The notes beneath the pieces were generated by a model that did not search any database, was not told the origin of the DNA, and was given only the letters and a program-made list of their open reading frames with translations. A stretch of 64,000 nucleotides of DNA, taken from positions 124,001 through 188,000 of the forward strand of contig CAKJVC010000088.1 of the NCBI GenBank assembly GCA_918026815.1. The letters run 5' to 3'. The stretch's first letter is position 1, and each line of letters opens with the position of its first letter. Shown here in pieces: positions 1-64,000 of this stretch. The position numbers were made by a program, and so were the translations under genes. The stretch comes from Chalara sp. BL73. Its lineage: Eukaryota > Ascomycota > Leotiomycetes > Helotiales.

Positions 1-788
1 CCGTTAGTATCTCCTCTGATAACACTCAATTGAATGAACATACGTCCTGGGTATATGAAATATACGTAATCAGTGCCGGGAAGGCAACCATATACGCGAA
101 TGTAATGCGTGCCGTCCGTCCAGTCCACCTAAAGTACTTGTGTCGATTGACATATACAGCTACAGGCTTGTCAGAACTAATTGCTCGGTGCAAGCTGGGA
201 ATTTCGGCGTGACGAACCGTTGAATTTGGCGAACGCGGGGTCCTGTTTGAGGGCTGGGAGGTGAATTAGCATGCAGGATTGGGATTCGATAATACAAGAA
301 CCTCACGTAGATTGTGGTGGCCCGCCATTGTGATGTGTTCTGGCTATTGCCGTGGATTTCTTGTGGTGAGAAGCTGTTCAACTGAAGATCGACGATTATG
401 ATGTTGAAGATTCCGGATGAAAATTCCACCGATCCGGGCATACCTTGGACCTCAGCTTCTTACGGCTCCAACCCCAATACAACTGTAGGGTCACAACTCG
501 AGATATTTTCTACCAAAATCCTTACGAAGTGAAGGGCCGGATCTGCTAGGTGGAAATTTAGGTAATTTCTGAAGCATGATGCTTGGTGCAGAGCTCAGTA
601 TTGATGGCCTTCCGAGTGGAGAATGTGCCTGTGAAGCCTCGGCAGGCCTTGATTCAAAGCGCTATGAAACTACCTAGCAGTTATCTCCTCTGTTGTGCGT
701 CGCCTTTTCACTTACATCCTCTCATATTCATGTATTTTATCATCTGTCATACCATTCAGAATAATTAACTTAATTACCTCTGCCCAAT
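1..788. other. 5' flank, no gene recognised
   Basis: Only short overlapping open frames without protein-like composition or recognisable motifs are present. The last 100 to 200 bases should contain the promoter and leader of the glutathione transferase that starts at 789. I see no RNA gene or repeat here. Confidence 0.4.
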
Positions 789-1802
789 ATGGCCTCCGTT
801 GCAGCTGAACAGCCCAAAATAAAGCTCTATTGGTACGTCATCCTTGGTTCATACAGAACAATGATAGACTGGCATATCTTTTTCCCCTCGAGTCGTGTGA
901 GCCCTTATAGAGATCCAATATATGTAGCAAGTTTCGATGAGAAAAATTCCATTGGACATAAATATAATAAGCATTACAGTGTTAACCTTGGTTAACCCGA
1001 AATAATAGGCTTGAGCAATCCCGCTCCCAACGAATTCTTTGGCTGCTCGAGGAGTTAAAGCTCCCATATGAGCTCGAGATCTTTCACCGAAACAAGGAGA
1101 CCAAGCTCGCTCCTCCCGAGCTCAAGAAGGTTCATGCTTTGGGGAAATCTCCTGTGATCACAGTCACGCCTCCTGGTTCAACCGAATCCGTGACCATAGC
1201 CGAAAGTGCTTTCATCATTGAATATCTCCTGGAGCACTTCGCAAACGGGAGCACTTTATCTCCTACAAGATACCGTCCTGGTCAAGAAGGCAAGGTGGGC
1301 GGCGAAACGGAGGAATATCTACGGTTCAGATATTACATGCATTATGCTGAAGGAAGCCTCATGACTCCGCTCTTGGTTAGCCTGGTTGCTCACTGTAAGT
1401 TGCATGAAACACCACCGATCATGTCTATTTGACTGAATTCCCTCAGCAATCAAAACCTCATCGGTCCCCTTCTTCATCAAGCCTATCACCGGCGGCGTTG
1501 CGTCCAAGATCCAGACCAATTTCTTAGACCCTGCCTTCAAGACCCATTTTACGTTCCTCGAATCCCAGCTCGCCACATCTCCAGAGAACGGTCAGTATCT
1601 CTGTGGCCCAAGACTCACGGGTGCGGATATCCTCATGAGCTTTCCCCTTATCGCGGCCAAAGGTCGCGCCGGCTTGACGGAAGAGAAGTATCCTAAGCTC
1701 TGGGCTTACGCTGCAAGGCTCGAAGAAGAAGAGGGTTATAAGAGAGCTGCGCAGAAGATTGTTGAGATTGATGGGAAATTTGAGGCTTCATTCAAGATGT
1801 AG
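789..1802 (+). CDS. Gtt1-like glutathione S-transferase
   Basis: Predicted 261-residue cytosolic or ER-associated glutathione transferase, conjugating glutathione to electrophiles or reducing peroxides. Exons are 789-832, 1009-1394 and 1447-1802; both introns are GT-AG and restore one frame. The joined N-terminal fold reads LYWLEQSRSQRILWLLEEL, matching the thioredoxin-like domain of yeast Gtt1. The APPELKKVHALGKSPVI segment and the AESAFIIEYL glutathione-contact segment (Glu-Ser pair) follow at residues 50-85. The helical C-terminal domain fills exons 2 and 3, with the N-capping-like LTGADILMSFPLI near residue 205. Length fits the family. The ATG at 789 gives a short hydrophilic start with no signal peptide. 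Family assignment is firm; the substrate cannot be read from sequence. Confidence 0.9.
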
Positions 1803-4800
1803 TTATTGGAATGGTTTAAACATATGACGCCGCTATTACCTTGGTATCAAAATCGGCTAATAGTGCAATAAATGTACATTTCAGTACGAAGTTGCTTAGT
1901 TGTTCTCTGCATTCCTGGATCGCAATGTGCTACGCCAAATGACTCGTTGACCGAGGATCAGAAACTCGGAATTTAAGACAAAGTAATAAAGTAGCTAGCA
2001 AATATCATCCTACGGCATTTTGCAGTTCATGAAAAAGCTGAAACATGGAGAGTCCTTAGTTCACAGGTCAAAGTAGGCTCTCTTCGAAAGCACTAAGTTA
2101 CAAACTATAAGATGATTTGAGAAGGTGTTGAGTGGTCGACTCCTTCCTGCTTATTAAAATTGCCATTGGTAATCGAGCATGCTGTTCCGATTGATTGTTT
2201 GCCGGATACACAAGTTGAGGCGGGCACCTGCTACAAAAAAAGCTAGGGTAATGAGATGTTATCAAGCTGGGATTGGGATTTGGTGACGGATAATATTTAG
2301 ATTTTCTCTACCTCCTGTGTATCAGCCTCGAGTGAATAGTACCTAAAGTTTTCAGAATGAGGTGCTTCAAACCTCTTACAGATTGGCAAGCAGGTATGGT
2401 AAGAGGGCAAGACTCTAGATGTGTCTTCCGAGCCTTGTCTTTGGACTTGCACTGAGGTAGCAAAGTAGAGTACAGAGGCTCGTCTATTGAGGCTTTTATT
2501 TTGAAAACAAATGCAAGTTTAGATCTGAAGTTAATATATCAAGCTACAAGGTGTCATTGTTTCATTTATTGTTGTCACTTTGGGGTCAGCAGTGTGCTAG
2601 ATCGAGATTTGTGTGCGCCAATTTCATCAACACCCACAAGACATAATTGACAGGACGCGGCAAATATGAAGGACAGCCTCAACAGGAATGAGGTGCATTA
2701 ATTGACAGGGACAACCAAAAGAGGAATGAGACAACAAGTCTGCTTCGAACGAGGCGTTGGAAGACAATAACCCATAGTCAATGTACTGTAGAAGAAAAGC
2801 ATATGCAAACGAGCTTGATCGAAGTAGATGCGGTAGCTCCTTCCCTGCAATCATGTTCATAGGCCATTGTTCTTGCCGTTTTCAGCAAGTGTAGGTCGAG
2901 ACGGATAACAGTGTCTTCGAGCTTGCTGTATGTGTAAAAGTCACAAACCAATGAGTCAGCTCCAGGCAAACCTGAACGCTCATGGTTTCTTAGTTCGGGA
3001 CACGCTCTCGGCCAATCCCAACTTCGTACCAGTATAGCACATCTGTTTGAGTCAATGACTGCAAGGAAGTCTTTCGTTGGGTCTGCTTGGTAAATGGATG
3101 AGCCAGCACAATACTGGTGTGGGATGAGTCTTTATCTTAGGATTGCTCTCTCGCCACATGCTTAAGGTTATCCGTGGTATTAGACTGTTAGTAGCAGCTT
3201 CAACCGACAATAGTTCCTCCATAGAAGTAACATGAATGCTAGAGTCTTTTTAGAGCAATGTTGTCCGTGGCGCGAAAGTACTGCCCAAGGCAGCGCTTCG
3301 TCGCATTGTGACAGTATATTTGAGATACTTGTATTGTGTTTATCTTCCTGACCGTTGCGAATGGAACTCTATGAGCGACTCAGAGAATCAGAATGGCTGG
3401 AAAGGCGTCGTATGCCGGCTGGCGAGTCGGAAATGTGGCTATTCGGATGGATTCAAAGGGTTCGGTGTTGAAGCTTTACCTGCGATGAGATGTTGTTTGT
3501 TGGTGGTGCCCACTGCTTGTCTAAGCCTGAAGCCATAATGCTCTCTTCGGTCGCATGACCTAATGACGGTCATACCAAAGGTCAAAATTCGATGAGATCT
3601 ACTAGTGACAACTTAACAGTCTTTGTAAAGGAGTAGGAGTGGCCGTCGGACCAGCTGTATCGGACACCAAGTGGACCCGCCATCATTAGCTTTGACTTGC
3701 TCTTTAAGTGCGCAATTACACAACGGCCTTGATGCGACGGGGTATATAATTAACCTTTCAAGCGGGTACCAAGGAGCGCCTGTCGAACACTATTGATCAC
3801 TGAAAATAAATTCATGAACAACGATGAACGAGAGTGTTGGCATAGAGTCACAAAGAAGATGCAAATATTGTACTTCAGCCAACAGTAAACAAGCAAATTC
3901 TTTCAGGCCTTCGGAGCCGCCATCTTTGCCAGAGACGGGCGACAGGAAGAGATTGGTTTGCCTCCCTTTAAACGTCAATGCTGCATTAAACCAATAGCAA
4001 GCATCGGTCCCTAACGGAGATTGGAGACTTTGAGTCAGTTGTTCTCGATCAGCGGTTCGCACCCTTTAAAAGGGTTCAAATCCACCAGTTTCAAACTTAT
4101 GGCATCATAGGCCAAGGGGGTTTGTCTTTTCATTTCTTTACCGAAATATGATTCCTTCTATCCTGGGATCTTCGGGTGTAATTGTGATAGTCGGGCAGAA
4201 AGGCAGAAAGCGGACTGCTCACCCTGCGGTTGACAGCCGTAGGATGAGCGCCTCGGTGACATCTGCTTCGATATTTTTATCGTTCTGAGAGAAAAGGTTA
4301 CAATTATGGGCTGCTTACCACGTAAGCTGTAGCATGTCCTGTACAACCCCATTGAATCAATTTTTGGATTTGGATATGGTTTCAATAATAATGATGGGTA
4401 ATAAGAATAAATAGCGCAGCATAATATCTTCCCCTCCTTTTCGGTGAAATCTTCCCAGATCGCCCCTTGGGTGGTGATGTTGGTGGTGGTTGTGGTGGAC
4501 ACGCCAACGTTTGCGGCTAAAATAAGCCTCAGGGGTGCAATGGATATGAGTGGTGGGGGGGGGAACAGGAGTCAGGCTGGTGGTGACGGTTCCTGCATAA
4601 GCGAACCGAATTAGCCCCTGCGGCACTGGAGAGGGACTTATTTGGCGGCGCTCTTTCGGGGGTTCTTAGGATGCCCATCTTAAAGTAACAAGCACTTCTA
4701 TGCCCGTCAATAGGTGGGATGGTTCCACAGTTAATCAACTTGAGGGGCTGCGGCTAGCCTGTTCGTGGAAGGTTCTCCCTCTTTTACTCCAGTGTGCCTC

Positions 4801-5209
4801 CCCCCCTGAAGATTACCTCTACTGTGCAGTACTGTCTGTACTGTACCGCTAGGGGACTGGCTGCTAAGGATGCATAGATCCCAGTGGATGGGCCTTCCTG
4901 GAGATGAGGAGTTGGCCCGCCGGTGCTCTCTGCACCAGATTACTGGCTATATCGATTGTTGCTGTGGGCATGGGCAGATCTTCCCTGCTGTTGGTCTGGT
5001 GGTTTAATCTCCCAGAACACTTATAGCGAAGTGTCGCCCTCCATCAGGGCTTCTTTTCTCTTCAGCCCAACAGCCCATCTTCACTGTTACTATACATTAA
5101 TTTTGACTTCGGTCGTCCATTCTTTTACAGAAACCCACTACTTTACACCGCTCTACAGCACCATCCCAATCACCTCCCAACACCAAAACAACCAAGCAGA
5201 TCTTTCAAG
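1803..5209. other. 3.4-kb intergenic region with possible gene relics
   Basis: No gene can be supported. On the minus strand around 2630-3130 several frames look protein-like in turn (for example QTDVLYWYEVGIG near 3000-3060 and TYSKLEDTVIRLDLHLLKT near 2880-2950). They switch frame and are interrupted by stops, as in a decayed gene, and I recognise no family. The last 250 bases (about 4950-5209) are CT-rich, as expected for the promoter and leader of the strongly codon-biased gene at 5210. Confidence 0.4.
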
Positions 5210-5858
5210 ATGCAATTCTCCGTTGTTACCGTTGCCCTCTTCGCTGGCGCCGCTATGGCTGTCAAGCAATCCACTATCTACCAGACTGAGGAGATCACCA
5301 TCACCAGCTGTGCTCCAACTGGTAAATTCACTGATATGCCACGAGCCAGAATATTAGCTAACGTGAGAAAAAGTCACCAACTGCCCTGCCGCCAGCACTG
5401 TCGTCAGCCTGACCAGCTACCCAGTTGTCAGCCCAACTGAGACCCCAGCTGGTCCACCATACCCAGTCTACACTCCATCCCCATCCTCGCACGCCAATGT
5501 CTCCGTGCCAGTCTACGTCCCATCATCCACCGCTGAGGGAGTAAAGACCACCCCCGTTCCAGTCTACCCAACTGGAACACCAGCCGCCCCACCCTCATAC
5601 TCTTTGAGCACCATCGAGATCTCCACCTGCGTGCCAACCGTGATCTACTCTACTGTCACCCTCTACCCAACCACCAGCTCAGTTCCAACCTATGCTCCAG
5701 CGCCATCTTCTACCGGCACCATCGTTGTCCCAGGAAACGTCACCTACCCAACCGTGCCAGCAACCCCAAGCACCAGCGAGTTCCCAGGTGCCGCCAGCAA
5801 TATCAAGGGCTCCTTCGCCGTCGCTGCTGTCGCCGGTCTCGCCGCCTTCTTCCTATAA
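5210..5858 (+). CDS. GPI-anchored Ser/Thr/Pro-rich cell-wall protein
   Basis: Predicted 198-residue secreted wall protein. Exons are 5210-5321 and 5374-5858 across a 52-base GT-AG intron. The N-terminus MQFSVVTVALFAGAAMA is a clear signal peptide. The middle is rich in Ser, Thr, Pro and Tyr with YP and VP motifs, so heavy O-mannosylation is likely. It has three cysteines, in ITSC, VTNC and STCVPT. The C-terminus has a small-residue patch (GAASN) and then a hydrophobic tail ending AGLAAFFL, a typical GPI-attachment signal. Codons end mostly in C (GTC, ACC, GCC, TAC), far more than in neighbouring genes, which with the CT-rich leader suggests high expression. It has no catalytic domain, so a structural or adhesive wall role is inferred. 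Confidence 0.85.
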
Positions 5859-7962
5859 GTCATTTACCTCATCTAGATGCCTCTTGTAGGCTATGGCTTT
5901 TACGACATTTAAAAGAAGGGGATTGGAGCGCTTTTGCTTAGATACCTAGAGTTCTCGCATTTGTGGGTTCTGCTATATACATGTAATTTCAATAATTCTG
6001 GGCATGGTCTTGCTGGCTTTGGTATGCATCATCCGGGGTTGGAGTCAATTTATTTTCGGGCTTGCATTTTTTGGTATCCAAAAAGGGTGTATGTTTTCGA
6101 TCTTCCAATACCGGGATGGTGTAGCTTAGCATGAAAGCGTCTATCGAATTCAATTTCTGATAAACATTTACCTAACCTTTCTTTTTCTGACCATTTTTGT
6201 TGCGTCTTATCTTCTCCAAGTGTGACTTCGAATTCTCATTAGTTGCGAAGTCGACCGTGATTCGATTGCGAGAGGGAAATTAATGCTGTTTCAAAACAGC
6301 GGAAGATTCGGACAATTGTTGAAACTGGAAGCGATAACTTCTCTAGTTTGGCGCGTGGTTATCATGCAACCTGCGGCTGGGAGATTACCTGTTCTGCAGA
6401 TCTTTCTGAGCATATCGGTGACTGAACATCAGATGGGCACGAGGGATAAGCCTGAAACTGTGAAACGAGCTTTCATCAGAAGGTGCAAGAGTTGGAGGCT
6501 GTGTTAATAAACGGGATTCCACATGCTGAGATGTTCATTAAAGATCGAGGTGGGACCTGGTCAAGGTATTTTAGATTCGTGTGAGTGCTTCAGATTAGAT
6601 TTCCTGGACTAGCTCGCAGAGTTTGACCTGACTGTTCTCAGTGAGCATTGAGCGCATTCAGCATCGCACAATTTGATTAGCTTAGTAGAACTGACCAAAC
6701 ACTCATTCCCTGACGACTGCTAACTTTTGGATCTTTATTCACAAACCCTGTGGACGATAGATTAGCAAGCATGGTCCGAATCTCATAATCGTTGTACTCG
6801 CTCGCGTCTAGAGAAGATATGCTGCCTTTTGTGATTGATACTTTCCGAAAACATGAAATTAGATGAAATGTACAGACCAGTCTCCAAGCTGGCGGAGCAT
6901 TAAGATAACCGCTCATTCTAAGCGTATTAGATGCATTATAAGCAGTAGGATCTAAGCAATGCGACTGGTATATGTCCAAAGCCCCTCAATTCATATTGAC
7001 GCTCAGCAAAAGCTATAATCTTGATATTCACAAGACACGCCGACAGCAACACTGACCTCTAGTGGCGGTTTAACCAATAGTTATGGCGTCTGCTTTTTTG
7101 GCTCTGAGAACAAGAGACACTGCCGTTTTGAATGAATTTGGTATTAAAATGGCCAACGAAACAATCTCTATGCAGTGAAAAATGCCACTCCGCAGGTGAA
7201 TAGCAACAGCGGCACATCAACATTGTCCAAAGGAAAGGCGGGTTCAGCATTTTCCAGAAACGACGCCAAAACTTTAAACTTCAAAAAGTTTTGATGCTTT
7301 ACAGATATATTTGGATGTATTCCGGCTTCTCTTGGCGAATACCCAGAATACAGGACCTGTTGTGCACTGCACAGGGGGGTTTCCGCTTTCAACCCTGTCA
7401 GCCACGCCTCGATTTTCTAATTTGGTAGCACCAACACTGCTGGGGACCAATGGCATTGTTGCTAAGTATAAACTGTCTATTTGTACAATACACACACAGC
7501 AAGCTGTGAACCAAAGATATCGCTGTACAATTGTTTATTTTGGCTTCTTAGTTTGGTTGCATTTCCAATGGCACGCCATATATACAGTAATGGTATGCGC
7601 GATTCCGAAAAATCCGCGTAATCCACATGCCCACGTCTTTTATTGATGTCATTTCAGCCTCGGTGCTGACATCTAGAGCTCCGTTTTAGTAAATTCTTCC
7701 ACCAAGCCTTCCAACTTGTCGCTGGTTCCAGAACCGCGAGCCCACCAAATCTTACAATATGTCGATACATAGGCATGCTAATTGGTTCACTGGCCATAAT
7801 CCGGTCAATCCGTCTTTCTTTTCGTCCGAACGCGATAATTTCCGCCACATCCGTAACCAGTCCCTCGACCCAACTCAGCCTCATATTCCTTTACCTCGCC
7901 GTAAACAAGGGTACCCAATTTCCATACATAAGCTCTACGTCTCATCGCGTGTGTGATGAATC
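5859..7962. other. Intergenic region, no gene supported
   Basis: Several 60-110 codon open frames exist on both strands. The most protein-like is on the minus strand at 6677-6980 (SASEYNDYEIR-type text), but it lacks an ATG and is not recognisable. It could be a relic. The interval includes the 3' UTR of the GPI protein gene and the promoter of the LCAT-like gene. Confidence 0.35.
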
Positions 7963-10674
7963 ATGACATGCGAGGGGAATAGAGACCATGTCATTCATAA
8001 TAGGATACAGTCAGGCGTGAGGGACTCTCTATCTAACAGCCCAATGGCACTCTTTACTCCTATGCCTCCAGCGGAGGGGTCAGCGACCACGGAAGCTGAT
8101 GATGTATACCCTTCCACCTTTGAGCCTCTGAGCGCAATGTCTACCTTTACCGACGAGGATGCGGAGTTGTTGATTGGACCTTCCATGAGTCGGGCAGCTA
8201 GTAGGCTCAAGTCACCCAGGACTCCTGCTGCCGAAAAACAAATTGCGTTGGAGGAAGCTATAGGATTTTTCGAGACTGATCCAGAGACGCCGCCGGCAGA
8301 TGAAGATGGTCCAGAACGGGAGATGAGCTTCAAGAAGACCGAAATTTCAACAAATTTCGTAGCAGAGAGTTTGCGTCAGGCGGATGCCGGTGGTTTTTCT
8401 TTAGGCAATCTTCCACCAAAATCGGAAACGGCAACAACTTCTAATCTCCCAATAACACCCTGGCATGCTGGTCCAAAGCCTCTAACAGCGCCAGCGGAGG
8501 GGTCTAAATCATCACTGCAGGCCGTTTTTGCGACTACCAGAGAACGCAAAAGGACATTATCTGGAGGGGCAGATGCGTTGAGGAAATTACTGCCAAAGAA
8601 CTTACCATCAATGGCACAAGTGGGAAACTATTTCACAACCGGCACATCAGGTTATATCCAGAAGGGGAAAGATTCAGGTTCCGCAAGTCCACAAAGGGAC
8701 TCTGATCAAGGGGTTTCTACTCTATCACCGACCTCACCAACATATAAAGAAGTAGCTCAGCCTCACCCGCCTCGCTTCCAATCTACTACTCCTCCTCCTC
8801 GCTATGAATTGGGGAAACCACGGTCTGTCCTGCGTGTGAATTCTGATGATTCCGTGCTTTACCACACGTTATCCAAAGCGTCCTCGCTTGGAGATGATTC
8901 TATGTTCGAGAACCAGCGTGTACAAGTGAATTCGAGAACCAAGGCAATACGAGATTCATTCCAGGATCGCTCTTCGTTCAGAATGCCAAATATGCCCAGT
9001 CTCCCCAGTCTGCCAAATTTCAACTTCAACATGAATTTCTTGAACAATGAAAGTACCACCATCAAGCCAAAATCAGAAGTAGGAACCGTGGATAAATTGA
9101 CAAGCACTACCAGGAAACGGACAGTATCACTTTCGAATCCCGTGGTGGCACCTAGTATCATTGGAGCAGCTTTATTGAGCCCAAAGACCGTTTCCGGCAA
9201 CACTATACCACCGGAAAGCCCTACGAAATTTTTAGATCGAGCTATCGAAGATCTTACTGGTGATGTTGTGATTATGGGCGGATACCGAGGCTCCGTCCTC
9301 CGGTCGAAAAAGACAGGTCGTCAAGTCTGGGCACCTGTCAAAATCGGTCTGAATATTCGAAAAGTGGACTTAGAAGTTGGGTTACAGCCTGAGGATGAAG
9401 AGCGAATGGAGGAAACGATATATCCTTCTGGCATGTTGAAAAATATTGGGCCTGTAGATATATCAAGGAGGCTCTTCAAGCGATTAAATGCGACAGAAAA
9501 TGCGCGTACTGGGAAGCTTAGGATCTGGGACTATGGATACGACTGGCGATTAAGCCCGCATTTGCTGAGCAGAAAACTTACTAAATTTCTTGAACAGCTA
9601 CCTTCTAACCGAGCATCCGGCAATGAAAAGGGAGCAATTGTCATTGCCCATAGTCTTGGTGGTCTAATTACTAGACATGTGGTCAATGCTCGACCTGAGT
9701 TATTCTCCGGGGTGATTTATGCAGGCGTTCCGCAGTCTTGTGTGAATATTCTTGGTCCATTGAGAAATGGCGATGCAGTGCTATTAAGTTCAAGGATTCT
9801 GACCGCTCAGGTCAACTTCACACTACGAACGAGTTTCGTGCTGCTCCCAGAAGATGGCGCATGTTTCGTGGATATTAACACGAAGGAGAAATACCCTGTC
9901 GATTTTTTTGACATTGAAGACTGGATCAAATATCGGCTCTCACCGTGTACAGACCCGCCTCTTCCGCCATATTCGCAACGCAGCAGACTCGTTGGTAGTC
10001 TACTCAATCTCAATCTCTCTGGAAGCGTGCTCAACCTTTCCAAATCTGGCAAGAAATCCACTGGCTCCATCACCCCTCCACACACAGACTCAAATACCAG
10101 CAGTGATGCGGGCAGAGAAGCCTATCATCACACCCCGAAAACCACGCGAGCCGCAAACGTGATGCGTGACGTAGAGCACGGCAAAGATCGTACTTTGGCA
10201 CCACAGATAGGCAATTCAAACCCAGTGAATATTGGCCAAGGTACAAACAGTTCCGTCTCAACGGCCGTCACCATCCCACGCGACAAGGCTATTGCCTACC
10301 TGCGACGCACACTCGTCGAGACCAAGCAGTTCAAGCAAGAGCTTCGTTTCCGGCCCGAGCATTCAGAGACAAATAAATACCCACCCTTCGCTTTCATATA
10401 CGGTAAAAGCATACCGACTTGCTGTGGTGCGAAGGTCGATGGTTTGGAGAGCATTCCATGCTCAGATGTGTATGATAATCTTGCCTTCGCGGCAGGCGAT
10501 GGGGTTTGTCTTGCAAAAGAGGCGATGCTTCCGCCGGGATACCAGGCTGCGAACGGAGGACGTATTAGGAGTGAGAGAGGACATGTTACTTTATTGGGCG
10601 ATTTGAATGCGGTTGGAAGAGCATTGGAAGCGGTAACTAAAGGTAGGGCAAAAGGAATTGGGCTGGGTAAATAG
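7963..10674 (+). CDS. LCAT-like lipase/acyltransferase, alpha/beta-hydrolase
   Basis: Intronless 903-codon frame. About the first 420 residues are Ser/Pro-rich and probably disordered. The hydrolase domain starts near residue 425 (VVIMGGYRGSVLRS). The nucleophile elbow is AHSLGG (Ser564). GDGVCLAKEAM supplies a candidate Asp (about 846) and RGHVTLLGD a candidate His (about 874), completing an LCAT/PLA2G15-type triad with the WDYGYDWRLSP segment typical of lecithin:cholesterol acyltransferase relatives. A variable Ser-rich insertion lies between residues 680 and 780. There is no signal peptide or obvious membrane segment, so an intracellular lipase or phospholipase is more likely than a secreted enzyme. 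An internal ATG at 8044 (MALFTPMPPAEG) is an equally plausible start. Substrate unknown. Confidence 0.85.
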   Translation: MTCEGNRDHVIHNRIQSGVRDSLSNSPMALFTPMPPAEGSATTEADDVYPSTFEPLSAMSTFTDEDAELLIGPSMSRAASRLKSPRTPAAEKQIALEEAIGFFETDPETPPADEDGPEREMSFKKTEISTNFVAESLRQADAGGFSLGNLPPKSETATTSNLPITPWHAGPKPLTAPAEGSKSSLQAVFATTRERKRTLSGGADALRKLLPKNLPSMAQVGNYFTTGTSGYIQKGKDSGSASPQRDSDQGVSTLSPTSPTYKEVAQPHPPRFQSTTPPPRYELGKPRSVLRVNSDDSVLYHTLSKASSLGDDSMFENQRVQVNSRTKAIRDSFQDRSSFRMPNMPSLPSLPNFNFNMNFLNNESTTIKPKSEVGTVDKLTSTTRKRTVSLSNPVVAPSIIGAALLSPKTVSGNTIPPESPTKFLDRAIEDLTGDVVIMGGYRGSVLRSKKTGRQVWAPVKIGLNIRKVDLEVGLQPEDEERMEETIYPSGMLKNIGPVDISRRLFKRLNATENARTGKLRIWDYGYDWRLSPHLLSRKLTKFLEQLPSNRASGNEKGAIVIAHSLGGLITRHVVNARPELFSGVIYAGVPQSCVNILGPLRNGDAVLLSSRILTAQVNFTLRTSFVLLPEDGACFVDINTKEKYPVDFFDIEDWIKYRLSPCTDPPLPPYSQRSRLVGSLLNLNLSGSVLNLSKSGKKSTGSITPPHTDSNTSSDAGREAYHHTPKTTRAANVMRDVEHGKDRTLAPQIGNSNPVNIGQGTNSSVSTAVTIPRDKAIAYLRRTLVETKQFKQELRFRPEHSETNKYPPFAFIYGKSIPTCCGAKVDGLESIPCSDVYDNLAFAAGDGVCLAKEAMLPPGYQAANGGRIRSERGHVTLLGDLNAVGRALEAVTKGRAKGIGLGK

Positions 10675-10937
10675 GAATGGAAAAAACATGTGGATTATGA
10701 CTTTATGGGTGGCTTTGTCAAACTTTTAGCGATGATACCACGGGCAGAATGCCTGGAGTGAACGAAGAACAATATTTTACCACCTTTGAACATAATGCAC
10801 TCCTCTGTGTTTATCGGACATGGCCATGCAGGAAATGGCACTCTTGTTTCCATCACTTCCATAAAACACTCCCATCATTTAGAAAGTTCAGCCCCATCAT
10901 CAAACCACCCTTTCCACCTCTCATACTCCTCAGCCCT

Positions 10938-11345
10938 TCAAGTACCCCTGGAAGTCTCCCACCCAGCCCAACTTTCCAGCAGTGCAGCCCATTGTCTCTC
11001 CCTCTCCTCATACTCTAGCATAACCAATGCCACAAAAGCAGGGCTGATCTGTCTGAACGCCCCATACTCCGTTTCGCTAACAACATCATCAGGCTTGGAT
11101 GACAAAGGCGCGTCCTTTGCCTCATCTTTCCAACGAGCAAGCGCTTACCTGGACGCAAGCACATGGTTGTAGGAAATTCGACGATAAGGTTTCCCTGCCT
11201 GTCAGCCACCGGTATGGTCATGATATCTGGGTCGGCTCTGCGTTGGGCATTGGGTTTAAGGGCGTTGTTTGGTTGATTGTGAGGAAGACGGAGGCACTGC
11301 AGGCCTTTCAAGGCATTCAATGTCTGGGATTCAGTGATACATTTT
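10938..11345 (-). pseudogene. Unrecognised gene remnant with a probable frameshift
   Basis: Two adjacent minus-strand frames look strongly coding. One (about 11345-11140) contains MTIPVADRQGNLIVEFPTT. The other (about 11135 to the TGA at 10938) contains VSETEYGAFRQISPAFVAL and then ERERQWAALLESWAGWE. They meet at about 11135, where the first would need a one-base shift to continue into the second. No intron of credible length joins them. No ATG-led 5' part is evident. It could be a decayed gene, a sequencing indel in a real gene, or two exons of a model I cannot complete. I do not recognise the family. Confidence 0.45.
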
Positions 11346-12463
11346 AAGCCTCAAATATGCCTATGGTTTCGGCTACTTCTCGGGGGGACAAATAAACACC
11401 AGTCTCAGAAAGGATCTCGATTACCTTGTTGGGACTAGACCACAAATATATACGCTCGGTTAACCCTCCTGGATGTCTCTTATACCTGCTTTTCTATTTT
11501 ATGGCCGCTCCTTAGCAGAATACCTTGTCCTAACCCGCCATCTTAAATGAAAATGGCGAGGAATTTTAGAATCTTCACAGGTACGCCTCCCAGGAGAAAT
11601 CAGGCTTTGCTGGGCGGAAGGGAAGCACGCCGTAAAGCATTGCTACTGCTGCTGCATGCTGGATCTGTATGTAACGCACGTAAACTCTTGGTACGTCGAT
11701 GGGTTTGGTTAAGCGAGCAAAATAGGGGCAGCAACTCCAAGACATAGGCTTGTTGGAAAACCAGAAAATTAGATCAGCGGACATACTATCGTTAAATACT
11801 TGAAATAAGTACACTCATGAGCTCAATTTTTTAATGTACAACATATGGTGCTGCTTTTCATGTTGACGCTTTGGGATTGATGTAACAAGGAAATATATTG
11901 CGGGTCTTAATAATCTGGCAGCATTGAGGTATTTTACCATCCAGAAGATGGATCACAGTTCTCGTATTACTAACGTAAAGGTTAGAGCATAATGCCGATA
12001 ATTGGTGTACTATGATAATTTATTACAATAAAACAAAGTTATTTTTATTTTTAATCCACAACTTGTTTACATATCCGCACGTAACCACCACGTTAAAAGC
12101 ATGCCTGACTGGAGAAATATGACTAAGAATTTAATTTAACACAATTGAAATGTTTTATACATTAAGCCAGTGAGCCCTGCTCCAAACTTTACGCATAAAG
12201 CTGGAGAATTTGCCTGCGAAGCCCAATAGTATGATCCATAACATCAAAAACTTGCCGAAGGAGGAGGTTCCAATTTCTTTTATCACAAGGCCAACCAGTT
12301 CGAGGCAATACCTCATTTCGATATTAGGCTGTGCAACACGTCTCAGCCGGAAAACGCGTTTCGAGAGTGTCGTCGCCCTAGAAGAAAATCCAAAGAGTTA
12401 AGCTTCCCCGCATTATGCAACTTTGACAGGTTAATATTCCCGATGGATCCCTGGAGGCGCGGC
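11346..12463. other. AT-rich intergenic region
   Basis: No coding signal. About 11800-12150 is strikingly AT-rich with runs of A and T, which could reflect repeat-induced point mutation of an old repeat or simply spacer composition. I see no terminal repeats or transposase fragments. Confidence 0.35.
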
Positions 12464-12835
12464 TCAAACATCCTCAGGCACCACTGGCCTTTCGAAGGGG
12501 ATAATCTGATATGAAGCTGTACTTGGCTTCTCCGATGAACTTCTTCCTTGCCAATAGCTTTGCAACTGCCGAAATGGGTCTACACGGGTGTCTACGTTGG
12601 GCGAAGTGGCTGTGGTGTTGTGGCACATATATCTCTGTAGGTATACTTCATCCTGTCCCGCTATCTTGCGTGATCTTAAGCTAGCATCGAACAATATTGT
12701 CCCATCCGGGAAATAGAGTCCACATGGAATAATCTGCCGTCTGGAACTTTTAATAGATGTACGCGTCAATATCGGAAAACCTTTCCATATGACTAACGGC
12801 TGGAATGGGCCTTTCTCGCATCGGCAACCTTTCAT
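12464..12835 (-). CDS. Small hypothetical protein (uncertain)
   Basis: ATG-led 123-codon frame divergent from the GH114 gene, 70 bases from its start. The text (for example PCGLYFPDGTILFDASLRS) is reasonably protein-like, with no signal peptide, membrane segment or known motif. It may be a real small gene, the end of a longer spliced gene, or chance. Nothing in the sequence suggests a function. Confidence 0.3.
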   Translation of the reverse strand: MKGCRCEKGPFQPLVIWKGFPILTRTSIKSSRRQIIPCGLYFPDGTILFDASLRSRKIAGQDEVYLQRYMCHNTTATSPNVDTRVDPFRQLQSYWQGRSSSEKPSTASYQIIPFERPVVPEDV

Positions 12836-12905
12836 TGTCTTTCGCAGCTTTCTCCTTTACTGTATTTTGTAGAAGCCCATAGCCTTAAGAGCCCATCCCT
12901 TCTGG

Positions 12906-14265
12906 ATGCTCAGCAGCAGCATGCTCTTGTCTTCAATATTGGCATGTGCCTGTGCTACCGTAGCATCAGGTGCCACTTTCGCTCTGGGCCAGAAGTTTCA
13001 AATTATCTTGAATAGTATTCCAGATCTCTCAGCTGGCCCTTTGACGCCGGATGCAGTTGTCTTCGATGTAGATGCGATCGATACCCCCGCAACAACAATT
13101 GCAGGACTCAAAGCCGCTGGTAGGATAGTAATCTGCTACTTTAGTGCCGGGACATATGAAGCATGGAGAGCAGACGCACCCAAATTTCAAGCCTCAGACC
13201 TTGGGAAAACGCTCCCAGAATGGCCTGACGAGAAATGGGCCAGAATTGGTAGCACAAACGTGAGGAGTATCATGACAAATCGAATAATAATGGCCTCGGA
13301 GAAGGGGTGCGACGCTATTGATCCTGATAATACAGGTATGCTCATCTCTGGGAAAACATTACAGAGCGATGTGCCAATACAAAATCAGAGCTAATGCTAA
13401 TCCGTACTTAGATGGTTGGGTACGTCTCTTTGGTTTGTTCGGCCGAAGCAAGGCATTTGAGCTCTGAAATAAGGATTCTATGCCATTATAAAAAGTGGCG
13501 TATTACTAACAGCGCCTAGCAAAACGACAATGGCCTATCGCTCCAACAGTCTGATGCCGTGAATTATATAAAGTTCCTCTCCACAACTGCCGCAAAATAT
13601 GGTATGAAGACAGGACTCAAGAATTCTATAGGGATAATACCAGATGTCCTTGGAGTTGTGGATTTCGCAATCAATGAGCAGTGTTCTGCTATGATAGAAT
13701 GCGATAAATACGGCCCCTTTCTCAATGCCGGGAAGCCAGTCTTTCATATTGAATACCCGGCTACAGTGCCAAATGTTTCCGTCGCAGATCGAACAGGCGT
13801 ATGTACCAAGGACGGGAAGGAACAGATGAGCACAGTACTAAAGTACCTTCTCTTGGACGGGTGGGTCCAATATTGCGATGGGTCAATAGCAGAAACCCGT
13901 ACGACAGCTGGCATTCCAAATCCGCATTATACTTCAAGACCTACTACTTCCAAGACAACCTCCACGTCAAAACCAACTACTACAGTAAGAACCACTACAA
14001 GGCCTACGACTAGTACTGCCTCTACGTCAAAGCCCACAACAACAAGTGTTCCAGGGGGTGGGTCGGGATGTAAATCGAAACATTGGGATCAATGCGGAGG
14101 GAATGATTGGAAAGGGTGCACAGTTTGCGAGGTAATTCTCTTCCTATCTAGCATCTATATTACCGTCGTAGTACTTTTTATAATCCTGACCTCAACTACT
14201 AACATATATAGGCTGGATTTACGTGCAAAGCAGTATCACCGCCTTGGTACTATCAATGTCTCTGA
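12906..14265 (+). CDS. Secreted GH114 endo-alpha-1,4-polygalactosaminidase-like enzyme with C-terminal CBM1
   Basis: Predicted 367-residue secreted glycoside hydrolase. Exons are 12906-13335, 13412-13419 (8 bases only), 13520-14131 and 14212-14265. A signal peptide (residues 1-22) precedes a GH114 barrel with IVICYFSAGTYEAWR and the family motif DPDNTDGWQNDNG, which exists only if the micro-exon is included. After the barrel comes a Thr/Ser/Pro linker (about residues 265-325). A CBM1 module then begins HWDQCGGNDWKGCTVCE and is completed by exon 4 (AGFTCKAVSPPWYYQCL), with its cysteines and aromatic binding residues intact. Family enzymes cleave galactosaminogalactan-type polymers; CBM1 normally binds cellulose, sometimes chitin. 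Intron 3 has a TACTAAC branch site. Final substrate is inferred. Confidence 0.9.
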
Positions 14266-15266
14266 GATCGTGCTTTCGACGGCATTTAGTCTATCAAGAA
14301 GCTGCTCTCATCTGATGCTTACCTAGAAAAACACACGAATTCTTTAAACAACTCTATTCCATAGAGCTCTGTGCGGCTTTCTTTTCAATCGCTTTGTCAA
14401 CTTGATGCTTTACAGTGCAATGTCGGTCGAGTGACTTGAGCTTGCCGACCCAGTCGACAGGCGCAGGCAACAGCAGTCTGACCGATCTTAATTCAAGCTC
14501 GGATTATCACTGATTTCCCTCTGCATATACAAACCTCCATGATTTTCTGCCGTGTATGGAAAATATAATAATCTGTCACAGCGTTTGCTAAGTGGGTCGG
14601 TTCGATGGGGCACTGCTATCTCCTACCTATGTAAAATATATCTTTTGTATTGCTTCAAGAGACAGACCAAGAAGGAATCTCTGGACACCCGCCTTACGAG
14701 TGATCGCTACTGATAAAGGCGAGCCTGACAAGGGGTACTTAGTTTATCTGGCAGTTGGCCTCCAGGCCCAACATCGGGATTGGAAGTTAAAATAGATTCA
14801 TCTCTCCTCGCGAAGGAGAAAATTCATATGACACCCACCGACTGGTTCAAATAGCAGTGCGGAACTGGTTGAAAATGACGGGAGAACTCATTCGATGGAG
14901 TTTCGAGACACTAAAGCAGACTGCAATAATATTTTGTATGCACGAGAACGGAGATGAATGCACCCTATATCTTCCTCATGTTCAATGCATTCTCAGCCTT
15001 CAAGGCTTTCAAGAGGACTTGAGGAGCTACTAAGTGAGCTACCCAAAGTCGGAGATTATTTCGCGCGGATAGTGGAGATACAATTCCTGTGCCCGAATTC
15101 TCATAACCGTTGATTGCAATTCTTGTAGCAATCCACCTAATCTTGCTATATGAAGTACGATGCCATTGACCGACAAGTGGAGCACTATAGAAATGCTTGT
15201 TGCCTAGGCAATTGATTTTGATTTGTCATATTACATTTTAAATCCGCGAAAAGGTACTTTCCGCAT
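14266..15266. other. Intergenic region, nothing recognised
   Basis: This interval holds the 3' UTR of the GH114 gene and the upstream flank of the tRNA-Val gene. Open frames are short and unconvincing. Confidence 0.4.
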
Positions 15267-15340
15267 GGCCGGATGGTGTAGTTGGTTATCACGTCTGCTT
15301 AACACGCAGAAGGTCTTGGGATCGAACCCCAATCTGGTCA
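15267..15340 (+). tRNA. tRNA-Val (anticodon AAC), no intron
   Basis: A full 74-base cloverleaf can be drawn. The acceptor stem GGCCGGA pairs with TCTGGTC (two G-U pairs) and the discriminator is A15340. The D arm lies at 15276-15292. The anticodon stem TCTGC/GCAGA encloses loop TTAACAC with AAC at 15301-15303. The variable loop is AGGTC, and the T stem TTGGG/CCCAA encloses ATCGAAC. A T-run follows at once. A34 would be inosine, reading GUU, GUC and GUA. Internal box A and box B positions are intact. Confidence 0.95.
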
Positions 15341-15347
15341 TCTTTTT
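15341..15347 (+). terminator. Pol III terminator of tRNA-Val
   Basis: TCTTTTT directly follows the discriminator base; a run of five T on the coding strand is a typical RNA polymerase III stop. Confidence 0.8.
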
Positions 15348-15830
15348 GCTCCTTGGAAAAACGAGATGTTGCTTTTTGAAGATGTCCATATACATGTGGT
15401 GCAAATTTTGAGTATTCGGGAGGATATTGCTTTTGTGTTTAGTTACCATTTTCTCACAACTGCAAATTTCTGTGCGAAAGTGGGTCGTGCGGAAAGAGCC
15501 GTCTCTCCCTGGCCGTTTTTGTTCCTTGTGGAAGTTACTTAATCTTTTAGGTAAGGTTGTGGTTGATAAAATTTGTTGTCTACTTCTTGCTAGTAGCGAT
15601 TATGATGTTCTTTCAGATACTGCCTTGTATATTTGAGCCAGTTCTTTCTTGGCAACTGCAGAAGGACTTAACCTGTTCAAAGTGTTGCTGTAATCGTTCT
15701 AAGCCTTGGGATCAAAAGATTTTATTCGTCAATATGTCCAGTTTCACCAACACCGACTGAACTCCTCTTTTAACTTCATCGTATCGATATCATGTCCCAA
15801 AATATACCTCTAACCCCCAACCTGTGGAAC
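15348..15830. other. Intergenic region, nothing recognised
   Basis: T-rich spacer between the tRNA and the converging potassium transporter gene. No coding or RNA signal was found. Confidence 0.4.
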
Positions 15831-18664
15831 CTAGATCTCCTTCACAAATCCCACCTCGACCAGGTTATCGAACGGAATATTCATGTCCGCCATCTTAGTC
15901 CTGCTATTCTCTCGAATCCACAAGAATGCAAGTAATACAATTTTCCGAAAGATATTTGTTCCCTTCCTGATATTCATCTGCTCCTTGCCCATCACGTATA
16001 CCGTCTGTGCTTCCGCAGCCTTTTTCAGAATAGCCGACTCTGAATCGACCCCTGGGGAGCGCGATCTCAATGAAGTATTCTCAGGAGCTGAAGCGTTGCT
16101 CTTGCTAATGAAAAGCACAAGCTGTTCGACAATCAAACGGCCAAGATCCGGACTCAAGATCATATCCATATACCCGTGACGAATGGTGAGTCTGTAACAT
16201 CCCGGAATCGTCGTTCGCTGCATCACGTAACGCTCCTCTTCTGGAACCGTCGGCGTGGAGAGCGGACGCATGTGGAAGAAGATGATGATCTCAGGTCTGC
16301 AGCTGAACTTGCGGACGAACTGCGCGAAGACAATGGGCACATTATGGCCGACTTTGTCGAAGAATATGCCAACCCCGTTAACAGTTGAGATCGTGCCACC
16401 GCCAAAGGCAGCCGTGAGTTTGGTGTCACCTTGGTCTGTTGGAGGTGCAAGGAGGTGGCTTGGTTCAAAGCGGTCTTCTGCTTCAGCGGACCATTGCTTT
16501 TCCTTACCGAATCGCCAGATAACAAAGATAACGGACAAGATAGCCGCGAGGAGCAGGGTAAACCAGGCACCTTTGGGGACCTTGGTGAGTGCTGAGCTGA
16601 GATACATTCCGTCAAGGGCAGCGTAAAAGAGGAAGACGAAGGCTACGATTAGAAAGTTGATTTTCCAAATAACGATCGCAACGAGTGCGACCATGCAAGT
16701 TGTGATAAATGTGACAAATATCACACAAACACCGTATGCGTTCCCAAGTCGTGTTGTCTGCCCAAATTAGATTTAGCTTGTGATACTTGGGGTTCAAGAC
16801 ATACATCACTGTAGACGGCGGTAACAACAACAGTCCCGATCATCAAAAGCCAATTGGCGAGAGGCATGTATATTTGACCATGGAACTTCTTCGAGGTGTG
16901 AACTGTTTTGATGTGCGGAAAGTAGGACATTGTCATGACTTGTGCCAGGAGCCTATAATATAAGTCAATCACTGAACAGGAATATCGATCACGGGAAATA
17001 GCGAGGGTAGCTCACTGGAAACTAGCGGTGACTGTAAACATGATATATTAGCAAGTATTAGTGGAACTGGTAGATGGACGTACTCATCGCTTGAGATGCT
17101 ACAATTGCTGCCAGAATTGCAATGACCAGACTGAAGTAAAAAGTCCCAGGAATAACTGTGTTGAAGAATGGGTTCGTGAATGCCTCTTCAGTAGGATCTC
17201 GAGAGATGTATGCAGCTTGGCCGATGTATGCTAACAATAGGCAAGGGAAAGCGAAACAAAGCCAGGAAAGCTGGATTGCTCTTTTGTTAAAAGCGCCAAG
17301 ATCTGCGAATAATGCTTCCACGCCAGTGCTGTATAGAGTGAGTAAGAATGCCTCATGGAGCAACCTAAAGATATCTGTTTTGATCTTGAGAAAAGAGGCT
17401 CTCGAAGACCTAAATTCTGCTCCAAGAAATTTCACTTACAATGCGAGTAGTAAGCCACCAAGCGACCTCCATCCTTCCTCACCATTTCTTATTAAATACT
17501 GAAAAGCATAATTAGGGTTGAAAGCTCGCAGAACAGTATGGTCGAACAGGGCGAGATTATAAATTCCGCAGCACATATTGAAAAGAAGCCATATCATAAC
17601 AATTGGCGCGAATGTGGTTGCCAGTTTTGTGGTTCCGAAAGGTTGAATGGCAAACAGTAAGACGAGGATCGTACAAGTAACGCCGATTATCGTCGCAGTA
17701 CTAATATCTGGGGCTGCCACCTTGATGCCTTGAATTGCGCCCAGGACAGATTGCGCTGGAGTCAAAACACCATCGCTACGATGTGTTACCGCAGTTCTAT
17801 GAAACAAAAAGGAAGTTGAACTAACCTCATAACCATAGAAACACCAAATACTCCGAGGACTTTTAGAAAAACTCTAGCAGCCTTAGATTTCTCGATGAAG
17901 GACCGGACGCCTTTGTTGACCGGCTTCAGGTCGCTGGTTAGGTGACGCTCCAATCTCAAAGATCCATTTAGAACATTGGGGTCACGCCTAACAATGTTTG
18001 CGTAGCGTGCCAACAAACTGTATAGCGCAAAAGTTCCTCCTTCGCCATCGTCCTGCATATCATGAAATTAGCTTCTCATCAACTGGGAGGTTTCATGTGC
18101 GGCGGCACACTCTCATTTAGCGACGGCGAGAACAAGTAGTTCACATACATCTGCTTCCAACACAATGAAGGCGTATTTGATGGATACCAAAAGGGTGAGA
18201 GTCCATATGATGATCGAAAGAGCGCCAACAAGATCCTGGTATGATGGTTGTGATGTAAAGGTTGAAGAAAATACATAGAGTGGGCTTGTGCCTATGTCAC
18301 CGTATACTACCCCAATGCTCTGAAACCCTAGATAGCACACAGTCCATGCTGAGAAGTTCTGTGATGATTAGTAGTGTGCCTTAATGATATATTTAATGTA
18401 AGAATAGGGTTTGCCACAAAAATAGCCCAATAAAAGATTGTACTAGCTGAGTGTACTACAAGAAACAATATCACATACCTGCTTCTTCTTGCGATGTAGG
18501 TCGTCTTCAGCAGAAACACCTTCCGCCTCAAGATCAATCTCCTGGTACTTCTCAGAGAAGGACGCTGGGAGCTCTTTCTTTGCAGAGGATTCTACACCAG
18601 TAGAATTTGCTTGAACAGGATTATCTCCAAACCGAATTCGTTGAGTTTCATTAGAATCTGCCAT
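15831..18664 (-). CDS. HAK1: HAK/KUP-family high-affinity potassium transporter
   Basis: Predicted 764-residue plasma-membrane K+ uptake protein. Eight exons: 18664-18479, 18358-18149, 18052-17826, 17775-17440, 17328-17084, 17031-17016 (16 bases), 16952-16805 and 16757-15831. Introns are GT-AG and phases close. Family signatures are the motif GVVYGDIGTSPLYV (about residues 78-91), DDDGEGGTFALYSLLAR, SDGVLTPAQSVLGA, TGVEALFADLGAF and IGQAAYISRDP, then long hydrophobic helices (about 12) and a cytosolic C-terminal domain of about 230 residues. The micro-exon encodes ITASF, inside the conserved ASQAMITASFQLL helix. Length equals known fungal HAK proteins (about 760-800). Energised K+ entry at low external potassium is the known family role. 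Confidence 0.93.
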
Positions 18665-19704
18665 GTCTGAGGATTCTGAGAAGCCGAAGCTTCGGAGCTT
18701 GAGTACTGATTGAAAATTCTAAGAAAACCACTGCCGAGAAGAGCACACAACTTGTAAAAAAGTTTCAATAATGAAAGAGGAAAGAAGACAGCTACTTATC
18801 CTCGCTCGACAATAAACCTCTCTGGCGGCGCCAGACGAACATGTCTAGCCTACCCCCACAGTCAAGACGCCAACAGCTTGAACTACTATAAAAGTGTAGC
18901 ACAACTAGCATGATCCAGACTCAGATGAATTCACGACTCTATGAGATTAGGGGAATCAACATGTGATTGCAGAGATAACGGTGATTGATGCTTATCCTCG
19001 AAACTAGATTCGAGGAGGCAAAAATCCCGCATCTTGAGATGAATCGCTTATATGTGTCAAAAACGCCACAAAAATTTCCATCTTCTGGCTGATGGCCCGA
19101 CAAGGGGTTTATTAGGGACTCAAAATAGGTTATTAAATGAACCTGGGTTTTATGTAGTAGACTACCTTCGGCATATGACTGAAGACATCAAACGTTGCTG
19201 GATGCTGGTTCTTTCATGTCAACAATATATTTTTTGCTGGCCGGTCATACAGATCAGCATCCAGGGGTCAAGTCTGAAAATTTTTGGGCTAATGGAACCT
19301 GGTGCTTTAGTAGATTGAGGCTAGTGGTTTAGCAGAATTGTGTTACCATCAAAATAATGTTTGATTAAGCTCTGGAGCCCTTACGCTAACGAAACTTTAA
19401 AAGGATGACCTTGCCACCAGTGAAAAAGGATACTTCCATACACTAGAGAGAATCGTCAAAGCTGCAAAACAGACACATATCACTTTTGAAAGACAGCTCT
19501 GTGACAACTAGCACTTAACTTCGACTTTGAATAAGGATGTCCCGTCTTCATACCCTTGATCTGCGTTTAAAATTGAATACTAGGATCTCTCCAAATTAAC
19601 TAACGCTGGAGTATCAACACAACGTCCATAAAGCTTCATAAAACCCACCCACAGATCCGTGAATCTCTCTTACAGATGAAGCGCCAAACTATCAGCCGCA
19701 ACGA
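18665..19704. other. Intergenic region, nothing recognised
   Basis: This interval contains the promoter of the minus-strand potassium transporter and the 3' end region of the Rab5 gene. A plus-strand frame at 19052-19318 has no recognisable motif and is likely chance. Confidence 0.4.
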
Positions 19705-20530
19705 TCAGCATGCACATCCCTCTTTGGATGCATTGTCCCTTGGTCCTGTCAGATTAACTCTCGATTGATCCTCGGATCTGGCTGATGCTGGAGTGGCGCC
19801 AGGACCTCTGGCCCCCTTCAACGACGTTTCTGGAATAGCATTCGCGATAGCTGTAAAAACTTCCGTAACGTTCGTGCCCAACTTCGCACTGGTCTCGAAG
19901 AAAAGTAAACCCTCTTCCTCCGCATAAGATTTCGCCTCAGCTGTCGAAACCTTTCTGGCATCTCCATCCGTATCCCCTCCATCTGCAGTATCTTCGTCTC
20001 TATCATCTCCTAATGGAGTATTCGAACTTCCGGCTTCGTTTGTCAAGTCTAGTTTGTTGCCAACCAATGCGATAACAATACCTGGTGACGCCTGTCTTTG
20101 CAGTTCTGCGACCCAGTGCTTGGCTTTGACGAGAGATGTAGGTTTCGTGAGATCATATACAACCAAGGCTGATTGCGCATTTCGATAGTACATTGGGGCT
20201 AGAGATGCGAAGCGTTCCTGTCCTGCAGTATCCCATATTTCAAATTTGATTGTCCGTGTGGGGAGATTGCATTTCTGGGTTAAGAAAGCAGCTGTAATCT
20301 GAATTAGTGATTTGAATACCTCATGTCGGATGTCACCTACCTCCGATAGTTGGCTCCTTGTTCTCCTGGAAATCGTTGTTCACAAATCGTAGAACGAGCG
20401 ACGACTGAATTTTATTAGCATATAAAATCCTTAGCCCAGCATTCTCGAAGCCTACCTTTCCCACTGCTGCCTCACCAAGTAGAACCAGCTTCACACTCGA
20501 ACTCGGCTTCGGTGCTGTCGAATCTGCCAT
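19705..20530 (-). CDS. Rab5-like small GTPase with an acidic insertion
   Basis: Predicted 241-residue endosomal Rab GTPase (Vps21/Ypt5 group). Exons are 20530-20456, 20404-20341 and 20291-19705. G boxes are GEAAVGKSS (P-loop), EPTIGAAF (switch I effector region with the Rab5-type AAF), WDTAGQERF (switch II), GNKLDL and ETSAK. The C-terminus GCAC ends in a CxC double geranylgeranylation signal. The stretch between NKLDL and ETSAK carries about 30 extra residues rich in Asp/Gly ([12 protein letters not shown]), making it longer than the usual 210-220. Rab5 proteins direct early endosome fusion through GTP-dependent effector binding. It is divergent from KRI1, 305 bases apart. Confidence 0.92.
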
Positions 20531-20835
20531 CTTCGAACTTGTTATTGTCGTTTGAGAGCTCTCGGAAGGAAAGTACTGATGGAGATATAGTTTGTGAGGG
20601 GTTTGAGGTAATGTCTGGAAATTAACGGCAGAAGAAAGATTGTTTAGGTTACAGGATTGTTACTTGAAGACCATGACGAACAATGCGGCAGGTTCATCAC
20701 GTGAAGCTACCCATCCAGTGTACTAAGCCTTATTCACACTAGCTCAGCCTTGCAGGGTCCATATTAATATTTATTTTTCCTTGGTTGCTCAATACCTAGC
20801 TACGAATTTTTTGAATAGTAAAGAGTGAAAGCACT
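20531..20835. promoter_or_regulatory. Shared promoter region between Rab5-like and KRI1 genes
   Basis: The two start codons are 305 bases apart on opposite strands, so both promoters must lie here or overlap the first exons. I see no specific operator, only AT-rich stretches at about 20765-20815. Confidence 0.5.
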
Positions 20836-22809
20836 ATGGCGAAACGGAAAGCGGAAAGTCTCACTGAGGATCCATCTGCTGCCAGCAGTAAAAAAGTCAA
20901 ACATGTCGAAATTACCAAACCCATCAAACCGTCCCTTCTGGATGATAGCGACTCTTGGTCCAGCGAGGATGATTCTGGAGGGGTTGATCTACAGGAGCCT
21001 GGCTTCAAAATCAACGAGGAGTATGCCAAGAGGTTTGAGCATAATAAGAAGCGGGAAGAGCTGCAGAGATGTTGGTCCATCTTCCCCATTTGGGCTAACA
21101 GATGTTAACATATATTAGTGGAGGAGAAATTTAACAAGTCTGCGAAGCCAATAAAGGGCCAATATGGCGACAAATATGACGATGATTCTGAGGACTCGGA
21201 TGATACTGATGAGGATGATGAGGGAATTCTCGCGACGGAGGCTTTGGACGCTGAGATTTCTGCGACACTTCAAGCTATTCGCGTGAAGGACCCTCGAGTG
21301 TATGACGAGAAAGTTACATTTTATGCCCCGATAGATGAGAATGGTGGTGCCGAAAGACCGTCTACTACGAAGCAGAAACCGATATTTCTAAACGATTACC
21401 ACCGAGAGAACCTCTTGAAGGGACATGTTGGGGCAGACGAAGAAGAGGATGATGCTCCAAAGACATTTGTTCAGGAACAAGCAGATCTCAAGAGGAATAT
21501 TACCAAAGAGATCCATGCCGCAGCAGAAAATGTCTCCGATGATAGTGAAGACGATGGAGGAGGATTTCTCAAACCAAAATCGAGGCCAGACGCTTCCAAT
21601 CAAGGAGTACACCCAACGCGTGCCGCTAAAGTCAAGGTGGACGTTAAAGTCGCTGACAAGGACCCAGAGACATTTCTCTCAAATTTTATGGCGGCTCGTG
21701 CTTGGCTTCCCACCGACGAAGCACGCTTCGAGCCTTTAATATCAGACGATGATGAGGAGGTCGAGAGAGCAGAGAAGTTTGAGGCAGCTTATAATCTCCG
21801 GTTTGAGGATCCAAAAGGTAGCAATGAGATGCTAAAGTCCTATGCGAGAGATATTGTTGCAGCGAAGTCAGTGCGTCGTGAGGAACCAAATAGTAGGAGG
21901 AAGCAGCGAGATGCTCGGCGAGAGAAGAAGGAAGCTGAGCACACGGAAAGAGAGCAAGAGAAGGCGCAATTAAGGAGGCTGAAGATTGAGGAGATGGAAG
22001 AGAAGCTCAAAAAGATAAAGCAGGCAGCAGGTTTGAGAGGCCAAACTCTTCAACTAGATGAGTGGACGAAGTTCTTGGATGATGGTTACGATGATGATAA
22101 ATGGGATATAGAGTTCTCCAAACATTTTGGGGAAGACTATTATGCACAGCAAGAAGGTGTTTCTGAAAGTGAAGACGAAGAGGATCAACCTCAGAGAAAG
22201 AAGGTCAAGAAGCCGAAGTGGGATGATGATATCGATATTAAAGACCTCATTCCGGATTTTGTAGAGGAAGAGAAATTACAGAACGATCCCAACTTTACAT
22301 TATCCGACAACGGAGAAAACGACCAAGATGGCGAGGGACCAAAGCCGAAGTCAAGTAAAGACCGCCAGAAAGAAAAAGAAGCCAAGAAAAGGGCAGCACG
22401 AATTGAGCGGAAACACATTGAAGACCTCGTCGACAGCCGTCTAGAGCTTGACATGCCTATGAAACCACAAAAAGCCACATTCCGCTACCGCGAGACATCT
22501 CCTAAGTCATTCGGGTTGACAGCAAAGGATATATTGATGGCGAGCGACAGTAAGTTAAATGAATTTGCGGGACTGAAGAAGATTGCCAGTTTTAGGGATC
22601 CCGAGAAAAAGAGGAAGGATAAGAAGTTTCTGGGGAAGAAGGCGAGGCTGAGAGAGTGGAGGAAGGAGACTTTTGGGAATGAGGACGGACCGGAGATTGT
22701 GATTGGAGAAAGGGTGACTGAAGTAGAAGTTGGTGATGGTGTTGATATTGTGGAGGGCAAGAAGAAGAAGAAGAGGTCGAGAAAAAATAAGACGAAGGTG
22801 GAAGCTTGA
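20836..22809 (+). CDS. KRI1: Ribosome-biogenesis protein Kri1
   Basis: Predicted 641-residue nucleolar protein needed for 40S subunit assembly (yeast Kri1 partners with Krr1 in the SSU processome). Exons are 20836-21070 and 21119-22809, with a 48-base GTTGGT...TTAG intron that joins ELQR to LEEKFN. Charged and acidic stretches (DDDSEDSDDTDEDDEG) and Lys/Glu coiled-coil regions fill the first 400 residues. The Kri1 C-terminal block includes FRYRETSPKSFGL, LNEFAGLKKIASFRDPEKK and FLGKKARLREWRKETFG. The tail ends in a KKKKKRSRKNK-type nuclear/nucleolar signal. Length fits fungal Kri1. An upstream ATG at 20825 is out of frame. Confidence 0.93.
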
Positions 22810-23028
22810 GTAGGGAAATGTAAAACTATCTCTGCGTAAATTTCCACAAAGTAGGCTGAAAGATAGCCCTTTAATATCTTGGGTAATGTGTGGAAGTGTA
22901 TTAACCAGCCGATGCCATAATCTTCTGATGTGCGTTAAGTATCGTTTCAAAGTTTCCAAGAATATTACGATGCTTCGAAGTCCATATATTATTTCTACAT
23001 TCTGTATATTGTATTTATTTCCTTCATC

Positions 23029-24117
23029 TTACACGCCTGGCATCCCAATGATGCTTCTGAAGCCTGGTACTATCCGTGGTAAGAAGTATACAACGAATAT
23101 TCCACTCAGCGCAACTGTAAGGCCAGTAAACTATATAAATATCAGCATCCGGTTTGAAGCTTAAACCATCAACTTTAGATAAGGGCATACCTTTTCAAAC
23201 CAAGTATGGAAATAAGCGGCTGTCATCAGCAGCATATAGACACTCAATGTTGCAACGCCAAGTACCCCTTTCGCAGCAAAAGTCCACTCCCCGCTTCTTT
23301 CCAATATACCCCCCGGCTGCGCCTCCACAAATGCACTCTTAACAGCGCCATCCGCCATGACTACAGTCCGTTCCTCTCTTGTCTTCGCATCTCTCCATAC
23401 CACATTTAGCACCTCTTCTAATAAGAACATGCTTCCCAACACTAGCAAGAAGACGTGCCCAGAGATATCATGCCCGCCTTTCCACTTCCCGCCTGCAGCT
23501 TTGCATGCTAAACCAGTCAAAAATTGTTCCGCAGAACCCATCTTCACCACTCCCGCGTCCGCCAGTTCCACGAGCTCACATTTCCCCCCCGTAAGCAAAA
23601 ATCCCCGATCAATTATTGCGGGGCCAAAAAACCACTGCGTGATAAATATCCACCACACCGTCAATATTCCCCATCTCAGCGCTCCTTTTATACGCTTTGT
23701 CGTGAGTTGAAGTGAAGGTCCTGTGGAAGGGTGGGTGAACAGAAAAAAGAAGTAGCTGAAGGTAACCCATGCCCAACCTTTTTTCACAAACAGAACATTG
23801 AAGAGATTGGTCTTTTTTGCGAAGTAGGATGGCGCAGTGTTCGCATAGTGGGACTGTGTCGCAGCGTTGTAAGGCGAGGTGCGCGTAGCGGGATCAAGGA
23901 GCCCGAAGAGGGTGCCTATTATTAAGGTTGTCGGATATATCGACAAAAGACCTGTTTCCAAAGTGGTCGGCAGAAAAGGCGATCTCCTGGATGACATGTT
24001 CGGAGTGGATGTTGGTGTTGAGGCCGTGTTATTTGTCTCTGGAATTGAAGGAGAAGATCGAGCTTTCGGGTTCTGGACTCTTTGTGAGCGTCGAGGTGTC
24101 ACAGACGGTGAGTCCAT
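23029..24117 (-). CDS. FIT-family (FITM2/Scs3) ER membrane protein
   Basis: Predicted 342-residue ER protein. Exons are 24117-23191 and 23130-23029; the second adds FTGLTVALSGIFVVYFLP, a last transmembrane segment that the single long frame misses. After a polar 45-residue N-terminus come about six hydrophobic segments. GGKWKGGHDISGHVFLL and TAAYFHTWFEK carry the two conserved histidines of the family, which resemble the lipid-phosphatase active-site histidines. FIT proteins act as acyl-CoA diphosphatases and support lipid-droplet budding and ER phospholipid balance. It is transcribed divergently from the EXPERA gene, 352 bases away. Confidence 0.9.
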
Positions 24118-24469
24118 TTGATTGTATGTTATAACATGAGGATTCTAGAGCTAGATTGAATAGAGGTATCGTGAAGAAGTGGCAAAACAATGTTGTCGAG
24201 GACAGATGTTCCCCGTGTTAGGGGAAATTTGCTTTCAAGTAACTCGATGACGTTGCGGAAAAGGGCCTTGCTCTGCCTTGCCAAGACCTCCAGCCTCGGG
24301 ACATAACAAACCACGTGATACAAACTCTCCCCACATTTTGGCACAACTCTGGCTAAATTCGATAGTGCGACTGTTGGCCCGACTTTGCACGAAGCTATTG
24401 TTTACAAACAAAGAAATTAATTCAACCGCTTCTAGAGCTTGGAGCAGCCTTTCGCTGTGGAAAAACACC
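24118..24469. promoter_or_regulatory. Shared promoter region between FIT and EXPERA genes
   Basis: 352 bases separate two divergent start codons for ER lipid-related membrane proteins. An open frame runs through part of it upstream of the EXPERA ATG but is not needed for the domain. No clear operator was seen. Confidence 0.45.
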
Positions 24470-25310
24470 ATGGTTTCAACTCGTGGCCACCCCCAAGAGT
24501 TCCCCGAACCTTACTTGGCGTCATCGAAGTCTAGTCCAAATAATCGTAAGGATGTCATACGCAGCCACAAATGGGCCCACACTCCATCGAATCTGACACT
24601 CATATGGCTCTTTATCTCACTGCCGTTGGTTGTATGGGACGCCGGTTACGTTTTGCTACGACCTCATAGCATGCCAGGCGGGAAATACCATTGGCCTCTC
24701 TGGCAGCCATATGAATTGTATGGACGAGTGGACTACATATATGGATGGAAAGCGTTTAACGCCAAGAATGGATTCACAGCCGCACAAACCTCATTGAATG
24801 TCGTTGAGACATTGATGTATATATATTATCTATACATTGTGTTTGTGCATGGCAAATCGTCAGTGGTGCAAGGCCGAGGTGCTCCAGCCGTATCAAAGGT
24901 TGGCCTTTTGGGCCAGCAACGTTCTGTGAGTGGTCCAACAGGCATACTCGCATTACTGGTGGTGTACAGTGCTGCCATTATGACCCTCAGCAAGACAGTT
25001 CTATACTGTTAGTTTGTTCTTGACTTACTAAAGTTCCTCATTGACTTATACCAGGGGCAAACGAGTACTATTCTGGCTTTGAAAATATCGGCCACAACAA
25101 TGCCAGGGATTTGCTTTTCTTGTGGATCATTCCAAAGTAAGTTGATATGAAGAATCTCTGAATGAAGCTTACTCTTTCAGTGGTGCCTGGCTCGTCCTTC
25201 CCGCCTATATTATATATGTGGCTGGAAGTGAGATATCTCAAGGTCTCTTGGCTTCTGCCGGGGCACCCGTCAATTCATCTGAAGAGAAGTCCTCTGGGAA
25301 AGCAGAGTAA
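24470..25310 (+). CDS. EXPERA-domain membrane protein (emopamil-binding/sterol isomerase-like)
   Basis: Predicted 249-residue multi-pass ER protein. Exons are 24470-25007, 25055-25136 and 25181-25310. The start ACCATGG at 24470 has excellent context; an in-frame ATG at 24278 adds 64 unlikely residues. The EXPERA region has four hydrophobic segments: LIWLFISLPLVVWDAGYVLL, a helix at NVVETLMYIYYLYIVFV, ILALLVVYSAAIMTLSKTVLY, and AWLVLPAYIIYVAG. WPLWQPYELYGRVDYIYGW and ENIGHNN-type loops lie between them. EXPERA covers EBP sterol delta8-delta7 isomerases, TM6SF2 and TMEM97. This fungal group is usually annotated only as EXPERA, so isomerase activity is not assumed. Confidence 0.85.
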
Positions 25311-25820
25311 GAGAACGCTGATCGTGTTCAAGGGGCAAAATAGTTTTGAAGGCTTTATGTGGTATGGAAAACCGTACTCTGTTTGGCGTAAATTCTCTTG
25401 TATTCAATATCAACAAACTTCAACCGTGCCTTATAGTCTCGAACAGCAGGTCAGAGGGTAGTGCTGCTTCTAGGAATATTGTTTATCGTGTTCTTGATGG
25501 TGCTTGCAAGTTTGCAGTCACTGTTCTTAACCTTATACGTGAGAAGTTGAGCGGACAGGCCAACAAGGAAGTATTTTAAGAGAATATCTACATTAAGTGG
25601 CGTGACCTAATTAAGTAGTGTGCTTTCTCAGATTGGCCCCACATTCGTTTCTGGCGTACAGTCTTGTTTTTAGGAGCTTCCGTCTTGTGCCTGCCATAAA
25701 TAGAACCTTGCTACTTTAGAAGGGTGTGGATATGAGTTCTAGCTTTGGACACTGGATGTGCTGCCTCAGGCTTTAGTGATATTAAAAATAATAAAAAAGC
25801 AAGTAACACAAAAACAGCTT
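25311..25820. other. Intergenic region upstream of the interrupted tRNA-Thr
   Basis: This interval holds the 3' UTR of the EXPERA gene and the tRNA 5' flank. The A-rich stretch ending AACACAAAAACAGCTT just before 25821 resembles normal fungal tRNA upstream sequence. Confidence 0.4.
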
Positions 25821-26018
25821 GCCTTCATGGCGCAGGTAAGATTATCTTTGACTTCCATGCTGAAGGACTTTCAATAACATTATCATAGTGGTAACGCGTC
25901 GGTATGTTCTCAGCAAACTTCGTAATCTATTCATAACTAACAATATCTAGCACTTGTATGAGTGTTGCACCACTCTTCGTAAATGCGAAGATCCCTAGTT
26001 CAATTCTGGGTGAAGGCA
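25821..26018 (+). tRNA. tRNA-Thr (anticodon TGT) interrupted by three insertions
   Basis: The mature segments are 25821-25835, 25889-25901, 25951-25958 and 25983-26018; together they give a 72-base tRNA. The acceptor stem GCCTTCA pairs perfectly with TGAAGGC. The D arm is GCGCAGTGGTAACGCG, the anticodon stem TCGCA/TGCGA with loop CTTGTAA, the variable loop AGATC, and the T arm CCTAG-TTCAATT-CTGGG. T8, A14, G15-C48, G18G19, A21, T33, T54T55C56 and A58 are all present. Insertion 1 (25836-25888, 53 bases) starts GTAAGA and ends TCATAG. Insertion 2 (25902-25950, 49 bases) starts GTATGT, has CTAAC at 25937-25941 and ends TCTAG. Insertion 3 (25959-25982, 24 bases) is at the canonical 37/38 site with a GAGTG/CACTC hairpin. 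Insertion 1 interrupts box A; box B is intact. Confidence 0.82.
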
Positions 26019-26037
26019 ATTATTTTTTATCTTTTTA
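26019..26037 (+). terminator. Pol III terminator of tRNA-Thr
   Basis: Two T-runs (six and five T) follow within 20 bases of the discriminator base, as expected for Pol III termination. Confidence 0.7.
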
Positions 26038-28255
26038 GGACTTGTTTTCAAATGCAAAATTATCGACTCAGCCTCTGTTCATGTCATTTACTATTACACA
26101 AGTTGTTGCAATACTATTTTATGGCGGTGGGATTGTGTGTGCTATTGAACAGTGTTTACGCTAAGTCAATAAGCGAGTAGCTTCAACGGGGTAAGAAGAA
26201 CAACTCAGTCACCCAGTGTGAGTTTTATCCTCACAATGCAATTAGATTTTACATGTCGAAGTAATTCTAGCAAAGCTCTGGTGGATTATTGAAATATTTT
26301 GACCCTTTGCTAGTCCTCACAACTCCTCTCAGATATTTTGAGGGTGGGCCATGGAACACTAACACATTTCAGTTTACATGATCATTGCTGCCTCTAACTT
26401 CTAACACGATTGCCTTGTTTCTCAACTTACCTACCTGCATATTATCCTCACTGCCGCGACCTGGTCGGAGCCATTTAGGGTCTTCATTGACCTTTGTAGA
26501 AGGTATGGGCAGCTCGTGGAAGCGAGACATTGGTCTGAAGTCACTGGCCAATGAGCAAGCGGCAGAAACACGATTCAGTAAGCCTGTGCATGAGAAGGTA
26601 GAGAGGTCCATGCGTTGAACCACTCTCATTACCTACGCATGGCGTCATTGCAAAATTATGGCAATGCCACACATGAGAAGGAAGATTTGAAGCTTTCTTG
26701 TTGCTCGCTCTGAGCGGTTAGTTAGCGCCAAGACTTCTCAGGGTAAGTTAGTTGTAAAATTTACCTGAATGGACTTGTATCTGATCAGATCACTGTATGA
26801 AAACATCACCTACTTTTAAGATGCCCTTAAAATATATATCTTATATTAGCCATATTTCGTACCGCCTCTCACCTTCGACTCGCTGTTCTCGTCTCACGAC
26901 TCGTACTCAATCAAATGCCAAGCTTCCTCCCACTCCAGAGCAATGGTTGAGCATTGCTAGCTTCCCGTCGGATGACCAAGTCAGGAACAGCTTCCAGGCC
27001 ATGTGCGCGTACTTCAGCCTCTAGGAGCGCCGTGCTGACGATTGGATTCTCGCCCACCACACCCAATACCCGTTCCCTCCTCGTCGCACTTTTTGTTTTT
27101 CCATCGGACCGCTTGTGCCACCTCCATACCAACACTGAACACTCCAGTCCGACAAGGACTTACAGCGGTTCTCTCCTAACCTCCTCACCATCAGGGAATA
27201 TTATGGCTTAACCCCCCATCCTAATCCTAACACAGATACATATGGTATCGATATGCTGCTATGAGAAAGTAATAAGTGTCTGCAGAAGGCAGGTAAGGGA
27301 TGAATGGCGAAAGGCTTGGCTCCGGCTGGTCCGTCTCGGTCCACCTTTTTTTGTTTGCAGGCGGCAGAAAATAAGGGCCGTTTCTGGTTGCATGCTCAGC
27401 ATCTTTACCTTTTTCCCCAGGCCGCCCTGCATCTCCCTGCATCAATTCTTCCCGGATAAAGAAGTTGAATGACAAGAGAGAGTGAGCTATAGGTTGTCGT
27501 TTGGGTCGGCCTCATCCTAGCACAAGAGTGGCTGCATCAAGGGTTCACTGTCGGACTCACTAAAAAAAACCCCAGGGGGAATTCCTCCCGCGTCTTTCTT
27601 TCACAACGATATCTCAGCATCATCATCATAATCATCCTCCCCCTTCATCTCCTTCTTCTCGATCCCCATTCACTTTCGGGATACTGTCGCGTGCCTGTTG
27701 ACAGGTGATGCTGAAGTGAGACCTTTCCTTCGACCCCTCCAAAGCCACGATAAGGACCCCTACAATCGATAACAACCCCCTGTATCCCACTCTGAATCAC
27801 GCCAAATGTCTGGCATATGACCTTTCTATGTGCGATACTCCATTGAAATCTAAGATATCTCGAATTTCTTTATCGATGTTCGCAAAAAGTCGCAAAACAT
27901 AGATGTATGTGGGTCCCAACGTTGGGACTGTCAGAGTTGGGGCATTTCTTACAGCGCAACCATTAACACATCCTACTACCTACTTATTTGTCTGACTACA
28001 CGATACCTCTTAGGCAGTAAACAACGATCCCGCAGTGGCCTGGGCAATTAAGATCCAGATTCTTTCCATTGCGGAGTATCTTTATCTAGTTTACTGCTTT
28101 TGGGATTCTGGTAGGAACCTTATAGCAACTGCGGAACAGATATTTCTATGGGGTTTACCCCGCCCTTCGAAGACGCCGAGAAGATCCTCACATCATCTCA
28201 TATCAGCAACTTTTGATCGGGGATTGAGTAGCAGAGCTACGTCGATTTACTAGTG
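26038..28255. other. Long leader/promoter region of the F-box gene
   Basis: No coding region is supported. From about 27550 the plus strand becomes CT-rich with CATCAT runs, typical of a long fungal promoter and 5' UTR. The perfect palindrome at 27913-27928 is listed separately. Confidence 0.4.
27913..27928. promoter_or_regulatory. Perfect 16-bp palindrome GTCCCAACGTTGGGAC
   Basis: The dyad is exact over 16 bases and contains CCC-N6-GGG, the inverted half-site layout used by Zn2Cys6 regulators. It lies 328 bases upstream of the F-box ATG. A binding role is inferred only. Confidence 0.4.
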
Positions 28256-30403
28256 ATGGCTAGCTCTGTGGCAGAGATCAGTCCTGTGGCGGCGGGCAGC
28301 GAGGGCATACCGATCGAGCATTCCGCAGCCATCCCTATCGAACAGCCAGCAAAGCTCAAAGGACGAGCGAAGCTCTTACATAACCTCCAACGAATTTCCT
28401 CATCCCCATCTCTCGCACAGCTGAGTCGAAAAAGAGCAGTAAGCAACCCATATACTGTTGGCAGCACCCGGAGCACATTATCGTGCGTTAGTTTGGCATC
28501 TCCAAGCTCTCCTCGAAACTATGACAATTCCTATTCGTCCCAGTGGTCCAACGGTGGATACTCCACTGCTCCTACTTCTGCGCCAGGTACACCTGGACCA
28601 GAGAGCTCACTCTTCGATGGCTCGAACAATCGAGTTGTGATACGGAAGGCAGAGCATGGGGATTTTACACAAGGAACATCAGCTTCAACAAGTCCGCTCC
28701 CATCCGATATAAAGGTCATGGCACGAGGAGGACAATCTCCCTTCTTGGCTCATTCAATCATGCCTGAAATTCAGGAAGATTATTTTTCAATGCCAGTCGC
28801 ACAAGCAAAGCGAGTACGACGTCTAAACTTCGATTTCTGGGGAGAGATGCCGAATGAAATCAAGTTGGCTATATTCTCTTTCTTGAAACCAAAGGAACTG
28901 GTCCGAATCTCAATTGTGAGCAAGCACTTTCACAAAATTTGTTTTGATGGTCAACTATGGACGCGCTTTGACGCCTCGAAATTTCATATGGAGATCCCGG
29001 CTGAATCTCTTACAAAAATCATTGTCTCAGCTGGACCATTCGTTAAGGATTTAAATTTGCGAGGATGTGTGCAAGTGGAACACTACAAGCGGGCGGAGAT
29101 CGTGGTGAAAGCTTGCGAGAATCTGATCATGGCAACACTCGAGGGGTGTAAAAATTTGCAAAGATCTACACTACATAACCTCCTGAAGTCTAACGGCAGG
29201 TTGGCTCATTTGAATCTCACAGGATTGTCAACAGTCACAAATCAGACTTGCCGGATCATTGCTAAGTCCTGCCCTTCGCTGGAAGTTTTCAATGTCTCGT
29301 GGTGTGACCGCATGGATGCTCAGGGGATCAAGTATGTTATTCTCGGCTGCCCCAGATTGAGAGATGTTCGAGCTGGTGAAGTCAAAGGATTTGGAGACAA
29401 GCACCGAGATGTTGCTCAAGCCTTATTCGAGACCAATGGGCTGGAGAGACTCGAACTTCCAGGCTCCGATATCAGCGATCACAGTCTACAGACCTTGATA
29501 TCTGGAATGGATCCCGAAATTGATATTTTGACTGATCTTCCAATGGTACCCGCCCGGAAATTACGATTCCTCAATCTTAGTCGCTGCAGTCGCCTCACGA
29601 CCGTGGGTGTAAAAAGCATAGCACATAATGTTCCAGACCTCGAAGCTCTACAACTCAGCGGCTGCACTTCCCTTACAGACGCCGCTATCTCTGGCATCCT
29701 AGCCACAGCTCCTCGTCTCACCCATCTCGATATCGAAGACCTGGCTGAGCTAACCAACGCCTTGTTCATTGAGCACCTCGCTAAAGCCCCGTGCGCGCCA
29801 ACTCTCGAACACTTATCGATCAGCTACTGCGAGAATGTCGGTGATACAGGCATCCTCCCTGCAATCCACGCCTGCAGCTCCCTCCGCAGCGTCAAGCTAG
29901 ACAACACCCGAATCGGTGACCTCGTCCTCGCAGAAGCTGCATCAATGGTCCGTTCCCGCTCCTCGCGCACCTCCTCGCCACATACCCGCCCTCTTGTCGG
30001 ACTACGCATGGAGGTGTACGACTGCCAAAATGTGACCTGGACCGGTATTCGCGAGGTCCTTTCCAGAAACGCAGAGGTGAGGAAGCCATCTGGTGGAGAA
30101 GCTACCTATCCGACTGAGATCATCGAATTGAAGTGTTTCTATGGCTGGCAAGACACCGTACGCGAGCACCAGAAGCGCGTATTGAGGGGCGACCTCCCTG
30201 CCGCAGGCAGACTGGAGAGGAAGTGGGCAGAATATATGATGGCGAATGAAGAAGCTGGTGCTGGCGGTGCGGGTGTGAGGCGGAGGAGGAGGCGCGCCAG
30301 GGAGGCGCAGATGTTGCATGCCGACGAGGAGGAGGGAGGTATGGGGATGGGCGGTGTCGGAAGACGAAGAAGGGCACGAAGTAGTGGATGTGCGATCATG
30401 TGA
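28256..30403 (+). CDS. F-box and leucine-rich-repeat protein with C-terminal CaaX box (FBXL2/20, Grr1/Pof2-like)
   Basis: Intronless frame of 715 residues; the start is the ATG at 28256. A Ser-rich N-terminus of about 185 residues precedes an F-box (WGEMPNEIKLAIFSFLKPKE, about residues 194-235). About 10-12 cysteine-containing LRRs follow (LRFLNLSRCSRLTTVGVKSI, LQLSGCTSLTDAAI), up to about residue 600. The tail is Arg-rich and ends SSGCAIM, a farnesylation-type CaaX motif. F-box proteins recruit substrates to SCF ubiquitin ligases through Skp1. Metazoan FBXL2/FBXL20 share the LRR layout and a CaaX end, whereas yeast Grr1 lacks it, so membrane attachment is likely here. Confidence 0.9.
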   Translation: MASSVAEISPVAAGSEGIPIEHSAAIPIEQPAKLKGRAKLLHNLQRISSSPSLAQLSRKRAVSNPYTVGSTRSTLSCVSLASPSSPRNYDNSYSSQWSNGGYSTAPTSAPGTPGPESSLFDGSNNRVVIRKAEHGDFTQGTSASTSPLPSDIKVMARGGQSPFLAHSIMPEIQEDYFSMPVAQAKRVRRLNFDFWGEMPNEIKLAIFSFLKPKELVRISIVSKHFHKICFDGQLWTRFDASKFHMEIPAESLTKIIVSAGPFVKDLNLRGCVQVEHYKRAEIVVKACENLIMATLEGCKNLQRSTLHNLLKSNGRLAHLNLTGLSTVTNQTCRIIAKSCPSLEVFNVSWCDRMDAQGIKYVILGCPRLRDVRAGEVKGFGDKHRDVAQALFETNGLERLELPGSDISDHSLQTLISGMDPEIDILTDLPMVPARKLRFLNLSRCSRLTTVGVKSIAHNVPDLEALQLSGCTSLTDAAISGILATAPRLTHLDIEDLAELTNALFIEHLAKAPCAPTLEHLSISYCENVGDTGILPAIHACSSLRSVKLDNTRIGDLVLAEAASMVRSRSSRTSSPHTRPLVGLRMEVYDCQNVTWTGIREVLSRNAEVRKPSGGEATYPTEIIELKCFYGWQDTVREHQKRVLRGDLPAAGRLERKWAEYMMANEEAGAGGAGVRRRRRRAREAQMLHADEEEGGMGMGGVGRRRRARSSGCAIM

Positions 30404-31167
30404 ACATCTGTTAAGTTGGTATGGTATGATATGAATTTTACGAGTGGTAGGCATTACGGACATATGGGATGGCGCTCGGTTTGAGGTTTTTGGGCACCAG
30501 GTAGAGGGTTGAGGGTTTTAGGTTGGGATGCACTTGGTTGAGAATGAAACATGGACAAAAGAGTCCTTTTATTCTGTGATTTATTCATAGGTCTATACAT
30601 ACAATCACAAACTACTCCATCACATAAATTGTGCTTGAGCGACTGTAATCTTGTGTCATTCAAGAAATTTTCTAGATTCAGAGTGCTTAAAACCCACATC
30701 AAAGAAGAAGCGCATGATTTAACTGCTTTATTTCTGTAATTAGAGTTGGTACTGGGCAAATGGCTGATGAGAAGTTTTGCTAGTGAAAAATATAGTGATA
30801 ACGGCGACAAAGAGGTGAGCAGATACGCGCTTCCGGGACGTGCCATTAAGATGACTACACTGATCTCCTTTTGCTCAAGGTGGCATTTCCATGAATGTAA
30901 GGCCATATGGCCCCAAAACTGAGATTGTTATTGTTCTATTATTAGCTGTGGTATTTGAAACGCTTGGGAAGCTATTTGGCGCAAATATGGCAGATAGTTT
31001 TGTGAGAAATTCAATAGAGAATCCAAAGCGCAGCATTGCATGCAGCATGCAGCATGTGCTCGTTCTCGTGCTTAACTTCTCTGCGCTATTGTTTTCCGAA
31101 GTTGAATGTCTGAAAACCACTCCACGTACTTAGCTTCTATCTCTGGAGTTGTAAAAGTCTTGCCTCT
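30404..31167. other. Intergenic region, nothing recognised
   Basis: This interval holds the 3' UTR of the F-box gene and spacer. Short frames on both strands lack motifs. Confidence 0.4.
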
Positions 31168-31978
31168 CTACCGAAAGAACCCCAACTGAAAGAGCACACT
31201 GTCTTTGATTACGCTGCCCTGGATTTTCAGAGTAAGCCAATGTCGGACGCTATTTGAATTTTTGGCCAATATTGGATCATTCTCGACATTTGCAAGGTTG
31301 GAGATGATCCTGGCGATGTTCTCTATTTGAAACAAGTCGAACTTAATGATGCTGAAGTAGAGCCGACGAACTGTTGCATATGCATTGTTCTCGTAATGGA
31401 TCATTGAAAGACAATACTCAACCAGTCCCTGCGACAGTTCACTTCGGCTTACGTATAGCGTATTAATACCTGAATCGAAATAGATGGGGGCACAATTTCT
31501 CGGGTTGCGAGGTAGGGCTTTATACAATTTAAGGCCTCTTCTCGAGACTCTCTACAGGTTCTCAAAATGGCTGACGTTGGAGTATATGTGGCCAGACTCC
31601 CGCCGTGTGCTTTCCTCTTTGCACCGACGTTGGCGGAGGCGATGTCAGAGATGAGATCAGCCTCAGCGATCCGCGGTCCAGGGTGTGCTGTAGCTAAGGT
31701 CTTGAGACGGAACTGGGGGGCGGAGAGGGAGAGAAGAGCGGGAAGACCCCGAGGATGCCATTCTTAGTAGAGGCTATTGCAATTTCGTTGATTCCAGTAG
31801 TGCTTGCAGTGGGCTTAAACACATTCACTTTCGTTGTGACGTCCTTGGCAGAGGTAGCTGGGGTAGTTGAAAGCTGTAGCTGAGGTAGTGTAACGTTGTG
31901 AGTGGGTTCATATATACCTGTAGTGCTTTCAAAGTCAGGATTTATTGCCAGCGGGAACCGCTTAGGTTGAGGTGCCAT
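31168..31978 (-). pseudogene. 2EXR-domain protein gene broken by two frameshifts
   Basis: Read on the minus strand, a start MAPQPKRFPLAINPDF at 31978 leads to GVFPLFSPSPPP. The frame then changes to give QFRLKTLATAHPGPRI and ILRTCRESREEALN, and changes again to LYKALPRNPRN and IYFDSGINTLYVSRSEL. These are successive blocks of the fungal 2EXR domain. The first break sits at a run of six C (about 31707-31712), the second at the TTAAATTG step (about 31530). One missing base at each would explain both. No intron fits. It could be a true pseudogene or assembly indels in a live gene. 2EXR domain function is unknown. Confidence 0.65.
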
Positions 31979-33118
31979 TGTGGGTGACGGTGAGCTCGAA
32001 GTGATTAGTAGTTGTGGCGCTAATACGTTGAAGGGGAACGAAATATGTGGTGTTTGTGGTAAACAGGAAGATGTGGATGTAGAGGCTGGTTAGAAGCCAG
32101 TAATGACTTCTTGAATTCAGCGCAATAGTAGGCAGATTCTGTGCTATTGCTTCAGCTTTGAGATGAAGCAAAATGCTGTTATTATATCTCGAGCTGGTAG
32201 TTTAGTTTAGACTGATATTCAGGTCAAAGAGGTCAAGTACGATTTATGGACAAGACTCTTCTTCCCTTACATGCTCTGGTGTGACAGACTCTAAAACTGA
32301 TAGGCAAGCAGAAAAGGAGAAGAGGATTCTAGTGATTTCGTTTTGCTTGAAATTCATATATTGGAACTCTGCGCGATGTAGCTAATTACCAGAGGCTAAG
32401 GACAATGACAAAGTATTGATAGTTATTTAAGCGCCACTACACACGCTAGCGCCACCAGTATTCTGTAGTCATTCTTCTAACATATTCAATATTGTTACTT
32501 CTTACTTCATCCTCATGAGCCCCCTCTAGGACTATGAACGTTTCAGTCCTGCTCTATGACAGCTCTTAAAACCCCTGAAGTTATAAGCGCCGCGAGCTCA
32601 AACAAGCTTTTGATTTTTCGACTAGGCGTAGAAACACTAACACATGTGTTGTTTTACACAAGACATTCTGGGGACCCTTGACAAAAAAAGGCAGAGCGCA
32701 TTAATCACTAACTCTCATTCCATGAAGAGCTACTCGGCTTCTTTCACTATTTGAATCACACACATTCTAGGTTTGTTGAGTATGGATTCTGGGCCTTTCT
32801 GCAAATCATGTGAAAAGTTGAGTTGTAGAGAGTTGTATTTGGGCATGAGGATTTACCTATCGAGAGTTTTTGAATCACTTGGTGACTAAAGCTCCTAAGA
32901 GTGAATCCAATAAAGAGAACAACATTTGACTATCACATTTGTCACACTAGCAGATGATTAACAGATTGAGGCGTTTACAATTTCTTATAAGCGCACGATT
33001 TTCTCAGACGTTTATCTCTTAACAAATTCTAAGTCAAGACACACATAGGACAATTCTAAGATAAAAACGATATCAAGGTCGCTATTTATTATCTATGTTA
33101 AGACTCGCAAACGCAATC
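31979..33118. other. Intergenic region, nothing recognised
   Basis: Spacer between the broken 2EXR gene and the secreted-protein gene. No coding or RNA signal was found. Confidence 0.4.
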
Positions 33119-33743
33119 ATGCACTTCACAAAGATCTATCTTTCCATCCTCACTCTCACATCGACTGTGATCAACTCCGTCAGCGCAAGTCCTATCACTG
33201 TCAATAGCAACATTGGGGCAGGTAGTGAGCCTGTAGCTGCAGCCTCAAGTGAATTTCTTGGCCCATCCAACTTCACTCATGGCCTGATCCATTCTCGACT
33301 TCCTGTAATTTGCTCATTTTCCACTTTGAATCAGAATTATACTAAAATACCTTTTGTAGGCCCCTCCTGCAATCTGTGACCAAGTCGAGGGAGAATATTG
33401 CGAGGCAGATGACGTCACCAAAGGTATAAAGTTTCTTCTTGAAAAGGGAGTAGACCGCATGGACTGTGACTGTGGTCCCAAATTTTGTCGCCGTCTTACT
33501 TGCAACGACGGCGCTTCAATTTTCGTTTGCAACAATGTAGGTGCCCCATGTTCGCTTCGAGGCATATATTAACCAGTCTCTTAGAACGACTATGGTATTG
33601 GCGTCAGCTGTCGCACTGCTTCAGACTATGCACAGGATATTAATGACAGGTGCAGGCGTCGCATGAACAGCAAAGATTGGGTCAAGGGCCAATATTTTGA
33701 CACAGCTGGTTGGAACGTTGTTGTTCGAGACGACAGTTGCTAA
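33119..33743 (+). CDS. Small secreted cysteine-rich protein, effector-like
   Basis: Predicted 173-residue secreted protein. Exons are 33119-33304, 33360-33536 and 33585-33743; both introns are GT-AG and phase 0. The signal peptide MHFTKIYLSILTLTSTVINS is followed by a low-complexity pro-region. The mature part contains ten cysteines, including YCEADD, DCDCGPKFC and VCNNNDYGIGVSC, and ends GWNVVVRDDSC. The end pattern (WNV-V-R-x-D-x-C after a GQ-x-FD segment) resembles an uncharacterised family of fungal secreted proteins. Five disulfides are possible. An ATG at 33095 gives eight more residues. Plant- or microbe-directed activity is only inferred from class. Confidence 0.8.
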
Positions 33744-34482
33744 AAAAATATCAAACTTGATAGATTGGTTGGAAGAGACTCTATTTTGCATGGCTTTTAA
33801 CATTATTGGGTGGCAGAACGTTGAGAAAAGGAATTTTGGAAGGTATTCTTGTTTGAAATGAATTGTTAGGAGGTGATTGATACATGGTGATTCAAACACT
33901 TAGATCCATAATTCGAACAGTTTCGAGTCCCGTAATATGTTATGCTTTCTTGACAAGTGACAGCAAAATTGAATAGTCCATACAAGTGTTAAACACTTGA
34001 CACAAAACCATTTTGTTACGGTTCAGTACAAACTATGCAATAAAGATGGAGCCTTTTTGCTTGATTAATATGATTATCAAGTCCAGATGTTCTCGAGTAC
34101 GACTGAGAAATAGAGGACTGATATGTGACACAGTTATTGCTCCTTCATTTTATTATATACTTGTCAATGTTTAGTTAATTATGAGACAATTTCTATAGAC
34201 TTACTTTTAACGAAGTAAATTAACTGTTCGTTTTATTTAAAAGCAATCTAACATCCAAACATTGATTGCAATAAAAAGATTAAGTATTGGCAGGTAGTTA
34301 TAAGAACGGCCTCCTATTTCTCAAAGAACCCCTGGATTAAGCGAACAACGATTGCCAAGCCTCGGTGGCTAAGCTTTTTGACCGCCCTACAATTCTGCCT
34401 CTTCGGCTAGAAAAAAAGTTCCTGTGCGGGCCCCTCTTATCACTATCTGACACCAGAACAAAGAGATTGAAAGCAAGTAACA
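33744..34482. other. AT-rich intergenic region
   Basis: No gene. 33950-34300 is AT-rich spacer. The last 100 bases should hold the DRS1 promoter. Confidence 0.4.
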
Positions 34483-36961
34483 ATGGCGGCTTCTACAAAG
34501 AGGAGAATCAATGATGATTTCATTCTCACAATCTCCGATAACGAAGAAGACCTCGAAAATGTCGAGGAAGAGGTCGCATCTCTACCTCACTCTAGCAAGA
34601 AACGCAAGCGCGAAGAAACCTCGAATGGAACCTCAAAGAAGAGCAAGAAGTCGAAAAAGAACAAACACCAGGTAGAAGAGGAGACAGAAAATGGGAATGA
34701 AGGCATATGGGGCGCGAAGGAGGAAGACGATGGAGCTATGGACTCTGATTTTGAGTTTGCTCTCGAGGCGGATGGAGATAATAATGGTTTGGAGGAATTC
34801 GAAGGCTGGGGATTTGAGAGTGCTAAAAGGAGTCTCAATGGCAGCAAAGGCGACAAGCAAGCTGTCGACATTGACGAAATTATCGCGCGCCGAAGGGAGA
34901 AAAAGAATGGTGGGAAATCTGTGGAAGTAGACGCAGAAGGAGCCAAAGTAGAGGAGGAGGAGAAGGAGACAGACATTGACTCAGACAGAGGATCAGAAGT
35001 TCAAGATGAGAATTTGGAAGAAATAGTCCTCCAAAATGCTGAGGACGAATTCTTAGCTGAAGATGGTTTCGGAATGGGTGTGGGTTCAGATGAGGAAGAA
35101 TCTGGGAAAGAAGATATCGTCGAAGAATCGGATAACGAAGAGAATGAAGCGGAAGAGGGAGAGTCAGACGAAGATTCTGTTGCTTCAGCTGTTCCACATC
35201 CGGATGATCTAGACTCAGACGCATCCTCAGACGAAGGAGAGAAAGATGATCCAGAGGAAGCTGCTCGTAGAGAAGCATTCTTTGCTCCAGAAGAGAAGCC
35301 CACAAAAGGATCAAAGCCGTCAATTTCGTCGACATTTCAGACCATGTCATTGTCACGACCTATTCTGCGAGGGCTTTCGGCTGTCGGTTTCACTCAACCT
35401 ACACCAATTCAGGCGAAGACAATCCCTGTTGCTTTGCTTGGTAAGGATGTGGTTGGAGGAGCAGTCACTGGTTCAGGTAAAACTGCCGCGTTTATTGTTC
35501 CAGTTCTGGAACGTCTGATTTATCGCCCAAAGAAGGTACCCACCAGTAGAGTTGTTATCCTTATGCCCACCCGTGAATTGGCTATTCAATGTCATGCGGT
35601 AGCTACAAAGCTGGCAAGCCATACAGATATCAAATTTTGTTTAGCAGTCGGAGGTCTCAGTCTCAAGGTGCAAGAAGCAGAGTTGAGACTTCGCCCAGAT
35701 GTGATTATCGCTACTCCTGGACGTTTCATCGATCATATGCGCAATTCTCCAAGCTTTACAGTGGATACGCTTGAAATTCTTGTGCTAGACGAGGCTGATA
35801 GGATGCTTGAAGCTGGTTTTGCTGACGAATTGAATGAGATTCTCACCACTATTCCGAAGTCGAGACAAACTATGTTGTTCTCTGCGACCATGACTTCATC
35901 TGTAGATAACCTAATTCGGGTTGGTCTCAATAGACCAGTCCGACTAATGGTTGATTCTCAGAAGCAGACCGTAGGAACACTAGTGCAAGAGTTCATCCGT
36001 CTACGGGCCGGAAGAGAGAAGAAGCGAATGGGATATCTTTTGAATTTATGTTCTAATGTCTACACTGATCGAGTAATTGTCTTCTTCCGACAAAAGAAGG
36101 AGGCACATAGAGCGCGAATCATCTTCGGCCTCTCTGGTCTCAAAGCTACCGAGTTACACGGTAGCATGAGCCAAGAACAGGTAAGACAGCTTCCCGTACT
36201 GAATCGCAGCACTAACATACATATAGCGTATTGCAAGCATGGAAGCATTCCGCGATGGCAAAGCTTCCTTTCTCCTTGCCACGGACCTGGCATCCCGTGG
36301 TCTTGATATAAAAGGCGTTGACACAGTAATAAACTACGAAGCCCCGCAATCTCACGAGATCTACCTCCACAGAGTCGGTCGTACCGCAAGAGCAGGGCGT
36401 AACGGACGAGCTTGCACCCTAGCCGCGGAACCTGACCGCAAGATTGTAAAGGCAGCCGTAAAGAGCGGACGCGCACAGGGGGCAAAAATAGTGTCTCGTG
36501 TCTTGGAAGCTGCGGAGGTGGATGTGTGGGCTGAAAAAGTAGATGAGATGGAAGAGGAGATTGAGGAAATTCTCAAGGACGAAAAGGAAGAGAAGGTGTT
36601 GCAGCAGGCGGAGATGGAGCTCAGGAAGGGGGAGAATTTCGTCAATCACGAGGATGAGATAAAGGGTAGACCTAAGAGGACGTGGTTCGAGAGCGAGGCA
36701 GAGAAGAGGGCTGCGAAGAAGACCGGGAGGGCGGAGTTGAATGGCGTGGAGAGTATACTGAAAAAGAAGCCTGGGAAATTGAGTAACAAGGATAAAAAGA
36801 AACTTAATGATAGAGACCTGAGGAGTGATGGAAAGGTGTGGAAGAAGGGACGCGCGGAGAGGGACGGTAAAGGTGCGCTGGAGAAGGGAAAGAAGAAGGT
36901 CAAGGGAGGTAAACCTGCAAAGACTGGTGCGAGGCCAAGCAAGTTTGAGAAGAAAAGATAG
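34483..36961 (+). CDS. DRS1: ATP-dependent RNA helicase Drs1 (DDX27), ribosome assembly
   Basis: Predicted 810-residue nucleolar DEAD-box helicase. Exons are 34483-36180 and 36227-36961; the 46-base intron falls inside [15 protein letters not shown] (motif IV/V region). An acidic N-terminus of about 280 residues precedes the Q motif GFTQPTPIQ, the Walker A GSGKT (Lys about 333), PTRELA, TPGR, DEAD (about 436-439), [14 protein letters not shown] and [14 protein letters not shown] Lys/Glu-rich tail with [10 protein letters not shown] and [11 protein letters not shown] follows. Drs1 works in 60S subunit maturation, remodelling 27S pre-rRNA particles. All catalytic motifs are intact. Confidence 0.95.
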
Positions 36962-37873
36962 CTCTCTAATTTAATGGCTGGAGTACCGGTGAAACGGTAA
37001 TTTTTTTCGCCAAAGGTATCCTATTAGCTTCAGTGTCTAGTGTAAAGCTTATACCGGACGAGTGGATCTTGATGTGAATATTTAGCGTGACACTAACAAC
37101 ATGCAGAGAGACATCAGAGGAAGCTAGAGCCGTTACTCGAACCTCAATATGGTGCAGCAAGATCGATCTAGGCTGCTTCAGCACTTGTAGAATTTATTAT
37201 CCTGTGCATGTCTACATCAGTTATCCAGATAATGTCGCATCTAGATTTCTCTCGTGTCATTCATGATGGACGGAGATAGTCTTTTAGTATATGGAGGCTT
37301 TCTTATCCTCGAGGGGAGAAGGTCCCAGGTAGCATTTGTGATTTGAACTCCACACTATACATTCAACAAATCAGCACGGACATATTCACTACAATGCTAT
37401 AATGCTACGTTATCACTAAAGAAAAAAAAGACGGGGATCACTTGAGAGGATGTTCGTTTATTCTGTCTGCAAAAACCTAGCTACGATTCTGGTTCAATTC
37501 ATACTCTGCAGCATTGCGCAGATGATGCTGTAGGATGTGATATGTAAGAGCCTGTGCTCTCGAAATATGCGCAAGTCCGAACAAAACCATAATTCAAAGA
37601 TACTGCAAGAAATGGAAGGTAGCTCTTGGCAATAGCAATTTCCTTTTCCAGCGCAGATTCTGCGGCATGGTGAAAATAAACGCAATTTGAAAGAAAAGGA
37701 AATGTGCATTAAGAAAGGCCCCTGGCATTGGTTTTGAAGGTAATACTACAAAAGGTCAGTCAAAATAACGCACAGCTTGGAATACGGACAATGTTTGACT
37801 TACCTCATGCCGTTGCTACAATTGTGTCAACTTATCAAATATGGATATCTGACTATGGTGTCTATCTCCGGGC
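36962..37873. other. Intergenic region between convergent genes
   Basis: This interval holds the 3' ends of DRS1 and of the minus-strand acetyltransferase gene. No other gene was seen. Confidence 0.4.
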
Positions 37874-40800
37874 TTAAGCAAATCGTGACAATTCGCCGAT
37901 CAAGCTAACCACCTTCGAGAACATGACCGTATCGTTGAATTCAGGAGCGGCGCGCTTGTTGTCGCTGCGTCCAAAACGCTTGAGGGTAACATCCTCACAG
38001 AAAGTGTTGTTCAAAAGCATCTCTGAGATGCCCTTATAATATTGGTCGAGAACCTTGTTCTCGGTGCTGAGGAGCACAATGACCTGATGAACTGCGTGAA
38101 CTCCACCGCGTTCACTGAGAAGTGTTAGAATTTTCGTGACACTAAAAGAAGCTAAGAGGGAGGACTGCGCTAGCGTCTAGACTGCAGTTTATTAGCTAGC
38201 TTTATATGCGAATTGACTTACTACGTATCGTCCTTATCAGGGTTCATCCAGGCATATCCATCCTTAGCTCCATAGCTGCGTGATACGCACTGCAGGAGAC
38301 GATCAAGAAGGCTACGACCAACGCCATTGCGAGTGAATTTCTCATGAACATAAAACTGGATGTCTAGGTTAAGTCGTGAGCGACCTGTGCGACGGTTTCC
38401 TATACCATAGGCATATGGCTGTCCAAAACCGAAGCCGATGACAGCCTCGTCCTGGGGAGTGGTAGCTTTGCCCTTTCCTGGACGACCTCGCTTTTCGGCA
38501 ACCCCGATAGGCATATCCCCCTTCACGGCAACTATAAAGGGCAGCTGCTCCTTGTTGAGATATTCAAGCAGATATTTCATGTCACCCTCTGTGACAGCCT
38601 CTTGATCCTCTGTGAGGATTGTATTCAATGCATCTATGTAAATTTAGCAGACGTACCAAAGCATTGAAATTATTTGGTGTGTATACTTACAGTGATTATA
38701 GATTTTTGTAATCTGGGAGATGTCCTTAGCCTGGCGAACACTCTCAGTCAGCATCAATCTCATTATATGAGGGGAAGTGAGGTCATGTCAGGCAGCGGCA
38801 ACCTCCAAGCAACGGTACTCGACATACCACAGCGGGTCTCAAATAAATATCCATCTTTGGAGCGAATGGATGAGGACCAATCTCCATTTCTTCAATCTCC
38901 TTACGGCGTATGGCCTGGGACTTCCGCCAATGCTGCTTAGTACTAAGTTTGTTGTCCTTTGTGGCTCTAAACTCTTGTGTCGCTGATTCGGATGTTTGGA
39001 ACAGTCTCTTCTTCTCAATAAGTTCATCATCTTCGACTTCTTTTGAAGAATTAGCTTTCAGACCTCTGCAAGATACACAAAAGTGTTTGCATACCTGGAA
39101 TTGTGATCTCATGACTGAACGGTTCGGCCAATGTAAGGAAACTGATTGGTGCGGCTCCCGAGACGAATGCAGGATCAGTTAAGCCAAATTTAGCATCGCC
39201 AGGGTAAACAGCAGGTTGCCAGTCCTCATAGATATATTTGTTAATGTAGCTGTTGTCATATTTCATACGATCTTCCCAATCACATGGTGGTGGGCGCCAG
39301 CTCTTGTCCCAATCAAGAAGCTCCTCAGCCGCATCCTGTCCTTGTGTGCCTCGGATATTTTCCTTCGGGTGACTTGAGAAGTTCAAGTCACTAACTTTAT
39401 CATCGAAAACATCAGACTTTTCACCTGCAGCAGGCCCAAAAATCTTCGTGAGGATAGCTTCAGTCAACGGCTCAACCATGTTTATTGACGGTGCTTCAAA
39501 TGCATCTGCAATAGGTAGGGTGGTGTCTTTCTTGTGATCAGGCAGGGCAATAACAGCTTCAACTCCACACTCCTCAGATGGTGGATTACCAGCTGAGGCA
39601 GGCTGTTTGACAGTTGGATCTGAGATATTATTTCCGCCCAATATAGAGGTTTGTGACTTGCTCGCTACTCTAGCTTTTGCAGCAGCTAAGTCGGTGGCCA
39701 TCTTCTTCTTTAGCCAAGTCAAGAAAGCATCATAGGCTACATCAACATCCACCTCCACAGGCTTGGTCTTAATAGGTGTTGTCTCAAGTTGGATCTCAGA
39801 CTCGATAATTTTTGAGTGGTGAAGACCAGAATCAACACATATAGAGTCGACAAGCTTAGTGTTCAAGTGGTTGATCTTGCTACCATCTGCATCAGAAAAC
39901 TGGCTTTGTTCTAGGTGAGTAGCGCATGATGTCTTTTCGGCATCGACACAGTAGGACTTCCGATTGCCCTTAATAGGGAATTCATAGTGCTCGACACGAG
40001 ACTTTGGGTGAATACTGTTAGCCGCAGAAAACTTGTTATTGGTTATATTGCTCTCCTTGTTTCTCAATTGACTTGGGGAAGAATCTTGAGGTATGAAGCC
40101 GCACGACCCAACAACGGATGAATCAGGTTGTACGGATATGGGCATTTGGGATTTCTCTGGAATTCTTATCTGTCTAGTGGCGGCAGGTTTGTAATTCATC
40201 CATTCAAGGAATTTTTCTTCTGCGGATAGAGACTTCTGCTCGGGGATCTTTGTATTATCCGCCCCGTCGAGTATCACTCGCTCCGTAGTATTTGTTGGTG
40301 AAGTAGGTAGAATCGGGTCTATGCCACACTCCCTGCTTGGGCTAGCATTTTCATCTGGAGAGGGTGCGGGGTTACATATGGCTCGCGCGTTGAGCATGCT
40401 AGATGAGGCCGCAACTACTGATGCTGAAGGGGAGGGCTTGAACACCTTCGCATCTGCATTCAGCTTCAATGATGTTAGTTGTGGAGAAGACGGCTTGAAC
40501 TTCTTTGACCTAGCAGGCAACTTTGATAATGGGGACTCTGGTGATGATGATTTGAATACTTTAGTCACCACGCTTAACATTGAGGGTTGGGATACTAGAG
40601 AGGAGGACTTGAATTCCTTTGCATCTCCACCCAGCTCTGATGAAATCGATTCTGGAGGAGATGGCTTGAATTCCTCGGCACCAGCACTCAACTTGGATGA
40701 TAGGCAAGCGGCTTGTGATGGCCTGAATGGCGCTGCTAATGGATCTAGATCTCCTGACGAACATAATGAGACCGGCGATGTGGCAGAAGGCTTGAATGGC

Positions 40801-42219
40801 TTTGCAATTGGGGAGAGCTTTGATGCTAATGAAGATGGAGGCGATGTTTCGAATGGCTCGGCAGCGGGATTAAGGTTGCTGCTTCCAGGCTTGGCTGTCA
40901 TCATGTATTTCTTGCCATTAACAATAGGTGTTGCATCCTTTGCTTTTAAGAACTCCTCAAAAGCCGAGTTACCTGCGATGACGGAGGTGCGGTCAGTACT
41001 TGCCCAAACGAAGTTCAAGGTTGCTTAGTTCCACGAGACGACTCACTAGCAGCGTTGAGTGGAGCACGGAAATGACTATGAATAGGAACAGCGACAACTC
41101 GAGCCGCAGAGGCTTGTCCCCAGCCAGTGGCAACATCGTTAGAACTAAACAGTTAGTAGCTTACTGGGAAAGATGTAAGGCATGAATTTACGATTCTTTC
41201 TTGGCCATCTTGGCATGCGCAGCACTCTTGTCCATTTCGATCTTCTTTTCTAGCCAGGTCTCGAACTTTGTAATATCGCTATCTGGTGTAGATGTTGATC
41301 CGGGGAAAGCCGCAACTGGTTCTGATGCTGGAACAGTCCTACAGGTAGTTAGCACGAGGTATTTGGATTCACATTACGGGGAAGTGCTCACTCTTGGTGG
41401 GAAGGCTCTTGCTCAACTGCAGTGAGCTGTGCAGCAATAGGAGGCTGAGAAGATAGCTCATTCTTATGGACCACTTGCTTAGACGCAGCACGTTGAGCGA
41501 CAACACGTAGGTGAGGCGGTAACATCTCCTTTTGGAGGTCTTGATTAGGTGACGAAGGTTTAGCCATGGTTCGGAGGTGGGGTGGGACATATGGAGTGCA
41601 AGGCTTTAAATTGATCGAAGAAGGCGTAGCCATCGGTTCCGGATGTGGAGATTTGGTGTTTTGGGGCTGTTTCTTGGGTGTAAAGACCTGCGCACCTCCT
41701 TGCAATTGTGGTTGTGCCCATCGAGAGGACGCAAGCCCACTTGTGGTGGACTGCATTCTTGTCAGTATTATGAGAAGCTCAAGATCTAATTTGTTTACAA
41801 GGCGTGATGTGCTGTGAATAAGACGAGAAGAGGGGAAGGTAACCTACATTTTCCAAGTTGCTCATATTGTTCATATCGTTGGCGGCAGTCTTGTAGATGG
41901 TAGCGGCATTGCGTTGTTGAAGGAAAGCTTTTTCTCGGGTGCGTCTCTTGGGCGAATTTCCTGGTGCAAAAATCGAGTCCTTCAGAGAAGCGCCTCTGCC
42001 GCTACCGTTCTGCTGTCCGAATCCAAAGACTTTTTCTAATAGGAGAAACTTCTGGTCAGTAGTTGGAAAGAGTTTGGCGATCTGGGATTGCATATCAGGA
42101 TGGTCGAGAGTTGTATTGTCGAATTTGGGGTCACCATTGGCGACGATGGTGTGGAGAAAGGTCTCGATCAGACTAATGTCAGAGGAGCCGCTGCTGCCCA
42201 GAAATGAACGATCAGACAT
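37874..42219 (-). CDS. GNAT acetyltransferase with tandem PAM2-like motifs and YVPPHLR motif
   Basis: Predicted 1264-residue protein. Nine exons: 42219-41848, 41750-41392, 41338-41192, 41144-41047, 40972-39095, 39063-38828, 38742-38691, 38633-38222 and 38114-37874. All phases close. After a coiled N-terminus come PYVPPHLRTMA and a second LPPHLRVVA (about residues 165-195); the YVPPHLR motif is also known from Ded1/DDX3. Residues about 355-530 hold nine 19-residue repeats of the form L-N-x-x-A-x-x-F-K-P-S, matching the PAM2 peptide bound by the MLLE domain of poly(A)-binding protein. The C-terminal GNAT domain starts near KMDIYLRPAV (about 1020), with QITKIYNHYALNTILTEDQE, then FYVHEKFTRNGVGRSLLDRLL (acetyl-CoA loop). 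A role on mRNPs is inferred. Confidence 0.85.
40360..40885 (-). repeat. Tandem ~57-bp coding repeats encoding PAM2-like motifs
   Basis: Nine degenerate units encode SNLNPAAEPF, SKLSPIAKPFKPS, GDLDPLAAPFRPS, SKLSAGAEEFKPS, SELGGDAKEFKSS, SMLSVVTKVFKSS, SKLPARSKKFKPS, LKLNADAKVFKPS and a divergent SSMLNARAI. Period is about 19 residues. Confidence 0.85.
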
Positions 42220-42736
42220 GTTGTCAAGATGTCTCCAAAGGAGAATGGAAATGGTGGGTTTTTCTTTCAATTGAGGGCCAATTGTGTCGGAGTTGGCGCT
42301 TGGGAATTTGGTAAAGGAAGCGTGCCGAGGGTCAAAAAAGGGCTGGGCTTATAGATGTGCTTAGTTCTAGCTTTAGCGCAAGGTCTCATCTATTTTGGGT
42401 CGACAACAGAAAGGCATTTCAAGTAAAAGTGAAGTGAAATGTTACAAAGGTGAAGGTGAGATGATGGAGGACCTGGTTTTCCCATTCTTCGAACAACCGT
42501 GCCCCTTGCAAAGTAAGAACTCCAAGCCCTACATTTATCCATAGTCTTAAATCTGCTATCTTATAATCCCTTATATGTATATCTCTCTCTCCTAAAGATG
42601 ATAACGGTATGACTAACTCTCTAGGTAGCAGTTAACGCGAATGCACGTGACCTACTAAACAAACCTCTAAATTGGCAGATGAGAAATCCGAATTGCGCCT
42701 TGTAGTTAAACATAACCAATTTTCAATAATACGAAT
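42220..42736. promoter_or_regulatory. Shared promoter region between acetyltransferase and ARL2
   Basis: 517 bases between divergent start codons. No clear regulatory motif was identified and no gene lies here. Confidence 0.4.
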
Positions 42737-43592
42737 ATGCTCTCCATCTTACGGAAAGCTAGGCTTAAGGATAAGGAGATGCGAATTCTGATGCTGTAAT
42801 GACAACGTATGGGAGCCATGACCTGGAGTTACTGACTCCTCATAGTGGTCTGGACAATGCTGGGAAGACAACCATCGTGAAGAGGATCATGGGCGAAGAT
42901 GTCAACAGCGTCAGTCCGACACTGGGCTTCATCATCAAGACTATTGACTATGAAGGGTATGAAGTCAATTAATTTAAAGCTCTCTACGATTGACCTAACA
43001 GAATTACAGATATAAACTAAACATCTGTGAGCCAAAAGCAAAACGTCCCTGCCTTTGATCATGGCCACTGATTCATCCTAGGGGACGTTGGAGGGCAGAA
43101 AACACTACGCTCTTACTGGAGGAATTACTTTGAGAAGACTGATGCTCTGATATGGGTGGTGGATGCGACAGACCGACTAAGAATCGAGGATTGCCGTGAG
43201 GAGTTGCATGGACTGTTACAGGAAGAGGTGAGCGACGGCAGTTCTCAAAATCAACTTCCTTGCTAACACATTTCATAGAGGCTTTCTGGAGCGAGTCTGC
43301 TGGTTTTCTCCAACAAGACGGACGTAAACGGGTGCATGGACGAGACAGAGATCCGCGGGGTGGGTTAAGAAACCTTTTTTTTCTTTTCATGTCGTTGAGA
43401 TTTGGCGTCTATTCTCTTGGCTTCCTTTTGACGCATGCACGCTAACCTTGACACTTGCAGAGCCTCCAACTTGACGCCATCAAGACACATCATTGGCACA
43501 TTGTCCAGTGCAGCGCAATCACAGGAGAACATCTGAAAGAAGGTCTTGCTTGGGTAGTGCAAGATGCGAAGAGCAGATTGTTCTTATTTTAA
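42737..43592 (+). CDS. ARL2: ARF-like GTPase Arl2 (Alp41/Cin4)
   Basis: Predicted 181-residue GTPase that controls tubulin folding cofactors. Six exons: 42737-42795, 42846-42956, 43010-43026 (17 bases), 43082-43227, 43279-43359 and 43461-43592. The N-terminus [20 protein letters not shown] leads into GLDNAGKTT (P-loop), [10 protein letters not shown] (switch I), [23 protein letters not shown] (quoted in two parts: the micro-exon encodes YKLNI, exon 4 starts WDVGGQ), SNKTDV and CSAITGEHL. There is no N-terminal myristoylation Gly2, as is usual for Arl2. The short introns split switch II coding. Length matches Arl2 (about 184). Confidence 0.93.
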
Positions 43593-44043
43593 AAGTGCTG
43601 TAGCAAACGACGGGTCTTCTATTGGCAACACCATTACTCGTATTTGGCTCGATTGCAGGGTTGTCTCTTCTTGACCTCCACTGACTTAGTTGTGGAAATA
43701 CCATCGATAATAAACAAACTTAAGAACGTAAATAATGAAAAATTTGCTAACTGTATATGGACTGCGGGGATGGCATTTCCCCCATCAAATCAAGATAGGC
43801 ATATCTCTAGTCGACTGAGTTGTTGCTTCTATGAATGAATTCATGAGTAAAGTCATTGTACGATACATGGGTAGAAACTCTTGGCGGATTAGGTAAGGCG
43901 AGCAAGGCAAGATCTTGAATGTCTGGGAAGAGCCCTCGAGCGTGTGAACGCACTACCCTCTTATTTGATCCCGCTGGCGGATGACCTTCCTTTTCTTTGG
44001 CCGTTAGCCGCATCTCCTGAATATCCTATAACAAAAAATCGAC
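43593..44043. other. Intergenic region, nothing recognised
   Basis: Spacer between ARL2 and the gelsolin-like gene; it contains the latter's promoter. No coding signal. Confidence 0.4.
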
Positions 44044-47000
44044 ATGTCATCCTCTCCAACTGAAAGCTCAGGGGATGTTAAGGAGTTTTTGAAAGAAATC
44101 CAAGGACTTTCGCGTTCCCAGGTTGAGGAAGATGAATTGAGGAACAAAATGCTGGAAGAAGAAATTTTACAGGGAAGAAAGGAAAGGCAGGCTCGTCGAG
44201 CGGGTACGTTCATGCGATTAGCATTTTGCTTTCAAAGCGGGGATTGTTTGGAAGCCCAGCTTCACTCGTTTCAATGTTGACTTCTGTTCCGCAGAGCGCG
44301 CCAGGTCTATATCTCCCACGAAATCGTCACCTGGGAATACTCCAAATACATCGAGGGTATCTACCACACAGTTTAGCAATCTATCCGAAGCCACCACTCC
44401 AACAATCCGCCCACAGGCCCAGCGGCCACCACGCGACGAGGCTATTGAGGACGCGACGGGATCCTCCACCTTACCAAAGGAAGCCCGAGGCCAAACCTCA
44501 GAGGACAATGAAGATCCCGGATTAGTTCTGAAGCCACAATCTCCGACAAAATCATCGCCCTCTACTGCAATGCCGTCCAGGTCTTCTCTCAGTTGGCAGA
44601 GACGCCCAACATCCCAAACTCCACGATCAAGACCGTTGTCAATGGTAGCCACCGAGAACGCTGCCCGGTCTCCTCGTGCTACGCCAGAACCTTCTCCAGT
44701 TCCTACAGAGGATGCAGTTTTATCGCGTGAACAAATTGCTCAATCACTGGCTTCGAAGGACCCCGCTTGGTTCCGACAAACTGCAGATAGAGGGGCAAAT
44801 TCACCAGCATACAGGCGTAATCAGGTGGAGGACGAGGATAGATTGGAACACGGGCTTAGTCTATCAAGAGTACAAATGCCGGGAATGTCGCAGAACACCT
44901 CCACATCAGTCACAATGCCAGAGGATACGGTCCCCTCTATCTCTCCAGCGAAACCTGATGCTGGGAGCTACAGAAGTGCGGGATTTGGATCGCCCCTTCC
45001 GCTTACAAGCGCACAAAGATTCGACCCTCCTAGCTCAGACTCTAGGTCTGAAGCTCGAGGATTAGCAATGTCCCCTGCCCAAGGTCGAATCTCGCCAGAA
45101 AGGCTAGATCGTCCCGCCTCGCCTACTAAAGGCATGGGAGGATTTGTTCAGAGCGCGATGATGAAGAGATCTGATAGTGTGAACAAGAGATGGAGTGTTC
45201 AGTCTCCTCCAGGCCTTAGTCGTGGTAACTCGGTTATTGGTAGTCGAAGCAGTCATGAATCAAATACCCCATTGAGTAATGTTGCCAATGCTACAGGATT
45301 GGCATCGAGGCCGAGCAGCTTAAGTAGAGACAACTCACCGCTACCATCCTCGCGACCGACCTCAAGTCATAGCACCACTCCAGTTACGCAAGAGGGCAGA
45401 CCTGGCACTACAAGCCCAGTGAAGAGTAGTGTGGCTGAATCAACGAACAGCGGTGATTTTGCTAAACCTGAGTTGCTAGCTTTGCGGTCGGCGCAGCATC
45501 AAGATCCAGTCTCCATCCAAAAAAGTAATCCTCAACACAGAAAGTCTGTAACAGAAGTAACGCCGCCTACAAGCCCATCCAAGAGTATGGATACCAAAAG
45601 ATGGAGTCCTACGAAGTCGAGCTGGCTGGAAAGCGCATTAAATAAACCTGACTCTCCCAAACCAAAAACTACAGCTCCTTCCCAACAGCCCGCTTGGATG
45701 TCTGAAATCAATAAAGCTAAGCAGAAAGCTAGTATTGATCTGGGCCGAAAGCCAAGCAATACTCCTAAACATGAAGTCAGTATTGGCGGGCTAATGAGAT
45801 CTCCTCCACCAGGAAGCCATGGGAAGACCATTAGTGTCAGTGGATTACCGGCTGGGTTTCACTCTGGTGTAACTGCCAAGTCGCGATCAGAGAGTGTCAC
45901 TTCGATAGACGAAAAGTCACTGTCTCCTCAGGATGAATCAACCCGAATTTTAAGCTCTGTATCAACTTTAACAACGAAGCCAACTATGCAAATTAAGCCG
46001 AAACCTGAAACCCCCCCAAAGAAGGACTTTAGAGGAAATCTAAAACCACGTGCCCTTCCCGATGTAGAAAAGAAAGACGAACCGGAATTTAAGAACGTAT
46101 TTAGTCAACTTCGCCACACGAAAACCCAGAACTATGTTGCTCCCGATGAATTGAAGAATAATATTACCAGAGGAAAGGCGGCACTAAATATCACTGGTGG
46201 CCCAAAGAAGACTGAACGCGTGGATGAATTCAAAGAGGCAATTTTGAAAAAGAAAGAAGAATTCAAAAAGGCACAATTCGAAGGCAAAGGTGTTGTTAAA
46301 TCTGACATTGCAGCGAGCTCAGAGCCTGTTGTCCCCGAAGCTCTCGCAAAGAGGAGAGCTTTAGGCAAGAAGGATATGAGTGTACTAGAGTCCAAAAGTT
46401 CCTCTTCAGATTCTAGTTCACTGAGGACAGATGATGCTCAGCCTACTGGGTCTATTCGTACACCAACCCCCACCCAACGAAAGGAACCTGGTAGCAGTAA
46501 GCTTGCAAATCGGTTCAATCCAGCTCTAGCTGGACTTCTCGCTCGTGGCCCACCTTCAATGGCTAGCGAGACTACCCGAGCGCCAAGCTCTACGTCCTCG
46601 CATCGTACAGCCAGTGTAAGCACTTCTACAACTGCTGAGAGCTCAGAACCAGGACCGCAGCTTACACATATGACTAAAAGTCGTGCTAGAGGACCTCGTC
46701 GAAAGGCTCCCTCCTCAGTTCCGAGCACATCTACAGCTCCTGAGGCTTTTAGTGGTGTTGACCTTTCCGTGCGGAGATCGAATGTCCCAAGCTCAACTGT
46801 GATCGAATTCACGACGCCTTCGGAAACATCATTGTTCAAGACAAAGTCATTAACTTCGTCTCCAGTCAAGGCTATTTCACCCGTCTCACGGCAAGATGAA
46901 GCAGAGAACATTCCGTCACAGCCATCATCTCCCAAGAAACTCGATCTAAAGAGACGCTCACAGTTTCTGCAGGAATCAATCAGTAAAAATAATATAGGAG

Positions 47001-49003
47001 AATATCAGTTGGGATCCGCTAAGCCCTTATCACCTACCAAGAAGGTTAATATGGCTGAGACAAAATTCAATGACTCGTCTTCTAGAGATGTCCCAGAGAG
47101 CAAACCCAAACCAGTAACTCCTATTAAATCTCCTTCCCTCGCAGCAAATGCGTTCCCTGCAAAACCTAAATCTTCTCAGCAGACGGACGACTTGCGATCG
47201 TATGATTCTTCTAGGCCAGATGTCTCGGATGTATCTGCAAATTTATCATATTCAGAACCAGAGTCTTTGAACAAGCCTGAATTGCTTGATTCCAAGGACG
47301 CAGAAACTGGCAGAATTCGCCCTTCCCCATTGTCTATCAGAAAAAGTGCCTTCAATACGCTTCCTAAGGATACAAAGTTGCCACTTACTGAGATTGAACA
47401 TAACCTTACCGAGATTGAGCGCAGTCAGCTTGTGTATTCTAACAACGGTTCACAAACTTCGGCGTCTGTCAAAAATGCTGCAGCGTCGTGGGATCGCCCG
47501 TCTATCCACCAAACCGCCCAAGGTGCACGAGCGCCTTCTCCTATCAAGTTGCCTACGCGGGATGATGAGAAAGCAGCAATGATCGGAGCCGGTCTACGAC
47601 CATCAAGCCCTATCAAAATTATAGGTCAAATCACCTCTGAATCAGGATCGTCACGGCCACTGCCAATACTTCCACTGAAGAGCCAATTATCTCCGCCTGT
47701 ACGCACACCCACAAAGACCATCAACTCGCCAGTGTCACCCATGTCAGAAGCATCAACGTCAGTCACAGATTTTTTCGATGCCCAGAGTTCACCCCTTGCT
47801 TTTGCAGTCGATACTAGTAAATTACTGGCTGCACGTCCAAATCAAGACACAACTATAACAACATTGCGGTCGAGCTTGTATCAGTTATCGGGTGATGGCA
47901 AAAAGCAGCCTATTCCGAGCCACCAAGAGCGACTTCTGTTTGAAGGGAATATGTACATCTGTGTTCACTCCTTTACCAATGCAGGCGGAAAGAAAATGAC
48001 AGAAGTATATTTCTGGATCGGTGACGAAGTATCAGCATCAACAGCGGATGATGTAACCATATTTGCCCAAAGAGAAGCTAGAGTAGCAGGTGGCAACCTA
48101 ATCAAGATGCAACAAGGGAAAGAACCCCCCGAGTTTTTCCAGGCTCTTGGAGGCATCATTATCATTAGAAGAGGGTCTTCTAGTAAATATGATTCCCTTG
48201 CGCCGCATATACTATGCGGACGTAAGCATTTCGGCCAGATAGCCTTCGATGAGGTGGATTTCTCTCCTGCCAGTCTTTGTTCGGGATTTCCCTATCTTAT
48301 TTCGACACAATCTGGCAAATCATACTTGTGGAAGGGTAGGGGTAGTGCTATCGATGAACTCAGCTGCGCTAGGCTCATCGGAATGGACTTCGGTGTGATG
48401 GGTGAAATCGAGGAAATTGAAGATGGTCAAGAGCCAGCTTCTTTCCTGGATTCTGTCTTTGGCAATGGCGCGAAGATCCCACAATCAGCTAATCATTGGA
48501 GAATGAAGCCTAATTATAACAAGTACTGCGGGCGACTATTCCTTGCAAATTCTACAGTTCAATCACAGGTTAGCCTTTTTCTATATATATGTGTGTGTAT
48601 ATGTATCCTCGTTCAAATACTAATTAGATCTTAGATTGTTGAAATAACTCCATTCTGCCAAGCCGATGTGTCTCCGAGAAATGTCTATATCCTAGATGCA
48701 TTCTTCGAGATATACATCATTGTGGGATCGAAAGCCCAATCCCAGTACCCAGCTTTCCACAATGCGCTTACATTTGCGCAGGAGTTCAGCATCCTTGCGG
48801 CTGGTAGTGAAGACCGTCCCTATGTTCCTGTAACAACTGTCGTCTTGGAAGGTATACCAAAGGACATGAAGAGTGTGTTCCGAAAGTGGACGGAAGGGCT
48901 AACGCCAACTATAATGCGACCAATGAGTCCTGGGCTGAAAAGAGGACGCAGCCTGAGAGTTATACCCCTCAATACTGCTTTAGAAGCTACACGAAAAGCT
49001 TAG
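44044..49003 (+). CDS. DUF4045 and gelsolin-repeat protein (actin-binding-like)
   Basis: Predicted 1600-residue protein. Exons are 44044-44203, 44295-48568 and 48635-49003. A short N-terminal coiled segment (VKEFLKEIQGLSRSQVEEDE) is followed by about 1150 low-complexity residues rich in Ser and Pro with many SPTK/SPSK-like phosphosites, the DUF4045 type. These contain conserved islands such as DPAWFRQTADRGANSPAYRR and FKNVFSQLRHTKTQNYVAPD. The C-terminal 350 residues hold gelsolin/villin-like repeats: MYICVHSFTNAGGKKMTEVY, FWIGDEVS and SYLWKGRGS. Exon 3 completes the last repeat (VYILDAFFEIYIIVGS). Fungal relatives are linked to actin or septum organisation by family inference only. Confidence 0.9.
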
Positions 49004-49765
49004 GAGGATTGGTCGGGCATGGCGTTTTTGGAAAGGGGACAACTAAGTAACTTCTTAATTGCTGCATTTGGAACTTGTTCATATCAATTCTTTGTAAATA
49101 ATAGGATCGGTGTACAGCGTCAGAGTCTTCGTGACTTATGATGACTGGTTGGTCGGAGATGAGCAAACAATGGGTATACGAAATGATTGCTGAATGGTGT
49201 GTAATAATTTTTGATAGGCGTCTTGCCTTTAAAACCCAGCTGGGTCAGAGGATAGAGTGCTCTGAAGGCTAAATGATACAGTATCCTGCGACCCGCTGGC
49301 CGCAGATAGGGCCACTCTCAAAGGCATGATTAGCATTATATTCGAAATATATTTGTGCGTAGGTTCGTGGTCATAAGATGCCATATATTGATGTGGGGTG
49401 TACAGCCATTTAACTTTCGCGTATTGACTAACAATATCTTTCTCTAATCTCAATTTTTTCATCCTGCAATACTATAATACACAATAGATACTATCATGTA
49501 CGCAGTTAAGGATTAACTTGTTTTGGAGGCCTCTTGAGTGTCTCACCGGGTCGTGCTAGGATGCTTCTCGCATATCGATGGCTTGACCGCAGCATAACTG
49601 TGCCGCAACCCATGCTTCAAAGATGCAAATGAGCCTCCTTAACACGCGTGCGTGTTTAACAAAACTTTTATATATCAGTACAATGCCTGCTCAAGGCATA
49701 ATTAGCTCATTGCCCTGGCGATCGGTCTCTTCATTCTTTTTTAGCAATCATACATTGTTCATAAT
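49004..49765. other. Intergenic region, nothing recognised
   Basis: 3' UTR of the gelsolin-like gene and promoter of the Zn2Cys6 gene. No convincing frame or RNA gene. Confidence 0.4.
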
Positions 49766-51502
49766 ATGGATACGGCTCTGAAGCCTTACAGAAAAAGACA
49801 ATGCACGCTGAAAGTGCGTAGTGGCTGCTTGACCTGCAAGTAAGTCTAATACACTACCCTTCACTCTAACAATACAATATCTCTAATATGGGCGCTGACA
49901 AATAGGCAGAATAAGACGCGTCAAATGTGATGAAGGAAAACCTACATGCAATCGCTGCACCTCTACCGGTCGCAAATGCGATGGCTATGCTCCCAAACCA
50001 TCAGCGATGGAGCTTAACGATGGCACACCCACGATGATACTGCAGAACATGTCTCTGCGACTGTCAGGAACTACAGCTGAGAAGAGAGGCTTCAATTATT
50101 TCTTAGTGAATACGGCATCGGAACTCTCAGGCTATTTTACCACAGACTTTTGGGGGCGCCTCGTACTGCAAGTATCAGCTGCCGAACCAAGTCTGCAGCA
50201 TGCTGTCATAGCAATTGGTTCCTTGCATGAAGGTTTCACAAAAGATAATGCAATACAAGCAGCACACAACTCGGGGTTTGCGGGGAAACAATATGCGAAG
50301 GCTATTGGTTACTTGAGGAAATCATTGGCTTGCGGCAAGAATACTCCATTAACGACATTGATGTCCTGCGTACTTTTTGTCTGTTTTGATTCAATACGAG
50401 GAGACTTTTCTGCGGCTATGATTCATATCAAAAGTGGCCTTAGGATAATGGGAGAGCTAAGATCCAGCCCTAAACTTAATTCAGAAGACAGACACATCAT
50501 AGAACACACTATAGCTCCTCTGTTCATGAATACCGCCCTCCAAGCTATTTTATATGTCGACACACGAGATACACCGGACCGGCGGGCATTCTCTTTTGAG
50601 ATGTCGCGGGCAAATGAAAGTGATGTGCAGATACCTATAGCATTCAAGACGCTAGATGAGGCTCGCTACAGCATGAATCAGGCTACGGAGGGACTTTTTC
50701 GCACTTTCTTCATGTATGACGGTGCGTATCTTCCCTTAGTCTGTGGCTATGTGCTCAGGAAGATGTGCATTTCCGTCTGTCTTGGTTTTGTAATGGAACT
50801 GGAACTACTCTCAGGTGCTCGTTCTAAATAAAAGAAAAACTTGCTGATTAAGTCGTTCTTCTAGGTGAGCTTCCGCTTTGCTATCAACCTGCTGAAGCCC
50901 TGGCGCTACACCTACGGTATGCTGAAAGGCTCCGGCAATGGAAGAAGTCGTTCGAAAAGTTTATGGTCACAAATTCCAAGTATCTATCAAGCAAAGAGCT
51001 GCGAGGAGCAGCGCTCCTGAAGATACAGCATACTTGTGTGACGATCATGGCTGATTCGACCCCACTGGATATGGAAGACCCCAGGCCACTCAAGCAGGTG
51101 TCTAATAGCCCGAATTCATTCTTGCGACTCGAGAATGACTTCCGCATGATAGTGGAATTGTCAAGATCACTTATATCAGCCGCAGAGCTCGATGCAAAGC
51201 AAGGCAGGTCAAGCCTTAGATTCTCCGCTGAAATGGGTGTTGTTGCACCTTTATTTTACGTAGCTCAGCATTGTACCAATCGAGAAGTGGGACAAGCTGC
51301 CATTAAACTTTTGGAACAGTGTCCAAGACGAGAAGGCATGTGGGATAGTGAAATGGCGATCAAGATAGTGAAGCAGTTGTGGGATATCGAGGATTGCTAT
51401 GCACCATTGCAATCAAACCCCCTAGATGCGAAGTCTACGCATAAGCTTGTGGACTTGGAAGTTCACGATGGCACAAACTGGGAATGGAAATGGAAGGAGT
51501 AA
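49766..51502 (+). CDS. Zn2Cys6 fungal transcription factor
   Basis: Predicted 507-residue nuclear regulator. Exons are 49766-49839, 49910-50721 and 50865-51502. Splicing creates the binuclear zinc cluster C-x2-C-x6-C-x6-C-x2-C-x6-C at residues 21-48 (CLTCKIRRVKCDEGKPTC, then NRCTSTGRKC). The body is helical, with LQHAVIAIGSLHEGF and LMSCVLFVCFDSIRGDF, typical of the fungal-specific regulatory domain of PF11951-type proteins. It ends in a Trp/Lys-rich tail. Long frames inside exon 2 continue past the true donor at 50722, where the join YDG-ELPLCYQP restores the family frame. Target genes are unknown; no biosynthetic cluster lies beside it. Confidence 0.88.
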
Positions 51503-52717
51503 GTTATTTCAACGCTCAATTCTGGATCATGGTCTTTGCCAGCACAATGCAGGAGATCGGATTTGAAGACTTCACGTCCAATTAACATACTAACATGGAT
51601 CCTCTTAGTCCTAAAAATAATTCAGCACCATCACCAGTTTCGGACTGGGAGTGCGTTGTCTCCAAGACAGAAAACGAGTCTCTCCCAGCCTCATACGCGC
51701 CAGACTTAGTGCTTCAGCCTCGGTGGGAAGAATTAACAAATTCTTCATTTTCGAGAATGCACGATTAGCAAATTCACACTTTGACTCAATGACACCTAAA
51801 TTAGAAAGTGAGCTTAATCTTCCAGAAAACAGTCACATAGTTCCTTGAGCTATGCAGATAGAAGTAACGCATATTGATAGCCGCACAAACTGGAAAAATA
51901 TCGGTCATAAACTATTCTATAGGTGTATAGGTACACACCCCAGGCAATGGAGATTCCAGAGTCGTGGGTAGCAGACCTGCGCTGAAAGATGATACCACTG
52001 GTTGAAACGGATAGGACGACCTCTTCGTCTATATATGTCCAGACCTTGGACAAATTGATCAAGGGGCCAGCTAGAAATACATAAGAGTATACGAAGCGGC
52101 ACATGAGTATGGAACTCACTTGTCACATGTAGAGCCGAATTGTCTATGTAACCGTTATGTGCTTCATACACTTTGACACATAGTCTTAGCACGTACATAT
52201 ACTAGCTTATCATTGCATATTCCATTGTGATTTTATTCTGTCAATTTTATTATGTTCATTTCTGGAATGGTCCTTAACTTACCCTATCACTTTTTCATTC
52301 GTTATACTCATTGAAGAATAAAAATGTATAGGACGTCTCATTGACGAGAACCATGGAATTGTGCTACTAGGATATGCACTTCTAAACTTCGCCTTCTTTA
52401 TTGGAATTCCGATTACTTGATCTATTTTTCGATCGATTTAGCTAGATAGATTTTTTGATTTTTTTTAAAAATCATCTTGTCCACTGCCTTCACAGCCTCC
52501 GTTGCTAGAACAATTAAAACAGATCTCCACTCACCAAATGCAAGCATTCTAATCATCAATTCACCGATTCTCCGAGCTAAATTTCCATGTATCATCCATT
52601 TCCGCTAAAACGCATCCTGTATATACAAATTCCTATCCCACCACGACCAACCATATATACAGCCAAATATAGAGGTAAACATTACATCCTTCTGTGTCCT
52701 TTCTCAAGCCTTTCACA
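51503..52717. other. Intergenic region, nothing recognised
   Basis: AT-rich spacer between convergent genes, with palindromic AT stretches near 52420-52470 (for example TCGATCGA). No gene supported. Confidence 0.4.
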
Positions 52718-54309
52718 TCACGCGAGTTCATGATGATAATTCTCATTCAGCGGATTCCCTGACATATCCATTGCTGCACTTTGCCGTACCGGCCGTCGCG
52801 GGATATTTCCTGTCCCATTTAATTCCTGCGTCCCTGGATTGGGGACATTAGGTTGGTATGCTGCGTACTGCTGCTGTACAGGATTCGCTCCAAGCTCACT
52901 CGGAGGCGGAGGAGCGGGAGTAGATGGGGCAAAGGTGCCGGGATGGCTCTGAGAGGGGCTGGATGTGGGATTGTAGCCGGGCGTGTTTGTTCCGGCAGGA
53001 CTATAGAGACTCGTTGGACTCACAGGGGTGAGGCTGTTCCTCCCCGTGTTCGCGAGCTCCGTGTAGTTGCTATGTGGAGAATTTGGTTGCAGCGAGCTGT
53101 GTGCAACTGGCTGTGCGTATACCGGTGGTGGGCTCTGCGGATTAGGGCTGCCAGGACCACTAAACTCTACACCATGCGGTCGATACTCCTGGGCTACGCT
53201 ATTAAACCCTGCCTTGTCTCCGCCAGCATAATATCCAGCACCAGGTGGAGGAGCAAATGCCGCTGCTGGAGGTTTAGGCTGAGCCCCTAATTCCGAGTAC
53301 CGTTGCTGATTGGCAAAAGCAGAATCAGATTGCTGCTGTAGCATTTGAGGTTGCGCTTGCATCACAGCATTCTCTTTCTTCTTCTTACGGATGCAGAACC
53401 ATGCTAGCAGCACAGCGGCCACAATAAGCACTACACCACCAACGGCCCCTCCTATAATGGCTCCTAAGGGAACTTTCTTCTTCTTGATATTTGGCGGGAC
53501 CGGTGTGGAGCTACCCTGCGAAAACTGGGTGGTTGTTGGTTCTTCTGTGGCTATCGGCGGGAAAGTAGTGTATGGATCACGAGTTACGGTTATGGTCTCT
53601 GCGTCGACAGTTGTGCCTCCATTTCCTAATAAGCCATTACTTGTTGATACTAGTCTTGCGGTGGAGAAGTAGCTTGTTGTGGAGCAGCCGAAGTTCCAGA
53701 ATGTTAGACCAATGTCGTATACGAATGCATAGTATCCGCATGCTGGAGCGGATGAAGGGCTATATAAATATTAATCACAGAAGATTGAGACTAGTTTTCG
53801 GATATTTTCTACCAGAATGTTTGGCTTGCTGGTGCACCGCCTATCTGTGTCTGTGGCCACGGCCAACACTGTGTCACCCATTCATACCTAATACTTGTTT
53901 GACCGCAACCTTCGTAGAGGAATCCATCTGGCGCGCTGGTGAACAAGCATGTTTGTGAGAACTCGCAGAAAGGAGTTCCGCCTATCGTCAACTCATCAGA
54001 ACATATTATACCTAACCACAAGAGACGATCTAATAGTCTACATCCCGAAAGTTCGGGCTGTCTAGCATCGGTTCATGTATAATGAAAGTACTGACCGAGT
54101 CCATCCAGCGTCCATTCTGAGCAAGTATTTGTGAGCGCTCTCTTATCTAGTTTTTTCTTCACCAGCTCAATTTTAGGTGCTTCTGTGGGCCGAATCTCAA
54201 AGAACGGTGTTCCTACACCGATTGTCTGTGACGGCATCTCGCCAATTGAGTATCCATAAACAGCAGAAACCATGGCAGCTAACGCCGCATAACGTATTGT
54301 AGAAGCCAT
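52718..54309 (-). CDS. Single-pass cell-surface protein with Cys ectodomain and Pro/Gln-rich cytosolic tail
   Basis: Predicted 459-residue type I membrane protein. Exons are 54309-54096, 54011-53888 and 53759-52718. The signal peptide MASTIRYAALAAMVSAVYG is followed by an ectodomain with CSEWTLDGLG, FCEFSQTCLF, YEGCGQTS and FWNFGCSTTSYF, then a Thr/Pro stalk. The transmembrane helix is LGAIIGGAVGGVVLIVAAVL with LAWFC, bounded by KKKK on both sides. The tail (about 240 residues) is rich in Gln, Pro, Tyr and Asn with PPPVYA and PPPSE motifs. The layout resembles Wsc/Mid2-type surface sensors, but the ectodomain is not a standard WSC module. A sensor or adhesion role is inferred. An in-frame ATG at 54414 would extend the start by 35 residues. 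Confidence 0.85.
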
Positions 54310-55316
54310 ATTCAACTCCCAATGTCCAGAAAAGCGAAAGAAATCGGAAGTCAAGATCAGCCAAAGGGAAAGTGTATATATGGCTGCAAAGAACCCCGAT
54401 ACCGACCTAGGCATGCAAGCCGCGTGGGGTTCTTGTCACTCGTTCACTGGACCGACGATGGTGTGTTCTCCATCCCGAGAACGCCTTATTGAGCTCAAAA
54501 GGGCTTTAGTGCACCCATTGCGGCTCTCCCGTCACATTTGCACGCTTTTGATTTGAGAGATGCGAGTGATCGGACCTGGGATACCTTGCCAGGATGGCAT
54601 AGTGGTCATTCTGATAGAGCTTGGCTTCTCAAGAGGGAGCCTTGGGCTTTCTTCTTTCTTAGGTAGACCCGCATAATCTCGTCTCTTCTACCCGTTCGCG
54701 TGTGTACCAGAAAATAGGGTTGATTCTCTGGACGCTTGGCACAGAGCTGAAAGATGGTGAAGGTTGGCGACCAATGGGACGGGATTCAGCTGAGGAATTG
54801 AATGTTAGGGACCCAGGAGAATAAATTCGGGTTCCGGGGTTTCGTTCACAAGCAACAAGCCCACAGAGCGACAGTACATGTATTAATAGAGTTGCAGGGA
54901 AGGATAAATCTGCTGATTGTCAAGACGGTCACGGCGCAGAATCCGAACCCCCGTCTCCGTCCGTGCAATGATCTCATATAGATCAGAAATCATCTCTTTA
55001 CAAGCTGGAAATGTAGAAGTTGAGTCGATATAAAGCACTGACCGTATTTGTGCTCGCCCACTCTCTCAGACCTGTGCGACGCGAGTCAGTGCCAAGACAA
55101 TGGGAAGTTCCAACATCTTTGCTTTTTCTACTGTCACCTTTGATGTCCAATTCAGGCTTGATACTTCAACAAATAGGGAATTCCCTTGAAGATACGGTCT
55201 TTACGGTTCAAAGAGCCTACAAATATCAATATATTACAACGTAGAATGTTTATATCCTAAGATCTGATAACCTGCATGAAAATACGCGTTTCCTAACCAC
55301 TACATACAAAGGTTCT
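54310..55316. other. Intergenic region, nothing recognised
   Basis: Promoter of the surface-protein gene plus spacer. No coding signal beyond short frames. Confidence 0.4.
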
Positions 55317-56160
55317 TTAATATGTAAGGCTAAAATGTATATTCTCTTCAGTAGCAAGTCCTTCTTGATCGGCTTTCTTGTTTACACCCTTGAAATGCAG
55401 TGTCATAACATTCACGAGAATGGCAAGCAGTAATAGCGCCGCCGCAGTGCACCCGGACTCCTGTTCGATATGATGATGCCTCCTTCGGCGTGAAAGTGCA
55501 TGTGGCATAGATACCTCCAATGGCTGCAAATTCAAATTGAACACCGCTTCTAACTGCTCTTCGACTGTCAATACGCACGTTGTTGCTTTGGGAAGCGATA
55601 ATGGCTAGGAGATTGCCGTTACATCCTGATACTTCAAGGAAGACTCCAAAATACCAGACGCCCTCGTTCTGGTTAATTATTAGTTGTGCATAGTATGGGA
55701 AAGCCGTTAACTTGATATAAGCAGTCAGAAGAATTGCGCATAAGGACGCAACAGCGGTAGAATAACTCCTCGTCTTCAAAATCATCTAGATGAAGTATGC
55801 AAACGCATAAATAGGAGCAGAGCAGCCAGGAACATGAAGCCATATGCCCGCAGCCGCCACTAAATGACATGGCGTAGCAGCTTCTCCCGCGTGGCTTTAC
55901 CTAGTAGCGAGTCTCCCCATCGCACCCACGTAGCTGAGAATTGCTTCAGTTCCGCTTGGTTAAACTAAACTCCTTTTCTAGATGCAAGAACGCTATCGGG
56001 AAAGTTGAGTACGATGAAGTATCCGATGGTGGCTACACCGATTATGAAGGCACCTTCGATCTTGAGGAATATAAAGGTGAGAATGGATGACGGTTGGAGG
56101 GAGAACATACACGAAGATTCATCTCCGGCTAGCAGTACCATAAGTGCTGTCAAGCTTCAT
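55317..56160 (-). pseudogene. Dead MFS transporter, anion:cation symporter (Tna1/Dal5-like) family
   Basis: Minus-strand blocks in different frames line up in the order of a fungal ACS-family permease: IEGAFIIGVATIGYFIVLNF (about 56070-56000), SNNVRIDSRRAVRSGVQFEF then AAIGGIYATCTF (about 55590-55490), and the C-terminal TAAALLLLAILVNVMTLHF then KGVNKKADQEGLATE (about 55450-55340). The frame changes between about 55490 and 55450, stops interrupt other stretches, and most of the N-terminal half cannot be found. Live relatives take up nicotinate, allantoate or similar organic anions. This copy cannot make a full transporter. Confidence 0.75.
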
Positions 56161-57442
56161 GGTTGCGAGGCAAGGATACTATCAATTGCTAACACCAATA
56201 AGTTAATAATATATCAGAGTGTCATGATCGCGAAGCATTCGTTGATGTCCTTCCACAGATGTCGAGCTACTTGCCCTCGCTGAACTTCATATCTCTGATG
56301 ACAACAAGATTGGAGGTACATACAGTATGGTTACAGTATGGTAATAAACCTGCAAGACGCAAAAAAGGCAAATTTCAAATGTTCTGCACTATATCAAACC
56401 CTCAAGAATATGGAGCCATCCATCTTCAAAGGGAAATCACACTAGCCTCAAAGCCCAAATCAACATTCGGCCAACCATAATGAACAGGCACTCATTCGCC
56501 GAATCCATCCCCAACATCACCGTTCCCTCACCCACGGCCAGTGCAGAAAGCTATATTTGTCGGCCATTATGCCGCATGGTCAACGCAGATGGCATTTCAA
56601 ACAAAAAACAAGTGATGGAAATTCAGGGGGAGCGATAGAGCGGTGGTTGTCATTGTTAAAATAGAGGTCCTCGTGCATGCCAGAGACATGTGCATTGGAG
56701 AAATCATGCGATCCAAACCTGCGACAGAGTAGAGGATTCCGAGATGGGAATGAGCCGCTAGTCTACCTTACGACTGGCGGTGTTAGCGGTTGGCGGAAAG
56801 GGAGGTCAAGGGAAGAAAGCTCCTCTCTTTATTCCCAATGGCCTGCTCCTCAGTCACACTGTGTCTCTCCATGTTTGCCGAATTGTTGCCAATATACTCG
56901 TCAAAAGATTTTCATTTTAGTATTTAAGATCTTGTATTTAAACTTTACAGAGAAAAAAACCCACTACGATGCTTGATCAGACCGTTCATATCATTCTATA
57001 TTAAAGAAAAGTTCTGCATCATGCAGAACTCAAGATATTTCCCTTCCGATCCCACCTCTCTACCTTAGATCTCCACAACTCGCAGAACATTAGATCTAGA
57101 GAACCTACACACTCCATAAGTTATCATTTTTCACATGAGCTCATCCACTCTACTAGTCACATCAGTATCATAAGAGGTCCGATTGAAACAAATCAAACCG
57201 ATATTAGTGTGGAGGAATCCTCATGAAACAATTCACCACTAATTATAGGTAGAATTACAATATTCCCATCCCACACTTACTAAATTTGGCATATCAACGC
57301 TTTGTCAAGTACATTTCAAATATTGACGGATTTAATTACAGATATATAAAGTGCCTGTCTTTAACATTATAAGAACTTAGCTAAAAGTAGAGAGTACGAA
57401 AATAAAGTAATAGAAAAGTGTAGAACGTATACTCGAAACTCT
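56161..57442. other. Intergenic region, nothing recognised
   Basis: Spacer upstream of the dead transporter and downstream of the kinase-HET gene. Mildly AT-rich, no gene supported. Confidence 0.4.
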
Positions 57443-60400
57443 TCAAATGATAGTAATAGTCTGCTTGTCCCAGAGGTCGTAATCTCTATCCGCAGGGAAT
57501 GTCCAGAATATTCCAACTCTTGAATATGTATCAGGCGATTGGGACCGAATTTTTCTTAACAATAGTCCGCAACCAGGAAAAATTTGCAAGCAGAAGACTT
57601 CTATAAAATATCGCTTCTTATGTTTTGAGTCGCATGTAAGCGGAAGTGGATAATCCAGGGCATCCCAGCGTGTTGATGCAAAAGACCTGAGAGTATTGCT
57701 CTCCAGCAAATCGTTGGCGTATGGTTGTGTAAAAACCGCCTTACTTAGGGGTCCTTTCATAATTAGACTCCCGCCAAGTACACCCCCATATGGAGAGATC
57801 TCTGAGACTAGTGTTATTTCACAATGTATAATATCGATAGAACTTTCGGCATCATTGTAGCCAACTGCTTCCGACCAACTGACTGCGCCATTAACCGAAG
57901 CCCATGACCAACTTGGGGCCGGGTATTCAGAAGGGCGAGGGACTGGGATTGTAGAGAAGTCTCGGCACCACAAGAGATCATACACTAATTCCTCCCTCCA
58001 TAGGCCTGCGATATATGACAAGCCACCATTAACACCGATTCTTGCTGCTATACCTGCTATCGCTACCAATTTATCCCGTTCAAGAGTCAAATGCAGTTTT
58101 GAATATACACGCACAATCTGCCGCCATACATCTTGGGACCTGGAAACTACGGGACCATCATTATCATCGTGGTCCGTCCTCTTCCGAACTTTCATGTTGA
58201 CAGATTTATGATCCATTGACTCCCGTAACATGCTGACAGCATCTGAGGCGCAATTTCTATATCTACATTCCCAAAACATATTTGTTGATGAATAATGGAG
58301 TACACGAGGTGATAGTAAGCGTTCTTGGAATACCCACGCCCGAGAATACAAAGGCGAGTTAAGGAGCATAGTCGATGCTGTGTTGTTGATAAGAGGCTTG
58401 AAAGCGCCGTAGTTCTCATGACATATTGTACAACCTGGGGCTATATTGCATCCCTTCAGACTCAAAACGTCCAGATCACAATTAGAAACTTGCTCAGTGG
58501 TATTTGTAACACATATAGTGAGGGTACTATTGGAATAAACTTGGCTCATCGTGGCTGACTCGTATAACCAGTCCTCGTTTGAGTCCTGTATAATGCAAAG
58601 CGAGTCAATCCACAAGTAAGAGTATCCGAGCAGGCGCGTGATCATGACTGCATCCTGGAAAGTTCTCGAAAGCGAAGATGTATGGATCCCAATAGACATC
58701 ATTTCTGCCAAGGATTCTTTCGTTGTCGTTGGGACAGATTCCACTCCCCAACAATGGCTGAGGGTAAGATAAGAAGATGTGAACTTTGATTTTCTAGCCT
58801 GAAGATGTATATAATCTCCATCCGCAGGAATCGCCAATATCCGAGTTGGGAAGAAGTTGGAAGTCGAGTATGTAGAGTGATCATGATATTGCAAACAGTC
58901 ATCTAGCCAGAGTGAGGCAATTTTTATTAGCTCAATTGCTGTCCTTTCTCTGGTAGCAGCCAAGAAGTACTCTGTGTCCCTCTGTAGCTTGGTTTCAATG
59001 ATTTCATGGTGCTGGCACAATATTTGAATTCTCCGAGCTGAAGGCCGATTCCCCATATTGATGCTCATCATATCCCCAATGAGCTGAAGCTCTTTCTGAA
59101 TTCCTAGACCAAAGCTACTACTGATGTCTTGCAATTTATCGATCCAAATCAGGCATTTTTCTATGTTCTTATAGTATGCTCCACTTTTCATGTTGAAAAC
59201 CCGGAAATTGTTAAAGATCTGCAAAGAAACTCCGTGAATGGTGGTGGCCATTTCCAAAAAGATACATCCGAGGGAGAATATATCACTGGCCGATGTCGCA
59301 AGCTTTGAACCGACCTGACCTAGGATTTCTGGGGCGCAATACATGGGTGTAACCACCAAATCCGTTTCCTTGGAAATCAGCTCATTGCTAGCCGTAATCT
59401 GTTGCACACTGCCAAAGTCCGATATTAATACCCGGTTGTCGACAATGAGGATATTCTCTGGCTTTAGATCCAAATGACAATAAGATGCTGCATGTATATA
59501 GGCTACCGCAGATGTTAGACAACCCCACCAAACTGATATGAGAGATCTTGCTTCAGCAGATCTCCATTGGTCACTGTGCATGAATTCAGATAGGTTGTAA
59601 TTCGCCACAGGATGTATGATAAAGGAGAACTGATCCTGAGACTGCAGGGAGGCTACAACTTTGACAATATGTTCATGCTTCAGTTTCCTCAAGGCAATCA
59701 GTTCTTTCTGAGCCTTATCAACAGTGAGAAGGGAGCTGGAAGGTCGTATTTGGATCGCTTTCCTTGCAAAGTGCTTTCTAGTAAGCGTGTGTTCAACTTC
59801 GTCGACAATACCGAAAGATCCATAACCGAGTTTCCGAACAAATCTGAATGTTTCATATTGTTGAGGATGCACATGTTTCAGGACTTGTCCTGATGACTGT
59901 GAGTCCAGATTGCCAAAACTTGGGCCCCTTCTGGTCTGAATCTCGTTCAAGGCTTGATCCGTTCGCTCCATGAGTTTTGCTCCGTTGCATTTTGAAGTGT
60001 CATTTCGACCGCTCCTGCCTGAGAAATCCGTTGAAGATTTTCTATGATCCTTCAAATTATTCCCACCACCACCTAAAGCACTGTCACCATTGTCTCCTTC
60101 TTTGTTGTGCATGTTATCGGCATCATTATCATTATCATCACCGTCATCGTTGTCGTCATTATCAGAATTATTATCAGAATTTGGGCCAACATCATCACTC
60201 CATGGATCTCTCCAATCCAGTGCCATTTTCTTTCCTTCCAAAAAGTGGACCCAAATGTGACGGCATCGCGTGTCCCAGTCGGAGAATGTCAAGCCGCAAA
60301 ATCCACACTGTCTCTTCCAGGCCGAAGGAATAACATGATGCCAGCCATCTACTTCCACCTGACATTCATGCGTAACCTTGATATGATCCGATAGTTTGTC

Positions 60401-62022
60401 TTTGCGGGAAAATCTGTGCCCTTGCCGGAATTGCTGTGCGACACAAGACTGGTGATTCGCCGAACCGATGCCTCTTCTGCAGATGGAACAAATTGCACTC
60501 ATGCCTACCCCTTCAACTAAACAGCCCCATTCTTTTGTAGGCCAGTGAATCTCCTCATGCCTTTTCCAGTCGGTATAATTGTTGGACTCAATAGGACAAT
60601 AGGACCCGTCTTTGATAAATGTGCACTCATGAATTCTAGAACTCCTCCGTGGTCGAGCACTGGTCCTCGGTTTCTTCTTGGGTCTTGTATAATCGTTATC
60701 AGTATTGATCTTGGACTGATAAGCAGAATCACTAGCATTGGGCTGCATTGTTAAAAACCACTGAGCTATATAATTGGGTGGTAGTTGATGTAGGCTAGTC
60801 TCCTTTGAGAGCTGTTTCAGGACCGGTTCCATTCGCTTGTTCATATTGATGAGCGAATCAAGTTTATCAGAATCAATGCTAAGGAAATTGGCCAGCTTTT
60901 GTTTGTGATCAGCGTTCATGCAGGAGTTCTGCTGTAGCTCTAAGTTTATATGATTCTGCGCCCGGATGAAATCACTGCACTCCATGGATATTGACCCTGT
61001 AAGATTTGGATTCCCAGTTAGGTGAGATTTTGAACCACGGCTTCTTTTGTTGCCACGAAGGCCTTGGGCGGGACCAGGACGTTGAGATCTATAACTTAAT
61101 GGTGTCGGAGAACAATAGTCCAAGTGAGTTTGCGAATTGTGATCAGAGATCGGGTAGGAAGTCCGCTCTGAGAAATCCGCAGTAACGACTGAGTTATTCT
61201 GATCGCCCAAGAGGGTCAGATAACTTGGCTGAGAGGAAGCAGTGGTGAATTTCGAGTTTATATTATGAGGAGTATAAAGAGGCTGCGAAGTGCCACAGCC
61301 AAAATTACGAAATGGGAGGCTAGGTGAGACCTGGGAGGTGCCAAAAGTTGTGTTTGCCGGGAGATCGAGTTTTGATGATCCGCCAATTGAATCGTAAGTA
61401 TATTGTGTATTCGGTCTGACCAAAAGCTCGCTCTGTTCTGTGTGCCTCGATCCTCCCGAAGATAACGGTAATGAGCTTCCCAGCCTGTCGGTATGGATCG
61501 GAACAGAATTATCGCAAGATGGGCAATGGCATGTGTATTCTGATCCGGCTCCTGATCCGGCAAGACAGTAATTAAAATCCTCTTGCAAACTATCAGCACT
61601 GGGAGAACCATCTAAAGGGGGCTTATATACCCTGCTGTCTGGTATATGACGAAGAGTTGTGATCCAATCCAACGCCACAAGCATAAGCTAACTATAGCCA
61701 TGGTCAGTTTCAAATCTTTCGAGAAGTCATAATTACGGCGTTCATTCCTGCCACCTGGCCCTCAGGCCCGCTTAGAATATAGGAGCCAACGTACTGGATT
61801 TATATCAAAAGGATTGCTGGAATAATGTAGGTCTGCCTGAGAACTACTCGGTTGTTGGAATCCCTGAGAATGATGATGTCTACGGGTTTCATTATCAAAC
61901 GTAGTATGGGGGAATGGGGCACAATCTAAGGCAGTGCCATCATAAATAGGGTCTGATGGAACCACAGAGCCATCAAGGCTGGGAGGCTGCATGAAGCCTT
62001 CAGTGTTAGAGTTGCGGTTCAT
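57443..62022 (-). CDS. C2H2 zinc-finger / Ser-Thr kinase / HET-domain fusion protein
   Basis: Predicted about 1490 residues. Exons are 62022-61795 and 61687-57443; if exon 1 is wrong the protein starts at 61684 (1413 residues). Numbering here uses the 61684 start. A Ser/Asn-rich N-terminus leads to Cys/His fingers (about 350-470: ECTFIKDGSYCPIE, HRFSRKDKLSDHIKVTHEC, CGFCGLTFSDWDTRCRHIWV) and an Asp/Asn-rich linker (about 495-530). The kinase domain (about 610-830) has GYGSFG, ARKAIQI, HLDLKPENIL, SDFGS and CAPEIL. The HET domain (about 970-1150) has YLTLSHCWG, YLWIDSLCIIQDS with VYSNST, and RAWVFQERLLSPRVLHYS. All catalytic kinase residues and all three HET blocks are present. HET domains trigger cell death in fungal non-self recognition, so a kinase-gated death or defence switch is inferred. 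Confidence 0.85.
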
Positions 62023-63289
62023 CTCCCGAGAATGCGATATCAAATGCCAAACCATCTGACATGACAGGTGCACGATTAGAAATGAAGGTGAGGACTTTGA
62101 TCAGCCAAACCACCAGATTTCATCAGTAATAATTGCCTATCATACAGGAAATGATCATACTGGGTACGGTCGAAGAGAGGGTTCCGTATTATTGATCAAA
62201 GCTAGGTTTCAGAGCCTCAATTGCCATTGCCGGGTATGGTTTTGGATATAGGTCTGATTCATGGCCATTGAGGATGTGGTTCTAGTCGCCAGGGCGGGAA
62301 GGGCGGTATGAGGGCAGCTCAAGGGCGGGCAGAGGGCGGGCAGAGGCGGTGCACATTGAACAAATACAGGCGACAAATCAGGATTCCGGATATAAAGTGA
62401 TAGGGCAATTGGGTGACCGAGATGTAATACCGCATGAAAGGAAGGCACCTGCTTCTAATGGCACAACCCTTGGTTTTGAAGTTGTGTGTATCTTAAGCTG
62501 AAGTTCGCTCACATACGCGGTATATAAGAATGGACGAAATCCACAATGTCAACACTAAGTCCAAACATATAATCAACACAATTACAATACAGCGAGGCAG
62601 CTCATACTTTTAGGCTCAGACATGCAATGCTATGATTGATATGCTTTGGACAGGCCATGTGCCAAAATGGTGCGAGGTGACTGCCCTCATAAGACCCTTT
62701 GCCACCAGAAGACTGCATTTAATGCGTTGACTACACCACAGGATGATATACCTAGATATCTCTTGTAGTGAGCCTGACTGGTGATGCTTGCTGGCGAGGC
62801 TGATTTGATGGATGGGTGTCTTCGGGGGGCGTGCGAGGGCAGCAGCTTTCAATGGTAGTCGCCCGACGCACTGCCCTCTCTTGCCCTATCATCCCCAGAG
62901 CTGTTCATACATGGAGAGGAAATGTAGGTAAGTCTTCATCGTGGTTCGCCTCTCGTTCGCTCAATCCTTTCGATTTAGGGCAGCAGATACTGCTACGTTA
63001 TATATATCTTGGCAAGGCTAATCCCTAAAGGGTTCAGCCCCATTATTTTGTGTAACGTTGAAGAAGTGGCACTGCCTCCCTGGCTACAAGCCTCCCTGAA
63101 TGAATGGAAAGATTGTTGTTAGTTAGGACTTCTTGCGAGAGGGAGAGTCTAATCATTCCTATAGTGTATTATATTTAGCTCATCATATGAATTTGACACC
63201 AGTGATACTGCTTTCTACCATGTTTGGTACTACGTTCTACGCTATCTTTAGCAGAGAGTGAATTAGCATATGCATCGTATACGATTCTC
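62023..63289. other. Intergenic region with G-rich repeats
   Basis: No gene supported. 62290-62350 has repeated GGGCGG units, including GGGCGGGCAGA twice in tandem. This could be a promoter element or simple low-complexity DNA upstream of the kinase-HET gene. Confidence 0.4.
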
Positions 63290-64000
63290 CTAATCATGGC
63301 TTGGCTTTGTGTTTTTCGTTTTCATATTGCCTGCACCATCTCCAGACGGCCTCTTCATGTCTTTCGTCTTCATCTCACCACCGCCCTCACCAGTTTTCCC
63401 TTTGCCAGCATCCTTTCCGTAACCTTCTACACCCATATCGGTCAGCGTCTTCTCAATCAGCTGTATAGCTTCGTGAGCGATATCACTCCCACCACGCCAT
63501 GTCCGAAGGGTTACACCTTGGGCATCAAGGACATCTTTTGCACGCTTCCATCTTCGTTTCCAAAGATCAAGTTTCTTGTTGACTGGTACATTGCTAGGTC
63601 TTTCATCCTCAGAAGTATCTGTGCTGTTCCAAGACATGCGATTTGTAATGCTGGATGCTGATGTCCCAGTACGTCTTGGAGGCAGTCCTGGGGCGCGCTC
63701 TGCAGAGGCTATAGAGGAGGCATCTGAGTTTTGACGAGTAGGTATGTAGGACTTGACTTCAGGGAGAGCATTGTATGCTGCTGAAACTTTCTGCCTGGCA
63801 CTGTAAATGTACCCCTCATTGGCCTCATTGGATTCTGCTGAACTCGGTACTGCTGAGAGCGGTCGACGCGACGGTGGTGGTGGCGGAGCTGGCCCGCGTT
63901 TACTAGGTATGGGTGCCTCACCGGCTGTAGACAATCCTCGGAGAGCAGCTGGTTTTGCAGGTCGTGGAGGTGGCGCTCGGCCAGCAGGACTTTCGGGTGT
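63290..64000 (-). CDS. C-terminal part of a Pro-rich protein, cut by the window edge
   Basis: The open frame runs in from beyond 64000 and ends at 63290; about 236 residues are visible. It is Pro-rich at the start (APPPRPAKP, RGPAPPPPPSRRPLS), which suggests SH3 or WW partners. Conserved-looking helical text follows (YIYSARQKVSAAYNALPEVK and KKLDLWKRRWKRAKDVLDAQ), then VTLRTWRGGSDIAHEAIQLI, and a Lys/Gly-rich tail. An internal ATG at 63934 is not evidence of a start, because the frame is open upstream. I do not recognise the family with confidence; the catalytic or main domain may lie outside the window. Confidence 0.75.
   Translation of the reverse strand, partial: TPESPAGRAPPPRPAKPAALRGLSTAGEAPIPSKRGPAPPPPPSRRPLSAVPSSAESNEANEGYIYSARQKVSAAYNALPEVKSYIPTRQNSDASSIASAERAPGLPPRRTGTSASSITNRMSWNSTDTSEDERPSNVPVNKKLDLWKRRWKRAKDVLDAQGVTLRTWRGGSDIAHEAIQLIEKTLTDMGVEGYGKDAGKGKTGEGGGEMKTKDMKRPSGDGAGNMKTKNTKPSHD

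Follow-up and report, generated by a model that had tools for sequence, protein, structure and literature searches.

Nuclear tRNA introns normally reside at position 37/38 and are removed by the tRNA endonuclease and a ligase, and spliceosomal introns are, on the usual view, confined to Pol II transcripts apart from rare cases in U6 and rRNA. A tRNA-Thr(TGT) gene of the ascomycete Chalara sp. BL73, in which two mRNA-type insertions accompany an ordinary 37/38 intron, raises the question of how such a precursor could mature. A preliminary description of the locus had proposed that the spliceosome may be needed beside the tRNA endonuclease. The gene lies in a window of 64,000 nucleotides, i.e. 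the whole stretch of DNA that was analysed (G000:C82:124001-188000), within an assembly of 58.66 Mb and 199 contigs.

Read from the sequence, positions 25821-26018 of the plus strand comprise a tRNA-Thr(TGT) gene with two mRNA-type introns and one ordinary 37/38 intron, arranged in the order GCCTTCATGGCGCAG, 53 nt, TGGTAACGCGTCG, 49 nt, CACTTGTA, 24 nt and ATGCGAAGATCCCTAGTTCAATTCTGGGTGAAGGCA, followed by runs of six and five T. Joining the four exons yields a 72-base tRNA-Thr with the anticodon TGT. The individual parts are as follows:

25821..25835, plus strand: exon 1, positions 1-15 of the tRNA (5' strand of the acceptor stem, 5' strand of the D stem, A14 and G15), pairing with 26011-26017
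25836..25888, plus strand: intron 1, mRNA-type, 53 nt, in the D loop after position 15 (GTAAGA...AATAAC...ATAG), absent in the paralogue on contig C14
25889..25901, plus strand: exon 2, remainder of the D arm and start of the anticodon stem, identical in the C14 paralogue
25902..25950, plus strand: intron 2, mRNA-type, 49 nt, within the anticodon stem (GTATGT...CTAAC...CTAG)
25937..25941, plus strand: CTAAC resembling a branch site, beginning 14 nt from the end of intron 2
25951..25958, plus strand: exon 3, end of the anticodon stem, C32 and T33, anticodon TGT and A37
25959..25982, plus strand: ordinary 37/38 tRNA intron, 24 nt, not GT..AG
25983..26018, plus strand: exon 4, 3' strand of the anticodon stem, variable loop, T arm whose B box is uninterrupted, 3' strand of the acceptor stem and A73
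26023..26028, plus strand: T6 run resembling a Pol III terminator, with a second run, T5, at 26032-26036

The coordinates that the preliminary description had given for the gene and its three insertions proved exact to the base, and the 72-base product and the T runs after it were confirmed. Its placement of two insertions away from 37/38, in the D loop and the anticodon stem, was confirmed as well, with the C14 paralogue in agreement. The branch-like A that it had noted in both stands for insertion 2, where CTAAC begins at -14, but insertion 1 is devoid of CTRAY and features AATAAC instead. The spliced tRNA adopts a complete cloverleaf with a structure score of 34.0, in which positions 13 and 22 are unpaired, C13-A22 of the D stem not being a standard pair. 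Likewise, position 32 and the third-last base of the 24-nt intron do not pair. The B box and the T6 run are present, and box A is split after G15 by intron 1. The gene is located between, and not within, the nearest reading frames of at least 120 codons, which end at 25012 and start at 28232. Among the neighbouring genes, an SCS3/FIT protein encoded at 23161-24144 partially matches P0023 (JGI source; 98% identical over 64% of the query), which suggests that the sequence of a very close relative exists there. Calycina, Oculimacula, Cadophora and Lachnellula are among the best named relatives of this protein; the first two belong to the Helotiales (Leotiomycetes), so that the fungus is very probably a filamentous member of that class. 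When ARAGORN and Rfam were applied to the window, the Thr gene was missed in place and the sole tRNA called was a tRNA-Val at 15266.

A score confined to tRNA structure constrains both extra insertions: for insertion 1, 13 of 4640 possible deletions scored at least as high as the claimed one, and for insertion 2, 2 of 4230, the claimed deletion being included in each count. For insertion 1, an adjoining placement without splice sites scored slightly above the claimed one. Within each set of equal or better deletions, the claimed placement alone has GT..AG ends. Further constraint is provided by a second gene, since BLAST of the 198-base window gene against the genome returned itself and C14:804370-804511 and nothing else. 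This second tRNA-Thr(TGT) gene lacks insertion 1, so that the borders of the latter are fixed to within a shared AG. At precisely the site of insertion 2 it carries an insertion of 54 nt (GTATGT...CTAAC...CCAG), and its 37/38 intron, in the same place as the 24-nt one of the window gene, measures 29 nt. The site of intron 2, after 28 exon bases, is also shared with a tRNA-Arg(CCG) gene on C60. The mature Thr copies differ at only 4 of 72 positions (5, 6, 66 and 67), which constitute two compensatory acceptor pairs. Between the copies of intron 2 the resemblance is only weak, 16 of 500 shuffles aligning equally well. By this pattern of substitution, selection acts on the mature tRNA-Thr(TGT) and the inserts drift freely, as true introns would.

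The preliminary description had pointed to uninterrupted tRNA-Thr(TGT) genes elsewhere as a finding that would speak against its reading; searches by BLAST and by two anticodon-arm patterns revealed none, and the two loci recovered are both interrupted. With the spliced 72-mer as query, the matches comprised only the 37-base last exons of the window and C14 genes. One of the anticodon-arm patterns gave 44 matches, one doubtful match being examined with its flanks and the others judged from the matched string. The doubtful one, a TGT-like candidate at C27:1093891, was discarded by eye as having no surrounding tRNA.

Interruption of this type extends well beyond threonine. A partial survey of nuclear tRNA genes recovered 26 mRNA-type introns in 21 distinct genes, next to 54 genes without them; the share of interrupted genes (21/75) is rough because the survey is partial. 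The interrupted genes are:

Thr(TGT): C82, two introns; C14, one intron
Gln(TTG): C1 and C86, one intron each
Leu(TAA): C82:923892 and C18, one intron each
Leu(CAA): C129, one intron
Pro(CGG): C75, two introns; C51, two introns
Pro(AGG): C143, three introns
Pro(TGG): C139, one intron
Arg(TCT): C170, one intron
Arg(CCG): C60, one intron
Ala(CGC): C118 and C83, one intron each
Ser(CGA): C127, one intron
Ser(TGA): C121, one intron
Lys(TTT): C121, one intron
Lys(CTT): C62, one intron
Val(TAC): C84, one intron
Val(CAC): C33, one intron

The mRNA-type introns, up to three per gene, are found in the D arm, in the anticodon stem, between positions 33 and 34, in the variable region, before the T stem and in the T loop. 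In addition, 13 of the 21 interrupted genes and 21 of the 54 others contain a 37/38 intron. The longest arrangement is that of the tRNA-Pro(AGG) gene at G000:C143:65127 (plus strand; L112), which spans 373 bases with three mRNA-type introns and a 37/38 intron, one of the mRNA-type introns being 175 nt long and one lying directly before the T stem. In the Pro(CGG) gene at G000:C75:25611 (minus strand; L120), a GT..AG intron is situated between positions 33 and 34, immediately 5' of the anticodon, where structure alone leaves the borders loose. The GT..AG intron of the Lys(CTT) gene at G000:C62:990685 (L139) lies in the T loop and splits the B box, and a near-copy of Lys(CTT) at G000:C57:26036 (L138) lacks one C of the T arm. 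The loci C51:361566 (L119) and C187:300325 (L127) represent the same interrupted Pro(CGG) gene with the same upstream sequence, i.e. a duplication or an unmerged haplotype.

The survey relied on B-box plus T-run patterns, followed by reading of the surrounding DNA. The patterns matched 200, 69, 33 and 62 sites, as compared with 76, 16, 21 and 51 for the reversed-pattern controls; in view of these high control counts, many matches are due to chance, above all in the 62-match set. Part of the 200 matches and all nuclear ones of the 69 and 33 sets were read. From the 62-match set four sites were chosen by eye, three of which are interrupted tRNAs, and some of its other sites were already in the survey. 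A separate candidate scoring for the survey covered 63 of 2453 candidates. The number of 54 intact genes is a script count, in which genes with the same 40 bases upstream were merged and from which the window tRNA-Val and a Pro(AGG) gene on C7 are excluded. Near-copies on C187, C57 and C33:158756 do not figure as separate genes, and neither count includes C62:908702 (L095), C170:108837 (L116), C112:449883 (L129) or C55:963791 (L133). Within this partial survey, nuclear tRNAs for Asn, Phe and Tyr were missing, as was a sound one for Asp; the gene at C112:449883 is Asp-like with a poor acceptor. Several further tRNA loci were noted alongside. C115, C188, C189 and C192 are tRNA-rich, unlike nuclear contigs, and C115 (98.8 kb), on which several tRNAs occur twice, has the appearance of the mitochondrial genome. 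A tRNA-like gene with the anticodon CAC and a 6-nt 37/38 insertion occurs on C10, C124 and C185 (L024, L025 and L132), its T arm and tail being identical across the three contigs. Four tRNA-Gly(GCC) genes (L050, L060, L094 and L098) each contain a 37/38 intron of 24-30 nt.

At the level of sequence, the cleanest proof of the intron borders is given by three exact intron-free paralogues inside the same genome. Excision converts Lys(TTT) of C121 into the gene on C49 (74/74), Pro(TGG) of C139 into that on C5 (73/73) and Lys(CTT) of C62 into that on C141 (73/73). A placement test across the class, which scored stems and invariant bases only for 2928-8424 placements per intron, put the claimed placement first, alone or tied, in 14 of 22 introns; in the remaining 8 it was outranked by 1 to 11 alternatives. 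For all 26 introns the median number of equal or better placements was 4, the claimed one included. Structure alone is loose in places, with 102 equal-or-better placements for intron 2 of Pro(CGG) on C75 and 193 for Leu(CAA) on C129. The combined chance figure (log10 of about -42.6) is indicative and not a clean probability, because the GT..AG placements had been picked by eye before scoring. In a blind run that allowed one free deletion at each of 54 T-arm sites, and in which the upstream sequence of each site was shuffled once for comparison, nine single-intron genes reached scores of 32.5-34.9, as against 29.5 at most for the shuffled sequences. The top set contained a GT..AG placement in 5 of these 9 genes, the one for Leu(CAA) differing from that claimed; for the remaining 4, a placement shifted by a few bases came out marginally ahead. 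This run left genes with two or three introns unsolved, and some interrupted genes (L066, L093, L111 and L124) were taken to have long 37/38 introns. ARAGORN assigned the right anticodon to none of the 21 genomic forms; after removal of the GT..AG introns it called a tRNA in all 21 and the right anticodon in 15. In the other 6 spliced forms, both Thr genes included, it mis-set the 37/38 intron and thus the anticodon. Hence, such genes can escape tRNA finders designed around 37/38 introns.

The signals within the introns point to the machinery that may remove them. All 26 begin with GT and end with AG, a placement constrained by tRNA structure but picked by eye, and all 26 have G at +5, in keeping with complementarity to U1, the most frequent 5' ends being GTAAGT (7), GTATGT (4) and GTAAGC (4). 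The 3' ends read TAG, CAG and AAG in 15, 10 and 1 introns, respectively. CTRAY occurs 14-23 nt from the 3' end in 21 of the 26, at 14-18 nt in 20 of these, and is absent from intron 1 of the window Thr gene and four other introns. Lengths fall between 48 and 60 nt in 24 introns, the other two measuring 78 and 175 nt. For comparison, four mRNA introns of the window were read by eye:

36181..36226, plus strand: mRNA intron, 46 nt (GTAAGA...CTAAC at -15...ATAG), in a gene that we take to encode a DEAD-box (Drs1-like) protein
20405..20455, minus strand: mRNA intron, 51 nt (GTAGGC...CTAAT at -14...TTCAG), in a gene presumably encoding a Rab-type GTPase
20292..20340, minus strand: mRNA intron, 49 nt (GTAGGT...CTAAT at -16...TACAG), in the same gene as 20405..20455
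13420..13519, plus strand: mRNA intron, 100 nt (GTACGT...CTAAC at -14...CTAG), in what is presumably a GH114-like gene

These four likewise feature CTAAC or CTAAT 14-16 nt from their ends, and three of them are 46-51 nt and one 100 nt in length. Ordinary 37/38 introns, on the contrary, show GT..AG in 0 of 34 cases (13 in interrupted and 21 in other genes), and in 26 of the 34 the third-last base pairs with position 32 as expected. A single tRNA gene can thus hold two kinds of intron, which differ in position and sequence.

The extra insertions might also be ectopic tRNA introns of the kind found in Cyanidioschyzon merolae and nucleomorphs, which the tRNA splicing endonuclease cuts at bulge-helix-bulge motifs; cases in the D, anticodon and T arms are known there from the part of the source consulted (PMC4090602). 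The fungus evidently uses 37/38 introns with the expected 32/third-last pair (26/34), and the corresponding pair is present in 13 of 22 extra introns, a frequency at which this single pair fails to separate the two intron kinds. A four-pair central helix beside the intron ends, however, was found in 0 of 22 extra introns, a test for which 37/38 introns were not run as a positive control. Moreover, the endonuclease is not known to use the GT..AG ends and +5G common to all 26 introns or the CTAAY present in most, and excision by this route is regarded as very improbable. Self-splicing group I or group II introns were rejected on account of size, 25 of the 26 introns measuring 48-78 nt and the longest 175 nt, as opposed to the some hundreds of bases that such a core needs. 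Derivation from one shared mobile element or introner was rejected as well: at E <=0.05 the introns are mutually unrelated except for two pairs of short pieces, 19 and 13 nt, around the branch point and 3' end, and BLAST of the whole window gene detects its C14 paralogue alone besides itself. We consider it highly probable that both extra insertions of this nuclear, Pol III-type tRNA gene are genuine spliceosomal introns of the U2 type, that they belong to a class represented in at least 21 tRNA genes, and that they are removed before the endonuclease acts. The earlier suggestion of a need for the spliceosome is supported and appears to be the best reading, given signals that recur in 21 tRNA genes, match the mRNA introns of the window and are missing from the surveyed 37/38 introns, and excisions that recreate three intron-free paralogues.

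As an alternative, the interrupted genes could be pseudogenes or dead copies that had acquired introns, the working tRNAs being supplied by intact genes. Such intact genes do exist for Lys(TTT), Lys(CTT), Pro(TGG), Pro(AGG), Ser(TGA) and Leu(CAA), as well as one fitting CAC; the tRNA-like copy at C170:108837 is decayed, and the Lys(CTT) copy on C57 is short of one T-arm base. On the other hand, the mature parts are intact, the Thr copies differ by compensatory pairs only and three interrupted genes equal their intact paralogue base for base; there is also no reason for a dead gene to retain GT, +5G, CTAAY and AG in unrelated introns. In the partial survey, nine anticodons were seen in interrupted genes only (TGT, TTG, TAA, CGG, TCT, CCG, CGC, CGA and TAC), of which the directed searches covered Thr(TGT) and Gln(TTG) and gave no intact gene for either. 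For an uninterrupted Gln(TTG) 5' half with up to 3 mismatches, the sole match was Gln(CTG) on C126; the other Gln(CTG), on C118, escaped this pattern, so a divergent Gln(TTG) copy could escape it too. That neither an uninterrupted Thr(TGT) gene nor an uninterrupted Gln(TTG) 5' half was found by these searches counts against the pseudogene reading, to which we assign a very low probability. Pro(AGG) was ruled out as an interrupted-only anticodon by an uninterrupted copy with a 37/38 intron at C7:716048, which weakens the strongest form of the dependence claim. To our knowledge, CAA has no other reader in standard decoding, and spliced Gln(TTG) is therefore likely essential. Some tRNAs of Chalara sp. 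BL73 probably cannot be made without the spliceosome, a requirement that would not be expected of nuclear tRNAs. In a broader sense, the data make probable, though with less assurance than the nature of the introns themselves, a lineage-scale invasion of tRNA genes by spliceosomal introns (21/75 in the partial survey), including recent gains in genes that have an identical paralogue free of introns, in which some codons, CAA via Gln(TTG) first, depend on a spliceosome acting on Pol III transcripts before the endonuclease.

Spliceosomes normally act on capped Pol II transcripts, and spliceosomal removal would be easiest to picture if the loci were Pol II transcripts, i.e. capped, spliced and non-coding, with tRNAs or tRNA-like fragments released from them later. 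The splitting of box A in several interrupted genes could be taken in the same sense. The B box, by contrast, is uninterrupted in 20 of the 21 genes, the exception being Lys(CTT), where it is split after G57, and T runs of at least 5 lie within 40 nt downstream of all 21 interrupted genes as compared with 42 of 54 intact ones, a comparison biased by the TTTT-requiring pattern with which most of the 21 were found. The window gene, moreover, sits between long reading frames and in none of them. Transcription of the loci by Pol II is given a low probability, marginally above that of the two preceding alternatives, and B boxes and T runs suggest that the interrupted genes are transcribed by Pol III. 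An upstream TATA compensating for the split box A was rejected, as TATA-like motifs occur alike in interrupted (9/20) and intact genes (21/54). T5 runs, as possible Pol III terminators, were present inside 2 of 22 introns tested, a number too small for statistical power.

Under Pol III transcription with spliceosomal excision, maturation of the Thr tRNA would proceed in three steps. Pol III would transcribe the whole 198-nt precursor by means of the internal B box and stop at the T run. Subsequently, the spliceosome would recognise GTANG, CTAAY and YAG, and introns 1 and 2 would leave the still-unfolded precursor. Only afterwards would the cloverleaf form, enabling the tRNA endonuclease and ligase to take out the 37/38 intron. 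This order is suggested by the requirement of the tRNA endonuclease for a mature tRNA body: an intron that interrupts the D stem or the anticodon stem, or that separates positions 33 and 34, blocks the fold that the enzyme measures, so spliceosomal removal should precede its action. If true, nuclear tRNA introns would have a new way of being removed, and translation would be tied directly to splicing capacity. The system makes testable the activity of the spliceosome on uncapped Pol III transcripts at large scale, Pol III initiation on a gene with split box A, and intron gain in genes without a reading frame, where presence/absence pairs with identical exons represent recent events.

In the open-access literature, as far as titles and abstract openings extend and with subscription papers and preprints outside the scope, no precedent for spliceosomal introns in tRNA genes was found. 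The stem 'spliceosom' is missing from the portions of text consulted of two tRNA-intron reviews (PMC4090602 and PMC4033280), and the consulted portions of PMC11782384 and PMC6461891 do not mention spliceosomal tRNA introns. Searches of viral contigs gave no match to an interrupted tRNA, and those of prokaryote genomes gave five matches, none of them a fungal-type interrupted tRNA.

Among the closest parallels is U6 of Schizosaccharomyces pombe, which is transcribed by Pol III and from which the spliceosome excises an mRNA-type intron, according to the excerpt consulted (PMC8917221, citing Tani and Ohshima). Like yeast U6, the tRNA genes described here are presumably Pol III genes with spliceosome-type introns; unlike it, they are not one snRNA gene but at least 21 tRNA genes with up to three introns each. 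mRNA-type U6 introns also occur in some other yeasts. The fission yeast case implies that spliceosomal removal from a Pol III transcript is possible in principle. In Chalara sp. BL73 itself, the six U6 genes above the cut-off (97-110 bases each) have no introns. The tRNA genes of Cyanidioschyzon merolae and nucleomorphs contain ectopic introns in the D, anticodon and T arms, which the consulted part of the review credits to the endonuclease (PMC4090602). Chalara sp. BL73 resembles these systems in having nuclear-type tRNA genes with several introns in the same arms and differs from them by GT..AG ends, +5G and CTAAY, with no four-pair bulge-helix-bulge helix among the 22 introns tested. mRNA-type introns also occur in the nuclear rDNA of ascomycetes. 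Introns of this kind were reportedly described by Rogers et al. in 1993. The introns of both gene classes are of the spliceosomal type and reside in structural RNA genes served by a polymerase other than Pol II, with the difference that those of rDNA interrupt Pol I rRNA genes and those described here tRNA genes. Finally, the ordinary eukaryotic 37/38 introns are present here too (13/21 interrupted and 21/54 other genes), and their fixed position and lack of GT..AG ends (0/34) distinguish them from the extra introns with which they share their genes.
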